Position numbers and translations under genes: made by a program. Below, piece by piece: positions 1 through 64,000 of a stretch of DNA of 64,000 nt. The notes under the pieces were generated by a model. It saw only the letters and a program-made list of their open reading frames with translations, searched no databases and had not been told where the DNA came from. The DNA comes from an uncultured Alphaproteobacteria bacterium. Lineage in GTDB: Bacteria; Pseudomonadota; Alphaproteobacteria; HIMB59; GCA-002718135. How positions within the stretch are numbered: the stretch's first letter is position 1; the number at the start of each line of letters is the position of its first letter. The DNA is taken from NCBI GenBank assembly GCA_902623545.1, contig CACNUI010000002.1, forward strand, positions 1 through 64,000, read 5' to 3'.

Positions 1-2
1 AA

Positions 3-1561
<1,559 letters not shown>

Positions 1562-1569
1562 GAGTTAAT

Positions 1570-2739
1570 ATGAAAAGATCTTATTTATTTACAAGTGAAT
1601 CAGTTTCTGAAGGCCATCCAGATAAAGTTTGTGATAGAATTTCAGATATGGTTGTGGATACGTATTTATCATCTGGCGATCCACAAACACGCGTAGCCTG
1701 TGAGACTTTGACTACCACTAATAAAGTAGTTTTAGCTGGAGAAGTAAGAGGCCCATCAGTTTCTAAGGATCAGATTATATCTCAAGTTAGAGATTGTATT
1801 AAAGATATTGGTTATGAACAAGATGGTTTTCATTGGCAGAATTGTGATATTGAAAGTTTTCTTCATGAGCAGTCAGCTGATATTGCTATGGGTGTTGATT
1901 CTGCTAGCAATAAAGATGAAGGAGCAGGCGATCAAGGAATCATGTTTGGTTTTGCTTGTAAGGACACTGAATCTTTAATGCCAGCACCGATACATTATTC
2001 TCATCAAATATTGTATAAAATGGCACAAGCGCGTAAAGATGGATCTGCATCTGGTCTAGAACCTGATTCAAAAAGCCAAGTCACAATGCTTTATGAAAAC
2101 GGAAAACCAACAAAAGTTACCTCTTTAGTAATTTCTTCACAACACAAAGAAGGTTTATCTCCTGAGGACGTAAAAGAAATCGTTAAACCTTACGTATATG
2201 AGTGTATACCTAATAACTTATTAGAAGGTCTAAAAGATGAAGAATTTTATGTTAATCCTACAGGAAACTTTGTAATTGGAGGCCCTGATGGTGACTCTGG
2301 TTTAACTGGCCGTAAAATAATAGTTGATACATATGGCGGTGCAGCGCCTCATGGCGGAGGTGCATTTTCAGGAAAGGATCCATCTAAAGTTGATAGGTCT
2401 GCAGCATATGCAGCAAGGTACTTAGCAAAAAATGTTGTAGCAGCGGATCTAGCGGATGAGTGCACTATACAGTTATCTTATGCAATAGGAGTATCGAAAC
2501 CCTTATCGGTATATGTAAATACTAATGGAACAAATAAAATTGATGAACAGAAAATTGAAAAATCTGTGCAAGATTTATTTGATCTAAGCCCAAGAGGAAT
2601 AAGAGAACATTTAAAACTAACAAATGCAATTTATGTTCCAACCTCTGCTTATGGCCATTTTGGTAGAGAACCAAGTAATCAAGGTCATTTCACCTGGGAA
2701 AAAACAGACTTGGTAGATGCGCTTAAAGGGATAGCTTAA
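1570..2739 (+). CDS. metK: S-adenosylmethionine synthetase
   Basis: 389 aa; [26 protein letters not shown] and [19 protein letters not shown] motifs. Confidence 0.98.
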
Positions 2740-2745
2740 TTAGAT

Positions 2746-3192
2746 TTGCTAAATTCAGAGAATCAGGTTTTAGATATCTCTCAGATAGAGGAATTTGCAT
2801 TAACATTTAGTAAGAAACTGCAAATTGGGGATATAGTACTTCTAAAAGGTGAGCTGGGTTCAGGAAAAACAACTATATCACGATTTATTATTAATCATCT
2901 TTATAGCCTAAATAATCTTAAAAGACCTCTAGCAATTTCTAGTCCTTCCTATCCAATACTACTTACTTATGAACTGGGATCATTCGATATTTATCACTAC
3001 GACTTGTTTAGAATAAAGGATATAAAAGAACTATTCGATTTAGATTTTTTGGAAAATATAAACAATTCTATATCTCTAATTGAATGGCCAGAAATTTTAC
3101 TTAATTCATCTTTTCAGCAAAAATATTATCTTTTGGAATTACAAATCAAATCAGATTTAAAAAGAATTATTAATATTAAATATTATGAATAA
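2746..3192 (+). CDS. tsaE: tRNA threonylcarbamoyladenosine biosynthesis ATPase TsaE
   Basis: P-loop GELGSGKTTISR and SPSYPILLTYELGSFDIYHYDLFRI; ORF starts with TTG. Confidence 0.9.
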   Translation: MLNSENQVLDISQIEEFALTFSKKLQIGDIVLLKGELGSGKTTISRFIINHLYSLNNLKRPLAISSPSYPILLTYELGSFDIYHYDLFRIKDIKELFDLDFLENINNSISLIEWPEILLNSSFQQKYYLLELQIKSDLKRIINIKYYE

Positions 3193-3197
3193 TATAT

Positions 3198-4118
3198 ATG
3201 GAATTTGTATCTGATAATATTTTTGAAATTCATCAGGGATTATCAGAGAAAAAAGTTTTTAGAAAATCACAAAATGAAATTTCTAAAATTATTATTGATT
3301 TTTCTAATGATGTAAAAGAATTTACAAATTTTCTTAAAGTTTACCAAATCCTTAAAAAAATTAATATATCTATACCAAAAATCTATGAAGTTTATTTTAC
3401 AAAAAAAATTATTATAATGGAAGATTTTGGCATAAATACATTTGACAAAATATATAAAGAAGAAAATATTTATAAATTATTAAGAATAGCAATAGATAAT
3501 TTAATTATTATTGAAAATTCCTTAATATACAAAGACTTAGAACAATTAGAAAAATATACGTTTAATGATTTAAAAAAAGAAATTAGTGAATTTATTAACT
3601 TTTATATCCCCTATAAAAAAATATCAAATTTTCCCATTAATGATTTTTATGATTCTTGGTTTAGAGTATATAATAACGAAAAATTTGATTTTACTAGTTT
3701 TGTTCACAAGGATTTTGAATTTATTAATTTGATTTTAGTTAACAAAAATCTATCACATCTTAAATGTGGCATAATTGATTTTCAAAGTGCATTTATTGGA
3801 TTTAAGGGTTGGGACTTATTCTCTATTCTTGAAAATCCAAGATTAAATTTTACAAGTAAATACAATGATGATTTAATAAAATACTACTATCTAAATACAA
3901 ATATCACTACAAATTATGAGAAATTTCTAAAACAGTACTACATCTTAAATTTAGCTAGACAAACTAGGTTAATTGGAAGATGGGTAAAATTATTATCTCT
4001 AGGTAATAAACAATTTTCAGATTACATTAATATTACAAAAAAAAGGATTATTTTTTGTTTATCAAAAATTACAGATAAAAAATTAAAACAATTATATGAA
4101 AAAGTTTTTATTAATTAA
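3198..4118 (+). CDS. Aminoglycoside phosphotransferase-fold kinase (AmgK-like amino-sugar kinase)
   Basis: VHKDFEFINLILVNKNLSHLKCGIIDFQSAFIGFKGWDLFSIL APH-family catalytic motifs; adjacent to a MurU-like nucleotidyltransferase. Confidence 0.8.
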   Translation: MEFVSDNIFEIHQGLSEKKVFRKSQNEISKIIIDFSNDVKEFTNFLKVYQILKKINISIPKIYEVYFTKKIIIMEDFGINTFDKIYKEENIYKLLRIAIDNLIIIENSLIYKDLEQLEKYTFNDLKKEISEFINFYIPYKKISNFPINDFYDSWFRVYNNEKFDFTSFVHKDFEFINLILVNKNLSHLKCGIIDFQSAFIGFKGWDLFSILENPRLNFTSKYNDDLIKYYYLNTNITTNYEKFLKQYYILNLARQTRLIGRWVKLLSLGNKQFSDYINITKKRIIFCLSKITDKKLKQLYEKVFIN

Positions 4119-4798
4119 TGACTGATTTTTCTATATTAATTTTAAGTGCAGGTTATGGAAAACGAATGCAAGACTTAACCCTAAAAACTCCAAAACCCTT
4201 ACTTAGAAAAAAGAATAAAACATTATTAGAAAATACTATAAACTTTTTCCATGAAGTTGGTTGTAAAGAATTTTTTATTAACACACATTATTTACATAAA
4301 AACATAGAATTATTTATTTTAAATAATTTTAAAGAATATCCAATTAGTCTGGTTTATGAGCCTAGTATTCTTGGTACAGGAGGCGCTATACAAAATATTT
4401 TTAATTATACAAATATTAAAAAAATATGTGTAGTTAATTCTGATATTTTTTGGAAAAGTGATAATAAATTAGATGTAATAAACTTTTTAAAAAATTATGA
4501 TGAAGTTACTCATTGCAAAATAATGTTATCAAAAGAAAAAAATTTTTTAGGTCTTAAAAAAAATAAAGGTGATTTTAATATTAAAAATGGTAATGTTTCA
4601 AACTGGATAAATGGACAAGATATTAATATTTATTCTGGTCTTCAAATTGTCTCTAAAAAAATTTTCAACAACTCATCAAATAATTTTAGTATGTATAAAA
4701 TTTGGAATGATCTAATCGTTACTAATAATTTACAAGGATCTTTTATAAATTCAAAGGTTTTACATATTGGGGATAAAAGATCATTTGATAATTTTTAA
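4118..4798 (+). CDS. Sugar-1-phosphate nucleotidyltransferase (MurU-like)
   Basis: LSAGYGKRMQDLTLKTPKPLL nucleotidyltransferase signature; paired with AmgK-like kinase. Confidence 0.85.
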   Translation: MTDFSILILSAGYGKRMQDLTLKTPKPLLRKKNKTLLENTINFFHEVGCKEFFINTHYLHKNIELFILNNFKEYPISLVYEPSILGTGGAIQNIFNYTNIKKICVVNSDIFWKSDNKLDVINFLKNYDEVTHCKIMLSKEKNFLGLKKNKGDFNIKNGNVSNWINGQDINIYSGLQIVSKKIFNNSSNNFSMYKIWNDLIVTNNLQGSFINSKVLHIGDKRSFDNF

Positions 4799-4845
4799 AG
4801 TTACTTTGATCTTGATTATCAAATTTAATTCCTTAAATATTCAAT

Positions 4846-5166
4846 ATGTCCACTTTTGTAACAAATGACCAAAAATTTGAAGAAGATATATCTACTCAGA
4901 CTGTACCAGTTGTTGTCGATTTTGGTGCTGAATGGTGTGGCCCATGCAAACAACTTGATCCAATTCTTGAGGAAATAGCAGCTGAAAACAAAGATAAACT
5001 TAAAATATTTAAATTAAATATTGATGAAAATCCAATGACACCTCAGAAATTTGGAGTCAGAGGTATTCCAACAATAATGATTTTTTCTGATGGTAAATTA
5101 ATTGATCAAAAAGTAGGGAGTTTACCTAAATCTGCACTTGAAAACTGGATTAAATCAAACTTATAG
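4846..5166 (+). CDS. trxA: Thioredoxin
   Basis: WCGPCK active site, 106 aa. Confidence 0.96.
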   Translation: MSTFVTNDQKFEEDISTQTVPVVVDFGAEWCGPCKQLDPILEEIAAENKDKLKIFKLNIDENPMTPQKFGVRGIPTIMIFSDGKLIDQKVGSLPKSALENWIKSNL

Positions 5167-6420
5167 TAATTTATCTCTAATTTTCCCAACTAAGTATAAT
5201 GAACCTGTTATTAAGAAAATTCTTTGATTTGATTTATTTATATGTTTTATAACTTTATTTAAACTTTGAATTCTCAGACATTGGATTGCAAGAGAGTTAC
5301 ACACATCTAGTATTTCATTGTTTTTAAATGAATGCTTTTCATCAGGAATTTCCACAGCCAGTATATTTTTTATATGATTTTTTATTGTATTAAGGAAAAT
5401 TTTTATTTCTTTATTATTAAGCATTCCAAATACAACACATGGATTTAAATTGTTAGACTTTAAAAATTCACTCAATCTTTTTGCTCCATCGACATTATGT
5501 GAGCCATCTAATATTATTTTTTTATTATTAAAATTTATTATTTCCAGTCTCCCCGGCCAAGCTGTGTCTCTTATTGCTTTATTAATTTTTTTATAATTTA
5601 AATCTAATTTATTTTGTAACATAATTTCTGAAAAAGCTAATGCTACGGCTGCATTTTCTATTTGATGTAAACCATTTAATTTAGGCCTTTTAATTATTCT
5701 TTTGTTTTTTTTGAATTGAAATTGAAAAGTTTTTTTATTAATATTAATTATTTTAAAATCTTTACTATAATAGTAAAAATTCTTTTTCTTCGTTAATTTT
5801 TCTAAAATAAATTTTTTAACTTCTTTTTTTTGCTTACTTATTAAAACATATTCACTTTTTTTAATTATTCCTAATTTTTCTTTAGTAATTTTAAGTATAG
5901 TATTTCCTAAAAACTCCTGATGATCAAAACTTATTGGAGTAATTATACTAAATAATTTTTTCGGAATTATATTAGTGGCATCCAATCTTCCACCTAAACC
6001 TGTTTCAAGGATTAAAAAGTCTGATTTAGATTGTTGAAATAATATGAAAGCAGCAGCTGTTGTTATTTCAAAAAAGGTAATTGGATCATCATTATTTTTT
6101 TTTCTAACAAATTCTAAAGTACTGTATAATTTTTTTGTACTTACATTTTTATTATTTAAAATTATTCTTTCATTAAATTTAGATAAGTGGGGAGATATAT
6201 ATGCATCACATGAATATCCATTTGAAACCAATATATTTCTTATAAAACTTTGAGTAGAGCCTTTACCATTTGTTCCTGCAATATGAATTGTCTTAGGTAA
6301 ACCTAAATGAGGATCACCTATTTTTTTTAGAAGTTTCTCTAATCTATTTAAAGATAAATCTATATATTTTGGATGTAAATTTATGAGTTTATCTAACAGC
6401 CTATCTGTCTTAGATTTCAC
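5161..6420 (-). CDS. folC: Bifunctional folylpolyglutamate/dihydrofolate synthase
   Basis: HIAGTNGKGSTQSFI and LDGSHNVDGAKRL motifs. Confidence 0.95.
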   Translation of the reverse strand: MKSKTDRLLDKLINLHPKYIDLSLNRLEKLLKKIGDPHLGLPKTIHIAGTNGKGSTQSFIRNILVSNGYSCDAYISPHLSKFNERIILNNKNVSTKKLYSTLEFVRKKNNDDPITFFEITTAAAFILFQQSKSDFLILETGLGGRLDATNIIPKKLFSIITPISFDHQEFLGNTILKITKEKLGIIKKSEYVLISKQKKEVKKFILEKLTKKKNFYYYSKDFKIININKKTFQFQFKKNKRIIKRPKLNGLHQIENAAVALAFSEIMLQNKLDLNYKKINKAIRDTAWPGRLEIINFNNKKIILDGSHNVDGAKRLSEFLKSNNLNPCVVFGMLNNKEIKIFLNTIKNHIKNILAVEIPDEKHSFKNNEILDVCNSLAIQCLRIQSLNKVIKHINKSNQRIFLITGSLYLVGKIRDKLL

Positions 6421-6423
6421 TTA

Positions 6424-7266
6424 TCAACTAATATGTTTTAGTATTTTGTATAATGTTTCTCTCAAATTTTTTCTGTGCGAAACAATATCAACCATTCCAT
6501 GTTCTTTTAAATACTCAGCTTTCTGAAAATCTATTGGTAATTCTTCTCTGATTGTATCTTGTATTACTCTTTTTCCGGCAAAACCAATTGTTGCTCCTCT
6601 TTCAGCTATAGTAACATCACCCAACATCGCAAATGAGGCAGTTACACCTCCTGTAGTTGGTTCAGTTAATATAACTATATAAGGAATTTTATTTTCATTA
6701 AGCATATCAACAGCAGCTATAGTTCTTGGCATTTGCATTAAACTGATTATTCCCTCTTGCATTCTAGCACCACCAGATGAGGTAACTACAACGTAAGGCA
6801 ATTTTTTTTCGACAGATATTTTGGCACCTTTTACTATTGCACCACCAACAGCTCTTCCCATAGAGCCACCCATGAATTCAAAATTCATTAATCCTATAAT
6901 AAGTTCTTGATCTTTAATTTTACCTTGTATTAATATAAATGCATCGTCTCTATTTGTCTTTTTTCTATACTCTTTAAGCCTATCTTTATATTTTTTTTTA
7001 TCAGTAAAGTTTAGTGGATCATCAGAAATTTTATCTAACTCAATTTCATTATAATTATTATCATTAAAAAATAATTTTATTCTGTCCTCAGCACTCATTC
7101 TAAAATGATAATCACAATTTATACATACTCTTAAGTTTTCATTAAGATCCTTATGATGAATCATATTGCCACAAGACAAACAATTATTCCATAATTTTTC
7201 AGGAACATCACGTCTCTTAACCAGTGAGGTCAATTTTGGTTTTACAAAATTAGTTAACCAATTCAT
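6424..7266 (-). CDS. accD: Acetyl-CoA carboxylase carboxyltransferase subunit beta
   Basis: N-terminal CxxC zinc ribbon and VVTSSGGARMQEGIISLMQMPRT. Confidence 0.97.
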   Translation of the reverse strand: MNWLTNFVKPKLTSLVKRRDVPEKLWNNCLSCGNMIHHKDLNENLRVCINCDYHFRMSAEDRIKLFFNDNNYNEIELDKISDDPLNFTDKKKYKDRLKEYRKKTNRDDAFILIQGKIKDQELIIGLMNFEFMGGSMGRAVGGAIVKGAKISVEKKLPYVVVTSSGGARMQEGIISLMQMPRTIAAVDMLNENKIPYIVILTEPTTGGVTASFAMLGDVTIAERGATIGFAGKRVIQDTIREELPIDFQKAEYLKEHGMVDIVSHRKNLRETLYKILKHIS

Positions 7267-8057
7267 ATTTTTGTACCTTGTTTTAACTCTTTAATAAATT
7301 CATCAATTTTATTTATCATTACATTTTTATTTTCTAAATTGTCTTCAATAATTTTGATTATACTTGAGCCCACTACTGCCCCATCAGCAATCTTACATAC
7401 ATTATTTACATCTTTAGAATCTTTAATACCAAAGCCCGGAACAATAGGTAACTTTGTGAATTTTTTTATAAAATTTATTGACTCTTTAAGTTCATCAATA
7501 TTAGCTGACTTTTGACCTGTTATTCCCATAACACTTACATAATATAAAAACCCACTAGCATTTTTAAGTATTAGTTTTAGTCTACCTTCAGTTGTAGTTG
7601 GTGTAATTAGCCTGATTAAATCAATATCATTTTTCTTTAAGGCTATATTTAGTTCTTCATCTTCTTCAGGTTGCAAATCGACAATTATTAAACCATCCAC
7701 ACCATGAGAAACACAATTTTTTACAAAATTTTCAATCCCATAATGTAAAACAACGTTGTAGTAACCCATTAATATAATTGGTAATTTTTTATTTAAGGAC
7801 TTAGCATTTAAAGCTAATTCAAAAATATTATCTAAAGTTATTCCATTACTAAGAGCTCTGTTACTTGATAATTGAATAGTAGGTCCATCAGCCATTGGGT
7901 CAGAAAAAGGCATACCTATTTCTAAAATATCAATATTATTTTTAATTAATTTACTAATAATTTGATTACTAGTTTCAAAATCAGGATCACATCCAGTAAT
8001 AAAGGTAACTAATTTCTTATCATTTTTTTTGAATATCTGATTTATTAAATCAGTCAT
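7263..8057 (-). CDS. trpA: Tryptophan synthase alpha chain
   Basis: [27 protein letters not shown]. Confidence 0.97.
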
Positions 8058-9265
8058 TTCATACTTATATTAAGTTCATCAGCTATTGCAAAAATATCTT
8101 TATCACCTCTACCGCACATATTCATAACTATGATTTTATTTTTAGAATAATTTTTCGCTATTTTCCTCACAGTAGATAATGCATGAGCAGGTTCAAGAGC
8201 AGGAATAATGCCTTCTAGTTCACAACAATATTTAAAAGCCTCAAGTGCTTCTTTATCAGTTGCTGACATATATTTAACTCTTTTTTCTTCAAATAAAAAT
8301 GAGTGTTCCGGTCCAATACCTGGGTAATCTAATCCAGCAGATATTGAGTGAGCTTCTTGTATCTGACCAGATTCTGATTGTAATAAATATGTTTTATTTC
8401 CATGCAAAACTCCTGGTTTTCCACCAGTTAAACTTGCTGCATGTTTTGATGTATTAATTCCATGCCCAGCTGCTTCAACAGCTATCATTTCTACTTCAGA
8501 GTCATCTAAAAACTCATAAAATAAGCCCAAAGCGTTAGAGCCTCCACCAATACATGCTATTAATAGATCAGGATTTTTACCTTCTGTTTTTTTAAGTTGT
8601 TCTCGAACCTCTTTTCCAATTACAGATTGAAAATCTCTTACCATGGCTGGATATGGATGCGGTCCTGCAGCAGTTCCAATAATATAAAAAGTATCTTTAA
8701 CATTGGTGACCCAGTCTCTTAATGCCTCATTCATTGCATCTTTAAGTGATTTTGAGCCTGTTGAAACACTTCTTATTTCAGCACCAAGCAATTTCATTCT
8801 AAATACGTTTGGAGATTGTCTTTCAATATCTTTTTCACCCATATAAATTACACATGGCAGACCAAATAGTGCACATACGGTAGCTGTTGCAACTCCGTGC
8901 TGACCCGCTCCTGTTTCAGCTATGATTCTTTTTTTACCCATTCTTTTAGCAAGTAATATTTGGCCCATACAATTATTAATTTTATGAGCTCCAGTATGAT
9001 TTAGTTCATCTCTTTTAAAATAAATTTTTGCACCACCTAAATCTTCAGTTATTCTTTTTGCATAAAAAAGAGGACTTGGTCGACCAACATATGTTTCCAA
9101 ATAATAGTTAAATTCATCATTAAATTGTTTATTATTTTTTATTTTTTCATACTCTCTCTCAACTTCTAGTATCAATGGCATTAGAGTTTCAGATACATAT
9201 CTTCCTCCAAATTTACCAAAATACCCTCTTTCATTTGGATAATTTTTATAAGTATTTTTAAGCAT
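8054..9265 (-). CDS. trpB: Tryptophan synthase beta chain
   Basis: [18 protein letters not shown] motif; [13 protein letters not shown]. Confidence 0.98.
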
Positions 9266-9887
9266 AGTTTATTTTGTTCATTAAATTATTTATAATGTCA
9301 TTATCTTTAATGCCAAGCTCTTTTTCCACTCCAGATGATAAATCGACTCCAAAAGGCTTAATATTTTTTGTCAAATGATCAATATTTTTCAAATTTACAC
9401 CTCCAGACAAAAACCAAGGTTTTGAAGTATTTAAGTAGCTTATAATTTCCCAGTCAAAACTTTTAGCATTTCCACCTGGTAATTCATTTTTATTAGGTTT
9501 GTAGTCAAAAAGATAGTAATCTGCATCAGGATACATATTTATTTTATTTAGGTCATATTCTGATTGTATAGAAATTTTTTTAATAACTCTAATTTTATTT
9601 TTTTTTAACTGTCTAATATATTCATTATCCTCATAACCATGTAGTTGTATGTTTGTTAGATTTGTTTCTTTAATAAACGAATTTAAATCATCTATAGCTT
9701 CATTTACAAAAACTCCTACACCCTTAATTTTTAAATTTTTTGAAAGAACCAATAAATCTATCGCATCTTCTTTTGAAATATTTCTAGGGCTGTTATTATA
9801 AAAAATCATCCCAAAAAAATCTACACTATTTTCCTCGCAACAGAATAATGTTGTTTTATCTTTAATGCCACAGATTTTCACTATCAT
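9258..9887 (-). CDS. trpF: Phosphoribosylanthranilate isomerase
   Basis: VKICGIKD start; GVDLSSGVE. Confidence 0.95.
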
Positions 9888-10574
9888 TTATTTTAAAGAG
9901 TTATTTATTTTTTTTATAGTCTTTAGAGGGTCTTTAGATAAAGTAATAGGTCGTCCTATAACTAGTAAACTTGCACCTTTTTCTACTGCTTCTTTGGGTG
10001 TTAGTACTCTTCTTTGATCATCATTTTTGTCTTTATAACTATTTATTCTAATACCTGGGGTGACGATTATAAAATTCTTTGGCAATATATTTCTCAAATA
10101 AATTAATTCTTTAGGACTACAAACTATACCATCAAGTTTTTGTTTAATAGCCTGTTTAACAAATTTTTTAACTAATAATTCAATTTTTTCCTCATTATAA
10201 TATTTCTTTGTTTGGCTTTGATCTAAACTTGTTAAGACTGATACACCTAATATTTTAGTTACTCTATTTTTAATTAAGCTCGACTTCATCATTTGATCAC
10301 CACCAGAAATATGGATGGTTGTTAACATTGGTTTTAATTTCACTAGAGCTTTTAAACCTTGATGAACAGTATTAGGTATATCATGGAGTTTCAAGTCTAG
10401 GAAAATTTTTGGACAAATTTTTTTTATTTTTAAATATCCTTCGATTCCAAAATTGAAAAAAAATTCATAACCAATTTTAAAAGCATATACTTCAGACTTT
10501 AGACTTCTTACTATTTTTTCTATTTTTTTAAAATTGTTGCTATCTAGTGCTACAATTATTTTATTCGATTTCAT
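9888..10574 (-). CDS. pyrF: Orotidine 5'-phosphate decarboxylase
   Basis: IVALDSNN; IFLDLKLHDIPNTV; GASLLVIGRPIT. Confidence 0.96.
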   Translation of the reverse strand: MKSNKIIVALDSNNFKKIEKIVRSLKSEVYAFKIGYEFFFNFGIEGYLKIKKICPKIFLDLKLHDIPNTVHQGLKALVKLKPMLTTIHISGGDQMMKSSLIKNRVTKILGVSVLTSLDQSQTKKYYNEEKIELLVKKFVKQAIKQKLDGIVCSPKELIYLRNILPKNFIIVTPGIRINSYKDKNDDQRRVLTPKEAVEKGASLLVIGRPITLSKDPLKTIKKINNSLK

Positions 10575-10860
10575 TATTTAATTTTGTATTTATTCTTTTG
10601 TGAAGAATTTTTCCTATTTTAAAATGTAGTTTATAAGATCTGCCTTTGTAAATTTTTTCATTCGTTTTTGGATTTCTTACGAATTTTTCTTTATTGATCT
10701 TTCTACTGATCGTGCCAAATCCTCTAATTTCAATATTTTGACCATTTTTTAACGAATTAGATATTTTTCCAATGAATATATCAAATATGGTTTCAACATC
10801 TTCTGAACTAAAATTACTATATTTTTTATTAAGATTAATTAATATTTCGGATTTTAACAT
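10561..10860 (-). CDS. ihfB: Integration host factor subunit beta
   Basis: HU/IHF family; GQNIEIRGFGTISRKINKEKFVRNPKTNE; adjacent to rpsA. Confidence 0.9.
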   Translation of the reverse strand: MLKSEILINLNKKYSNFSSEDVETIFDIFIGKISNSLKNGQNIEIRGFGTISRKINKEKFVRNPKTNEKIYKGRSYKLHFKIGKILHKRINTKLNNEIE

Positions 10861-10865
10861 TAATC

Positions 10866-12566
10866 CTATTTTTTTAGAACCGAACCTAATATATCTCCTA
10901 ATGAGGCCCCGGAGTCACTTGAACCGTATTTAGAAAGCGCATCTTTTTCTTCTTGAATTTCTAATTCTTTTATTGATAAATTTAAATTTCTTGTTTTTTG
11001 ATCAACTGAAATAAAGATAGAGTCGATGTTTTCCCCAACAGCAAATCTTTCATTTCTTTGTTCATTTTTATCTTTTGATAAATTATTTTTTTTAATATAA
11101 CCAAAAATGCTATTTTCTGGATCAAGCTCTACTTTAATGCCTTTATCATCTATTGCGATGATTTTGCCAGTAAGTTTGGATTTTAATGGATTATTGTCTA
11201 TATAGTTTTGGACTGGATCGTCTATTAGATGTTTTACACCAAGACTAATTCGCTCCTTCTCTACGTTAATGTCTAGAATTTTTACTTTTATTTTATCACC
11301 CTTTTTAAAATCTTTGAGTATTTTATCACACTCTTTTTCATCCCAGCTAAGATCAGATACATGAACCATTCCATCGATTTCATCTTGAACCTTAACAAAG
11401 ATACCAAAATCAACTATATTTACGATTTCCGTTTCAAAAGAATCATTAATTTCGTAAGTATCTTTTAGTTTTTCCCAAGGATTATCTTTCATTTGCTTTA
11501 AGCTACAAATCAGTCTTTTTTTATCATCATCTATTTCTAAAACTTTGATACTTACAGTTTCATTAGTATTTACAATTTTAGATGGATGCGGTGGTTTTTT
11601 TAACCATGTTAATTCGCTTAAAGTTATTAAACCATCATATTTTTCATTGATTAAAATATTAACATGATTATCGCTTATATTTATGACTTTTGCTTCAATT
11701 ACTTGATCTACCTTTATATTATCATTTACACTTTCCCATGGATTTTCAGATAGTTGTTTAATTCCTAAACTTAATCTTGATAGTTCTTCGTCAAACTTTA
11801 AAACTTTAACTTTAATATTTTGATTTAATTCTAGTATATCTGATGGATTGTTGATCTTCGTCCAGGATATATCTGTAACATGGACTAAACCGTCTAAACC
11901 GCCTAGGTCAATAAATGCTCCATAGTCTGTTAGATTCTTTACTTTTCCTTCTATTATTGAACCTTCCTGAATTTTACTTAAAAGTTCTTTTCGTTGTTCC
12001 TTCATCTCACTTTCGGTAATTGCTTTTCTAGATACAACAATGTTTCCCCTATATTTATCCATTTTTAATATCAAAAGCTCTAATGGTTTATTTAACAATT
12101 CTTTTGTATCTTTTGTTATTTGTCTCGTATCAATTTGACTACCTGGTAAAAAAGCGGTTACACCATTTAGGTCTACACTCATACCACCTTTAACTCTATT
12201 GTAAGGTATTCCGGTAACAATAGTATTGTTTGTGAAACTTTCTTGTAAATTATGCCATGCTTGTTGTTTAACGGCTTTTTCTCTTGATAGGACGGTTTCC
12301 CCATTAGCGTTATCAACGTTTTCAATATAAACCTCAGTTTCTTCACCTACATTCAGTTCTGGTTTGTACCCCGGTCTAGAGAATTCATTTAAAGGAATTC
12401 TACCTTCACTTTTAAGACCAACGTCAATTGTAACGATATCATTTTCAACTGAAACTATTTTACCTGTAATAATACTATTTTCTTTTATCTTTGTATTTTT
12501 GAACGTTTTTGCAATAAGTTCATCATATTGTGAATTAGAAATTTTGTTATTAGGAACTTTATTCAT
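10866..12566 (-). CDS. rpsA: 30S ribosomal protein S1
   Basis: 566 aa with repeated S1 domains (DYGAFIDLGGLDGLVHVTDISW etc.); follows cmk. Confidence 0.97.
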   Translation of the reverse strand: MNKVPNNKISNSQYDELIAKTFKNTKIKENSIITGKIVSVENDIVTIDVGLKSEGRIPLNEFSRPGYKPELNVGEETEVYIENVDNANGETVLSREKAVKQQAWHNLQESFTNNTIVTGIPYNRVKGGMSVDLNGVTAFLPGSQIDTRQITKDTKELLNKPLELLILKMDKYRGNIVVSRKAITESEMKEQRKELLSKIQEGSIIEGKVKNLTDYGAFIDLGGLDGLVHVTDISWTKINNPSDILELNQNIKVKVLKFDEELSRLSLGIKQLSENPWESVNDNIKVDQVIEAKVINISDNHVNILINEKYDGLITLSELTWLKKPPHPSKIVNTNETVSIKVLEIDDDKKRLICSLKQMKDNPWEKLKDTYEINDSFETEIVNIVDFGIFVKVQDEIDGMVHVSDLSWDEKECDKILKDFKKGDKIKVKILDINVEKERISLGVKHLIDDPVQNYIDNNPLKSKLTGKIIAIDDKGIKVELDPENSIFGYIKKNNLSKDKNEQRNERFAVGENIDSIFISVDQKTRNLNLSIKELEIQEEKDALSKYGSSDSGASLGDILGSVLKK

Positions 12567-13201
12567 GATAACTTTGTTACTAATCTGTTAATTTTTGATA
12601 AAGCTTTTTTTAATTCACCATTATTATCAATTTTAACAGCTCCATTTGGAACAATGAGTGGTGAATTTTTTCTACATTTGTCTTTTATATCTCTCAATTT
12701 TATTTCCTCTAAAATTTTTGGGTATATAGACTTTTCACCAGCATCAATCAACTGTTTATATCTCCTTTTTGCCCTATTTACTTCATTTACCTCAATATAT
12801 AGTTTTAAATCAGCTTCTTTAAAAACAACTGACCCAATATCCCTGCCATCAATCACAAAACCAGTGTTTCTTAAATTTTTGTATACAAATTCTCTTTGAA
12901 ATTTATTTACATAATCTCTTACATATTTGTGTATGGCTATTCGTGAGGCCCAGACACTGATTTTTTCTTTCCTAAGTATTTTATTTTTTCTAAATGATAA
13001 GTTTTTCTCTTTTTTTAAAATTCTTAATATATTTGGCTTATCATCAAAACTAACTCCATTCTTTAAAAGTTTATGAGCTATTCTTCTATATATAATTCCA
13101 GAATCTAAATGTCTTAGTGACCATTTGTTGCTTAAATATTTTGCTATTTCACCTTTTCCAGATCCAGCTGGCCCATCAATTGTAATAATTATGTTCTTCA
13201 A
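12563..13201 (-). CDS. cmk: Cytidylate kinase
   Basis: IIITIDGPAGSGKGEIAKYL; FVIDGRDIGSVVF. Confidence 0.96.
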   Translation of the reverse strand: MKNIIITIDGPAGSGKGEIAKYLSNKWSLRHLDSGIIYRRIAHKLLKNGVSFDDKPNILRILKKEKNLSFRKNKILRKEKISVWASRIAIHKYVRDYVNKFQREFVYKNLRNTGFVIDGRDIGSVVFKEADLKLYIEVNEVNRAKRRYKQLIDAGEKSIYPKILEEIKLRDIKDKCRKNSPLIVPNGAVKIDNNGELKKALSKINRLVTKLS

Positions 13202-14496
13202 CTAAGTTTTCCACCTATTTTGTTAAACTCCTCTATAAATGAAGGAAAACTAGTATTTATTGAATCAGAGTCTAAAATATTTAGTTCACCAATTTTTGAA
13301 CCCATTACGGAAAAAGCCATTGCAATTCTATGATCATAATCAGTTTGAATACTATTGTTATTAATCTCATATTGATCAGAAGGATATATATATAAGTCGT
13401 CTTCTTCTACTTTACAATTAACACCACACCTTTCTAGATTCGTAGTTATTAATTTTAATCTATCACTTTCTTTGACTCTTAATTCAGATAAGCCTCTAAA
13501 AATACTCGGTGAATTAGCAAAACAAGCAGCAACAGATAAAATTGGATATTCGTCAATCATTAACTTTGCAATTTCCGGACCCAGTTCACATCCATTTAGA
13601 TTACTATAAAATACCTCAATGTCGCATATTTCTTCTTTATTGATTTGTCTTTTATTAAGGAAATTAATTTTTGCTCCCATTTTTTTTAATGCTAATAAGA
13701 TTCCATTTCGAGTTGGATTAACATTTATGTTAGACATTTTTAAATGTGAATTTTTATTTACTAATGCGGCTACTATAAAAAAAGAACTACTTGATAAGTC
13801 TGATGGAACATCAATGTTTACCGATTTTAATTCTTTTTTTCCATTAATACTAATTATTTTTTTATTATCTATTTTTTCTATTCCTATATCAGCATCAAAC
13901 GCTTCCAGCATTATTTCAGTGTGGTCTCTTGATATATTATGCTCAACTATTTTAGATAGTCCATGTGTATTCAAAGCTGCTAGTAATAATCCAGACTTTA
14001 TTTGAGCTGATGGAATAGTAATATCTATTATTGTATTATTCAATTTATTACCTTTTATTATTATCGGTAAATTTCCATTTGATGTCTCAATTGAAGCATT
14101 CATTTTTAACAATGGTTCAGTAATCCTTCTCATAGGCCTTGAAGACAATGATTTATCTCCAGTCAATTTAGAAACAAATTTTTGTGAGGCTAGTAATCCA
14201 GTTAACAACCTTGCGCTTGTACCTGAATTGCCTAAATATATTTCAGTTTGAGGCTTGTTTAGAGAGGTTAAACCTTTCCCAAAAATAATAACTTTATCTT
14301 TATTTTCTTCAATTTCTACACCCATATTTTTAAAAGCATTTAGCGTATGATAAACATCTTCAGATTTTAGAATATTATTAATCTCTGTTATACCGTTTGA
14401 AATAGATGGAATTATAATTGATCTATGAGATATCGACTTATCACCAGGTATTATTGGATTTCCAATTAGACCATTGGTAATTTTATTACTTATCAT
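13198..14496 (-). CDS. aroA: 3-phosphoshikimate 1-carboxyvinyltransferase
   Basis: PGDKSISHRSIII; LGNSGTSARLLTGLL; track ORF runs to 14598 but MISNKITNGL at 14496 is the likely start because the longer ORF overlaps lptB. Confidence 0.95.
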   Translation of the reverse strand: MISNKITNGLIGNPIIPGDKSISHRSIIIPSISNGITEINNILKSEDVYHTLNAFKNMGVEIEENKDKVIIFGKGLTSLNKPQTEIYLGNSGTSARLLTGLLASQKFVSKLTGDKSLSSRPMRRITEPLLKMNASIETSNGNLPIIIKGNKLNNTIIDITIPSAQIKSGLLLAALNTHGLSKIVEHNISRDHTEIMLEAFDADIGIEKIDNKKIISINGKKELKSVNIDVPSDLSSSSFFIVAALVNKNSHLKMSNINVNPTRNGILLALKKMGAKINFLNKRQINKEEICDIEVFYSNLNGCELGPEIAKLMIDEYPILSVAACFANSPSIFRGLSELRVKESDRLKLITTNLERCGVNCKVEEDDLYIYPSDQYEINNNSIQTDYDHRIAMAFSVMGSKIGELNILDSDSINTSFPSFIEEFNKIGGKLS

Positions 14497-14497
14497 T

Positions 14498-15241
14498 TTA
14501 AAGTTCAAATTGAGATCCAAGATAAAATTTCTTAATTCTATCATCATTGACTGCACTTTTTGGGTCACCCTCAAAAAATATTGCTCCTTCATTAACAATA
14601 TAAACTTTATCTATAATTTTTAATGTTTCTCTTACATTGTGATCTGTAATTAATATTCCAATATTTTTGTTTTTTAATTTTCTAATTATGATTTTAATTT
14701 CTTCTATAGAAACTGGATCAATCCCTGTAAGAGGTTCATCCAAAAGCAAGTATTTTGGATTAGAAGCTAAAGTTCTGGCAATTTCTAATCTCCTTCTTTC
14801 ACCTCCTGAAAGTACTATTGATTTTGATTTTCTTACATGATTTAAATCAAATTCATTTAGTAAATTTTGAAGAATGATCTCTTGTATTTGTTTGTCTTTT
14901 TCTACTATTTCTATAATTGACATAATATTGTCTTCTACATTCATTCCTCTAAATATAGATGCTTCTTGGGGTAGGTAGCTGATACCGATTTTGCCTCTAA
15001 TATAAATTGGGAGATTTGAAATCTCAACTTTATCTAAATATATGGAACCAGTATCAGGCTTTACTAACCCAACTATGACATAAAAAGTTGTTGTTTTACC
15101 AGCACCATTTGGACCAAGTAAACCAACAATTTCCCCTCTTTTGATAGATAGACTAATATCTCTAACAACTTCTTTATTTCCATAAGTTTTTGAAATTTTA
15201 TTAATTAATAATCCGTCATCAAGTATTTTAAATTTATTCAT
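14498..15241 (-). CDS. lptB: LPS export ABC transporter ATP-binding protein
   Basis: GLLGPNGAGKTTTFY Walker A; LSGGERRRLEIARTLASNPKYLLLDEPLTGIDP. Confidence 0.96.
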   Translation of the reverse strand: MNKFKILDDGLLINKISKTYGNKEVVRDISLSIKRGEIVGLLGPNGAGKTTTFYVIVGLVKPDTGSIYLDKVEISNLPIYIRGKIGISYLPQEASIFRGMNVEDNIMSIIEIVEKDKQIQEIILQNLLNEFDLNHVRKSKSIVLSGGERRRLEIARTLASNPKYLLLDEPLTGIDPVSIEEIKIIIRKLKNKNIGILITDHNVRETLKIIDKVYIVNEGAIFFEGDPKSAVNDDRIKKFYLGSQFEL

Positions 15242-15998
15242 TTTTATTTGAAATGATGACTTTAACTTTGTTTGAGTTATTTGAATCTACTTTGTAAGAA
15301 TTTGTTTCAGTATTTAGTGTGCCATAATCACCAGTAATTTTCTCTCCATCTCTTATTATTTTCACATTTTGTTTAAGTTCAATTGTAGACTTTAATTTAT
15401 CATAGCTAATATTTTTAGCATACAATTGAGTTGTATTTGTTTCTATAAAAGCAATTTCTGAATCTAAAACATTAAGAAATTTAATTTCTTTATTATTTTC
15501 AATAATTGCAAAAGTTCCATTTATTTTTTCTCCTTCTATTTGAATATCATCATTAACTAATTTAGAGTTTGGTCCTTCTAAAAAAAAATTTCCATTTGTA
15601 TTATTTACTTTAATGATCCCATCTGAATTCATATTTGCATCTTCTGTTGACAAAATAGAATTTATACCATTTATAAATATTTCTTCTGAGTCAACATGAA
15701 AAATAAGATTTTTTCCTGATGCATCTATATTATAATTTTGTGAACTAAAATTTACGTTTCCTAAAGCTTCTATTCTTTTGATATCATACATATCATTATT
15801 AAAAAAAATTTTTATATTATCTCCTGATAGTAAAAAATTATCAGATGTTATTTTGACATTTTTTTTTAAAAGATAGTATTTTTCTTTTTGAAAAACTTCA
15901 ATGCCTTCTTCTGTAATAATTTCAGTTTCACCAATTTCTCTACTAAAAACTGAATTACTTAAAATTAAAAATAATAATAACAAACAACTTAATTTCAT
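15234..15998 (-). CDS. lptA: LPS transport periplasmic protein LptA (OstA-like)
   Basis: Signal peptide, repetitive OstA-type strands, directly upstream of lptB. Confidence 0.82.
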   Translation of the reverse strand: MKLSCLLLLFLILSNSVFSREIGETEIITEEGIEVFQKEKYYLLKKNVKITSDNFLLSGDNIKIFFNNDMYDIKRIEALGNVNFSSQNYNIDASGKNLIFHVDSEEIFINGINSILSTEDANMNSDGIIKVNNTNGNFFLEGPNSKLVNDDIQIEGEKINGTFAIIENNKEIKFLNVLDSEIAFIETNTTQLYAKNISYDKLKSTIELKQNVKIIRDGEKITGDYGTLNTETNSYKVDSNNSNKVKVIISNKNE

Positions 15999-16444
15999 TT
16001 CAAAATAATTTTAGTATTGCCATAAAAATTAATTTTATTGCCATTATCATAAATATTAAAACCTTCAGAGGTAATTATTGTATTTTTTGATCTAAATACA
16101 GACTTTTCCATGCTCTGTGCTGTTTGCTGCTTTCTATCAAATGTGACATTGTCTGATTTAATTGTAAATTGATTAGAACTAAACTTTACATTTTCCATAA
16201 GCATTATCTTGTCATTATTTATGAAACTACCTTCATTAGCAGTCACAATTATTTTTTCTTTTTCATTATTTATTGAAAATTTGGGTTGAGTGATATCAGA
16301 TTTTGAAACATTTACTATTTTATCAACTTTATTATTTTTTGAAAATAAATAAAATTCAAATAAAATTAATAATGTAAAGATTAAGATTGTAATTAGTGAT
16401 AATAATAAAATTTTTTTGCTGCTAAATGAAAGTAAAAAATTCAA
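15995..16444 (-). CDS. lptC: LPS export protein LptC-like
   Basis: 149 aa, single N-terminal TM, OstA-like periplasmic domain, position in lptCAB cluster. Confidence 0.75.
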   Translation of the reverse strand: MNFLLSFSSKKILLLSLITILIFTLLILFEFYLFSKNNKVDKIVNVSKSDITQPKFSINNEKEKIIVTANEGSFINNDKIMLMENVKFSSNQFTIKSDNVTFDRKQQTAQSMEKSVFRSKNTIITSEGFNIYDNGNKINFYGNTKIILK

Positions 16445-16445
16445 A

Positions 16446-17408
16446 CTAACTTGTTAACCTCAGTAAATCATGAATATGAATTATGCCTAGAGGTTTCTTT
16501 TTTGCACATACAAATAAACTAGTAATTTTTTTATTATTCATAATATTTATAGCTTCACCTATTAACATCTTCTTATCAGCTAATGTTGGGTTTTTTGTCA
16601 TTAATTCTGAAGCTTTTTTATCAAAAAATTTAGAGTTTAAATTTCTTCTTAAATCTCCATCTGTAATGATTCCAACTATTTTATTATTCTTATCAACAAC
16701 ACCAATACAACCAAAGCTTTTTTTTGTCATAGTGATAAGTGTTTTAGACATCTTATCATTTAGTTTTGCAATAGGTATGGATTTTTTAATATGCATAATT
16801 TCACCGACTGTTTTTAGATCCTTGCCTAAATTGCCACCTGGATGAATATTTTTAAAATGAGCGCTTTGAAAGCCCCTTAGCTCCAGTAAAGCTACAGCAA
16901 GACAATCGCCTATAATCATAGCTATAGTGGTAGAAGTAGTTGGAGCTAAATTTAATGGACAGGCCTCTAATGGTTTTTTATATAGTATTCCGATAAAAGC
17001 ATTCTTATGTAATGTACTTTTTGAATTACTAGTTATGCTTATCAAATTGATATTGTATCTTTTAGTAAAATGAATAATGTCATTGAGTTCTGATGTTTCA
17101 CCAGAGTTTGATAAAGCAATAACACAATCATTTTTTTGAATACTACCAAGATCTCCATGACTTGCTTCAGTAGCATGCACAAAATACGAAGGAGTTCCAG
17201 TAGATGTCAAAGTCGCTGAAAGTTTTTTGCCTACGTGAGCACTTTTACCAACTCCTGTAACTATTACTCTACCTTTCAGGTTATATATTAGCTCTACAGC
17301 TTTGCAAAAATTATTGTTAAAAGTTGAAGATAAAGTTTTAATACTAGATAATTCGTTTGCAAAAGCTTTTTTAGCACTTCTCAATATTTTATTTTTTCTA
17401 TTCATCAA
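16446..17408 (-). CDS. kdsD: Arabinose-5-phosphate isomerase (SIS + CBS domains)
   Basis: GRVIVTGVGKSAHVGKKLSATLTSTGTPSYFVHATEASHGDLG. Confidence 0.95.
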   Translation of the reverse strand: MMNRKNKILRSAKKAFANELSSIKTLSSTFNNNFCKAVELIYNLKGRVIVTGVGKSAHVGKKLSATLTSTGTPSYFVHATEASHGDLGSIQKNDCVIALSNSGETSELNDIIHFTKRYNINLISITSNSKSTLHKNAFIGILYKKPLEACPLNLAPTTSTTIAMIIGDCLAVALLELRGFQSAHFKNIHPGGNLGKDLKTVGEIMHIKKSIPIAKLNDKMSKTLITMTKKSFGCIGVVDKNNKIVGIITDGDLRRNLNSKFFDKKASELMTKNPTLADKKMLIGEAINIMNNKKITSLFVCAKKKPLGIIHIHDLLRLTS

Positions 17409-18013
17409 TGTTTAAATATATCTTGATCAATCCAACCATTTATATCTAAATCAGTTCTGTGTTCAATAAAATCAAAACAAGCTTTTGCAAGTTTATCTCT
17501 ATTCTCTCTTACAAGCATTGTATCCAATTTTTTCTTGATTTTATGAAGATAAAGCACGTCAGTTGCTGCATATTTCTGCTGATCTTTTGTTAATTCACCA
17601 CCCCAATCAGATGATTGTTCTACTTTTGAAATATTTTTATTTAATAATTCCTTACAAAGATCTTTATAGCCATGTTTGTCTGTATATGTTCGAACTAATT
17701 TTGAAGCAATTTTAGTACAATAAATATTATTAATATTTATTTTGAAATTATACTTAAATACAGCGACATCAAATCTAGCATAGTGAAAGATTTTTTGTAT
17801 TTTTTTATTTTTAAGTAATTTAATTAGGTTAGTCGGTTTAGTCTTTGTTAAATTAATTTTAATCAAATGGCATATATTATCACCCTTAGATACTTGAACT
17901 AAGCATAATTTGTCTCTTTTTGGATTTAAGCCCATTGTTTCGCTATCGATAGCAACAATATTACCCAAATTTAAATTATCGGGTAAGTCTCCAGCATAAA
18001 GATTTATTTTCAT
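17405..18013 (-). CDS. rnd: Ribonuclease D-type 3'-5' exonuclease
   Basis: VAIDSETMGLNPKRDKLCLVQVS; KYAATDVLYL; likely start MKINLYAGDLP (track ORF extends to 18076). Confidence 0.88.
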   Translation of the reverse strand: MKINLYAGDLPDNLNLGNIVAIDSETMGLNPKRDKLCLVQVSKGDNICHLIKINLTKTKPTNLIKLLKNKKIQKIFHYARFDVAVFKYNFKININNIYCTKIASKLVRTYTDKHGYKDLCKELLNKNISKVEQSSDWGGELTKDQQKYAATDVLYLHKIKKKLDTMLVRENRDKLAKACFDFIEHRTDLDINGWIDQDIFKH

Positions 18014-18074
18014 TTTGATATTATTACGTATACTATGTATGTTTTTATTTATAACATTTATTTTTTTAAAGGTC

Positions 18075-18980
18075 ATGAAATCAATTGTAATTTTTGGAGG
18101 AGCAGGTTTTGTAGGTAGACATTTGATTAGACGTCTTGCAAAAAATGGCTATAAGGTAATCGTTCCCTATCAGAGATCTGTTCAAGAAGCTAAAATCCGA
18201 CTTTTAGGCGTTACAGGCCAGGTCATTCCATTTCCCTATACAACTTTAGAAGATAAAAGGCTTAAATCTGTTGTTAATAATGCTAATGTGTGCATTAATT
18301 TAAAAACTACTTACGATCAAAAGAAAGGTAATTTTAACAATACAATATATAAGTTTAATCAGAAACTTATTAGAATTTTAAAATCTAGTAAGAATCTAAA
18401 ACAATTCATTCTTTTCTCTGGTCTTGGTGTAGATATTGATAAAAATTCAACGAGAAGCATTGCAGTACATAAATCTGAAAAGGAAGCCTTTAAACAACTA
18501 GACAATGCAATTATTATTAGACCAGGCGTTATTATAGGTGGTGGTGATATTTTTTTGAAAAGACTTTTGCCAATATTTAAAGCTTCATTTTTTGTTCCAC
18601 TTTTTGGAGATGGTTCAACAAAATTCCAACCAGTATTTATTGACGACGTATCCCTAGCTGTTGATGAAATAATCAATTCTAAGATATACGGGAAAAATAT
18701 TTATGAGCTTGCCGGTCCCAGGATTTATTCATACAAAGAATTTTTTAATCATATTTCTAATTTTTTAAACAAAACTAGAGTTTTTGTTCCTGTTCCTATG
18801 GCCGTAATGAAACCTACGATAAAAATTGCTGAAAAAACACCATTTTCACCTCTTACGTCAGAACAGCTAACACTATTTGAAAAAGACAATCTTATTGTAA
18901 ACGTTGATAAATCATTCCAAAATCTTGATATTAATCCACAGGACACTCTACAAATTCTTAAAAATATTGTTGTAAATTAA
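18075..18980 (+). CDS. NAD(P)-binding protein, complex I NDUFA9-like
   Basis: MKSIVIFGGAGFVGRHLIRRLAKNGYKVIVPYQRS extended-SDR Rossmann motif; track ORF extends upstream to 18015. Confidence 0.85.
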   Translation: MKSIVIFGGAGFVGRHLIRRLAKNGYKVIVPYQRSVQEAKIRLLGVTGQVIPFPYTTLEDKRLKSVVNNANVCINLKTTYDQKKGNFNNTIYKFNQKLIRILKSSKNLKQFILFSGLGVDIDKNSTRSIAVHKSEKEAFKQLDNAIIIRPGVIIGGGDIFLKRLLPIFKASFFVPLFGDGSTKFQPVFIDDVSLAVDEIINSKIYGKNIYELAGPRIYSYKEFFNHISNFLNKTRVFVPVPMAVMKPTIKIAEKTPFSPLTSEQLTLFEKDNLIVNVDKSFQNLDINPQDTLQILKNIVVN

Positions 18981-18995
18981 GGGTTTTCTAAGTTT

Positions 18996-19014
18996 TAGTA
19001 CATTAGTGGTACTA
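18996..19014 (+). terminator. Weak inverted repeat (TAGTAC-N7-GTACTA), possible terminator
   Basis: 6-bp perfect stem shortly after the stop of the NDUFA9-like gene, followed by TTATTA. Confidence 0.3.
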
Positions 19015-19097
19015 TTATTAAAAAATTATTGTTTTCTTTTCATCTTGAATGTGTATTTGGTTAGATCTAGATAAAATAGTAAACAAATGATAACTAA

Positions 19098-20543
19098 ATG
19101 CTAAAATTTACAAAAATTAACAAGGAAAATCCTAGTAAAATATCTGCTAAAGATAGAGTTAAATCATTTGATGAAATTTACGCTAAATATGCCTCTCAAA
19201 AGGCTGAAGAACAAGCTTCCAGATGTTCTCAATGTGGTGTGCCTTTCTGTCAAGTTCATTGTCCATTACACAATAATATTCCAGATTGGTTAAAACTAAC
19301 TGCTGAGGATAGAATGCAGGAGGCATTTGAAATTTCCAGTTCTACAAATAACATGCCTGAAATTTGTGGTCGTATATGTCCCCAAGATCGTTTGTGCGAA
19401 GGTAACTGTGTTATTGAACAATCTGGCCACGGCACTGTTACTATAGGATCGATAGAGAAATATATTACGGATAAAGCTTGGGAAGAAGGTTGGGTTAAAA
19501 ATATAGAACCAGTTGAAGAAAGAAATCAAAGTGTGGGAATTATCGGTTCTGGTCCAGCTGGATTAGCTGCAGCAGAAGAACTTCGTAAAAAAGGATTTCA
19601 AGTTACAATATATGATCGTTACGATAGACCAGGTGGTCTTTTAATTTATGGTATTCCAAATTTTAAACTAGAAAAAGATATTGTTATAAGAAGAACAAAT
19701 CGACTTAAAGAAAGTGGAATTAAGTTTGAATTAAACTGCGATATTGGTAAAGATATTACTTTTGATGATATTAAAATCAAGCATGATGCAGTTCTTATAG
19801 CAACTGGAGTTTACAAATTTAGAGAAATTAATCTAAATATTTCTAATTTTAATAATGTTGTACCTGCCTTAGATTTTCTAATAGCTAGTAACAAGACTGG
19901 TTTGAAAGATAAAGTTGAAGATTTCACAAATGGCAGACTAAATGCTAATGGTAAAAATGTAGTCGTCATTGGTGGTGGTGATACTGCTATGGATTGCGTT
20001 AGAACAGCTGTAAGACAAGGAGCAAAATCTGTTAAGTGTCTTTATAGACGTGATAAAACAAATATGCCTGGTTCACAAAGAGAAGTACAAAATGCAATAG
20101 AAGAGGGTGTTGATTTTCAATGGTTAACGTTACCAACTGCATATTCGGGAAATGGGTCACTAAAAAAAGTCAGAACTGTTTTAATGCAACTTGGATTACC
20201 AGATGAGTCAGGTAGAAGAAAGCCAGAGCCAAAAGAAGGTACAGAAAAAGACCTAGATGTTGACTTAGCTATAGAAGCACTGGGTTTTGAACCTGAAAAT
20301 CTACCTAAGCTTTTTGACAATAATGACCTGACAGTTACAAGATGGGGTACACTAAAAATTAATTATAAAAATATGATGACATCAGTTGATGGTGTATTCG
20401 CTGCAGGTGATATTGTTCGCGGTGCAAGTTTAGTTGTTTGGGGAATCAAAGATGGTCGTGATGCAGCAAAAAATATTAATAAATATTTAGAAAACAATTT
20501 TGCCGAACAAAATAATATTAATAAGAAAGCAGTAAATGCCTAA
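19098..20543 (+). CDS. gltD: Glutamate synthase small subunit
   Basis: RCSQCGVPFCQVHCPLHNNIPDW, CGRICPQDRLCEGNC, GSGPAGLAAAEEL. Confidence 0.97.
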   Translation: MLKFTKINKENPSKISAKDRVKSFDEIYAKYASQKAEEQASRCSQCGVPFCQVHCPLHNNIPDWLKLTAEDRMQEAFEISSSTNNMPEICGRICPQDRLCEGNCVIEQSGHGTVTIGSIEKYITDKAWEEGWVKNIEPVEERNQSVGIIGSGPAGLAAAEELRKKGFQVTIYDRYDRPGGLLIYGIPNFKLEKDIVIRRTNRLKESGIKFELNCDIGKDITFDDIKIKHDAVLIATGVYKFREINLNISNFNNVVPALDFLIASNKTGLKDKVEDFTNGRLNANGKNVVVIGGGDTAMDCVRTAVRQGAKSVKCLYRRDKTNMPGSQREVQNAIEEGVDFQWLTLPTAYSGNGSLKKVRTVLMQLGLPDESGRRKPEPKEGTEKDLDVDLAIEALGFEPENLPKLFDNNDLTVTRWGTLKINYKNMMTSVDGVFAAGDIVRGASLVVWGIKDGRDAAKNINKYLENNFAEQNNINKKAVNA

Positions 20544-23500
20544 TCACTTTATTGAAAAGTACAAAAAGGATAAAAAATTCTTAGAAGAAAATTATGTTTA
20601 TAATGAACAAGATGAACATTCGTCATGTGGAGTCGGATTAATAGCATCATTAGATGGTACTGAGACAAGAGAAATAGTCGAGTTAGGAGTTCAAGCTTTA
20701 AGAGTTTTATATCACCGGGGTGCAGTTGATGCCGATGGTAAAACAGGTGATGGTGCAGGAATACAGTTATCTATACCAAAGAATTTTTTTATTCAACAAA
20801 TAGAAAGAACCGGTCATACCCCTAATGATTTCCCTTTTGGGGTTGGTATGATATTTTTACCACGCACTGATTTTGCTGCGCAAGAAAATGCACGCACAAT
20901 TGTTGAGTCTGAAATAATTAAAGAGGGTTTAAAAATATATGGTTGGAGACATGTTCCAATTAATTCATCTATTATAGGTGATAAAGCAAAAGCAACGAGA
21001 CCTGAAATTGAACAAATACTAATTTGTAATGAAGAAATAGAAGACGAAAAGCAATTTGATAATAAACTTTATATAATTAGAAAAAGAATAGAAAAAGAAA
21101 TTAGAAATCAAAATATTTCTGATTTTTATATTTGCTCACTTTCTTGTCAGTCTATTGTTTATAAAGGTATGTTTTTAGCAGAACAGCTTTCCAATTTTTA
21201 TCCAGACATACAAAATGAGAATTTTGTTTCTAGATATGCTGTTTATCACCAGCGTTATTCAACTAATACATTTCCTACATGGTCTTTAGCACAGCCATTT
21301 AGAGTGATTGCACATAATGGTGAAATCAATACACTTAAAGGTAATAAAAACTGGATGGCCGCTCATGAGCCAAGAATGAACCATAAAAATTTTGCCAATA
21401 ATGTAGATGATTTAAAACCTATAATTGATGCTAAAGCGTCTGACTCTGCTGCGTTAGATTCTACGATAGAGTTATTGGTTAAAGCTAATCGCTCTTTACC
21501 TATGGCTAAAATAATAACAATTCCAGAGGCCTGGTCCCATAGAAGAGATTTCCCAAAAAAAATAAAAGATTTATACGCTTATGGTGGAGCAGTTATGGAG
21601 CCATGGGATGGTCCAGCAGCAATATGTGGTGCATACGGTGATTGGGCAATTGCTGGAATGGATAGAAACGGCCTTAGACCAATCAGATATACTCTAACAA
21701 AAAATCTTCTTATTGCTGGCTCTGAAACTGGAATGGTTGATATTAAAGAAAACGAAATAGTAGAAAGAGGTAGGGTAGGACCAGGTCAATTAATAGCAGT
21801 TAACTTTAAAGAGAAAAAATTCTTTAAAGATCATGAGATAAAAAAGTATTTAGCAGAAACAAAACCATTTGGTGATTGGACTAAAAAAATTACTTATATT
21901 GATAAACTTGTTCAATCTGTTGATGAGGAATTTAGAGATTTAGATTCTGGAGATCTTCGAAAAAGAATGGCATGCTTTGCCTGGTCAGTAGAAGACATCG
22001 AATTAATACTTCATCCAATGATTGCTGAAAAAAAAGAAGCAACAGGATCTATGGGAGATGACACTCCATTAGCTGTGCTCTCAAATAAATACAGAGGACT
22101 CCATCACTTTTTTAGACAAAACTTTAGTCAAGTTACAAACCCACCGATTGATTCATTAAGAGAAAGAGTTGTAATGAGTCTTCGAACTAGAATTGGAAAC
22201 TTAAGTAATATTCTTGATGAAGATGAAGACCAATGCAATCACTTACAATTGAATTCTCCTGTTCTTTCCATTGAGCAATTCAAATCTATGCGTAGATATA
22301 TGAAAGATACTGTCAAGATAATTGACACTACAATGGACAAAACAAATCCTGAAAATAATTTTGAGACAGAAATTTCAAGAATAAACCAAGAAGCTGAACA
22401 CGCTGTTAGAGAAGGGTATGTTCATATAATTTTAAGTGACAAAGAAATGTCTAAAACAAGAATAGCCATTCCCATGATTTTAGTTACAAGTTCTGTTCAT
22501 CATCATTTAATTAAACAAAATCTTAGAACTTTTATTTCCTTAAATGTTCAATCTGCAGAATGTTTAGATGTGCAATATTTTGCAGTGCTTATCGGAGTAG
22601 GAGCAACAAGTGTGAATGCGTATATGGCACAACAAGCCATTGCGGAAAGACATAAAAAGGGACTATTCAAAAATCTCACATATGAAGAATGTGTAGAAAG
22701 ATTCATTAATTCCATAAATAATGGTTTGCTTAAGACTATGAGTAAGATGGGAATATCAGTAATTAATTCATATCGAGGTGGTTGTAACTTTGAAGCGATT
22801 GGACTCAGTAGAAATTTAATGAGTAAATATTTTCCTTCTATGAGTTCTAAAATATCTGGTATCGGAATCAGCGGTATTGAAAGAAGATCAAGATTAGCTC
22901 ATGATAACGCTTATGAAGAAAGTGTTATTACACTGCCGATTGGAGGAAACTATCGCTACAGATTTGGCGGTGAGAAACATGCTTTTGAAGCAAGATCAAT
23001 TCACATGCTTCAAACTGCGGTAACTTCTAATAATTATTCTTTATTTAAAAAATATTCTTCGATGATTGACGAAATGGACCCTATAAATATTCGTGATCTA
23101 CTAGACTTCAAAAAGAACAACAATAACAATAACTCAAACACAGTAGAACCTTCTCAAGAAATTAGAAAAAGACTAGTTGCGCCAGGGATATCACTTGGAG
23201 CCTTAAGTCCAGAAGCGCACGAAACTCTTTCTATAGCAATGAACAGAATAGGAGCTAAATCAGATTCAGGTGAAGGTGGTGAAGATCCAATTAGATTCAA
23301 ACCTAAGTCAAATGGAGATAATGCATCATCAAAAATTAAACAAATTGCAAGTGGACGATTTGGTGTAACAGCAGAGTATCTAAATAATTGTGAAGAAATT
23401 GAAATCAAAGTTGCACAAGGTGCAAAACCTGGTGAGGGTGGACAACTGCCAGGAGGAAAAGTTACAGAATTAATTGCTAAACTAAGACATTCAACTGAAG

Positions 23501-25053
23501 GTGTTACGCTTATTAGTCCTCCTCCTCATCATGATATTTATTCTATTGAAGATTTAGCCCAGCTTATTTACGATTTGAAGCAAATAAACCCAAGAGCTAA
23601 AGTATGTGTTAAGTTAGTTGCTCAGTCAGGTATTGGGACAGTCGCAGCTGGTGTTGCAAAAGCAAAAGCTGATACGATACTCATCTCAGGTCACAATGGT
23701 GGAACTGGAGCAAGCCCACAAACAAGTATTAAGTATGCAGGACTTCCTTGGGAACTTGGATTAAGTGAAGTACATCAAGTCCTTTCTCTAAATAACTTAA
23801 GGGATAAAGTTGTTCTTAGAACTGACGGAGGTTTGAAAACAGGAAAAGATATTGTTATTGCGGCAATGCTTGGGGCAGAAGAATATGGAATTGGGACAGC
23901 AAGTTTAGTTGCTATGGGTTGTATCATGGTTAGACAATGTCATTCAAATACTTGCCCTGTTGGAGTTTGCTCACAGGATGAAAAACTTAGAGAAAAATTT
24001 ACCGGCACACCAGAAAAAGTAATTAATCTTTTTAGTTTTATTGCTGATGAAGTAAGAGAAATTCTAGGATCACTAGGCTTTTCTTCTCTTGATGAAGTAG
24101 TTGGAAGATCTGATCTTTTATATCAAGTCAGTAGAGGAAGTTCTGATCTTGACGATTTAGATTTAAATCCAATCATTCAAACCATTGATTCATCAGTTGG
24201 AGAATTTGATACAAAGAAAAAAACCATTAATAAGGTTAGTGATAGTCTTGATATTAAAATCATAGAGGATGCTAAGTCTTTCTTTGAAACAGATCAAAAA
24301 ATTGAACTAAACTATAATATTAAAAATACTGATAGAGCCATAGGTACAAGACTTGCATCAGAAATTACTACTACAAAAGGAATGAGTTTTCTTCCAGAGG
24401 ATTTTGTTACTGTTAATTTTCATGGTTCTGCTGGACAATCTTTTGGAGCATGGAGTGTGCAAGGAACTTCTCTTAAAGTTTTTGGTGACGCTAACGATTA
24501 TGTTGCAAAAGGATTATCAGGAGGTAAAATTGTTATTCAACCTAGCTCATCTTCTCAACTAAAAACAAACAAAAATGTTATTATTGGGAATACTGTCCTA
24601 TATGGAGCAACACGGGGTAAACTTTTTGCAGCTGGAACTGCTGGTGATAGATTTGCTGTTAGAAACTCTGGGGCACATGCTGTTATTGAAGGATGTGGTG
24701 ATAATGGATGTGAATATATGACTGGTGGAAGTGCAGTTATTCTTGGCGAAGTAGGAAATAATTTTGGAGCTGGAATGACAGGAGGTATGGCATTTGTGTA
24801 CGATAAAGAAGGAACACTACCACTTCGAATCAATCTTGAAGATATTTTCTATCAACAACAAATGACAAATTATTGGGAAAAAATTTTATATCAAAAAATT
24901 GAAGAACATATCAAGGAAACAAATTCAATGTACGCAAATAATTTACTCGAAAATTGGGAAAATGAGAAATTGCTCTTCTGGCAGATTGTACCAAAAGAAA
25001 TGATAAATAAATTTGATCAACCTGTATTAATTCAAGAAGAAAAATCTGCTTAG
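20536..25053 (+). CDS. gltB: Glutamate synthase large subunit
   Basis: 1505 aa; N-terminal class II GATase (SSCGVGLIAS), LISGHNGGTGASPQTSIKYAGLPWELGL, C-terminal GXGXG domain. Confidence 0.98.
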   Translation: MPNHFIEKYKKDKKFLEENYVYNEQDEHSSCGVGLIASLDGTETREIVELGVQALRVLYHRGAVDADGKTGDGAGIQLSIPKNFFIQQIERTGHTPNDFPFGVGMIFLPRTDFAAQENARTIVESEIIKEGLKIYGWRHVPINSSIIGDKAKATRPEIEQILICNEEIEDEKQFDNKLYIIRKRIEKEIRNQNISDFYICSLSCQSIVYKGMFLAEQLSNFYPDIQNENFVSRYAVYHQRYSTNTFPTWSLAQPFRVIAHNGEINTLKGNKNWMAAHEPRMNHKNFANNVDDLKPIIDAKASDSAALDSTIELLVKANRSLPMAKIITIPEAWSHRRDFPKKIKDLYAYGGAVMEPWDGPAAICGAYGDWAIAGMDRNGLRPIRYTLTKNLLIAGSETGMVDIKENEIVERGRVGPGQLIAVNFKEKKFFKDHEIKKYLAETKPFGDWTKKITYIDKLVQSVDEEFRDLDSGDLRKRMACFAWSVEDIELILHPMIAEKKEATGSMGDDTPLAVLSNKYRGLHHFFRQNFSQVTNPPIDSLRERVVMSLRTRIGNLSNILDEDEDQCNHLQLNSPVLSIEQFKSMRRYMKDTVKIIDTTMDKTNPENNFETEISRINQEAEHAVREGYVHIILSDKEMSKTRIAIPMILVTSSVHHHLIKQNLRTFISLNVQSAECLDVQYFAVLIGVGATSVNAYMAQQAIAERHKKGLFKNLTYEECVERFINSINNGLLKTMSKMGISVINSYRGGCNFEAIGLSRNLMSKYFPSMSSKISGIGISGIERRSRLAHDNAYEESVITLPIGGNYRYRFGGEKHAFEARSIHMLQTAVTSNNYSLFKKYSSMIDEMDPINIRDLLDFKKNNNNNNSNTVEPSQEIRKRLVAPGISLGALSPEAHETLSIAMNRIGAKSDSGEGGEDPIRFKPKSNGDNASSKIKQIASGRFGVTAEYLNNCEEIEIKVAQGAKPGEGGQLPGGKVTELIAKLRHSTEGVTLISPPPHHDIYSIEDLAQLIYDLKQINPRAKVCVKLVAQSGIGTVAAGVAKAKADTILISGHNGGTGASPQTSIKYAGLPWELGLSEVHQVLSLNNLRDKVVLRTDGGLKTGKDIVIAAMLGAEEYGIGTASLVAMGCIMVRQCHSNTCPVGVCSQDEKLREKFTGTPEKVINLFSFIADEVREILGSLGFSSLDEVVGRSDLLYQVSRGSSDLDDLDLNPIIQTIDSSVGEFDTKKKTINKVSDSLDIKIIEDAKSFFETDQKIELNYNIKNTDRAIGTRLASEITTTKGMSFLPEDFVTVNFHGSAGQSFGAWSVQGTSLKVFGDANDYVAKGLSGGKIVIQPSSSSQLKTNKNVIIGNTVLYGATRGKLFAAGTAGDRFAVRNSGAHAVIEGCGDNGCEYMTGGSAVILGEVGNNFGAGMTGGMAFVYDKEGTLPLRINLEDIFYQQQMTNYWEKILYQKIEEHIKETNSMYANNLLENWENEKLLFWQIVPKEMINKFDQPVLIQEEKSA

Positions 25054-25781
25054 TTTTTTATTATTGATTGAATAGAATCATTTATTATTTTTAAATCAAA
25101 TGGATCAGATAATCGATGATCACTATTTTTTAATAATTTAATTTGTATTTGATTGCCTTTAATTTTTTTTACTATTCTTTCTGGAATATTTGGAGTGACA
25201 ACTTTATCTTTTAAACCTTGTATTAAAATTAAAGGTTTATTCCATTTGAATTCTTTATTTAAAATTTTATTTTTTCTACCGTCAACAATATATTTCTTTT
25301 TTATAAGATAATTAAAGCCATAGGAGGAATATTTAATAATTCCCCTTTTTTTCATTTCTTGTTTTTTCTTTAAAGGCAATTTTTTATAAAACCCATCGAT
25401 ATAATCAGGTGCTGCTGCTAGACCTACTAATCCCACAATTCTTCTTGATCTTGCTTTGGCAGCTAAAAACATTAACCACCCACCCATACTACTACCAACT
25501 AGTATTTGTGGACCTTTGGCAATATTATCAATGATATCAATTAAATCTTTCTTCCAATCTGAAATTGTAAAATCTTCAAATTTTCCATCAGATTTACCAT
25601 GACCACGGCATTCAAAACGGATAAACTGCAATTTATTTTTTCGAGCAAATCTTTCTAAAGACAAAGCTTTTTGACCACTCATATCTGAGTTAAGGCCATG
25701 GATAAAGATGATACCAGGTTCTTTACCGTTTATAGATTTATAGTGAATTCTTTCTTTTTTCTTATTAATAAAGTAAGGCAT
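25050..25781 (-). CDS. Alpha/beta hydrolase
   Basis: IIFIHGLNSDMSGQKA; LVGSSMGGWL nucleophile elbow; HRLSD. Confidence 0.9.
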   Translation of the reverse strand: MPYFINKKKERIHYKSINGKEPGIIFIHGLNSDMSGQKALSLERFARKNKLQFIRFECRGHGKSDGKFEDFTISDWKKDLIDIIDNIAKGPQILVGSSMGGWLMFLAAKARSRRIVGLVGLAAAPDYIDGFYKKLPLKKKQEMKKRGIIKYSSYGFNYLIKKKYIVDGRKNKILNKEFKWNKPLILIQGLKDKVVTPNIPERIVKKIKGNQIQIKLLKNSDHRLSDPFDLKIINDSIQSIIKN

Positions 25782-25811
25782 TTTTGATACAAATACTTAT
25801 ATTTTAATAAA

Positions 25812-26939
25812 ATGTCATCATTTAATGTAGCTCAAATTCTTCCCTCTTTAGATTCTGGTGGTGTCGAAAGAGGTACTATTGAAGTTGCAAATTATTTATC
25901 TGAATTAAATTTAAAAAATAATATTATCTCAAATGGAGGGCGTTTAATTAAGGAAATTGATAAAAATTATACTAATCATTATCAATTACCAGTTCATTCA
26001 AAAAATTTTTTTATTTATCCATTAATTGCTAATCAATTAAAAAAATTAATTATTAATCAAAATATCAATGTTGTTCATGTACGATCAAGAGCACCAGCAT
26101 GGATTTTAAGTTTTATAAAAAATAGAAACTTCAAAACAATATCTACATTTCATAATGTATATAGTGGTAATTCTTATTTTAAAAAAATCTATAATAAGCA
26201 ATTATCTAAAGTTGACCAGATTGTTGCAATTTCAAATTATGTTAAAAATGAAATTAGTAAAAAATACAATTTAGATTCAAATACAATTAAAGTGATCAAT
26301 AGAGGAGTTGATGTTAAATATTTTGAAAAACCAATTCTAGATTCTCAAATAGGTAATATAATAAATAAGTATCAAATTGATACATCAAAAGATATTATTT
26401 TATATCCAGCAAGGTTAACAAAATGGAAAGGTCAAATTGAGTTTTTAGATATATTTAAAAAGATACAAAATGATAATTATATATTATATTTTGCAGGTGA
26501 TACAAAAAATCAATCTTATACAGAAAAATTACAGAAAAAAATTCAAAGTTTTAATCTTAGTCATAAATGTAAAATTATAGGTAATCTACTTAGGGATGAT
26601 TTGAAAATTTTATATCACCTGTCATCAATTATTACTTCATTTCCTTTACAAGCTGAAGGCTTTGGTAGAGTTATAAGTGAAGCTTTAATAATGAGAAAAA
26701 AGATCCTAGCCTTTAACTATGGCGGTGTTAAAGATCAGCTCGATACATTAGATGATATCTATAAAGTAGATCCTCATAAATATAATGATATAGATATAAA
26801 GCTTCAAAATATTCTGAAATTAGAAGTTGAAAAATTTTCTCATATTTCTTTAAATAGTAAAGATTATATAACAAAAAAATTTTCAAAATACCAAATGGTG
26901 CAAAATTATTTAAACTTATATGAACAGCAATCAATTTAA
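25812..26939 (+). CDS. Glycosyltransferase family 4-type
   Basis: LPSLDSGGVERGTIEVA; LYPARLTKWKGQIEFL; EGFGRVISEALIMRKKILAFNYGGVKDQL. Confidence 0.9.
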   Translation: MSSFNVAQILPSLDSGGVERGTIEVANYLSELNLKNNIISNGGRLIKEIDKNYTNHYQLPVHSKNFFIYPLIANQLKKLIINQNINVVHVRSRAPAWILSFIKNRNFKTISTFHNVYSGNSYFKKIYNKQLSKVDQIVAISNYVKNEISKKYNLDSNTIKVINRGVDVKYFEKPILDSQIGNIINKYQIDTSKDIILYPARLTKWKGQIEFLDIFKKIQNDNYILYFAGDTKNQSYTEKLQKKIQSFNLSHKCKIIGNLLRDDLKILYHLSSIITSFPLQAEGFGRVISEALIMRKKILAFNYGGVKDQLDTLDDIYKVDPHKYNDIDIKLQNILKLEVEKFSHISLNSKDYITKKFSKYQMVQNYLNLYEQQSI

Positions 26940-27855
26940 CAAAATACTAGTTGTTAAGCATGGATCACTTGGTGATATTGCCTTTTCTATATTTGCCATG
27001 GCATCAATTAAGCAATTTTTTAGTAACGCCACTATCGACTTACTGACTGAAGAAAAATACACAAATTTTTTAAAAAATTCTAATTATTTTAGTTCAATTT
27101 TTAAAGATAATAGAAAAGGCATAATAGATTCACTAAAGGTCATATTAAAAATAAATCAAAATAAGTATGATCTAATCATAGATTTACAAAATTCTAAAAG
27201 GACAAATAACTACTGGTCATTTTTAAAATTTATTTCAAAAGTAAAAGTTAATGGATCTAGGCCTAGTTGCGATATTCAGTATTTAATCCCTCCCCAAGGA
27301 ACTGAGTCTCCTCAACAAGGTTTATACAATCAATTAAAGTTAATAGGCATAAATGAAATAAATCAAAACATTGATTGGTTGTCCAAAAATATTCCAGAAA
27401 TTAATGAAAACAAAATAATCTTAATGATACCTGGTGTTTCTAAATCAGGTAAAGATAAACAATGGCCGTCTGATAATTTCGCATTACTTGCTAGTTCTCT
27501 AGAAAAAAAAGGATATCAAATTTATATTGTTGGTCAAAAATCAGATAAAGAAATATTAGAGACTATTAGTAATAAATGTCAAAAGGTTATTGATTTAACT
27601 GATAAATCTCCTCCAGAGATAATTTACTCCATAGCTAAAAAAAGTAATTTTGTAATTAGCAACGATACCGGTCCAGGTCATATAGCAGCTTTAAGTAACT
27701 CACCTATTCTTTTTTTAGCTAAAGATAATGCTATTTCAAAATCAAATTTGTCTGAGTATAAAAATGGATACACAATCCTAGGCGATACAATGAAGTCAAT
27801 ATCTGTAAAAAAAGTTTTAGATTTTTTAAATAAAAAAAAATTAATTGATAAATGA
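26920..27855 (+). CDS. Glycosyltransferase family 9 (heptosyltransferase-like)
   Basis: ILVVKHGSLGDIAFSIFA; FVISNDTGPGHIAALSNSPILFLA. Confidence 0.88.
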   Translation: MNSNQFNKILVVKHGSLGDIAFSIFAMASIKQFFSNATIDLLTEEKYTNFLKNSNYFSSIFKDNRKGIIDSLKVILKINQNKYDLIIDLQNSKRTNNYWSFLKFISKVKVNGSRPSCDIQYLIPPQGTESPQQGLYNQLKLIGINEINQNIDWLSKNIPEINENKIILMIPGVSKSGKDKQWPSDNFALLASSLEKKGYQIYIVGQKSDKEILETISNKCQKVIDLTDKSPPEIIYSIAKKSNFVISNDTGPGHIAALSNSPILFLAKDNAISKSNLSEYKNGYTILGDTMKSISVKKVLDFLNKKKLIDK

Positions 27856-28857
27856 AATTAACTTTTCTTCTAAATATTGATCATTTGACTGAATTTTAGT
27901 ATATTTTTTTTTCCATGGTGCATATTCTTTTGCGATCATGTCTGGAAAATTATCAGCATCATAAATAACACAAAGTTCCGTTTTCGAAAGTGATGCAATA
28001 TGTGTACACCCACATTCAGGGGTAATCACATATGATGATGAACTCGTTATTGATGTCCAATTATCAAAGTCTAGTTGATCTAAGATTAAAATATTTTTTA
28101 TGTTTTTAAAATTTTTAAATTCTTTATTTGTGATCATCTTATATTTTTGAAAGATCTTATAAAAAACATTTTTTGATGTACTATCAGTTGTCATTACAAT
28201 ATTAATCTTTAAATTTTTTAGGCTTTCCAATAAATTAATAAACCTATCTTCTGAAAAATATTTATTGATCCATTTTGAAGACAAATGAATTAAGCATAAT
28301 TTTTCAGAATTTAGGTTTACTTTATCAAATTCAAATAAATTCTTAATTTCTGCATTATTATTTAAATTTAATCCATTTTTAGTAATCAATTCCATCATAA
28401 CTTCTGTTTGATGAATTGATGTATTTTGTGAATATCTTAATTGTCGATCAATTATTATGAAGTGATCATAAAAGATTTTACCCAAAATTATATCGAAAAA
28501 TTTACTTAAGTAATTATTCTTGTATCTGGATTTAAAAATTAATACTGATTTTGTTCTACTTCTAGAAAAAATTGATATTAACATACTAATTATACCAGGG
28601 CTAAATGTAAAAATATAATCATATTTTTCATTTCTTAATTTTAAAATTGTTTTTAAGATTTGAATAAATTTATTTTGAATTAAAAAAATTTTGTTAATTG
28701 ATTTAAATTTTTTACATATTTTTTGATTAGTTTTAGAACATACAACATCAATTTGATTATCTGCATTTAATTCTTTTAATCCCTGAACAACTGGAAGTGT
28801 AAGGATCATGTCTCCCATTTTGTCGATTCTAACTAAACAAATTCTCATAAATCGCAT
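27841..28857 (-). CDS. Glycosyltransferase family 9 (heptosyltransferase-like)
   Basis: ICLVRIDKMGDMILTLPVVQGL; YVITPECGCTHIASL. Confidence 0.85.
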   Translation of the reverse strand: MRFMRICLVRIDKMGDMILTLPVVQGLKELNADNQIDVVCSKTNQKICKKFKSINKIFLIQNKFIQILKTILKLRNEKYDYIFTFSPGIISMLISIFSRSRTKSVLIFKSRYKNNYLSKFFDIILGKIFYDHFIIIDRQLRYSQNTSIHQTEVMMELITKNGLNLNNNAEIKNLFEFDKVNLNSEKLCLIHLSSKWINKYFSEDRFINLLESLKNLKINIVMTTDSTSKNVFYKIFQKYKMITNKEFKNFKNIKNILILDQLDFDNWTSITSSSSYVITPECGCTHIASLSKTELCVIYDADNFPDMIAKEYAPWKKKYTKIQSNDQYLEEKLISFIN

Positions 28858-29005
28858 TTAATAACTTAAAAACAAATAATGTTTTTTTTAAAATCAGGTC
28901 TTGAATTTAATTTCATTTAAGATTATATCCTACCAAAATATGACAAAACACATAATATCTTAATATGCTATTTAATAATAGCTATAACATAATCTCTATA
29001 TAATT

Positions 29006-29545
29006 TTGGCCGTTAACTTTAAAACAAAAAAAGATATTGGTCCTAGAATCAACGAGCAAATCACTGCAAGTGAAGTTAGACTTATATCAAGTAATGGAAA
29101 ACAGTTAGGAATACTAAGTATTCGTGAAGCTCTTATTCAAGCAGAAGATGAAGGATTTGATCTAGTTGAAGTTTCTCCAGAAGCAAATCCGCCGGTGTGT
29201 AAGATCATTGATTATGGAAAATTAAAATATAGAGAACAAAAAAGTAAAAAAGAAGCCAAAAAAAAGCAAAAAACAATTGAAGTAAAAGAAATTAAAATGA
29301 GACCTGGAATAGATACACACGATTATAATGTTAAAGTAAAAGCTCTTTCAAAATTTATTGGAGGGGGAAATAAGGTTAAGGTCTCGATGCGTTTTAAGGG
29401 CAGAGAGATGGAACATCAAAATTTAGGTTTTGATCTACTAAAAAAACTCACTACAGAAGTTGAGGAATATGCAAAGGTAGAAGTAGCGCCAAAATTTGAG
29501 GGTAAACAAATAATGATGATTTTAGTCCCTCAAATCGTCAAATAA
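29006..29545 (+). CDS. infC: Translation initiation factor IF-3 (non-ATG start)
   Basis: GPRINEQITASEVRLISSNGKQLGILSIREAL; in-frame TAA at 28985 and no ATG before the conserved N-terminus; candidate starts are TTG 29006 or ATT 29003. Confidence 0.97.
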   Translation: MAVNFKTKKDIGPRINEQITASEVRLISSNGKQLGILSIREALIQAEDEGFDLVEVSPEANPPVCKIIDYGKLKYREQKSKKEAKKKQKTIEVKEIKMRPGIDTHDYNVKVKALSKFIGGGNKVKVSMRFKGREMEHQNLGFDLLKKLTTEVEEYAKVEVAPKFEGKQIMMILVPQIVK

Positions 29546-29594
29546 CTGTAAATATTGCAAAAGATCAATTAATCAGTATAAACCCATCAAACTT

Positions 29595-29619
29595 GTTGTG
29601 GCCTGCGGGGCAGCCCAAC
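29595..29619 (+). promoter_or_regulatory. GC-rich hairpin in infC-rpmI intergenic region (candidate ribosomal-protein leader)
   Basis: GTTG-t-GG-c-CTGC / ggg / GCAG-CC-CAAC: 10 bp with two single-nt bulges, shortly upstream of the rpmI RBS. Confidence 0.5.
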
Positions 29620-29645
29620 GGTAAACTTAAATAAAGGAGATTTCA

Positions 29646-29846
29646 ATGCCCAAGCTTAAAACTAAGAGCAGTTTGAAAAAAAGATTTTCAAGAACAGGAA
29701 CTGGAAAGATTAAATTTAAACCTGCTGGAAAAAGACACGGAATGAGTAAACGTTCCAACAAATTCATTCGTAACACTAAAAGATCAGCAATTATGTCATC
29801 AGGTGACGCTGCTTTGATAGATCATATGTTACCATACAATAAGTAG
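29646..29846 (+). CDS. rpmI: 50S ribosomal protein L35
   Basis: [37 protein letters not shown]. Confidence 0.98.
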
Positions 29847-29857
29847 GGGGATTAATT

Positions 29858-30211
29858 ATGGCAAGAGTATCAAGAGGTGTTACAGCAAGAGCTAGACACA
29901 AAAAGGTTATCAAAAAAGCAAAAGGTTATTACGGTAGAAGAAAAAATGTATTTAGAGTAGCAGTTCAAGCTGTTGAAAGAGGAATGCAGTATGCTTACAG
30001 AGATCGTAAAAAAAGAAAAAGTGATTTTAGAGGTCTCTGGATACAGCGGATCAATGCTGGCGTGAGAATGCATGGATTAACATATTCTCAATTTATTTCA
30101 GGTTTAAAAAAGTCATCCATTGAAATTGATAGAAAGATTTTAGCGGATCTTGCAGTTAACCAGCCAGAGGCTTTTAAAGCTTTAGTTGATAAAGCTCAAT
30201 CTGCTAGATAA
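29858..30211 (+). CDS. rplT: 50S ribosomal protein L20
   Basis: [34 protein letters not shown]. Confidence 0.98.
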
Positions 30212-30240
30212 TTTTAATTAATAAAATATAATAGATATTG

Positions 30241-31299
30241 ATGGCATTTGCTGAAAATAAAATTGATGTTCTAAAAAAAATTAAAGCTTCAAAATCCTTC
30301 GAAGATTTAGAAAAACTTCGACTATATTATCTAGGTAAAAAAGGATTAATACCTGAAGCTTTAAAAGGATTAGGCTCTTTGTCGATTGAAGAAAAAAAAT
30401 CGAAAGGACAGGAATTAAATATTATTAAAAAAGAAATTGAAGAAGGTATTAAAAACCAAAGAACAGAAATTGAAAATATTGAAATTTCAAACAAGATTAA
30501 TTTAGAATCAATTGATGTTACTCTACCACCTAATATTTCTGAAAAAGGAAAAATACACCCAATTAGTCAAACAATATTTAATATTATAGAAATTTTTGGA
30601 AATTTAAATTATGCAGTGGAAACAGGTCCAGATATAGAAACAGATTTTAATAATTTTACAGCTTTAAATATCCCAGAACATCATCCAGCAAGAGAAATGC
30701 AGGATACTTTTTATGTTCAGGATAATGGAGACAAAAATGTTCTTCGAACCCATACCAGTCCTGTTCAAGTGAGAACTATGCTTAACACAAAACCACCTAT
30801 TAAAATTATTGTGCCTGGCAGAACTTATAGAAGTGACTCAGATGCTACACATGCTCCTATGTTTCATCAGGTAGAAGGTTTAGTCGTTGATACAAGTTCT
30901 ACTATGGTTGATTTAAAATCAACACTCGTTTCATTCTTAGAAGAATTTTTCGAAGTGAAAAACTTACAATACCGTTTTCGCCCTAGTTACTTTCCTTTTA
31001 CCGAGCCTAGTGCAGAAATGGATGTAGCTTATACCAAAGTAAATAATAAAATTAAAATTGGTGAAGGGGATAAATGGTTAGAAATATTGGGTTGTGGAAT
31101 GGTCAATCCTATAGTTTTAGATAATTGTAATATCAATTCAAAACAGTTTCAGGGTTTTGCTTTTGGTATGGGAATTGAGCGTTTGTCGATGCTTAAATAT
31201 GGCATTACAGATTTAAGAAGTTTTTTTGATCCAAATTATAGATGGCTGGATCATTATGGTTTTAGTATTTTGGATAACCAAACACGATCAGGGCTATAA
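30241..31299 (+). CDS. pheS: Phenylalanyl-tRNA synthetase alpha subunit
   Basis: LRTHTSPVQVRTM; FHQVEGLVVD; FGMGIERLSMLKYGI; ATG at 30241 preferred over TTG at 30238. Confidence 0.97.
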   Translation: MAFAENKIDVLKKIKASKSFEDLEKLRLYYLGKKGLIPEALKGLGSLSIEEKKSKGQELNIIKKEIEEGIKNQRTEIENIEISNKINLESIDVTLPPNISEKGKIHPISQTIFNIIEIFGNLNYAVETGPDIETDFNNFTALNIPEHHPAREMQDTFYVQDNGDKNVLRTHTSPVQVRTMLNTKPPIKIIVPGRTYRSDSDATHAPMFHQVEGLVVDTSSTMVDLKSTLVSFLEEFFEVKNLQYRFRPSYFPFTEPSAEMDVAYTKVNNKIKIGEGDKWLEILGCGMVNPIVLDNCNINSKQFQGFAFGMGIERLSMLKYGITDLRSFFDPNYRWLDHYGFSILDNQTRSGL

Positions 31300-33690
31300 A
31301 TGAAATTTACACTAGACTGGCTAAAAGATCATTTAGATACTTCTGAAAATTTAAATACCATTACAGATACTTTAACCAATATTGGTTTAGAGATTGAAAG
31401 TGTAGAAGATAAATCAGAAATATTTAAGAATTTTACAGTAGCTAAAGTTTTAAAAGCAGAAAAACATCCAGATGCAGATAAGCTTAAAGTATGCCAGGTT
31501 GAAACAATAAATGGAAATTATCAAGTTGTGTGTGGTGCTCCAAATGCAAAAGAAGGCATGCTTGGAATTTTTGCGCCAGAAAATAGTTATATTCCTGGAA
31601 CTGACTTACATTTAAAAAAAACTAAAATTAGAGGAGTTGAGTCTTGCGGAATGCTTGTATCAGAAAGAGAGATGGGTATTTCTGATGAACATGATGGAAT
31701 TATTGAAGTAAAAGATAATTATAAAATTGGTGATTTATTTAGTAAAATTTTTGCAATAGATGAACCTATTATTGAAATTAATTTAACTCCAAATAGATCT
31801 GACTGTTTATCGGTCAGAGGTATCGCAAGAGATTTAGCGGCAGCAGGAATTGGTAAATTAAAAGACATAAATTATAAAAAATCAAAAGAATCATTCAAAA
31901 GTCCAATTACGTGGAAAAAAGAATTTCAAAATAATAATTTATGTCCTGGAGTAGCAGGTCGATATTTTAAAAATGTCAAAAATGCAGAAAGCCCTAAATG
32001 GCTTCAAGATAGATTGACTGCAATCGGATTAAGGCCTATTTCAGCTCTTGTTGACATTACAAATTACATTACTTTTGACTTGGGAAGACCGCTACATGTT
32101 TATGATGCTGACAAAGTTTCAGGCAATTTAAAAATGCGACTAGCCAATAAAAATGAACAGTGTTTAGCACTAAATGAAGTTAATTATAAATGTGATAGTG
32201 ATATGATAGTAATTTCTGATGATGAAAATAAACTTCATGGAATTGGCGGGGTCATGGGTGGCTTTGATAGTGGTTGTAGTATGGAAACCAAAAATGTTTT
32301 TCTAGAAGTTGCGTTATTTGATCCAGTTTCTGTCACTAAAACTGGAAGAAAACTTAATCTTCAAAGTGATGCACGTTACCGTTTTGAAAGAGGGATAGAT
32401 ACTGATTCCATCTATTGGGGTGTAGACGCTGCAACTCAAATGATTTTAGAATTATGTGGTGGTGAAGTTAGTGAATTTGTCTCTTCAGAAATTAATATAG
32501 AAAAAAGTAAACCATTTATGTTTGATACAAATAAAGTGAAGACTTTCGGTGGAATAGAAATCAATAATGAGGAACAAGAAAAAATTTTAGTTTCACTTGG
32601 TTTTTCTGTTAATGAAAAAAAATCAAAATTTGAAATTCAAAGTCCTACTTTTAGACCAGATATTGTTGGTGAGGCAGATATCGTCGAAGAAATAATTAGA
32701 ATTTATGGTTATAATAAAATTCCTCTTAAAAAAGTAACTAATCAAGAAGAAAAAAAGCATATTTTAAATACCAAAACAAAAACTTTTTATAAAAGTAAAA
32801 AAATTATGGCTCTGAATGGATATTCTGAAGTCGTAACTTGGTCTTTTATGGATGAAGATAATGCAAAAATTATATCAGATGAAATAATTAGTTTAAAAAA
32901 TCCTATAAGTACCGATTTAAATACGATGAGACCATCTACGCTTCCAAATTTATTAGAAGCAATAAATCAAAATAAAGCAAGAATGTACTTGAGGGCTAAA
33001 ATATTTGAAGTAGGTCCAAACTTTTCTAAATCACTACCTGACCAACAAGAAAATGTTGCCACTGCTATAGCTTATGGCTCATCTGATGAACAAAATTGGT
33101 TATCAAATAAAAAAAATATTGATGTCTTTAGTATAAAAGCTGATTTGTTTTCTATTTTAGCTGATTTAAATGTACCTATAGATAATTTGCTATATGAAAA
33201 ATTAGAAGGTAAAATTTATCATCCTGGCAAATCATCTTCTTTGAGGCTTGGTAAAAACAAAATAGCTAATTTTGGAGAATTACATCCAGTTCTATTAAAA
33301 ACAATGGATGTTAATTTCAAGGTGTGCGGTTTTGAAATATATTTGGACAATATTTCACAATTTCAAGAGAATAAATCTTCTTCAAAAGGAGGTTTTACTA
33401 ACAATCCCTATCAAATGGTTGAAAGAGACTTTGCTTTTCTTTTTCCAAAAGAAGTAAAGGCTGGTGAGATAATTAAAAAAGTAAAAAAAATAGATAAAAA
33501 TATAATTCAAAATGTAACGATATTTGATGTTTATGAGGGTGATAAACTTCCAGAAAATAAAAAAAGTATTGCTTTTAGGGTTTTACTACAACCTCAAGAT
33601 AAAACCTTCAACGATCAAGAAATTGAAGAATTATCTCAAAAAATAATAGATGAAATATCTCAATCGCTTGATGCATCTATAAGAAAATAA
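31300..33690 (+). CDS. pheT: Phenylalanyl-tRNA synthetase beta subunit
   Basis: 796 aa; tRNA-binding domain, B5 domain, FDX-ACB C-terminus. Confidence 0.97.
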
Positions 33691-35492
33691 TGACAGAACT
33701 TAGTTCTATTCGTAATTTCTCAATTGTTGCTCATATAGATCATGGAAAATCAACGTTAGCCGATAGACTTATACAGTTTTGTGGTGGTTTAACTGATAGG
33801 GAGATGAAAGAGCAGGTTCTAGATTCAATGGAATTAGAGAGAGAAAGAGGTATTACAATAAAAGCTCAAACAGTTAGACTTTCGTACAAATCAAATGATG
33901 GCAAAACTTACATACTTAATATTATGGATACCCCAGGTCATGTTGATTTCTCATATGAGGTATCAAGATCTCTAGCAGCATGTGAGGGATCTTTATTAAT
34001 AGTTGATTCTACACAGGGTGTTGAGGCACAAACATTAGCTAATGCCTATCAGGCGATTAACAATGATCATGAAATATTACCTGTTTTAAATAAAATTGAT
34101 CTTCCCTCTTCTGAGCCAGATAAAATTAAATTACAAATTGAAGATGTTTTAGGTATTGAAACAGAAAATGCTTCGCTAGTTTCTGCAAAAACAGGTGATG
34201 GCATAGAAGATTTATTGAATAAAATTGTAACATTATTACCTTCACCATCTGGTCAAAAAAATAAAGAACTAAAATGTATGCTAGTTGATAGTTGGTATGA
34301 CAGTTATCTTGGAGTAGTTGTATTAGTAAGAGTAATTAATGGAGAGTTAAAAAAAGGACAAAAAATTAGATTTATGGCAACAGGAGCAACATATACCATT
34401 GATCGAGTAGGAATATTTTCTCCTAAAGCAACTGAAGTTAATTCTTTAGGTCCTGGAGAAATAGGTTTTATTAACTCAGGAATAAAAAGTGTTTCTGATT
34501 GTAAAGTAGGTGATACAATAACTGACGATAAAATACCTACTAATGAAGTGCTTCCAGGATTTAAACCTTCACAACCCGTAGTTTTTTGTGGAATGTTTCC
34601 AGTTGATTCTGATGATTATGAACACATGAGAGACAGTATGGCTAAATTAGCATTAAATGATTCAAGTTTTTCTTATGAACCAGAAGTTAGTCCAGCATTA
34701 GGATACGGTTTTCGATGTGGTTTTTTGGGATTGTTACATTTAGAAATTATAAGAGATCGCTTTGAAAGAGAATTCAATTTGGAATTAGTGACTACAGCGC
34801 CTTCAGTAGTTTATAAAATATTATTAAAAGATGGACAAACCATAAATCTACATAATCCAACTGATATGCCTGATCCTGTTAAGGTAGAAAATATATCTGA
34901 ACCTTGGATTAAAGCTACTATAATTGTTCCAGAACAATTTCTTGGTTCTGTTTTAGAGCTTTGTACTTCTAAACGAGGAATTCAGCTTAATATGAGTTAT
35001 GCTGGGACTAGGCCACTAGTTGAATATAAACTTCCATTAAATGAAGTAGTATTTGATTTTTACGATCGTTTGAAATCCATAACTAAGGGATATGCAAGTT
35101 TTGATTATGAGATAACTGGATATGAAGTAAATAATTTAGTCAAGGTAGGAATACTTATTAATGGAGATGTGGTAGATGCTCTTTCTTTAATTGTTCACAA
35201 AGATAGATCAGAGCAAAGAGGTAGGGCTCTTTGTGAAAGACTTAAGGATCTTATTCCAAGACAACAATTTAAAGTAGCAATTCAAGCAGCCATTGGTGGA
35301 AAGATCATTGCTAGAGAAACAGTTGCCTCATTTAGAAAAGATGTAACTCAAAAATTATATGGTGGTGATGTAACAAGGAAAAATAAATTACTAGACAAAC
35401 AAAAAAAAGGAAAAAAAAGAATGAGACAATTTGGAAAAGTTGATATTCCTCAAAACACTTTTTTAAATGCTTTAAAAATGAAAGATAGTTAG
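33690..35492 (+). CDS. lepA: Elongation factor 4 (LepA)
   Basis: [40 protein letters not shown]. Confidence 0.98.
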
Positions 35493-35518
35493 TAGTTGTT
35501 TTTTGACGAATTTGTAGA

Positions 35519-36358
35519 TTAAATGTATTTAAAATATTTTAGTGTTTGTTCAAATTCCTTTTTAATTTTATCATTTTGACGTTTTGATAATGAACCTAAC
35601 CATTGACCAGATTCACCTTTTCTAAAGAACTTACCTTTATATACTTCGTCAAATCCAAATTTATTTTCAATTTCTTGCATTTTTTCAAAAGAGGTATTTT
35701 TAACTATATTATTAAATTTTTCAGAATTTACTTCAAAATTGACATTTAATTCCTCTTTTAGAAAATTAATAATTTCTGAAAAGTACAAATCTGTATTTTG
35801 AATTAGATCTTCATACCTTATTATATATTTTGGAACATTTAAAAATGACCATGATTTAATATGAGTATCCCACCTTGAAAGTGGTATCTTAATTCTTCCA
35901 TTTGAATTTGTCATAGTAGTTCTATTATTAAATAAACTATCAATGTTATAATCGATGCTTGTGCCTGTATGGTGTGAGTACGAAATTACTATGTCTCTGG
36001 GATCTCGAACAATATATATTAGTCCTAAAACCCTATTTTCATTTGTGTAATTAAAACTATTTACTCTTAAGTTTGCAGCATGAGTTTTAAATATAAATTT
36101 ATTTTCTACTTCAAAAAATCGTCTTTGAGCTTCAGACCAGTATTTAGAAACTATATTAAGTTTATCAAGGTTTTTAGAATCTTCTAAATTAATTTTTTCA
36201 ACAAATCTAAAATATTTATAGATATCAAATTGTTTAATATGCTTAATTATATCTAAATCAAAATTACCATCTTTAGAATATAATAAAGAAGATATTAAAA
36301 ATCTTAAAAAAGTATTCCCACTTTTTGGATAAGAAGCAATCCAAATTATTTTCTTCAT
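35519..36358 (-). CDS. Sulfotransferase domain protein
   Basis: IIWIASYPKSGNTFLRFLIS (5'-PSB of PAPS site); LIYIVRDPRDIVISYSHH; C-terminal FFRKGESGQW. Confidence 0.9.
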   Translation of the reverse strand: MKKIIWIASYPKSGNTFLRFLISSLLYSKDGNFDLDIIKHIKQFDIYKYFRFVEKINLEDSKNLDKLNIVSKYWSEAQRRFFEVENKFIFKTHAANLRVNSFNYTNENRVLGLIYIVRDPRDIVISYSHHTGTSIDYNIDSLFNNRTTMTNSNGRIKIPLSRWDTHIKSWSFLNVPKYIIRYEDLIQNTDLYFSEIINFLKEELNVNFEVNSEKFNNIVKNTSFEKMQEIENKFGFDEVYKGKFFRKGESGQWLGSLSKRQNDKIKKEFEQTLKYFKYI

Positions 36359-36468
36359 TTATATTTTTATAATAACATATAACAATAAAATATTATAATT
36401 TGATTTTTTTTGATTATTTAAATTACTATTGTAGAAATAAATAATATGTTAGTATTTCAGCTTTAATG

Positions 36469-36507
36469 GGAGAGATGTGAGAGCGGTTTAATCAGCACGC
36501 TTGGAAA
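36469..36507 (+). pseudogene. tRNA-Ser(GGA) 5'-half fragment (candidate attL)
   Basis: 39 nt GGAGAGATGTGAGAGCGGTTTAATCAGCACGCTTGGAAA identical to 40611-40649 of intact tRNA-Ser; identity starts at tRNA nt 1 and ends with the anticodon loop. Confidence 0.93.
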
Positions 36508-36579
36508 CCTCGTCTTGTAGCGTGACTAAAGTAACTTAATAGCTATAAATTCTATATTTCTATAACGTTAATAAGAAAG

Positions 36580-36598
36580 TGATCACAAATTGATCACA
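36580..36598. repeat. Tandem TGATCACA direct repeats, 11-bp period
   Basis: TGATCACA-AAT-TGATCACA between attL and the integrase remnant; third copy at 40538-40545 near the other end. Confidence 0.55.
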
Positions 36599-36615
36599 CT
36601 TAGAAAGGATAAAAT

Positions 36616-36753
36616 ATGGCTACGATTAGAAAATTACGAAAACGCTGGCAAGCTATCGTTAGACGAAAGAGGATACATGTCAGTAAAACTTTCTGGAAAA
36701 AATCAGACACACGCCTTTGGTCAGATAAAACAGAAGCACAAATTAAATTTTAG
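36616..36753 (+). pseudogene. Tyrosine recombinase/integrase N-terminal remnant (45 aa)
   Basis: MATIRKLRKRWQAIVRRKRIHVSKTFWKKSDTRLWSDKTEAQIKF*, typical phage-integrase N-terminal arm domain; no catalytic domain downstream; AAAGGAT RBS. Confidence 0.82.
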
Positions 36754-37349
36754 CTTTTTCCTACTTCATTATGAAGCCATCTATCAACATCCTCTGTAAA
36801 GAAATCAAGTATTAGTGCATCATTTGTTCCACTGTGAGCCTGCATATCATAACAAGCAATTCTTATAAAACCATTGGGAAATTTAATATCTGTATGTTCG
36901 TAGGTGCTTTTGCCAGTTAAATCAGAAGGGTGAGGTTTAATTGCAGTATTTATATCAATCAATTTTTTATTTATCTCCTCCTTATAAATATTGATTATTT
37001 GCTTAAAAAAATAATCTTTTTGATCAAAACATTTTTGTATATCCTGTTTAAAATCAATAAAAGCAGACATTCCTTCAATAGGAAATAAAACATTATCGGT
37101 AGAGGGATTAATAACGAAATATATTTGATCAAACTGACTAAAACTCTCGTGTTTATTAAAGTGAGCAACATAAAATTCATCTGTCAGATCAGCTTGTTTG
37201 ACTATATTTTTAGTAATTTCTCTTCCAGGAAAATAATCAGCTACTGAGTCTCCTATACTTATTCCTTCAATTGAGAATTTTTTTAGGTTTACTTCAGCTA
37301 ACGCGATAGGAGATAAAAATAATATAATTAAAAAAAGTATTTTGTTCAT
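36750..37349 (-). CDS. Secreted/periplasmic protein of unknown function
   Basis: 199 aa with signal peptide (MNKILFLIILFLSPIALAE), FSIEGISIGDSVADYF motif. Confidence 0.75.
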   Translation of the reverse strand: MNKILFLIILFLSPIALAEVNLKKFSIEGISIGDSVADYFPGREITKNIVKQADLTDEFYVAHFNKHESFSQFDQIYFVINPSTDNVLFPIEGMSAFIDFKQDIQKCFDQKDYFFKQIINIYKEEINKKLIDINTAIKPHPSDLTGKSTYEHTDIKFPNGFIRIACYDMQAHSGTNDALILDFFTEDVDRWLHNEVGKS

Positions 37350-37408
37350 ACTTTTAAATTAATGAATAAATTTGTAATTTATTTGTTGAAAATAAGGTTT
37401 AAAAAAGG

Positions 37409-38170
37409 TTATTCAAAAAACTTATCAATTGCTTCATCAATATTTTCCAAACACGTTATATCACAGTCATCATATGTTTTATATTCCCATATTAGATCAG
37501 TTACATAATCAATTGGAATAAATAGTGGTTCAAAATAATAATCATAAAGTAGGTCTTTCCCAATTAAGCTTGGTAAAACAAATATCAAACCAATTAAAAT
37601 AAAAATATTATATTTTGCATTTTCCATTAAAAAATCTGCTAATTTATTTGGAAGAAATATTCCTAAAACTCTTCCACCATCTAGAGGATTTAAGGGGATC
37701 ATATTAAAAATTGCTAGGAGCATATTAAGAATAATTAAGTTGTTCAACATATCATAAACCCATACACCTACTGGCGAATAAAACAAAATTTCAGTTGGTA
37801 AATATTTAATAAATAAAAAAAGAAGAGCTAAAAAAAATATTACTAAAATTATATTTATTAAAGGACCAGCTAAAGCAATAATTCCAAAATCTCGTTTGTA
37901 ATTCTTAAGTTTATTTAAAGCAATTGGAACTGGTTTGGCCCAGCCAATTATAAATGAGGGATTAATAAAATATAATACTAAAGGTACTAGAATTGTACCA
38001 TATTTATCAATATGCCTAAACGGATTTAGCGTAACTCTTCCTAGTTTTTTTGCGGTATCATCTCCAAAATAAAAAGCAGTATACGCATGTGCTGCTTCAT
38101 GAAAGCCCACTGCTAATAAAATTGGTAAAACCCAAACTGACAAACCATAAATAAACTCAGTTGTGAGCAT
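37409..38170 (-). CDS. M50/site-2 protease-family membrane metalloprotease
   Basis: GFHEAAHAYTAFYFGDDTA (HExxH) and NMIPLNPLDGGRVLG second motif in a multi-TM protein. Confidence 0.92.
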   Translation of the reverse strand: MLTTEFIYGLSVWVLPILLAVGFHEAAHAYTAFYFGDDTAKKLGRVTLNPFRHIDKYGTILVPLVLYFINPSFIIGWAKPVPIALNKLKNYKRDFGIIALAGPLINIILVIFFLALLFLFIKYLPTEILFYSPVGVWVYDMLNNLIILNMLLAIFNMIPLNPLDGGRVLGIFLPNKLADFLMENAKYNIFILIGLIFVLPSLIGKDLLYDYYFEPLFIPIDYVTDLIWEYKTYDDCDITCLENIDEAIDKFFE

Positions 38171-38516
38171 TTAATTCTTGAAAATAAATAGATCCGTTAG
38201 ATTTAGCTTTTTCTAAATAAAAATAAGCTCTTAAAAATTCATCAGGTTTTTTTGCGTTTTGTAAAAAACTTAAACCATAAAAAAATTGTGAGTCGGCATG
38301 ATTTTGATCAGCACCTATTTTTAACCAGTATTTTCCCTTGTCTAAATCTTTAGCTATTTTATATTTTTTATTTCCGTTAATAAATAAACAACCTAAATAA
38401 CATGACGCATCAAAATTATAATCAGTTTTATATAAAATTTCTGCACGTTTTATAGCCTCTTTAGTTTGACCAATATGCATTAAATATCCTACTTTACGCA
38501 TTTTGTTCCTCTTCAT
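38157..38516 (-). CDS. Sel1-like repeat protein
   Basis: AKDLDKGKYWLKIGADQNHADSQFFYGLSFLQ...AYFYLEKAKSNGS. Confidence 0.75.
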   Translation of the reverse strand: MKRNKMRKVGYLMHIGQTKEAIKRAEILYKTDYNFDASCYLGCLFINGNKKYKIAKDLDKGKYWLKIGADQNHADSQFFYGLSFLQNAKKPDEFLRAYFYLEKAKSNGSIYFQELNAHN

Positions 38517-39180
38517 TAGTTCTAATTTCTTTCATTAATTCTTTAATATCATTTTTTGTTATTTTATTATCTGGTTCTAATTCTACTAGAGTTCCTAATA
38601 ATTGTTCTCCAAGGAAATCTTCTTTGAACTTTAAGCTTATGTTAAATATATGATATTTTTCATTATCATTCGGACAATCAAATTCTAATATTGGTTTTAC
38701 AAAACCTTTGTTATCATGATTATTAGGTTCATCAATTCCTATAATTCCAGAGTAAATATCAATTGAACATTCATTAGTTTTTTTTATTTCAAAATCATTT
38801 TCATATTCTGTATTATCGTAACCAGAAGCATAAATTAAAATATTAGTAATCTTATTTTCAAAAAATCTTCCCCATAGACTGAAGGTTCCATCTCCATCAA
38901 GCCATGGAACGGAATAACCTGAGTATTTTCCAATTTTTAAACAAGTATCATGAGCAAGAATATCTATAAAACCATTTCCTTGATCATATTCACCTAGATC
39001 TATTTTTTCCATTTCAGGATATTTTTTATTTCTAAGTAATTTAGCATTAGCAGGACCTTCAGGATTTTCATGAGTATAAAAATGTGGTGGATCAAAATAT
39101 CTTGGAAAATTTTCAGCATCGGAGACAATCATTATTCCTCCATCAACACCAACCTCACCAATTTTTTTCCAATTAAACAT
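38494..39180 (-). CDS. Protein of unknown function (228 aa)
   Basis: ORF with overlapping neighbours; N-terminal WKKIGEVGVDGGIMIVSDAENF; no family assignable from sequence alone. Confidence 0.7.
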   Translation of the reverse strand: MFNWKKIGEVGVDGGIMIVSDAENFPRYFDPPHFYTHENPEGPANAKLLRNKKYPEMEKIDLGEYDQGNGFIDILAHDTCLKIGKYSGYSVPWLDGDGTFSLWGRFFENKITNILIYASGYDNTEYENDFEIKKTNECSIDIYSGIIGIDEPNNHDNKGFVKPILEFDCPNDNEKYHIFNISLKFKEDFLGEQLLGTLVELEPDNKITKNDIKELMKEIRTNEEEQNA

Positions 39181-39193
39181 ATTTATCCATATT

Positions 39194-40123
39194 TCAATTA
39201 ATCAATTTTCTTAATTCTTTTGGTAATTGATTATATTTATATTTTTCAAAACTTAAAATATCTATAGCTTGATCATAGTAATCTTTATAAAATTCTTTTA
39301 TCTGTTTTTTATTCATTTTGTAAGTTATGACATCTAAAATTTTATTATCTTTGCATTTTACTTCATGAAGGTGATCAAAAGGCTCTTGAATAGATTTCCC
39401 CTTACCATATGCTTTACCATTTTTAAACTTACCAAAATAAAACCAAGTTGGTTTCTTTAAGTTTTGATCTTTATATTGTATTGTTCTTCCCTCTCCTTCT
39501 AAAAGTCCTTCTTTAAATTTACCTATACTAATTTTGTAAAAAGTTTTTTTTGATTTTTTAGTTTCTATTTTTGCCCCTTTTCCTAATAGAAACTTTTTCT
39601 TTCCATTTATGAATTCACCATGAAACTGAATTTTGTGTTTCTTTTTTTTATCAAGATAAAAGGAATAGGAATATATTATTTCATCTAACCCATCTCTTAT
39701 TTTCCATTCTCCAATTATTTCAGTTCCATCTTTGTGTTTCTTTCTCCCTCTTATTAACTTACCAAAATGAAAAACCCCTTCCTCTGTTGTACCACTATGA
39801 AGTCTTCTAATACCTTTTCCATTTGGTAATCCTATGTTTTCTTTATCCCACTCTCCTTCATAGCTGTAGGGTAATGATGAGATACTTTTACCAGATATAC
39901 CAATACCATTTTTCCAAATACCTTTATATTTGTCTCCACTAGCTTCGAACTCAATTCTGCCTTTACCGTGGAATTTACCATTTTTAAACTCACCTATATA
40001 AATATCTTTTCCAGCACCCTCATTTAAATCAATTGTCATTTTTCCTTTTCCATGAGGTTTCCCATTTTTAACTTCACCAAAATATGACCAATTCTTCTTT
40101 ATTAGTTTTTGATTTTTAATCAT
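39194..40123 (-). CDS. MORN-repeat protein
   Basis: Multiple YxGEFKNGKxHGKGxx repeats (YFGEVKNGKPHGKGKM, YIGEFKNGKFHGKGRI, YFGKFKNGKAYGKGKS). Confidence 0.9.
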   Translation of the reverse strand: MIKNQKLIKKNWSYFGEVKNGKPHGKGKMTIDLNEGAGKDIYIGEFKNGKFHGKGRIEFEASGDKYKGIWKNGIGISGKSISSLPYSYEGEWDKENIGLPNGKGIRRLHSGTTEEGVFHFGKLIRGRKKHKDGTEIIGEWKIRDGLDEIIYSYSFYLDKKKKHKIQFHGEFINGKKKFLLGKGAKIETKKSKKTFYKISIGKFKEGLLEGEGRTIQYKDQNLKKPTWFYFGKFKNGKAYGKGKSIQEPFDHLHEVKCKDNKILDVITYKMNKKQIKEFYKDYYDQAIDILSFEKYKYNQLPKELRKLIN

Positions 40124-40494
40124 TTATTTGGAGGAAAAAATTTATCTATTGTTTCAAAACATTTAATTGGAATATAAAATATATATTTTTTAAATATTTT
40201 ACTTATTGATTTTTGATTATTTTGAATTGATAATTTTATAATTTTATAAATGAAATAGTGAGATAAAACAAAAAATATATAAGCTAACTCTCTCCAAAAC
40301 TGTTTAAAACTTAAAAACTCAATATTAATCATTTCCTTATATAGGTTTACCCAAACGTTAAGATACATAAAATAAAAATATCCATTATTGTAATCAATTA
40401 GTTTTTCGACAGGCCATAAAACAATTCTAAATAAAATAAATAAATATATATAAAAAAAGATTATCCAAAAAATTACTTTAAGAACATTATTCAT
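40120..40494 (-). CDS. Small membrane protein of unknown function
   Basis: Hydrophobic N-terminus; 4-bp overlap with the MORN gene. Confidence 0.65.
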   Translation of the reverse strand: MNNVLKVIFWIIFFYIYLFILFRIVLWPVEKLIDYNNGYFYFMYLNVWVNLYKEMINIEFLSFKQFWRELAYIFFVLSHYFIYKIIKLSIQNNQKSISKIFKKYIFYIPIKCFETIDKFFPPNK

Positions 40495-40610
40495 AATTAT
40501 ATTTTCAATATTATACTAAATATCTGTGACTACAATTTGATCACAATATATATCTTAAGAACTTCTATTATTAACTTATTTATTGTGATAAATCATAGGA
40601 AATAGAAACT

Positions 40611-40700
40611 GGAGAGATGTGAGAGCGGTTTAATCAGCACGCTTGGAAAGCGTGTGTAGTAGCAATACTACCGAGGGTTCGAATCCCTCTCTCTCCGCCA
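40611..40700 (+). tRNA. tRNA-Ser(GGA), encoded CCA
   Basis: Acceptor GGAGAGA/TCTCTCC + GCCA; anticodon stem-loop CACGC-TTGGAAA-GCGTG; variable arm; T-arm GAGGGTTCGAATCCCTC. Confidence 0.97.
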
Positions 40701-40773
40701 TAAATTAGAAGTTTCATTAGTTTAACAATATGAAAATTGTCTTTATATACAGACAGATCAAGATTATTTTTAT

Positions 40774-40932
40774 TTAGTTTCCACTTTCATCAGATATGGG
40801 GTTACCTGTAAATGCATCTCTGGTATACACTGTTGCAGCTTTAAAGTCTCTTCCAACACCTTTAACTGAACCTACAATGGTATTACAACCAAATAAAAAT
40901 AAAGAAATTGATAATATTATTACTTTGATCAT
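40774..40932 (-). CDS. Entericidin-like small lipoprotein (52 aa)
   Basis: MIKVIILSISLFLFGCNTIVGSVKGVGRDFKAATVYTRDAFTGNPISDESGN; lipobox LFGC followed by NTIxGxxKGxG; ATG overlaps upstream stop (TAAATG). Confidence 0.82.
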   Translation of the reverse strand: MIKVIILSISLFLFGCNTIVGSVKGVGRDFKAATVYTRDAFTGNPISDESGN

Positions 40933-41058
40933 TTAAAGGCCTGGTATAACACTTCTTACATCTTCAACAATCCCTTTTGCAGTTCCAGCGATTGTATTAC
41001 AACCATAATTAAAAGAGCAAAATAAAAAGACAAGAGAAATGACAATAGTTTTTTTCAC
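40933..41058 (-). CDS. Entericidin-like small lipoprotein (41 aa, GTG start)
   Basis: (M)KKTIVISLVFLFCSFNYGCNTIAGTAKGIVEDVRSVIPGL; RBS AAGGAG upstream of GTG; lipobox-like NYGC. Confidence 0.8.
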   Translation of the reverse strand: MKKTIVISLVFLFCSFNYGCNTIAGTAKGIVEDVRSVIPGL

Positions 41059-41308
41059 TATTACTCCTTACAATTTTTAATTCGTTACTGTCTATTTAAT
41101 ATTATTTATAAATTAGTCGCAGTTATAAATTTAAAATAACAAATAAATATTAAATAAATGTATTATTTCCTAGATATCTTATCATTGCTATCAACTTATT
41201 GTATATAATAGAAATTAATCAGAATGATTATAATTTTATCTAAATCAAAAACTCTAATATTAGATTTATATTATGTATATTTTAAATATCAAAATTAATA
41301 ATATCAAA

Positions 41309-41995
41309 TTATCTAGTGTTAGCTCTTAACAAAACTGTTCCAGACGAATCACTTTCAGTATAAGTTATAATTACTTCACCAACTATTTTTTCTTTTTTAA
41401 ATTCACCTTTGAAATCATATCTTATTCCAACTGATGGTTCTGCTAAATAAATCGCATTTGATTTTATAGTAAATTTATTATCTTTTAGATATCTTATTCT
41501 AGGTTTATTTAATTTTATTAAATCAATATTTTCTGAGTCTTTGAAAGAAATTTCAGTAATTTTATTATCAACAATAACAAACATATGATTCCATATTTCT
41601 CCATAACTAAAGTCTGAATTAATAAAATTATGTATAATAGTAATCTCAGTTTGAAATTCATACTTCTTAATATCAGATTCATGTGTATGACTAATATTTT
41701 GTTCAATCTTATTATTTACATTATCTATATTAGTTATTACTTTTTTCACTCCATCTATAAAATCATTTTTAGAAATAATATTTTTTTTTCTGAGTGAAAT
41801 CAAATTTATAATATTTTCATTGTTTAAATTCATTTTATCTAGACCAGAGCTAACTTGATCAATATTTAGAATATTTTTTGAGTATAAATCATATAATTTC
41901 TCAACTTCTAAATATTTTTCAGCCAAGGCAGAATTTAAATTAAATAAAGATAATATAAAAAAGATAAAAAAATATCTTATACTATTTTTGTTCAT
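41309..41995 (-). CDS. Secreted protein of unknown function
   Basis: 228 aa with N-terminal signal peptide (FFIFFILSLFNLNSALAE). Confidence 0.65.
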   Translation of the reverse strand: MNKNSIRYFFIFFILSLFNLNSALAEKYLEVEKLYDLYSKNILNIDQVSSGLDKMNLNNENIINLISLRKKNIISKNDFIDGVKKVITNIDNVNNKIEQNISHTHESDIKKYEFQTEITIIHNFINSDFSYGEIWNHMFVIVDNKITEISFKDSENIDLIKLNKPRIRYLKDNKFTIKSNAIYLAEPSVGIRYDFKGEFKKEKIVGEVIITYTESDSSGTVLLRANTR

Positions 41996-42222
41996 AAAAT
42001 TTTACTTAGATAATGTATCAAAATGTATTTAATATTAAATAAATAAATTAAAAAACAAAATAATAACCCAACTGAAATTAGTATCTAAATTTGATGTTTT
42101 AAGTACTGTATTTTAAAATAATTGTAGTAAATATAAGCTAAAAACCTCTATTTATTAATAAATAAACTAATATAATTTAAATGATATATTGACTATGAAT
42201 AATAATCTGAGTAATAAAAATC

Positions 42223-42807
42223 ATGATTTATAGATTTATAACAGTTATTTGTTTTCTTTTTTTAAGTTCAAAGACATTCGCTGAAATCGGATATGGTGTC
42301 GAAGTTGGAGCTGCTTATGCTTTAGATAGTAGGGTAGACGCAGTAATTGAACAACGAAATAATGCAGGAATGCAAAATATAACTTCATCATATGATGATG
42401 GGGCTATTTTCGTTCGTGGTTATGTGTCTCAATCTCAAGATACTGATTCATCATTAGAAATTGGTTTATTTCAGGCTACAGGTTTTTCTACGGATTATAC
42501 AGTAGCGAACGAAACTGGTTCTGATGACTACAATATAGCCGGTGTTGACTTCACATTTAATCTTAACGCGATTTATGATATTTCAATAAAGTTCGGTGGT
42601 CATTACTCATTTATATATGGAGACGATGAACTAATTATTGGAAGTACTTCACATGATATTGAAAGCACTAATGTTGATGGAGCAGGAATTGTATTTGGTA
42701 CAGGATATAATTTTGGTGATATTAGAACTAGTGTAACATATTATGGAAGTATCGCTGGTGACGGTGACTCACACATGACTGTTGGAACGATTGGATATTC
42801 ATTTTAA
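42223..42807 (+). CDS. Outer-membrane beta-barrel-like protein
   Basis: Signal peptide, alternating Gly/aromatic strands, C-terminal aromatic VGTIGYSF. Confidence 0.75.
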   Translation: MIYRFITVICFLFLSSKTFAEIGYGVEVGAAYALDSRVDAVIEQRNNAGMQNITSSYDDGAIFVRGYVSQSQDTDSSLEIGLFQATGFSTDYTVANETGSDDYNIAGVDFTFNLNAIYDISIKFGGHYSFIYGDDELIIGSTSHDIESTNVDGAGIVFGTGYNFGDIRTSVTYYGSIAGDGDSHMTVGTIGYSF

Positions 42808-42831
42808 ATTAATTAAATTTAACTGATTAAT

Positions 42832-44409
42832 TTAAATGACAGAAGATACTAGATTTCTAGTATACTCACTAATTGGTTTATCTAGTACTTCTTTAGAGGT
42901 TCCGCTCTCTACAATAATTCCACTACGTAATACCACTATCTTGTCTGATATAGATCTAATAACTCCAATATCATGACTAATAAATATTAAACTTAAGTTT
43001 AATTCAATTTGTAATTTAATTAATAATTCAATAATTTGATTTTGAATAGTAACATCTAGAGCGGATGTTGGTTCATCTAAAACCAAAATTTTTGGTTCTA
43101 AAATTAAGGCTCTAGCAATAGCTATTCTTTGTCTTTGACCTCCTGAAAATTCATGAGGATATTTATTTATACAATCATCATAATCCAAACCAACTTTAAA
43201 TAAAATATTTCTTAATTTTTTTGTTTTTTCATTTTCTGAAATATTTGGAAAATGAATATTTAATCCCTCAGAAATGATTTGTTCAACATTCATTCTTGGA
43301 CTTAATGAAGAAAATGGATCTTGGAATACTATCTGAATATCTTTTCTCAATTTCAATATTTTATTATTGTTAAGTAAATTTAAATTTCTATTATTAATTC
43401 TAATTATACCCTGAGATTTTACCAATTTAAGAATTGCTAATATTAGTGAAGTTTTTCCTGAACCAGATTCTCCAACAATCCCAACACATTCACCTTCATT
43501 TAAAATAAAACTAAAATCTTTTACTGCTTTTACATAATCTACTGTTTTTTTAAATAAACCCTTCTTAATTGGATACCAAACGTTAAGATTTTTAATACTT
43601 AATACTTCTTTTTTATTCAACTTAGTTTTTATTTTTATTTTACTATGTGATAGTATTAACTTCTTTGTATAATCGTTTTTTGGTTCATTAAAAATTTTAT
43701 CTTTTGTGTCATTTTCTATAACAATACCCTCTTTCATTACGTAAACATAATCTGCCATTTTTTTTACGACTGAAAGATCATGACTAATAAAAAGCATAGA
43801 CATTTCTAATTTATCTTGAAGTTGTTTAAGTAAATCTAATATTTGTAATTGGACCGTAACATCTAAGGCAGTCGTAGGCTCATCTGCTATTAAAAGTTCT
43901 GGACTATTTGCTATGCTCATAGCAATCATAGCTCTTTGCCTTTGTCCACCTGATAGTTCATATGGATATACCTTTGGTCTATTAACAATATCTTCTAAAC
44001 CTACTTCATGTAGTAAACTTAATGTTTTTCTATAGGCATCTTTTTTATTAATCTTTTTATGAGTAAGTATAATTTCAGATATTTGTTTATTAATTGTATG
44101 CAGCGGGTTTAAACTGCTCATTGGTTCTTGAAAAATAGTAGAAATTTTATTTCCTCTCAATTTTTGTATTTCACCATTTGATAAGTTTAAAATATTTTTA
44201 TTATTGTAAATAATTTCACCTTTTTTAATTTTTGCACTACTAGGTAGTAATTTAAGTATACTCAATGCGGATAATGTTTTTCCAGAACCAGATTCTCCAA
44301 CAATTGCTGTAGTTTTACCTTTTACAATTTCAATATTTACATTTTTGACTACTTCTTTATTTTTATCAAAAGCTATACATAAATCCTTTATTGTAATTAA
44401 TTTATTCAT
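42832..44409 (-). CDS. yejF: Peptide ABC transporter ATP-binding protein (YejF-type, fused ATPases)
   Basis: Two ABC cassettes (GESGSGKTLSALS, GESGSGKTSLILA; two LSGGQRQR/FSGGQRQR); start likely MNKLITIKDLC (track ORF to 44478). Confidence 0.93.
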   Translation of the reverse strand: MNKLITIKDLCIAFDKNKEVVKNVNIEIVKGKTTAIVGESGSGKTLSALSILKLLPSSAKIKKGEIIYNNKNILNLSNGEIQKLRGNKISTIFQEPMSSLNPLHTINKQISEIILTHKKINKKDAYRKTLSLLHEVGLEDIVNRPKVYPYELSGGQRQRAMIAMSIANSPELLIADEPTTALDVTVQLQILDLLKQLQDKLEMSMLFISHDLSVVKKMADYVYVMKEGIVIENDTKDKIFNEPKNDYTKKLILSHSKIKIKTKLNKKEVLSIKNLNVWYPIKKGLFKKTVDYVKAVKDFSFILNEGECVGIVGESGSGKTSLILAILKLVKSQGIIRINNRNLNLLNNNKILKLRKDIQIVFQDPFSSLSPRMNVEQIISEGLNIHFPNISENEKTKKLRNILFKVGLDYDDCINKYPHEFSGGQRQRIAIARALILEPKILVLDEPTSALDVTIQNQIIELLIKLQIELNLSLIFISHDIGVIRSISDKIVVLRSGIIVESGTSKEVLDKPISEYTRNLVSSVI

Positions 44410-44410
44410 C

Positions 44411-45439
44411 TTAGTAAAAAGTTTTTCTTGGATCCAAAGAATCTCTAATAGCTTCCCCAACAAAAACAAGCAAACCAAGAAGTAAGCCTAATGTAAAAAA
44501 ACTAGTTAAGCCCAACCATGGTGCTTGTAAATTATTTCTTCCTTGATTTACCATTTCTCCTAAGGATGCAGATCCTGGTGGTAAACCAAAACCTAAAAAA
44601 TCAAGACCTGATAATGCAGTTACAGATGCGCTTAAACTGAATGGTAGAAAAGTAACAGTAGCAATAGTAGCATTAGGTAACATGTGCCTAATCATTATTC
44701 TTGTGTTTGACACACCTAGTGCTTTTGCAGCTCTTATATAGTCAAAATTCCTTGCTCTTAAAAATTCTGCACGAACTACACCAACATATCCCATCCAACT
44801 AAAAAGTAATAAGATAATCAAAAGCCACCAAAAATTTGGTTGAATTACACTAGCTAATATTATTAAGACATACAAAGTTGGAATAGCTGACCAGACTTCC
44901 ATGAATCTTTGGAAGAATAAATCAGTCTTTCCACCAAAATAACCCTGTATTGCTCCTGCAGATACTCCTATAATCATTGAAAAAAATGTTAAAGTAAATC
45001 CAAATAATACGGATATTCGGAAACCATAAATTAATCTTGATAGTACATCTCTTGCCTGATCATCAGTACCAAGCCAATTTTTATTTGAAGGTGGTGAAGG
45101 GGCTGGAGCAGATAAATCTCTTATTATAGTATTATATGAATATGGAATTATAGGCATAATCATCCATCCATTTTCCTCAATTAAGTTTTTAACATATGGA
45201 TCTTTGTAATCTGCCTCTGTTTCAAAATCTCCTCCAAATGTTGTTTCTGAATAGAAAGAAAATATTGGGTAATAAAAGTTTGAGTTATATTTTACTAATA
45301 AGGGTTTTTCGTTTGCTATAAAATTAGCAAACAAAGAAATAATAAATAAAAAACTGAATAGCCAAAAAGAATAATAACCTCTTTTATTCTTCTTAAAATT
45401 TTTTAGTCTTCTTTGATTTAATTTTGATAATTTCTTCAT
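44411..45439 (-). CDS. yejE: Peptide ABC transporter permease (YejE-type)
   Basis: NWLGTDDQARDVLSRLIYGFRISVLFG; cluster context. Confidence 0.92.
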   Translation of the reverse strand: MKKLSKLNQRRLKNFKKNKRGYYSFWLFSFLFIISLFANFIANEKPLLVKYNSNFYYPIFSFYSETTFGGDFETEADYKDPYVKNLIEENGWMIMPIIPYSYNTIIRDLSAPAPSPPSNKNWLGTDDQARDVLSRLIYGFRISVLFGFTLTFFSMIIGVSAGAIQGYFGGKTDLFFQRFMEVWSAIPTLYVLIILASVIQPNFWWLLIILLLFSWMGYVGVVRAEFLRARNFDYIRAAKALGVSNTRIMIRHMLPNATIATVTFLPFSLSASVTALSGLDFLGFGLPPGSASLGEMVNQGRNNLQAPWLGLTSFFTLGLLLGLLVFVGEAIRDSLDPRKTFY

Positions 45440-46539
45440 TGTCTTGATTCAAAATCTATACGTGGATCAATAATTGAGTACATAAAATCACCAATTATTC
45501 CCATAACCAAACCCAGTAGTGAGAAAAAATAAAGTGTTGCAAATATAATTGGATAATCTCTAGTTAGAGCAGCTTCGTATCCTAGTAAACCTAAACCATC
45601 CAAAGAAAAAATAACCTCAATAAACAGAGAACTTGAAAAAAGAATTCCAATAAATGCTGACGGAAAACCAGCAATTACTATTAACATTGCATTTCTAAAT
45701 ACATGACCATAAAGAACCTTTTTTTCAGTTAAACCTTTAGAGCGGGCTGTAATTACATACTGTTGATTTACTTGATCAAGAAATGAATTTTTTGTTAAAA
45801 AAGTCAATCCAGCAAACCCACTTACAAGCATCGCAGTTAAAGGTAGTGCTAAATGCCAGAAGTAATCTATTATTTTTTGAAATAATGTTAACTCATCAAA
45901 ATTTTCAGAAAATAAGCCTCTTAGAGGAAAAATATCATAAAACCTTCCTCCTGCAAAAAATACAATTAGTATTACAGCAAATAAAAAATTTGGAATTGCA
46001 TAACCAATTGTCACAATAGAACTTGAAATAATATCAAATTTAGTACCATCATTAATAGCTTTCCTAATGCCAAGAGGTATGGAAATCAAATATACTAGTA
46101 AAGTAGTCCATAAACCAAGTGATATTGAAACAGGCATTTTATCTAAGACAATTGAAGTAACCTTTTGGTCCTTAAAAAAACTTTCACCAAAATCAAATGT
46201 TAAATAATCTATTAACATATTAAAAAAACGTTGATGCGCAGGTTTATCCATCCCATACATTTTCTCTATTTCTTTTATTATGTCAGGGTCTAAACCTTGT
46301 GCTCCTCTATACTTACTATCGTTAACTGAATTAGAATTATCAGTGTTAAACTCTACAGTCTCACCTTCACCACCACCAGAAAACCTAGCAGTTGACTCAA
46401 TAGCTGTACCAGTCATTTGCGCAATCATTTGTTCTACAGGTCCACCAGGTACAATTTGAATGATTGCAAAATTAATCACCATTATCCCAAAAAGTGTGGG
46501 GATTATTAAAAGAAGTCTTTTTAACAAGTAATTACCCAT
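45436..46539 (-). CDS. yejB: Peptide ABC transporter permease (YejB-type)
   Basis: RLLLIIPTLFGIMVINFAIIQIVPGGPVEQ; cluster context. Confidence 0.92.
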   Translation of the reverse strand: MGNYLLKRLLLIIPTLFGIMVINFAIIQIVPGGPVEQMIAQMTGTAIESTARFSGGGEGETVEFNTDNSNSVNDSKYRGAQGLDPDIIKEIEKMYGMDKPAHQRFFNMLIDYLTFDFGESFFKDQKVTSIVLDKMPVSISLGLWTTLLVYLISIPLGIRKAINDGTKFDIISSSIVTIGYAIPNFLFAVILIVFFAGGRFYDIFPLRGLFSENFDELTLFQKIIDYFWHLALPLTAMLVSGFAGLTFLTKNSFLDQVNQQYVITARSKGLTEKKVLYGHVFRNAMLIVIAGFPSAFIGILFSSSLFIEVIFSLDGLGLLGYEAALTRDYPIIFATLYFFSLLGLVMGIIGDFMYSIIDPRIDFESRQ

Positions 46540-46579
46540 GCTTGGATTATTTTATATTATTTCTAAAAAACTTTAATAA

Positions 46580-48406
46580 TTAGTTTGATGTTCTATTTGA
46601 TTGGATTGTTTCAAATTTATTCTGATTAATCCACCATGTATCGAAGCCTAAAGAATATTTTGGTTTTATTTTTGGTTGATCAAAAAAATCCCAATATAGA
46701 ACTCTGTATGAGGAGATATGCCATTGTGGAATAACATAATAATTCCATAGAAGAACACGATCTAGGGCTTTGGTTATTGTAATTAAATCTTCTCTATCAC
46801 TAGCATTAATTAGGCTTTCAATTAATCCATCTACAGCATAATTTTTTATTCCAATAACATTTCTAGAGCCATCAGTATCTGCTGCATCGGACCCCCAAAA
46901 ATTTCTTTGCTCGTTACCTGGAGATAAAGATTGACCAAAGGTTTGAACAACCATATCAAAATCAAATGTTTCCATTCTTTTTTGATACTGAGCACTATCA
47001 ATTGTTCTTACTTCAGCAATTATTCCTAATTTTTCAAGGTTATCTTTAAATGGGAAAACTATTCTCTCAAAAGCTGGTGATCGTAATAAGATTTCAAATT
47101 CAAAAGGTTCTTGTGTACTAGAATGTAGAAGTTTTCCATCAACTAATTCCCATCCAGATTCTTCTAAAAGTTTTGAAGCTTCTTGTAATTGCATTCTCAT
47201 ATAACCAGAACCATCTGTAACTGGATTTGTATATTCTTTTGTAAATATTTCTTTTGGTAGTACATCAAAATATGGATTTAAATAATTTAATTCACTTTTT
47301 GAAGGAAGACCAGAGGAAGCAAGTTCTGAATTTTCAAAAAAGCTATCTGTTCTTTTATATGCATCAAAGAATAAATTTTTATTAGACCATTCAAAATCAA
47401 AAGCATACGAAAGAGCTTTTCTTACTCTTCTATCTTTAAATTTATCTTTTCTAATATTGAAAGCAAAACCCTGCATACCTTGTGGATTTTCATGACTAAT
47501 TAATTCTTTTTTAATTAAGCCTTCATTTACAGCGTTTATATCATACGCAGTTGCCCATTCTTTTGATGAATTTTCAGAGAAGAAATCAATCTCACCAGAT
47601 TTAAAAGCTTCTCTTTCAATGCCTCTGTCTTTGTAGTAATCATATCTAATTGTGCCGTAGTTGTCTTTTCCTATTTTAATTGGTATTGATGCATCAAAAC
47701 CCCAATAATTTTGATCTAATTCGTAAGTAATTGATCTTCCGCTATCAAATGATTTAATTTTATATGGACCACTCCCAATTGGTATTTCTAGAGATGTTTC
47801 TTCAAAGTTTTTATTTTTCCAATAATGTTTTGGTAGTACAGGTAATTGACCAACAATTAATACTAATTCTTTATTTGTGTTTGTTGTAAAATTAAATCTC
47901 ACTTTATTTTCTTGTTCTTTAATTACTTCTTTTACATCTCCATAGTAGTATTTATAAAATGGGTGACCTTTCTCCATTAGGGTATTAAATGTCCAAACAA
48001 CATCATCGGCTGTAATTTTTTTCCCATCGTGCCAATATGCTTCCTTTCTCAATGTAAATGAAACCCAAGATCTATCATCTGGCCATTCAATCGTTTCTGC
48101 TAATAATCCGTATTCCGTAAATGCTTCATCGCTAGATCCCGTTGTTAATGTTTCATACAATACTCCAATTCCAGCTGCTGCAGTACCTTTTAAAATAAAT
48201 GGATTGAAACTATCATAGGTACCAATGGCGCTTCTAACTATTGAACCACCTTTAATTGAATCTGGATTAGTATATTCAACATTTTCAAAATCGTTTGAAT
48301 ATTTTGGCTCACCATGCATTGCAATTGCATGAGATATATTTGTATTTGCTTTTGCTTCTAGTTGAAAAATTAGAGTAAACGTAAAGATCAAAGTGAATAT
48401 TTTCAT
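46580..48406 (-). CDS. yejA: Peptide ABC transporter substrate-binding protein (YejA-type)
   Basis: Signal peptide, HGEPKYSNDFENVEYTNPDSIKGGSI, SBP family 5. Confidence 0.92.
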   Translation of the reverse strand: MKIFTLIFTFTLIFQLEAKANTNISHAIAMHGEPKYSNDFENVEYTNPDSIKGGSIVRSAIGTYDSFNPFILKGTAAAGIGVLYETLTTGSSDEAFTEYGLLAETIEWPDDRSWVSFTLRKEAYWHDGKKITADDVVWTFNTLMEKGHPFYKYYYGDVKEVIKEQENKVRFNFTTNTNKELVLIVGQLPVLPKHYWKNKNFEETSLEIPIGSGPYKIKSFDSGRSITYELDQNYWGFDASIPIKIGKDNYGTIRYDYYKDRGIEREAFKSGEIDFFSENSSKEWATAYDINAVNEGLIKKELISHENPQGMQGFAFNIRKDKFKDRRVRKALSYAFDFEWSNKNLFFDAYKRTDSFFENSELASSGLPSKSELNYLNPYFDVLPKEIFTKEYTNPVTDGSGYMRMQLQEASKLLEESGWELVDGKLLHSSTQEPFEFEILLRSPAFERIVFPFKDNLEKLGIIAEVRTIDSAQYQKRMETFDFDMVVQTFGQSLSPGNEQRNFWGSDAADTDGSRNVIGIKNYAVDGLIESLINASDREDLITITKALDRVLLWNYYVIPQWHISSYRVLYWDFFDQPKIKPKYSLGFDTWWINQNKFETIQSNRTSN

Positions 48407-48447
48407 ACTTGTAATATATGTCTATTTATTAAAAATTAAAATGAATT

Positions 48448-49221
48448 TTAGTTTATTAATTTAATTATTTCTTCATGAAGAGAGCTTGTACTGGACGCAA
48501 CTAAACTGCCATCAGACTCTAATGATATATCTTGCCCAAACTTATCAGTAATTATTCCACCAGCTCCTTCAATTACATTTACTAGAGCCATATAATCATG
48601 AACTTTTAATGTATCTTCTAAAACAATATCAATTAAACCAGAAGATAACATTCCATACATGTAACAGTCACCACCAAATCTGAAGTATCGTGATTTTTCT
48701 TTTAGTAATTCCAATCCTTTTCTAATTTGGGGCTCATTGAAATATAATCCAGATGTAAATAGATAGGCATCTTTAATTTTTTGGGTTGTACTAGTTTGGA
48801 CGTCTTTTCCATTACACTTTGTTTTTTTGTTTTTTATACCTGTCCATCTTTCATTGTGGGCTGGACAATTAATAATTCCCAACATTGGTTTTCTGTTATG
48901 TAGTAGAGCAATTAAATTACCAAAATCTTTATGACCTGCTACATAACTTCTTGTACCATCTATAGGATCTATCACCCATAAAAATTCTGAGTCAATTTTT
49001 TCTGTTTCATACTCTTCACCTAATATACCATGTTCAGGATATTCTTTTCTAATTTTTTCTCTTAATATTTGTTCTGTTTCTTTATCTGCTAAAGTAACAG
49101 GACTTTCATCATCTTTATTTTCTATATTTAATTTTTTCCTAAAGTACTGCATTGATTTTTTTGATGCTAAATCTGCTAGTAAGTTCGCAAAATTTACAAA
49201 CTCATCAATATTATTTAGCAT
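48448..49221 (-). CDS. Inositol monophosphatase family protein (HisN-type histidinol-phosphatase)
   Basis: GEEYETEKIDSEFLWVIDPIDGTRSYVAG; C-terminal second metal motif. Confidence 0.9.
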   Translation of the reverse strand: MLNNIDEFVNFANLLADLASKKSMQYFRKKLNIENKDDESPVTLADKETEQILREKIRKEYPEHGILGEEYETEKIDSEFLWVIDPIDGTRSYVAGHKDFGNLIALLHNRKPMLGIINCPAHNERWTGIKNKKTKCNGKDVQTSTTQKIKDAYLFTSGLYFNEPQIRKGLELLKEKSRYFRFGGDCYMYGMLSSGLIDIVLEDTLKVHDYMALVNVIEGAGGIITDKFGQDISLESDGSLVASSTSSLHEEIIKLIN

Positions 49222-49225
49222 TAGA

Positions 49226-49771
49226 TTATGGTAATGGTGCAGGATTATCTGATTGGGCTCTTAAAAAATATACAATGTCAGCACGATCTTTAACTTTTTT
49301 TAAGCCTACAAAATTCATTTTTGTTCCTTTAATATATTTCTTAGGTTTATATAAAAACTCGGCAAGTTCTTCATAACCCCACTCACCACCATATTCTGCA
49401 AGTGCTTTTGAATAAGCAAATCCTTCTACATTAGCTTTTGGACGATTAATTAGGTTCCAAAGTTGTGGACCAACTTTATTTGCACCACCTTTTTCATAGT
49501 TATGACATGCAGCACATTTTTTGAACAGTTTTTCTCCATTTTCCATTGATGCATTTGCTAACAAAATAGAAATTGGCTCTATAATTTCCTCTTTTTTTGC
49601 AGATATTCCATCACTTGCTGGCACTTCTTCCACATCAATTTTGTAAGCTGTTTCTTTTTGATCGTGATGTTCTGTATCAATAATTAAGTCACCAAAATGA
49701 CCAATCAGTGTTACTATTAAAACGGCAAATATAATCGATGCTAATATTTTATTAACTTCAAGCCCAGACAT
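49226..49771 (-). CDS. Membrane-anchored cytochrome c
   Basis: N-terminal TM, CAACHNYEKGGANKVGPQLWNLINR, MNFVGLKK; likely start MSGLEVNKILASII (track ORF to 49828). Confidence 0.92.
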   Translation of the reverse strand: MSGLEVNKILASIIFAVLIVTLIGHFGDLIIDTEHHDQKETAYKIDVEEVPASDGISAKKEEIIEPISILLANASMENGEKLFKKCAACHNYEKGGANKVGPQLWNLINRPKANVEGFAYSKALAEYGGEWGYEELAEFLYKPKKYIKGTKMNFVGLKKVKDRADIVYFLRAQSDNPAPLP

Positions 49772-49862
49772 GTATAAGTACATATACAGATTTTTTTTAT
49801 GAATGAACATAGTTGTAATGATGACCATTTTTAAAACTGTTAGCCTAATTGTCGCATAATTT

Positions 49863-50597
49863 ATGAAAACTATTATTTTAATTCCTTCAAGAATGGCATC
49901 AACAAGACTGCCAGGTAAGCCATTAGCAATAATTGGTGGAAAAACAATGATTCAAAGAGTATGGGAACAAGCTGTTGACTCAAACATTGGAGATGTTGTC
50001 GTAGCCTGTTCAGAACCTAAAATATATGACTTAATAATTAATTTGGGTGGAAAAGCTGTAATTACTGATCCTAATTTACCCTCTGGTACAGATAGAATTT
50101 ACTCAGCTCTTCGAGTGATTGAACAAAGCATTGATTTTGATTACATCATTAATTTGCAAGGTGATATGCCTTTTATCAAACCAAATCAAATTAAAAGAGT
50201 TTTAGAACCTTTAAAAAATAAATATTCTATTGGAACAATTGCAACTACATTAAAAAAAAATGAATTCTTAAATCCCAATGTAACTAAAGTTATGATTGAA
50301 TGGGAAAAAAATTCTATTGGCAAAGTTAAAGAATTTTATAGGATTAAAAAAAATTTAGAGGAAAATACTTATCATCATGTAGGAATATACAGTTTTACAA
50401 AGAACGCTTTAATGAATTTTGTAAAACTACCCAAATCCAAAAATGAAATATTATTAAATCTTGAACAGTATAGAGTTCTAGATGCAGGTATATCCATTGG
50501 TGTAATATTTGAAAAAAATATCCCAGCAAGCATTGATACAAAAGATGATTTAATTAATGCACAAAATATTATAAGATCAAATAATGAAAAAAATTAA
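49863..50597 (+). CDS. kdsB: 3-deoxy-manno-octulosonate cytidylyltransferase
   Basis: IIPSRMASTRLPGKPLAIIGGKTMIQRVWEQA; NLQGDMPFI. Confidence 0.97.
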   Translation: MKTIILIPSRMASTRLPGKPLAIIGGKTMIQRVWEQAVDSNIGDVVVACSEPKIYDLIINLGGKAVITDPNLPSGTDRIYSALRVIEQSIDFDYIINLQGDMPFIKPNQIKRVLEPLKNKYSIGTIATTLKKNEFLNPNVTKVMIEWEKNSIGKVKEFYRIKKNLEENTYHHVGIYSFTKNALMNFVKLPKSKNEILLNLEQYRVLDAGISIGVIFEKNIPASIDTKDDLINAQNIIRSNNEKN

Positions 50598-51426
50598 ATC
50601 ATTCTCCTTTCAAGGGGTTAATGGAGCATACAGCGAACAGGCAGGTAAAGAACTTTATCCTGAAGCTATGAGTATGCCTTGTTCAACTTTTGAAGAAATG
50701 TTTGAAAAAGTTAGGCAAGGATATGTTGATGCAGCTATGGTTCCTATTGAAAATTCATTAGCTGGCAGAGTTGCTGATACTCAAAGATTAATTCCAGAAT
50801 CAAATTTAAAAATTACTTCTGAATACTTTTTAGAAGTTAATCATAATTTGATGGCTATTAAAGGTGCAAAAATGTCTGATGTTAAAAGAATACATAGTCA
50901 CGAACAAGGTATTGCTCAATGCAGAAATAATATTATTAAAATTGATAAAAAAATGGTAATTGAGGCTGACACAGCTGGTTCTGCTAAATTAGTTGCTGAA
51001 TTAAATAATACTGAAGATGCAGCTATTGCCTCGGAACTAGCATCTAAAATATATAATCTAGAAATTTTGCAAAAAAAATTTCAAGATACAGAAAACAATG
51101 TGACTCGTTTTTTAGTAATGCAAAAAGAATTTAGAGATTTTGATATACTATCAAATAAGTTATTAACTACACTAGTTTTTAATGTTAGAAGTATACCGGC
51201 TGCTCTATATAAGTGCTTAGGAGGATTTGCTAGCAACGGCGTCAATATTACTAAATTGGAAAGCTATATTCATCCACAAGGGTTTGACGTTGCCCAGTTT
51301 TATATTGATTTTGAAGGACATCCTAAGAATCCATCAGTAAAACTTGCACTTGAAGAGATGAAATTTTTTTCTAAACATTTAAAAATCCTTGGTGTTTATG
51401 AAAAATCACCTTTTAGAAAAAAATAG
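50584..51426 (+). CDS. pheA: Prephenate dehydratase
   Basis: FQGVNGAYSEQA; VPIENSLAGRV; C-terminal ACT domain (KLESYIHPQGFDVAQFYIDFEG). Confidence 0.95.
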   Translation: MKKIKSFSFQGVNGAYSEQAGKELYPEAMSMPCSTFEEMFEKVRQGYVDAAMVPIENSLAGRVADTQRLIPESNLKITSEYFLEVNHNLMAIKGAKMSDVKRIHSHEQGIAQCRNNIIKIDKKMVIEADTAGSAKLVAELNNTEDAAIASELASKIYNLEILQKKFQDTENNVTRFLVMQKEFRDFDILSNKLLTTLVFNVRSIPAALYKCLGGFASNGVNITKLESYIHPQGFDVAQFYIDFEGHPKNPSVKLALEEMKFFSKHLKILGVYEKSPFRKK

Positions 51427-51481
51427 ATATTTTTTTAAAAGTCTACTTAGGTTTTTTTTCCAATAATGTTATATTAGATGA

Positions 51482-51569
51482 GGAAGGTTGGTGGGCAAAT
51501 AAATTGGTAATCCAGTCAGGTCTGAAAAGAAGCAGCTGTAACAATTCTATTTGGGTCACTAAGCCTTCC
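51482..51569 (+). ncRNA. ffs: Bacterial small SRP RNA (4.5S)
   Basis: GTCAGGTCTGAAAAGAAGCAGC core with symmetric loop, terminal pairing GGAAGG/CCTTCC, immediately upstream of dnaX. Confidence 0.93.
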
Positions 51570-51577
51570 ATTTAATT

Positions 51578-53251
51578 ATGGAAATTATAAAAGAGTATAA
51601 AGTTTTAGCAAGGAAATATAGGCCTAAAAAGTTCAAAGATCTTGTCGGTCAGGATTTGCTTATCCAAATAATTTCAAATGCAATAATTAATGAAAGACTA
51701 GCACATGCTTATGTTCTTACTGGAGTAAGAGGAGTAGGAAAAACTACAACCGCTAGATTAATTGCTATGAGTATAAACTGTCAAAAAAGACAGACTGAAA
51801 GTTCTGAACCTTGTGGTGATTGTGATTCTTGTACATCTACTGGCATAGATAGCAACCTTGATGTAATTGAAATGGATGCTGCCTCAAATACTGGTGTAGA
51901 TGATGTAAGAGAAATTATAGAAAATGTTAAATACAAACCTATAATAGGAAATTATAAAATTTTTATTATTGATGAGGTTCATATGCTCTCAAAAAGTGCT
52001 TTTAATGCACTTCTAAAAACATTAGAAGAGCCACCAGAACATGTAAAATTTATTTTTGCAACTACGGAAGTAAAAAAAATTCCCATAACGGTTTTATCAA
52101 GATGTCAAAGATTTGATTTACTTAGAATTGAAAATAATGTTTTAACAAAACATTTATTAAAAATTGTTGAACTAGAAAATATTGATATAGAAAAAGATGC
52201 TATATCATTGATAGTTAGAGCTGCTGATGGATCAATTAGAGATGGATTAAGTCTTTTAGATCAAGCAATTACAAATCAAAATATTAAAATTGATACTACT
52301 ATAATATCTAAAATGTTAGGCTTAGCTGATCGTGAAACAATTTTTGATTTACTTGAAAAAATTTTAGAGGGTAATTCCACAGGTGCTCTCAATATATATA
52401 AAAATTTGTATGATTTAGGATCTGATGTAATTATGATTTTTGACGAATTGATAAATGTTGTTCATTTCTTAACTCAAATAAAAATTTTTTCAGATATTAA
52501 AAATGATCCTTTTATACCTGAAATTGAAAGAACAAGAGGTTATGAAATATCATCAAAATTAAGTTTAAATAATTTAAATATCATATGGCAAATACTTTTT
52601 AAAGGTTATCAGGAATTACAAACTGGTTTTCATCTTTTTCAGCATGGTGAAATGATAATTATAAGAATAATTTATTTATTTGATGGTTCAAGTCCAGATG
52701 ATTTATTAGTTAAATTAGAAAAAAAAGATAAGAATTTATTTAATAATAATATTGATAAAAATCATAAATCTGAAGGTGATGAAAAAAACAAAGTAGTAAA
52801 TTTAAATACAAAAACAATTAGTCAATCAAACAATAATAATAAAATAAAAAACTTTAGAGAATTTGTAGATATGTTTTTTATAAATAAAGAAGGAATTCTT
52901 CATTCAAAACTTTATAATGAAGTATCTCTAATTTCTTTTAAAGATAGTTCGGTAACAATAAACACAGAAAAATTATCAGACAAATCTTTCAATAGAACGA
53001 TAGCTAAATTAATATCAAAATGGACTGGAAGAATTTGGCAAATTAATTCTTCTACAAGTAACCTTGGAAAAAGTTTATATGAAGAAGATATAATTAATCA
53101 ACAAAAAGAAATAGAGATCATGAAAAATCATTCAAAGATTAAAACTATTTTGAAAGAATTCCCAAATAGTAAAATACATTCAATTACTGAACTTACAGAA
53201 GTCAATAAAGATGATGAGATAAAAAATTTAAATATATCAAAGGAGAAATAA
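51578..53251 (+). CDS. dnaX: DNA polymerase III subunit gamma/tau
   Basis: YRPKKFKDLVGQDLL; GVRGVGKTTTARLIA; CGDCDSC zinc module; IIDEVHMLSKSAFNALLKTLEEPP. Confidence 0.97.
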   Translation: MEIIKEYKVLARKYRPKKFKDLVGQDLLIQIISNAIINERLAHAYVLTGVRGVGKTTTARLIAMSINCQKRQTESSEPCGDCDSCTSTGIDSNLDVIEMDAASNTGVDDVREIIENVKYKPIIGNYKIFIIDEVHMLSKSAFNALLKTLEEPPEHVKFIFATTEVKKIPITVLSRCQRFDLLRIENNVLTKHLLKIVELENIDIEKDAISLIVRAADGSIRDGLSLLDQAITNQNIKIDTTIISKMLGLADRETIFDLLEKILEGNSTGALNIYKNLYDLGSDVIMIFDELINVVHFLTQIKIFSDIKNDPFIPEIERTRGYEISSKLSLNNLNIIWQILFKGYQELQTGFHLFQHGEMIIIRIIYLFDGSSPDDLLVKLEKKDKNLFNNNIDKNHKSEGDEKNKVVNLNTKTISQSNNNNKIKNFREFVDMFFINKEGILHSKLYNEVSLISFKDSSVTINTEKLSDKSFNRTIAKLISKWTGRIWQINSSTSNLGKSLYEEDIINQQKEIEIMKNHSKIKTILKEFPNSKIHSITELTEVNKDDEIKNLNISKEK

Positions 53252-53574
53252 TGGTAAATTTTGGTAATATGATGAAACAAGCTCAGCAATTACAAAAAAA
53301 AATGGCTGAAGCGCAAGAAAAACTTAATGAAATAGAGGTTACGGGCTCTTCTGGTGGTGATTTAGTTAGAGTTACTGCAACTGCTAAAGGAGTTTTTAAA
53401 TCAGTCTACATAGATGAAACATTATTAAAAAAAGATGAGAAGGAAATATTAGAAGATCTGATAATAGCTGCAATTAATGATGCAAAAACTAAAGGTGAAC
53501 AAGCTGCACAAGAAGAAATGAAAAATTTGACAGGTGGTTTACCTTTACCACCTGGAATGAAACTACCCTTTTAG
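53251..53574 (+). CDS. ybaB: YbaB/EbfC nucleoid-associated protein
   Basis: NMMKQAQQLQKKMAEAQEKL; dnaX-ybaB-recR order. Confidence 0.95.
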   Translation: MVNFGNMMKQAQQLQKKMAEAQEKLNEIEVTGSSGGDLVRVTATAKGVFKSVYIDETLLKKDEKEILEDLIIAAINDAKTKGEQAAQEEMKNLTGGLPLPPGMKLPF

Positions 53575-53576
53575 AT

Positions 53577-54176
53577 ATGGAGCAAACACCAATTGATAAA
53601 TTAATAAATGACATTTCCAAATTACCGGGTTTAGGTAGACGTTCTGCGCAAAGAATTGCGTTATTTTTATTAAAGAATAAAGATAAAAACCTCTTTCCAT
53701 TAATAGAAAGTTTAAATCTATCTTATAATAAAATTATTGAGTGTGATAATTGTGGAAATATTGATCTTCAAAATCCATGTAATATTTGTTCAAATAAAAC
53801 AAGAGATAAATTTACTATTTGTGTAGTTGAAGATATTTCTGATTTATGGACTTTTGAAAAAATTGGATTTTATAGAGGCTTGTACCATGTATTAGGTGGA
53901 TCTCTTTCCGCATTGCAAGGTATAGGCACTGATGAATTAAAAATACAAAATCTTCTAGTTAGAATTGAAAAAAATAAAACTAAAGAAATAATAATAGCAC
54001 TTAGTACAACAATGGAAGGCCAAACTACATCTTTTGTACTTGCTGATAAACTAGAAAAATTTAATAATTTAAATGTTACGCGCTTAGCTCAAGGAATACC
54101 TATTGGTGGTGAATTACATTATTTAGACGAAAATACCTTAAATACAGCTTTTCAAGCTAGAAAAAAAATTACATAA
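53577..54176 (+). CDS. recR: Recombination protein RecR
   Basis: LPGLGRRSAQRIALFLL; C4 zinc finger; TOPRIM CVVEDISDLW. Confidence 0.96.
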   Translation: MEQTPIDKLINDISKLPGLGRRSAQRIALFLLKNKDKNLFPLIESLNLSYNKIIECDNCGNIDLQNPCNICSNKTRDKFTICVVEDISDLWTFEKIGFYRGLYHVLGGSLSALQGIGTDELKIQNLLVRIEKNKTKEIIIALSTTMEGQTTSFVLADKLEKFNNLNVTRLAQGIPIGGELHYLDENTLNTAFQARKKIT

Positions 54177-54182
54177 ATTTAA

Positions 54183-54698
54183 ATGGCTAAATTACTTTAT
54201 GTTCCAAATCCACTGCTACGTCAAAAAGCAGATAAAATTCAATCTGTTGGAACTAATGAAATAGAAGTTGCAAAAAAAATGATGCAAATAATGTTAAAAG
54301 CACCAGGAGTAGGTCTTGCAGCAAATCAAATTGGAATTCTAAAACAAATAGTCACTATATTTTTCGTAAATCAAGAGACAAAAAAAGAAACACAATACAC
54401 ATTATTTAACCCTAATATTATTTCTTATTCTCAAGAAAAAATTGTTATGGAAGAAGGTTGTTTATCAATTCCTGAACAATTTGCAGAAATAGAGAGGCCT
54501 CAAAATATAATAGTTGAGTACTTAGATGAAAATAATAAACTAATAAAAAAAGAAGTTAGTGGAGTAGAATCAAGAATTTTACAACATGAAATTGATCACC
54601 TTTCTGGTAAATTATTCATAGATTATCTTTCTTCATTAAAAAGAAATATAATGCTTAAAAAAGTACAAAAATATTTAAAAAATAAAAATAATGAATAA
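54183..54698 (+). CDS. def: Peptide deformylase
   Basis: GVGLAANQIG; EGCLSIP; QHEIDHLSG. Confidence 0.97.
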   Translation: MAKLLYVPNPLLRQKADKIQSVGTNEIEVAKKMMQIMLKAPGVGLAANQIGILKQIVTIFFVNQETKKETQYTLFNPNIISYSQEKIVMEEGCLSIPEQFAEIERPQNIIVEYLDENNKLIKKEVSGVESRILQHEIDHLSGKLFIDYLSSLKRNIMLKKVQKYLKNKNNE

Positions 54699-55614
54699 TA
54701 AAAAAATAATTTTTATGGGTTCGCCAAAAATAGCTTCTGAATATCTTGAGGCTTTAATTCAAAATAATTTTATGATTTCAGCTGTATTTTCGCAACCCCC
54801 AAAAAAACAATCTAGAGGAATGAAAATAATTGAATCTGAGGTCCATCAGCTTGCTAATAAAAATAAAATTGAGGTTTTTTGTCCAAATACGTTTGATAAT
54901 CATACGATTGAGAAAGTAAAAAAATTAAATCCTGATTTAATTATTGTTATGGCATATGGTAAAATATTACCAAAAAATATTTTGGATCTACCACCATTTG
55001 GTTGTATCAATATCCATGTTTCTTTGTTGCCTAGATGGAGGGGTGCAGCTCCAATAGAGCATTCTTTAATGAATGGTGATAAAGAGACTGGTATATCAAT
55101 AATACAGCTAATCGAAAAATTAGATGCTGGACCAATTATCAATCAAAAAAAAGTAGAAATAGAAGACAGTTGTAATAAAAATGAATTAAGTCAAAAATTA
55201 ACAGAGGTTGGAATCAAATTATTAGTGGAAACTATTCCTCTTATATTTGATAAAAAAATCTCTTATTCTAACCAGAATGATAATGATGCAACATATGCAA
55301 GTAAAATTTCTTCAGAAAAAAGAAAAATAAATTTTAATAAATCAGTAGATGAAGTTTTAAATCTTATAAGAGCACATTCACCCAAACCTGGTGCTTGGTT
55401 TACTATACAAAATGAAAGAATTAAAATCATTAAAGCAAGAAAATCATACTCTAACGGTAATGCATCGACAATTCTTAACGAGACCTTTGATATTGGGTGT
55501 AATAACGGAAGTATTGAACCACTAATTTTACAAAGAGAAGGCAAAAATGCTATTTCTAAAGATGATTTTCTTCGCGGTTATAGCTTTAAGATTAATGATA
55601 TAATAAATGCCTAA
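54691..55614 (+). CDS. fmt: Methionyl-tRNA formyltransferase
   Basis: INIHVSLLPRWRGAAPIEHSLMNGDKETGISI. Confidence 0.96.
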   Translation: MNNKKIIFMGSPKIASEYLEALIQNNFMISAVFSQPPKKQSRGMKIIESEVHQLANKNKIEVFCPNTFDNHTIEKVKKLNPDLIIVMAYGKILPKNILDLPPFGCINIHVSLLPRWRGAAPIEHSLMNGDKETGISIIQLIEKLDAGPIINQKKVEIEDSCNKNELSQKLTEVGIKLLVETIPLIFDKKISYSNQNDNDATYASKISSEKRKINFNKSVDEVLNLIRAHSPKPGAWFTIQNERIKIIKARKSYSNGNASTILNETFDIGCNNGSIEPLILQREGKNAISKDDFLRGYSFKINDIINA

Positions 55615-56341
55615 CTACAAGATAATATTAGAATACGACGGGACTAATTATGTAGGTTGGCAACGTCAAGAAAATGGTCCTTCAGTTCAGCAATTGGTTG
55701 AAGAGGCGGTAGAAAAACTATCTAAACAAAAAATAACACTTTTTGGAGCTGGTCGAACAGATGCAGGTGTACATGCAAGAGGACAGGTAGCTAATTTTGA
55801 ATTAGAGCAACATTTTGATACTGATACTATTAGAGATGGTATTAATCATTATCTAAGACCCCAACCAATATCTATTTTACATGCTGAAGAAGTAGATAAA
55901 GATTTTAATTCTAGATTTTCAGCAAAATTGAGATGGTATGAATACAAGATCGTAAATAGAAGATCACCAATTACGATAGAACAAAACAAAGTTTGGTGTG
56001 TACATAAAAAAATAGATACTGAAAAAATAATAAAACAATCACAACAATTTATAGGTAAATTTGATTTGTCTGCTTTTAGATCAATAAATTGCCAATCGAA
56101 ATCACCAATTAAATCTATTAATTCACTAGATATAAATTTTAATCATGATGAAATAAATTTTTTAATATCAGCTAAATCTTTTTTACATTCTCAAGTTAGA
56201 ATCATGGTCGGCACACTAATCGACATAGGATTAAATAAAATAGAAAAATCCATTTCAGAAATTATTCAATCCAAAAAAAGAGAATTTGCGGGAGTTACTG
56301 CACCACCTGAAGGATTATATTTATTGAAAATAGATTATTAA
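55607..56341 (+). CDS. truA: tRNA pseudouridine synthase A
   Basis: EYDGTNYVGWQRQ; GAGRTDAGVHARGQVANF. Confidence 0.97.
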   Translation: MPNYKIILEYDGTNYVGWQRQENGPSVQQLVEEAVEKLSKQKITLFGAGRTDAGVHARGQVANFELEQHFDTDTIRDGINHYLRPQPISILHAEEVDKDFNSRFSAKLRWYEYKIVNRRSPITIEQNKVWCVHKKIDTEKIIKQSQQFIGKFDLSAFRSINCQSKSPIKSINSLDINFNHDEINFLISAKSFLHSQVRIMVGTLIDIGLNKIEKSISEIIQSKKREFAGVTAPPEGLYLLKIDY

Positions 56342-56901
56342 TAAAAGCCAATTTCTGATAAGCAAATATCTGCTTGAAAATCTTTAAATCCAGCAACCAG
56401 CCCTAACGTCTTTATATTCTGACCAACTAGTTTTTTAGGTTGATAAGCATTTGATTTTTTAAATTCACTAAAGGGCGCTTTTATTATTGCCCACTCAGAG
56501 TTAGTTTTAAAACTATATTTATAATATTGCCATGGAGCCATCGTAAGAGCAGTTCTTACATGAATTGAATACTCTTCATTATTACCAAATACTTTAAAAT
56601 AAATACCCTCAAACTCCTCTGTTGATATTGAAGGTTTTAATTGATTTCTTATTTGTATAAAGCCACCGTTATTTTCAGTCGTTACATCTCCTGTCATATG
56701 ATAACAATTAACATCATTAACTTTTGATATAATTGCTTTACCCTGTGATAATCCACCCATTACTCCATCAGTGAAAAAAGCCCAATTTTGACCTTGAGAA
56801 GAAATTCCAGGTGTCTCTAAGTTATCGAGTATCATTTTATTCTGAGAGTGAAGATTGAATGAAAAAAATAAAATAAGAACAAAAATTATTAAACTTTTCA
56901 A
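56338..56901 (-). CDS. CIA30-like protein
   Basis: Signal peptide; WAFFTDGVMGGLSQGKA...CYHMTGDVTTENNGGFIQIR. Confidence 0.85.
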   Translation of the reverse strand: MKSLIIFVLILFFSFNLHSQNKMILDNLETPGISSQGQNWAFFTDGVMGGLSQGKAIISKVNDVNCYHMTGDVTTENNGGFIQIRNQLKPSISTEEFEGIYFKVFGNNEEYSIHVRTALTMAPWQYYKYSFKTNSEWAIIKAPFSEFKKSNAYQPKKLVGQNIKTLGLVAGFKDFQADICLSEIGFY

Positions 56902-57170
56902 TTTTTACGATTTTCTGCTAATTTTTTTTTAATAAGAGATAAACCAGTTTCAACTTTGGATTTATACGATTCTTCAAATGCCTTTAGCTGCCAATCTGAA
57001 AATCTAGATTTTAGTTCAGATAAATTATTTTGTTTCCATTCATTTGAAGTATTTTCATCTTTCCAAATATCTTTCTCTTCGTTAGTTCTTCCACAACCAT
57101 AGCAATACCCTGAGATTGGGTCAGTTTTACATACGCTAATGCAAGGCGAAATTACTTTGTTCTGTTCCAT
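56898..57170 (-). CDS. DUF1289-type cysteine-rich small protein
   Basis: SPCISVCKTDPISGYCYGCGRTNEEKDIW; start MEQNKVISP preferred to the longer track ORF. Confidence 0.85.
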   Translation of the reverse strand: MEQNKVISPCISVCKTDPISGYCYGCGRTNEEKDIWKDENTSNEWKQNNLSELKSRFSDWQLKAFEESYKSKVETGLSLIKKKLAENRKN

Positions 57171-57231
57171 GGTGATATACATATATTTTTTTTTAGTTTA
57201 TTCCATTAAAACGATGTAAAACTTTAAAATT

Positions 57232-58197
57232 ATGACTGATTTTAGCTATTTAAATGTTGATAACGCTTATAAATTAATCAATCAAAAGGTAACAAAAACT
57301 CCCTTGATAACTAATGATTACATAAATAATCTTTTAGAAGCTGAAATTTATTTTAAACTTGAAAATTTACAAAATACTGGATCATTTAAACTACGTGGAG
57401 CGACACATAAAATTACAAAATTAAAAGAAAGTGTAAAAGACTCAGGTGTAGTAGCATATTCATCAGGCAATCATGCACAAGCTGTTGCCTATGCATCTAT
57501 GATTAATAGCATTAGTGCAAAAATAATAATGCCTAAAACTGCACCTAAAATAAAAATTGAAAATACAAAAAAATACGGAGCAGAGGTAATATTATATGAC
57601 ACTTATTTTCAAAATAGAGAAGAGATAGGAAATGAAATTCAAAAGAAGGATAATAGAGCTCTAATTAAACCCTATGATGATGAAGATATAATTGCTGGTC
57701 AGGGAACTGCAGCTATCGAAATTGTAAATGATTTGAAAGAGCAATCAATTGAACCTGATCTGTATTTATGTTGTTGTGGAGGTGGAGGGCTAATTGCAGG
57801 AACATCAACATACTTAAAACATATTTATCCAGATATGAAATCATATTCTGTAGAGCCCGATGAATTTGATGATACAAAAAAATCTTTAGAAGCTGGTAAA
57901 ATTATAGAAAATAAAAAAAATGCTAAATCTTTTTGTGATGCACTGTTAGCACCTCAACCAGGAAATATAACCTTTCAAATTAATTCAAATAATCTTGAAG
58001 GAGGATTAAGTGTTTCTGATGAAGAAGTAACAAAGACCATAATTTTACTAGCTGAACAACTTAAAATAGTAGTGGAACCAGGCGGGGCAGTTGCGGCAGC
58101 TGCAGTATTAAATAATAAAATTGATGTCAAAAATAAAAAAATTATAGTTATGATTTCTGGTGGTAATATTGATTTAAGTTTATTTAATAAGTTATGA
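57232..58197 (+). CDS. Threonine/serine dehydratase-type PLP enzyme
   Basis: FKLENLQNTGSFKLRGATHKI; CCCGGGGLIAGTS; VEPGGAVAAAA. Confidence 0.92.
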   Translation: MTDFSYLNVDNAYKLINQKVTKTPLITNDYINNLLEAEIYFKLENLQNTGSFKLRGATHKITKLKESVKDSGVVAYSSGNHAQAVAYASMINSISAKIIMPKTAPKIKIENTKKYGAEVILYDTYFQNREEIGNEIQKKDNRALIKPYDDEDIIAGQGTAAIEIVNDLKEQSIEPDLYLCCCGGGGLIAGTSTYLKHIYPDMKSYSVEPDEFDDTKKSLEAGKIIENKKNAKSFCDALLAPQPGNITFQINSNNLEGGLSVSDEEVTKTIILLAEQLKIVVEPGGAVAAAAVLNNKIDVKNKKIIVMISGGNIDLSLFNKL

Positions 58198-59960
58198 TCA
58201 ATCAATCAAATTTAAAAAAATTACAAATTCTCTTAAAAGAAAAAGATACTGATATATTTGTCATTAACAGAAGTGATGAATATTTAAATGAGTATATTTC
58301 TCCAAGTGCAGAAAGATTAAATTTTATAACAAACTTTTCTGGTTCAGCAGGAAGAGCAATTATAACACCAACAGATGCCTTATTGTATGTTGATGGGCGA
58401 TATACTTTTCAAGCAAATACTCAAATTAATACTAAAGAGATTCAAGCAAAACACTTAAATAGCTTTTGGACAGATTTAGAAAAAATTTTATTAGAAAAAA
58501 AATTTAAAATTGCATTAGATCCAACTCTTCATTCAATTATAGAAATTGAAAAAGTAATTAAAATGTTAGAGAATTCAACATCTCAACTTCAATTAATAGA
58601 TAAAAATTTTGTTGATTTAATATGGGAAAATCAACCAAAAACGCAGTATACAGATATATTTGATCACCCAACAAGTTTTGCTGGTCAGGGCAGACGTGAA
58701 AAATTAGATATTTTAAAAAAATTTTTAGATAAAAATGAAATTGATCATTACTTCGTGTCTGGGCTTGATAATATTGCTTGGCTATTAAATTTAAGAGCAG
58801 ATGATATTAAATATACACCGTTGCTTTATTCTTATCTTCTAATTTCAAAAAATAATAAACACTCTTTGTATATTAAAGAGTCTGCAATGCCAGAAATACT
58901 AAAAAAGGAAATCAAAACACTAATAAATATTAATAATATTGATAATATCGGATCAATTTTTAATAACATCAATTCATCTGAGTCAATTGGTTTAGATTTT
59001 AATTCCACTACTTATTATTTTTTAGATCTTTTAAGAAAACAAAAAATAAATACTAAAAATTTAGCAAATCCATGTATTTTGTTAAAAGCTATCAAAAATG
59101 AAACTGAACTAGATGGGGCCAAAAAAGCACATATAAGAGATGGAGTTAGTATTACCAAATATATTTATTGGTTAAAAAATATTATGGATCCTAAATCAAA
59201 TGATGAAATAAGTGTTGCAAATCATTTAGAAAATCTGCGAATAAAAAATGAATTATTTCACTCTCTATCTTTTGATACAATATCTGCAATTGACAAAAAT
59301 GCAGCCCTTCCTCATTACCGTGTTACTGAAGAAGGAAAATTATCTTTCTCAGATAATAATATCTATCTTGTTGACTCAGGGGGTCAATATTTTGATGGAA
59401 CAACGGATATAACAAGAACTATAATTTTAGGTAAACCAACAAGAGAACAAAAAGATAGATTTACGAGAGTTCTTAAGGGTCATATTGCTCTATCAAATCA
59501 TGTTTTTAACAAAGGAACAAAAGGAACTGATATTGATTATCTGGCAAGAAAAAGTTTGCAAGAAATTAATTTAGATTATGATCATGGTACCGGTCACGGT
59601 ATTGGAAGTTTTTTGAGTGTTCATGAAGCCCCACAACGTATTGCAAAAAAATCAATGTTTAATAGCGTTGAGTTGTTTCCAGGAATGATTTTATCCAATG
59701 AACCTGGATACTATAAAGAAAATGAATATGGTATAAGAATAGAAAATTTAGTCATGATAAAAGAGAATAATGAAAAAAAATTATATTTTGAAAACATCTC
59801 GTGGTGTCCAATAGATTTGGATCTCATTGACAGTAGTATGCTTGATCAAATTGAGAAATATTGGCTGAATAAATACCATAAAAAAGTGTATGAAACATTG
59901 GAGAAGTACCTTGAGAATGAAGAGAGAGATTGGCTTAAAAAGGTAACATCTCAAGTTTAA
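58194..59960 (+). CDS. pepP: Xaa-Pro aminopeptidase (M24)
   Basis: LVDSGGQYFDGTTDITRTI; DHGTGHGIGSFLSVHE; SNEPGYYKENEYGIRIENL. Confidence 0.93.
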   Translation: MINQSNLKKLQILLKEKDTDIFVINRSDEYLNEYISPSAERLNFITNFSGSAGRAIITPTDALLYVDGRYTFQANTQINTKEIQAKHLNSFWTDLEKILLEKKFKIALDPTLHSIIEIEKVIKMLENSTSQLQLIDKNFVDLIWENQPKTQYTDIFDHPTSFAGQGRREKLDILKKFLDKNEIDHYFVSGLDNIAWLLNLRADDIKYTPLLYSYLLISKNNKHSLYIKESAMPEILKKEIKTLININNIDNIGSIFNNINSSESIGLDFNSTTYYFLDLLRKQKINTKNLANPCILLKAIKNETELDGAKKAHIRDGVSITKYIYWLKNIMDPKSNDEISVANHLENLRIKNELFHSLSFDTISAIDKNAALPHYRVTEEGKLSFSDNNIYLVDSGGQYFDGTTDITRTIILGKPTREQKDRFTRVLKGHIALSNHVFNKGTKGTDIDYLARKSLQEINLDYDHGTGHGIGSFLSVHEAPQRIAKKSMFNSVELFPGMILSNEPGYYKENEYGIRIENLVMIKENNEKKLYFENISWCPIDLDLIDSSMLDQIEKYWLNKYHKKVYETLEKYLENEERDWLKKVTSQV

Positions 59961-59973
59961 CTAAAGCTACTAA

Positions 59974-60141
59974 TTATGCAGCTTTTTCATTAATTGCAAA
60001 TTCAGTTCTCAAGAGATGTTTATCTAATTCAATTTTCCATTCTTCTCTATATTCAGACTTGAAATATTTAACTAAATCATCATCATTATTATAGTTTTTG
60101 TCACTAAAATCTTCTAAATCATTATTAAAAACATTAATCAT
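59974..60141 (-). CDS. Small conserved-looking hypothetical protein (55 aa)
   Basis: MINVFNNDLEDFSDKNYNNDDDLVKYFKSEYREEWKIELDKHLLRTEFAINEKAA; hydrophilic, convergent with pepP; not in ORF track, weak RBS. Confidence 0.5.
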   Translation of the reverse strand: MINVFNNDLEDFSDKNYNNDDDLVKYFKSEYREEWKIELDKHLLRTEFAINEKAA

Positions 60142-60353
60142 TATTTTTTCCCATCATAATAAAATAGTTATTATTCCATGCAATCAAAGTATAAATATAT
60201 AAATATTAATATGCAAAAAATGCATATATACTTGTATAAGAATATAAAAATTTCAAATAAACATTAGTTTTATTTAATAATGATTAAAATTAATTGTTCC
60301 TAATTGACTTTGTGCATTAATACTTCATAAATTTCATAATATTATAACCTTCA

Positions 60354-61457
60354 ATGATAATAATTTTAACACAATGCTTTCCATCTAAAGTAGGTGGAAT
60401 TGAAACTCTGATGTATGATTTAGCATTTAATCTAAGTCTTAAACACGATGTAAAAGTCTTAGCTGATCAACAAAATATATCAAGAGATTTAGAATTTGAT
60501 AAAAATAATAAAAACTTTTCAATACTAAGATTTAAAGGTTTAAAATTTTTAAGAAATAGGAAAAAATTTAATCAACTTAAAGATATTTGTTCTTCAAATA
60601 ATATTGATGCAGTTATAACTGATAGTTGGAAAAGTCTTGAGTTACCAATTAATTTTTTAAAAGAGAAACAAATACCAATTATTAGTCTTGTTCATGGAAA
60701 TGAAATAATAATCAAAAATAATAATCATCATAATCGAATAAAGAAAGTTTTGGAATCAGCAAATGCATTAGTGGTCAATTCTTCATATACTAAAAAATTA
60801 CTTTCAAAAATAAGTGAAAACTTTAAAAAAATTGAGGTTATTTATCCAGGTGTAAGATCTACTAAGCATATTATAGAGCAAGCTATAGATTTAGATGATA
60901 GTTATCCAACGTTGCTTACTCTTGCTAGACTAGAAAAAAGAAAAGGACATTCATTTATTCTTAAATCTGTTTGTAATTTAAAAAAAATTTATCCAGATAT
61001 TCAATATATAATTGCTGGTGAAGGTGATCAGTTAGAGAATATAAAGAAAGAAATAAAAAACTATAATCTAGAAGCAAATGTAAAGTTAGTTGGAACAATA
61101 AATGAAAATCAAAAAAAATTCATTTTTTCTAAAACTGATATTATGATCATGACAACTATAGATGAAACTCATGCAAATTCTATTGAAGGTTTTGGAATTG
61201 TATACATTGAAGCAGCACAATATGGAATTCCATCAATTGCTTCAAATGTTGGAGGCACTCCTGAAGCTGTATTGCATAATAAAACAGGTTTAATTATTAA
61301 TAATTTTAATGAATTAGATGAATCAATTAAGAATTTAGTTAAGAACCAACAAAATAGGATTGAATTAGGACAAAATGCAAAAAATAGAGCAGATAATGAA
61401 TTAAACTGGGAAAAACAAATATTAAAATACAATAAGTTGATAGATGATATTCAATGA
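60354..61457 (+). CDS. Glycosyltransferase family 4-type
   Basis: PSKVGGIETLMYDLA; LLTLARLEKRKGHSFIL; EGFGIVYIEAAQYGIPSIASNVGGTPEAV. Confidence 0.92.
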   Translation: MIIILTQCFPSKVGGIETLMYDLAFNLSLKHDVKVLADQQNISRDLEFDKNNKNFSILRFKGLKFLRNRKKFNQLKDICSSNNIDAVITDSWKSLELPINFLKEKQIPIISLVHGNEIIIKNNNHHNRIKKVLESANALVVNSSYTKKLLSKISENFKKIEVIYPGVRSTKHIIEQAIDLDDSYPTLLTLARLEKRKGHSFILKSVCNLKKIYPDIQYIIAGEGDQLENIKKEIKNYNLEANVKLVGTINENQKKFIFSKTDIMIMTTIDETHANSIEGFGIVYIEAAQYGIPSIASNVGGTPEAVLHNKTGLIINNFNELDESIKNLVKNQQNRIELGQNAKNRADNELNWEKQILKYNKLIDDIQ

Positions 61458-62386
61458 CTATTTTATTTCATAATACAACTTTTGATAAAATTGATGTTTG
61501 GAAAAAAACAATAAAAAAATATTTTAAAAATGAAAAAATAATCTCTATTAAAGATTATAAAAATTTTAATGATGTAAATTGTGCAATTATTTGGAATTTA
61601 CCAGACAACATTCTTACAAGACTAAAAAATCTCCAAGTTATTTTCTCTATGGGAGCTGGAGTAGATCACATTCTAAAACTTAAAAATTATAATAAAAAAA
61701 TTCCCATAATCAGAATAAAAGATGAAGAAATGGGGGAGAGAATTGCCAATTATTCTCTAGCTCAAATACTAAATTATCAATTAAATTTTAAAATTTTTCA
61801 AAATTCTCAAAGCAAACAATACTGGTCTGGTGAAAGGACACCAATTGATAATAAAAATTTAACAGTAGGTATTCTAGGTTTAGGCTTTCTTGGTAATCAT
61901 ATTGCAAAATTACTAAATAAATTAAATTATAATGTTATTGCATATAAAAAAAATCGAACAAAAGTAAAAAATGTAAAAATATATACCGGTAAAAATATTA
62001 TAAGTTTTATCAAAAGCTCTGATGTTATTATTTCTATTCTACCATCAACGGCTCAAACAAATAATATAATAGATAAAAAGTTTTTAAAGAATATGAGAAA
62101 AAATTCTTGTTTAATAAATATCGGCAGAGGAAATGCAATTGAAGAGAAAGACCTTCTTAATCATTTAAAGAAAAACAAAAATTTTTATGCTTATTTGGAT
62201 GTCTTTAAAGATGAACCTTTAAAATCAAGTAGTCAATTTTGGAAACTGCCAAATGTAACCATTACTCCACACGTGGCAGGTGTAACAGCTATAGAGCCAT
62301 CTGTTAAATATATGCACTCCAAATATAAAAAGCTAAGAAAAAATAAAAATGTAAAATCAGATGTTAATCCATTTGATGGATATTAA
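61454..62386 (+). CDS. D-2-hydroxyacid dehydrogenase (glyoxylate/hydroxypyruvate reductase A-like)
   Basis: VGILGLGFLGNHIAKLLNKLNYNVIAYKK; INIGRGNAIEEKDL; ITPHVAGVTA. Confidence 0.9.
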   Translation: MTILFHNTTFDKIDVWKKTIKKYFKNEKIISIKDYKNFNDVNCAIIWNLPDNILTRLKNLQVIFSMGAGVDHILKLKNYNKKIPIIRIKDEEMGERIANYSLAQILNYQLNFKIFQNSQSKQYWSGERTPIDNKNLTVGILGLGFLGNHIAKLLNKLNYNVIAYKKNRTKVKNVKIYTGKNIISFIKSSDVIISILPSTAQTNNIIDKKFLKNMRKNSCLINIGRGNAIEEKDLLNHLKKNKNFYAYLDVFKDEPLKSSSQFWKLPNVTITPHVAGVTAIEPSVKYMHSKYKKLRKNKNVKSDVNPFDGY

Positions 62387-63561
62387 TTGACATCAAAATA
62401 ATTTTCTAAAATTCTAAAATAAATACTTTCTAATCTAATAATATCTTCAACTAAAACAAATTCATCTACTTTATGAAGCGTTTGATTTCTAAGGCCTAAT
62501 TCTACTACTTCACAATAGTTCTTTATATATCTAGCATCAGAGGTACCACCATCGGTTGCTTGCTCAGGTGGGCTATTTCTGCCTGTAACATCAGAAATTG
62601 ATTTTGAAATAATATTATATAAATCTCCGGCTTTATTCAAAAATGACTCAGCAGTTGCATCATATGTATAAGTGCAACTAGCGTTTTCCAGTTTAGAGAA
62701 AATCTTTTCTATTTTATTATCAATCCATTTTATAAGTGAGTCAGATGAGTGCATATCATTAAATCTAATATTAACTGTTGCTTTAGCTAATTCTGGAATT
62801 ACGTTTTGCACAGGATTGCCAATATCAATAGTAGCGATTTGAACTGATGTTGGTAAAAAATTTTCATTACCTTCATCTAGCGGCTCTTCCAATATACTAT
62901 TTAATAAATTTACTAAGTGATGTGAAGAATTTTCAGCTAAATGAGAATTCGCTGTATGTCCCTGAATACCTTTTACCTTAAAAAAGAAACTAACTGATCC
63001 TCTTCTTCCAATTTTTACTTTATCGCCGACCTCATTTTTAGAAGTTGGTTCACCAACAAGACAATGATCAAATTTATAATTTTGTTTACTTGCCCATTCT
63101 AGAATTCTTGGTGTGCCGTTTACAGAATCTCTTTCTTCGTCTCCTGTAATAATAAATGAAATCTTACCTGGAATATTTTTATATTTATCTACAAATCTTT
63201 TAGCGGCACTGATGAAACAAGCAACACTGCTTTTCATATCTTCACTACCTCTTCCATAAAGTTTACCTTCATCTATTTTTGCAGAAAAAGGAGGATATTT
63301 CCAAGAACTTTCATTTCCTACAGGAACTACATCTGTGTGACCAGCATAAGCAAAATGCTTTCCCTCATTTCCTATCGTTGCAAATAAATTTTTTACTTCA
63401 TAAGAATTGTTTCCAGAGAAAGTTAATGGATGACAGTCACATCCTATAGCATTTAGATGATTTGCAACGACTGTTAAAGCTCCCTCATCTTTTGGAGTCA
63501 CACTTGCACATTTAACTAAGGATTGTGTAAGAGTAACTGGATCAAAATTAATTTCTGACAT
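62383..63561 (-). CDS. dapE: Succinyl-diaminopimelate desuccinylase
   Basis: YAGHTDVVPVG; YGRGSEDMKSSVACFI; GDEERDSVNGT; adjacent to dapD. Confidence 0.95.
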   Translation of the reverse strand: MSEINFDPVTLTQSLVKCASVTPKDEGALTVVANHLNAIGCDCHPLTFSGNNSYEVKNLFATIGNEGKHFAYAGHTDVVPVGNESSWKYPPFSAKIDEGKLYGRGSEDMKSSVACFISAAKRFVDKYKNIPGKISFIITGDEERDSVNGTPRILEWASKQNYKFDHCLVGEPTSKNEVGDKVKIGRRGSVSFFFKVKGIQGHTANSHLAENSSHHLVNLLNSILEEPLDEGNENFLPTSVQIATIDIGNPVQNVIPELAKATVNIRFNDMHSSDSLIKWIDNKIEKIFSKLENASCTYTYDATAESFLNKAGDLYNIISKSISDVTGRNSPPEQATDGGTSDARYIKNYCEVVELGLRNQTLHKVDEFVLVEDIIRLESIYFRILENYFDVN

Positions 63562-64000
63562 TAATCTCTTAAAAGATCATTGATTGATGTTTTGCTTCTT
63601 GTTTTTTCATCAACTCTTTTAACAATAACAGCACAGTATAAAGAAGGATTAATATCTCCCTCTTTTTTTCCTGGTAATGTGCCTGGTACAACAACAGAAT
63701 AAGCTGGAACCTTTCCCATATGAATTTCACCAGTTGATCGATCAACTATTTTTGTAGATGCCCCAATAAAAACACCCATTGATAACACTGCACCTTCACC
63801 AACAATCACACCTTCTGCTACTTCACTTCTTGCTCCAATAAAACAATTGTCTTCAATAATTACAGGATTTGCTTGAAGTGGCTCAAGAACGCCACCAATA
63901 CCAGCGCCTCCAGAAATATGACAGTTCCTACCTATTTGTGCGCAAGAACCAACTGTAGCCCAAGTATCAATCATTGTTCCTTCGTCAACGTATGCACCAA
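63561..64000 (-). CDS. dapD: Tetrahydrodipicolinate N-succinyltransferase (partial, 5' end beyond window)
   Basis: Frame continues upstream of the track ORF ([60 protein letters not shown]), hexapeptide repeats. Confidence 0.96.

What the first reader, a model, noticed from the sequence alone, without database searches (positions are those of the whole stretch)
36469..40700. Compact degraded integrative element split across the anticodon loop of tRNA-Ser(GGA), with reversed geometry
Seen directly: 39 nt at 36469-36507 exactly match nt 1-39 of the intact tRNA-Ser at 40611. Identity stops exactly after the 7-nt anticodon loop TTGGAAA, and both 5' flanks differ. Tyrosine recombinases commonly cross over in a 7-bp overlap at tRNA anticodon loops, with the stem arms as core sites. 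Elements usually carry the 3' part of the tRNA. Here the repeated block is the 5' half, so the element would have supplied the tRNA 5' end and its promoter. The roughly 4.1-kb size and sparse cargo resemble small tRNA-targeting elements such as tycheposons or satellites (inference).
Basis: partly seen in the sequence, partly recalled or inferred. Interest (0 to 1): 0.75.

Follow-up and report, generated by a model that had tools for sequence, protein, structure and literature searches.

The report
Mobile element remnant swapping tRNA's 5' half
A marine bacterium carries the 4.1-kb remains of a small mobile element that inserted into its only detected tRNA-Ser(GGA) gene and replaced the front half and upstream region of that gene instead of the usual back half, and related species show that this rare geometry is common in this group and switches between close relatives of the same enzyme.

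Summary
The 39-nt direct repeat (36469-36507 = nt 1-39 of tRNA-Ser(GGA) 40611-40700) is the only exact repeat of 22 nt or more in the 64-kb window. It is the remnant of an integrative element whose attP carried the tRNA 5' half. The same left end, with different cargo, sits at this tRNA in G020 and G026; collapsed versions are in G024 and G001. In G024 and G026 the working tRNA has a different, element-derived 5' half while the host's own half lies upstream. Related int-bearing elements with this geometry sit at tRNA-Gln (13.7 kb, same MORN cargo) and tRNA-Ser(GCT). At four other tRNAs across 102 genomes, all 28 placeable 5' fragments lie upstream and all 47 placeable 3' fragments downstream. 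Geometry switches within integrase subfamilies. 5' geometry is known (4% of Islander islands; archaeal pTN3), so this is a new variant of a known kind. The window copy has no intact integrase and is probably immobile alone.

The parts
36469..36507 (+). Displaced host 5' half of tRNA-Ser(GGA), nt 1-39 (left attachment junction)
   Evidence: Exact 39-nt match to 40611-40649; homologous displaced halves in G020, G024, G026, G001, G036, G102
36508..36615 (+). Left arm of the element (attP part on the integrase side), starting with a degenerate continuation of the tRNA
   Evidence: 91-94% identical DNA in G020, G024, G026; residual tRNA similarity
36579..36598 (+). Double direct repeat GTGATCACAAATTGATCACA, probable integrase arm-type sites
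   Evidence: Pattern TGATCACAnnTTGATCACA: 0 mismatches at 36580; 3 hits in window against 0.31 expected
36616..36753 (+). Truncated tyrosine integrase gene: first 45 codons and a TAG
   Evidence: 58% identical over 48 aa to a 335-aa integrase at tRNA-Gln in G005; 42/43 aa identical to stubs in G020 and G026
36750..37349 (-). Cargo 1: 199-aa probably secreted protein, no family; its stop overlaps the integrase stub's stop
   Evidence: ORF; no Pfam, PHROGs, PADLOC or NCBIfam match
37409..38170 (-). Cargo 2: M50-type membrane peptidase
   Evidence: PF02163, 1.6e-11; 87% identical gene in the tRNA-Arg element of G015
38157..38516 (-). Cargo 3: Sel1-like repeat protein
   Evidence: Weak PF08238; 91% identical in the G015 element
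38494..39180 (-). Cargo 4: 228-aa protein of unknown family
   Evidence: 71% identical in the G015 element
39194..40123 (-). Cargo 5: MORN-repeat protein
   Evidence: PF02493; 88% identical in the int-bearing tRNA-Gln element of G060, 90% in G077
40120..40494 (-). Cargo 6: 124-aa membrane protein
   Evidence: ORF; no family
40516..40610 (+). Right arm of the element; presumed new promoter of the tRNA
   Evidence: Similar sequence upstream of tRNA-Ser in G020, G024, G026, G032, G053, G061, G043; absent where the tRNA abuts lepA
40526..40545 (+). Right copy of the double direct repeat (GTGACTACAATTTGATCACA), one unit degenerate
   Evidence: 2 mismatches; TTGATCACA occurs only at 36590 and 40537 in the window
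40611..40700 (+). Working tRNA-Ser(GGA): element-derived 5' half joined to host 3' half; the only tRNA-Ser(GGA) found in this 88% complete genome
   Evidence: ARAGORN; Rfam; own-genome tRNA scan

Best explanation
This is the remnant of a small integrative element moved by a tyrosine integrase. Its attP carried the 5' half of tRNA-Ser(GGA) with an upstream promoter-like sequence. Recombination in the anticodon stem-loop left the host's own 5' half stranded beside the integrase gene and joined the element's 5' half to the host's 3' half at the far end, so the tRNA stayed intact but got a new front half and a new upstream region. Afterwards most of the integrase gene was lost (45 codons remain) and the replication genes seen in relatives are absent, leaving six cargo genes. 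Shown: the repeat, the integrase start, the paired arm repeats, the geometry, the related int-bearing elements, and the exchange of 5' halves in relatives. Inferred: the exact crossover base, that the right arm is the working promoter, and that the copy is now immobile.
For: Integrase N-terminus 109 bp after the displaced half. Matching double repeats at both ends. Same left end with different cargo in G020 and G026, collapsed in G024 and G001. tRNA-Ser in G024, G026, G032 and G053 has a different 5' half (in G024, 9 substitutions confined to nt 7-26), and in G024 and G026 the ordinary half lies upstream. Intact arrangement in G060: tRNA-Gln nt 1-42, full integrase, 88% identical MORN cargo, DUF5906 protein, intact tRNA-Gln 13.7 kb on; also G022 and G095 at tRNA-Ser(GCT). 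Cargo cluster of G015 lies between a 45-nt tRNA-Arg 5' copy and the intact tRNA-Arg. Empty site: lepA, 14 bp, tRNA-Ser, 8 bp, ABC operon in G055. Side test: 28/28 5' fragments upstream, 47/47 3' fragments downstream.
Against: No genome was found in which the window's exact left flank (sulfotransferase side) runs straight into the tRNA 3' half; the nearest flank match, G020, also carries an element. The window copy lacks a working integrase, so integration by this enzyme is inferred from the stub and relatives. One short 3' fragment (29 nt, G004) lies on the wrong side at tRNA-Ser(GGA). Promoter scans of this AT-rich region find no more than chance.
Confidence: 0.9

Rival explanations
1. The 5' half is a chance or ectopic duplication (slippage, gene conversion or amplification artefact in single-cell genomes), and the genes between are ordinary host genes.
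For: Relatives' record titles look like single-cell assemblies, which can be chimeric. G024 has both copies and no cargo.
Against: Recurs in several independent assemblies with the same left end, arms and integrase start; 5' fragments at other tRNAs are always upstream and on the same strand; cargo is not conserved at the site.
Confidence: 0.03
2. The element is a member of a non-autonomous cassette family: conserved ends plus an integrase N-terminal stub, moved in trans by integrases of relatives, with exchangeable cargo.
For: Stub homology ends at codons 43-46 in three genomes beside different convergent cargo genes; 6 of 7 variable codons in the stub are synonymous; further N-terminal stubs at tRNA-Gly in G000, G011, G012 and at tRNA-Ser in G102; an archaeal 5'-half integrase can excise a related disabled element (PMC5495485).
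Against: Simple decay of once complete elements gives the same picture; no full-length integrase of this subfamily was seen in G000; purifying selection may date from before truncation.
Confidence: 0.2
3. The present tRNA 5' half and right arm came from an earlier insertion at this hotspot, and the cargo arrived separately beside it.
For: The locus is an insertion hotspot with serial fragments; the displaced half in G024 and G102 itself has a right-arm-like sequence upstream.
Against: Left end, integrase stub, cargo and right arm form one unit with matching repeats here; most of the same cargo cluster is inside another element in G015.
Confidence: 0.1

Closest known systems
tRNA-targeted genomic islands with a 5' tDNA fragment (Islander database, PMC4383910)
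   Same: Intact tRNA plus a displaced 5' fragment upstream in the same orientation; tyrosine integrase; crossover at the anticodon region.
   Different: Such islands are 159 of 3919 in Islander (4%); here they make up 28 of 75 placeable fragments at four tRNAs. The window copy has only an integrase stub and would probably fail Islander's integrase filter.
pTN3-like archaeal integrative plasmids (PMC5495485, PMC8371274)
   Same: attP and attB share about 41 bp of the tRNA 5' half; the restored tRNA is separated from its original promoter.
   Different: pTN3 integration disrupts its own integrase gene; here the integrase start lies about 110 bp from the core and full genes occur beside the displaced half in G060, G022, G095. 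Bacterial host.
Phage satellites of the PICMI type (PMC10803314)
   Same: Int-bearing relatives are small elements with an integrase and a DUF5906 primase-like protein; no capsid gene was recognised among the proteins tested.
   Different: They integrate in tRNA genes, not next to fis; AlpA was not identified; packaging unknown. The window copy has neither primase nor full integrase.
Tycheposons (described via PMC10872708)
   Same: Tyrosine recombinase, tRNA border, cargo, size from 4 kb upward, marine host with a small genome.
   Different: The defining paper is not held, so end structure and modules could not be compared.

Membership tests
tRNA-targeted integrative island with 5' fragment | Intact tRNA and a fragment reaching the tRNA's end, same strand, 5' fragment upstream | tested here: met
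tRNA-targeted integrative island with 5' fragment | Integrase gene inside the element | tested here: not met
   Only a 45-codon stub in the window; met in G060, G022, G095. So the window copy is filed as a remnant, not as a complete island.
tRNA-targeted integrative island with 5' fragment | Empty site known in relatives | tested here: met
   lepA - tRNA - ABC in G055; tRNA within 18 bp of lepA in 21 of 60 genomes with both on one contig
pTN3-like element | Shared site is the tRNA 5' half | tested here: met
   nt 1-39 here, 1-41 to 1-45 in relatives
pTN3-like element | attP lies inside the integrase gene, which is split by integration | tested here: not met
   Integrase start is 109 bp from the displaced half; full-length genes persist when integrated
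PICMI satellite | Integrase, AlpA, DUF5906 primase, integration at fis | tested here: not met
   Window has none complete; relatives have integrase and DUF5906 but sit in tRNAs
Tycheposon | Tyrosine recombinase and tRNA-bordered cargo element of 4-200 kb | tested here: inconclusive
   Integrase reduced to a stub; tRNA border and size fit; definition taken second-hand
Tycheposon or phage satellite | Transfer in vesicles or helper-phage particles | not testable with these tools
   No relatives of the G060 integrase or the MORN cargo found in viral contigs

The most novel reading that the evidence does not exclude
A family of small marine elements in which the same integrase subfamily inserts with either half of a tRNA, so that elements repeatedly rewrite the front half and promoter of single-copy tRNA genes and make the host depend on the element's end; int-less copies with a conserved integrase N-terminal stub may travel as cargo cassettes moved in trans.
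Probability: 0.25. Interest if true: 0.75.

Novelty: new variant of a known kind. Interest (0 to 1): 0.52.

Why it matters
Integration into tRNA genes normally restores the back half and leaves the host promoter in place. Here is a bacterial group where the opposite is common, where both kinds occur at the same tRNA, and where sister integrases at tRNA-Gln and at tRNA-Leu use opposite halves. That suggests geometry is set by which tRNA half the element's attP carries, not by the enzyme, which can be tested directly. If the right arm is the new promoter, a single-copy tRNA becomes dependent on the element's end, which could explain why ends outlast cargo.

Tried and rejected
A search of the surveyed loci for an exact empty site with the sulfotransferase flank found none. 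Viral contigs gave no relatives of the G060 integrase or the MORN cargo, and six viral contigs matching the tRNA-Ser half were unrelated intact tRNAs. PADLOC and NCBIfam gave nothing for the cargo. The Rfam plastid match at 40656-40697 on the minus strand lies antisense to the tRNA and is below its cut-off. Two slips of mine: the integrase stub was first translated one base out of frame (window:36617-36751), so identities of 'intN' there are not identities of the real protein; the correct frame starts at 36616. ARAGORN's second 'intact' tRNA-Leu in G071 is really a 3' fragment (nt 25-85), so G071 has the usual geometry.

Full report
Observation. The window holds one tRNA, tRNA-Ser(GGA) at 40611-40700. 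Bases 36469-36507 repeat its nt 1-39 exactly and this is the only exact repeat of 22 nt or more in the 64 kb. The window (28.5% G+C) lies in a 1.4-Mb, 88% complete assembly; members of the same genus in the public collection are titled uncultured Alphaproteobacteria bacterium AG-915-O06 (G060) and AG-913-F06 (G051). Whether the group is Pelagibacterales or HIMB59 was not tested.

Anatomy. Reading from the displaced half: a 108-bp left arm, then the first 45 codons of a tyrosine integrase (36616-36753), ending in TAG. The stub is 58% identical over 48 residues to a complete 335-aa integrase in G005, which matches the Pfam Phage_integrase family at 1e-20. Six genes on the minus strand follow: a 199-aa protein, an M50 peptidase, a Sel1-like protein, a 228-aa protein, a MORN-repeat protein and a membrane protein. 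Then comes a right arm and the working tRNA. The double repeat TGATCACAnnTTGATCACA occurs at 36580 (no mismatch) and 40527 (two mismatches); 0.31 matches at up to three mismatches are expected in the window and three are seen. TTGATCACA occurs only in these two arms.

Same element in relatives. Of 102 genomes of the genus, G020 and G026 carry the same left end through the integrase start (95% identical DNA) followed by other cargo; G024 and G001 carry the left arm running straight into right-arm sequence at the shared repeat, as expected from deletion between the arms. G036 and a member of another genus, G102, have a 45-nt displaced half; in G102 it is followed by a 106-codon integrase start and 2.8 kb later by the intact tRNA.

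The tRNA's front half was exchanged. In most genomes nt 1-39 read GGAGAGATGTGAGAGYGGTTTAATCAGCACGCTTGGAAA. In G024, G026, G032 and G053 they read GGAGAGGTGGCCGAGTGGTTGAAGGCGCACGCTTGGAAA (one further difference in G032), with a 3' half of the ordinary type. In G024 and G026 the ordinary front half lies upstream as the displaced copy. This is direct evidence that the front half came with the element.

Empty site and promoter. In G055 the order is lepA, 14 bp, tRNA-Ser, 8 bp, ABC transporter operon. In 21 of 60 genomes where both are on one contig the tRNA begins within 18 bp of lepA, so it is probably read through from lepA there (inference). In the window and seven other genomes a similar right-arm sequence precedes the tRNA instead. 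That this arm is the new promoter is inferred; a consensus scan did not exceed chance. Only one tRNA-Ser(GGA) was found in the genome.

Int-bearing relatives with the same geometry. G060: tRNA-Gln nt 1-42, complete integrase, a MORN protein 88% identical to the window's, a DUF5906 (DNA primase-like) protein, and intact tRNA-Gln 13.7 kb away. G022 and G095: tRNA-Ser(GCT) nt 1-39 and 1-42, complete integrases, DUF5906 proteins, intact tRNA 11.0 and 7.4 kb away. G015: the M50, Sel1, 228-aa and MORN genes lie between tRNA-Arg nt 1-45 and intact tRNA-Arg; no integrase was recognised there.

Geometry in the genus. For tRNA-Leu(CAA), Arg(ACG), Gln(TTG) and Ser(GCT), fragments with an intact copy on the same contig number 28 of 5' type, all upstream, and 47 of 3' type, all downstream; none is on the wrong strand or side (fragment lists were transcribed by hand from those outputs, near-complete second copies were left aside, and the Ser(GCT) output was cut at E about 3e-12). 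At Ser(GGA) the survey of 73 loci shows 5 upstream 5' copies and 38 downstream 3' copies, with one 29-nt exception. Islander lists 159 5'-fragment islands among 3919 (PMC4383910); the methods differ and related genomes are not independent, so the comparison is only indicative. In the integrase tree G060 (5', tRNA-Gln) is sister to G051 (3', tRNA-Gln; support 92/89) and G070 (5', tRNA-Leu) is sister to G071 (3', tRNA-Leu; 99/97). The 5' and 3' fragments of one tRNA overlap at about nt 31-45, which places the crossover in the anticodon stem-loop.

How it most likely works. Integration between the tRNA and an attP holding the tRNA front half leaves the old front half beside the integrase and gives the tRNA a new front half and upstream region. 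The left end beyond nt 39 still resembles the tRNA back half (13 of 22 bases, p about 0.0002), which suggests that an ancestral attP held a longer piece of the tRNA and lost one side; loss of one or the other side would switch geometry (inference). The window copy then lost most of its integrase.

What is known. Use of the tRNA 5' half is documented for archaeal pTN3-like integrases, where the tRNA is separated from its original promoter, and is described as seldom encountered in bacteria (PMC8371274; PMC5495485). Small satellites with integrase and DUF5906 primase are known as PICMIs (PMC10803314). The combination, its frequency here, the switching of geometry and the exchanged front halves make this a new variant of a known kind. 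The literature searched is open-access only, so an earlier description elsewhere is possible.

Open point. The integrase stubs of the window, G020 and G026 stop being homologous at codons 43-46, next to three different convergent cargo genes, and 6 of their 7 variable codons are synonymous. Either three separate truncations hit nearly the same spot or the stub itself is kept; this is unexplained.

Noticed in passing
window 36616-36753; L039, L040, L105, L107, L048, L238: Integrase genes reduced to N-terminal stubs of about 43-116 codons recur beside tRNA-Ser and tRNA-Gly in several genomes; in the window, G020 and G026 they end at nearly the same codon next to different cargo.
   Followed up: partly
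window 39194-40123; L088, L042, L046, L239, L242, L243, L244, L221: MORN-repeat proteins are a recurrent cargo near tRNA-Ser, Gln, Arg, Leu, Val and Gly, in elements of both geometries; function unknown.
   Followed up: partly
L043 (G007:C11) and survey loci: Up to four serial 3' fragments of tRNA-Ser(GGA) lie downstream of the intact gene, so the same tRNA gathers insertions on both sides.
   Followed up: partly
G000:C17 (L105 7854-11205) and G000:C12:15099-18140: The window's own genome has two more remnants of the usual geometry: tRNA-Gly(GCC) with an integrase stub and a 3' fragment, and tRNA-Leu(CAA) with a 3' fragment 3 kb away.
   Followed up: no
survey loci L150, L151, L168, L179, L185, L190, L195, L199: Many genomes share a gap of about 5.4 kb between lepA and tRNA-Ser with no recognisable 5' fragment, perhaps an old insertion of the same kind.
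   Followed up: no
L040 6388-7326, L088 11737-12480, L240, L239 7249-7758: Several cargo reading frames in different elements begin with a similar leader (MVGGRIIVMKK-like), hinting at a shared upstream sequence before cargo genes.
   Followed up: no
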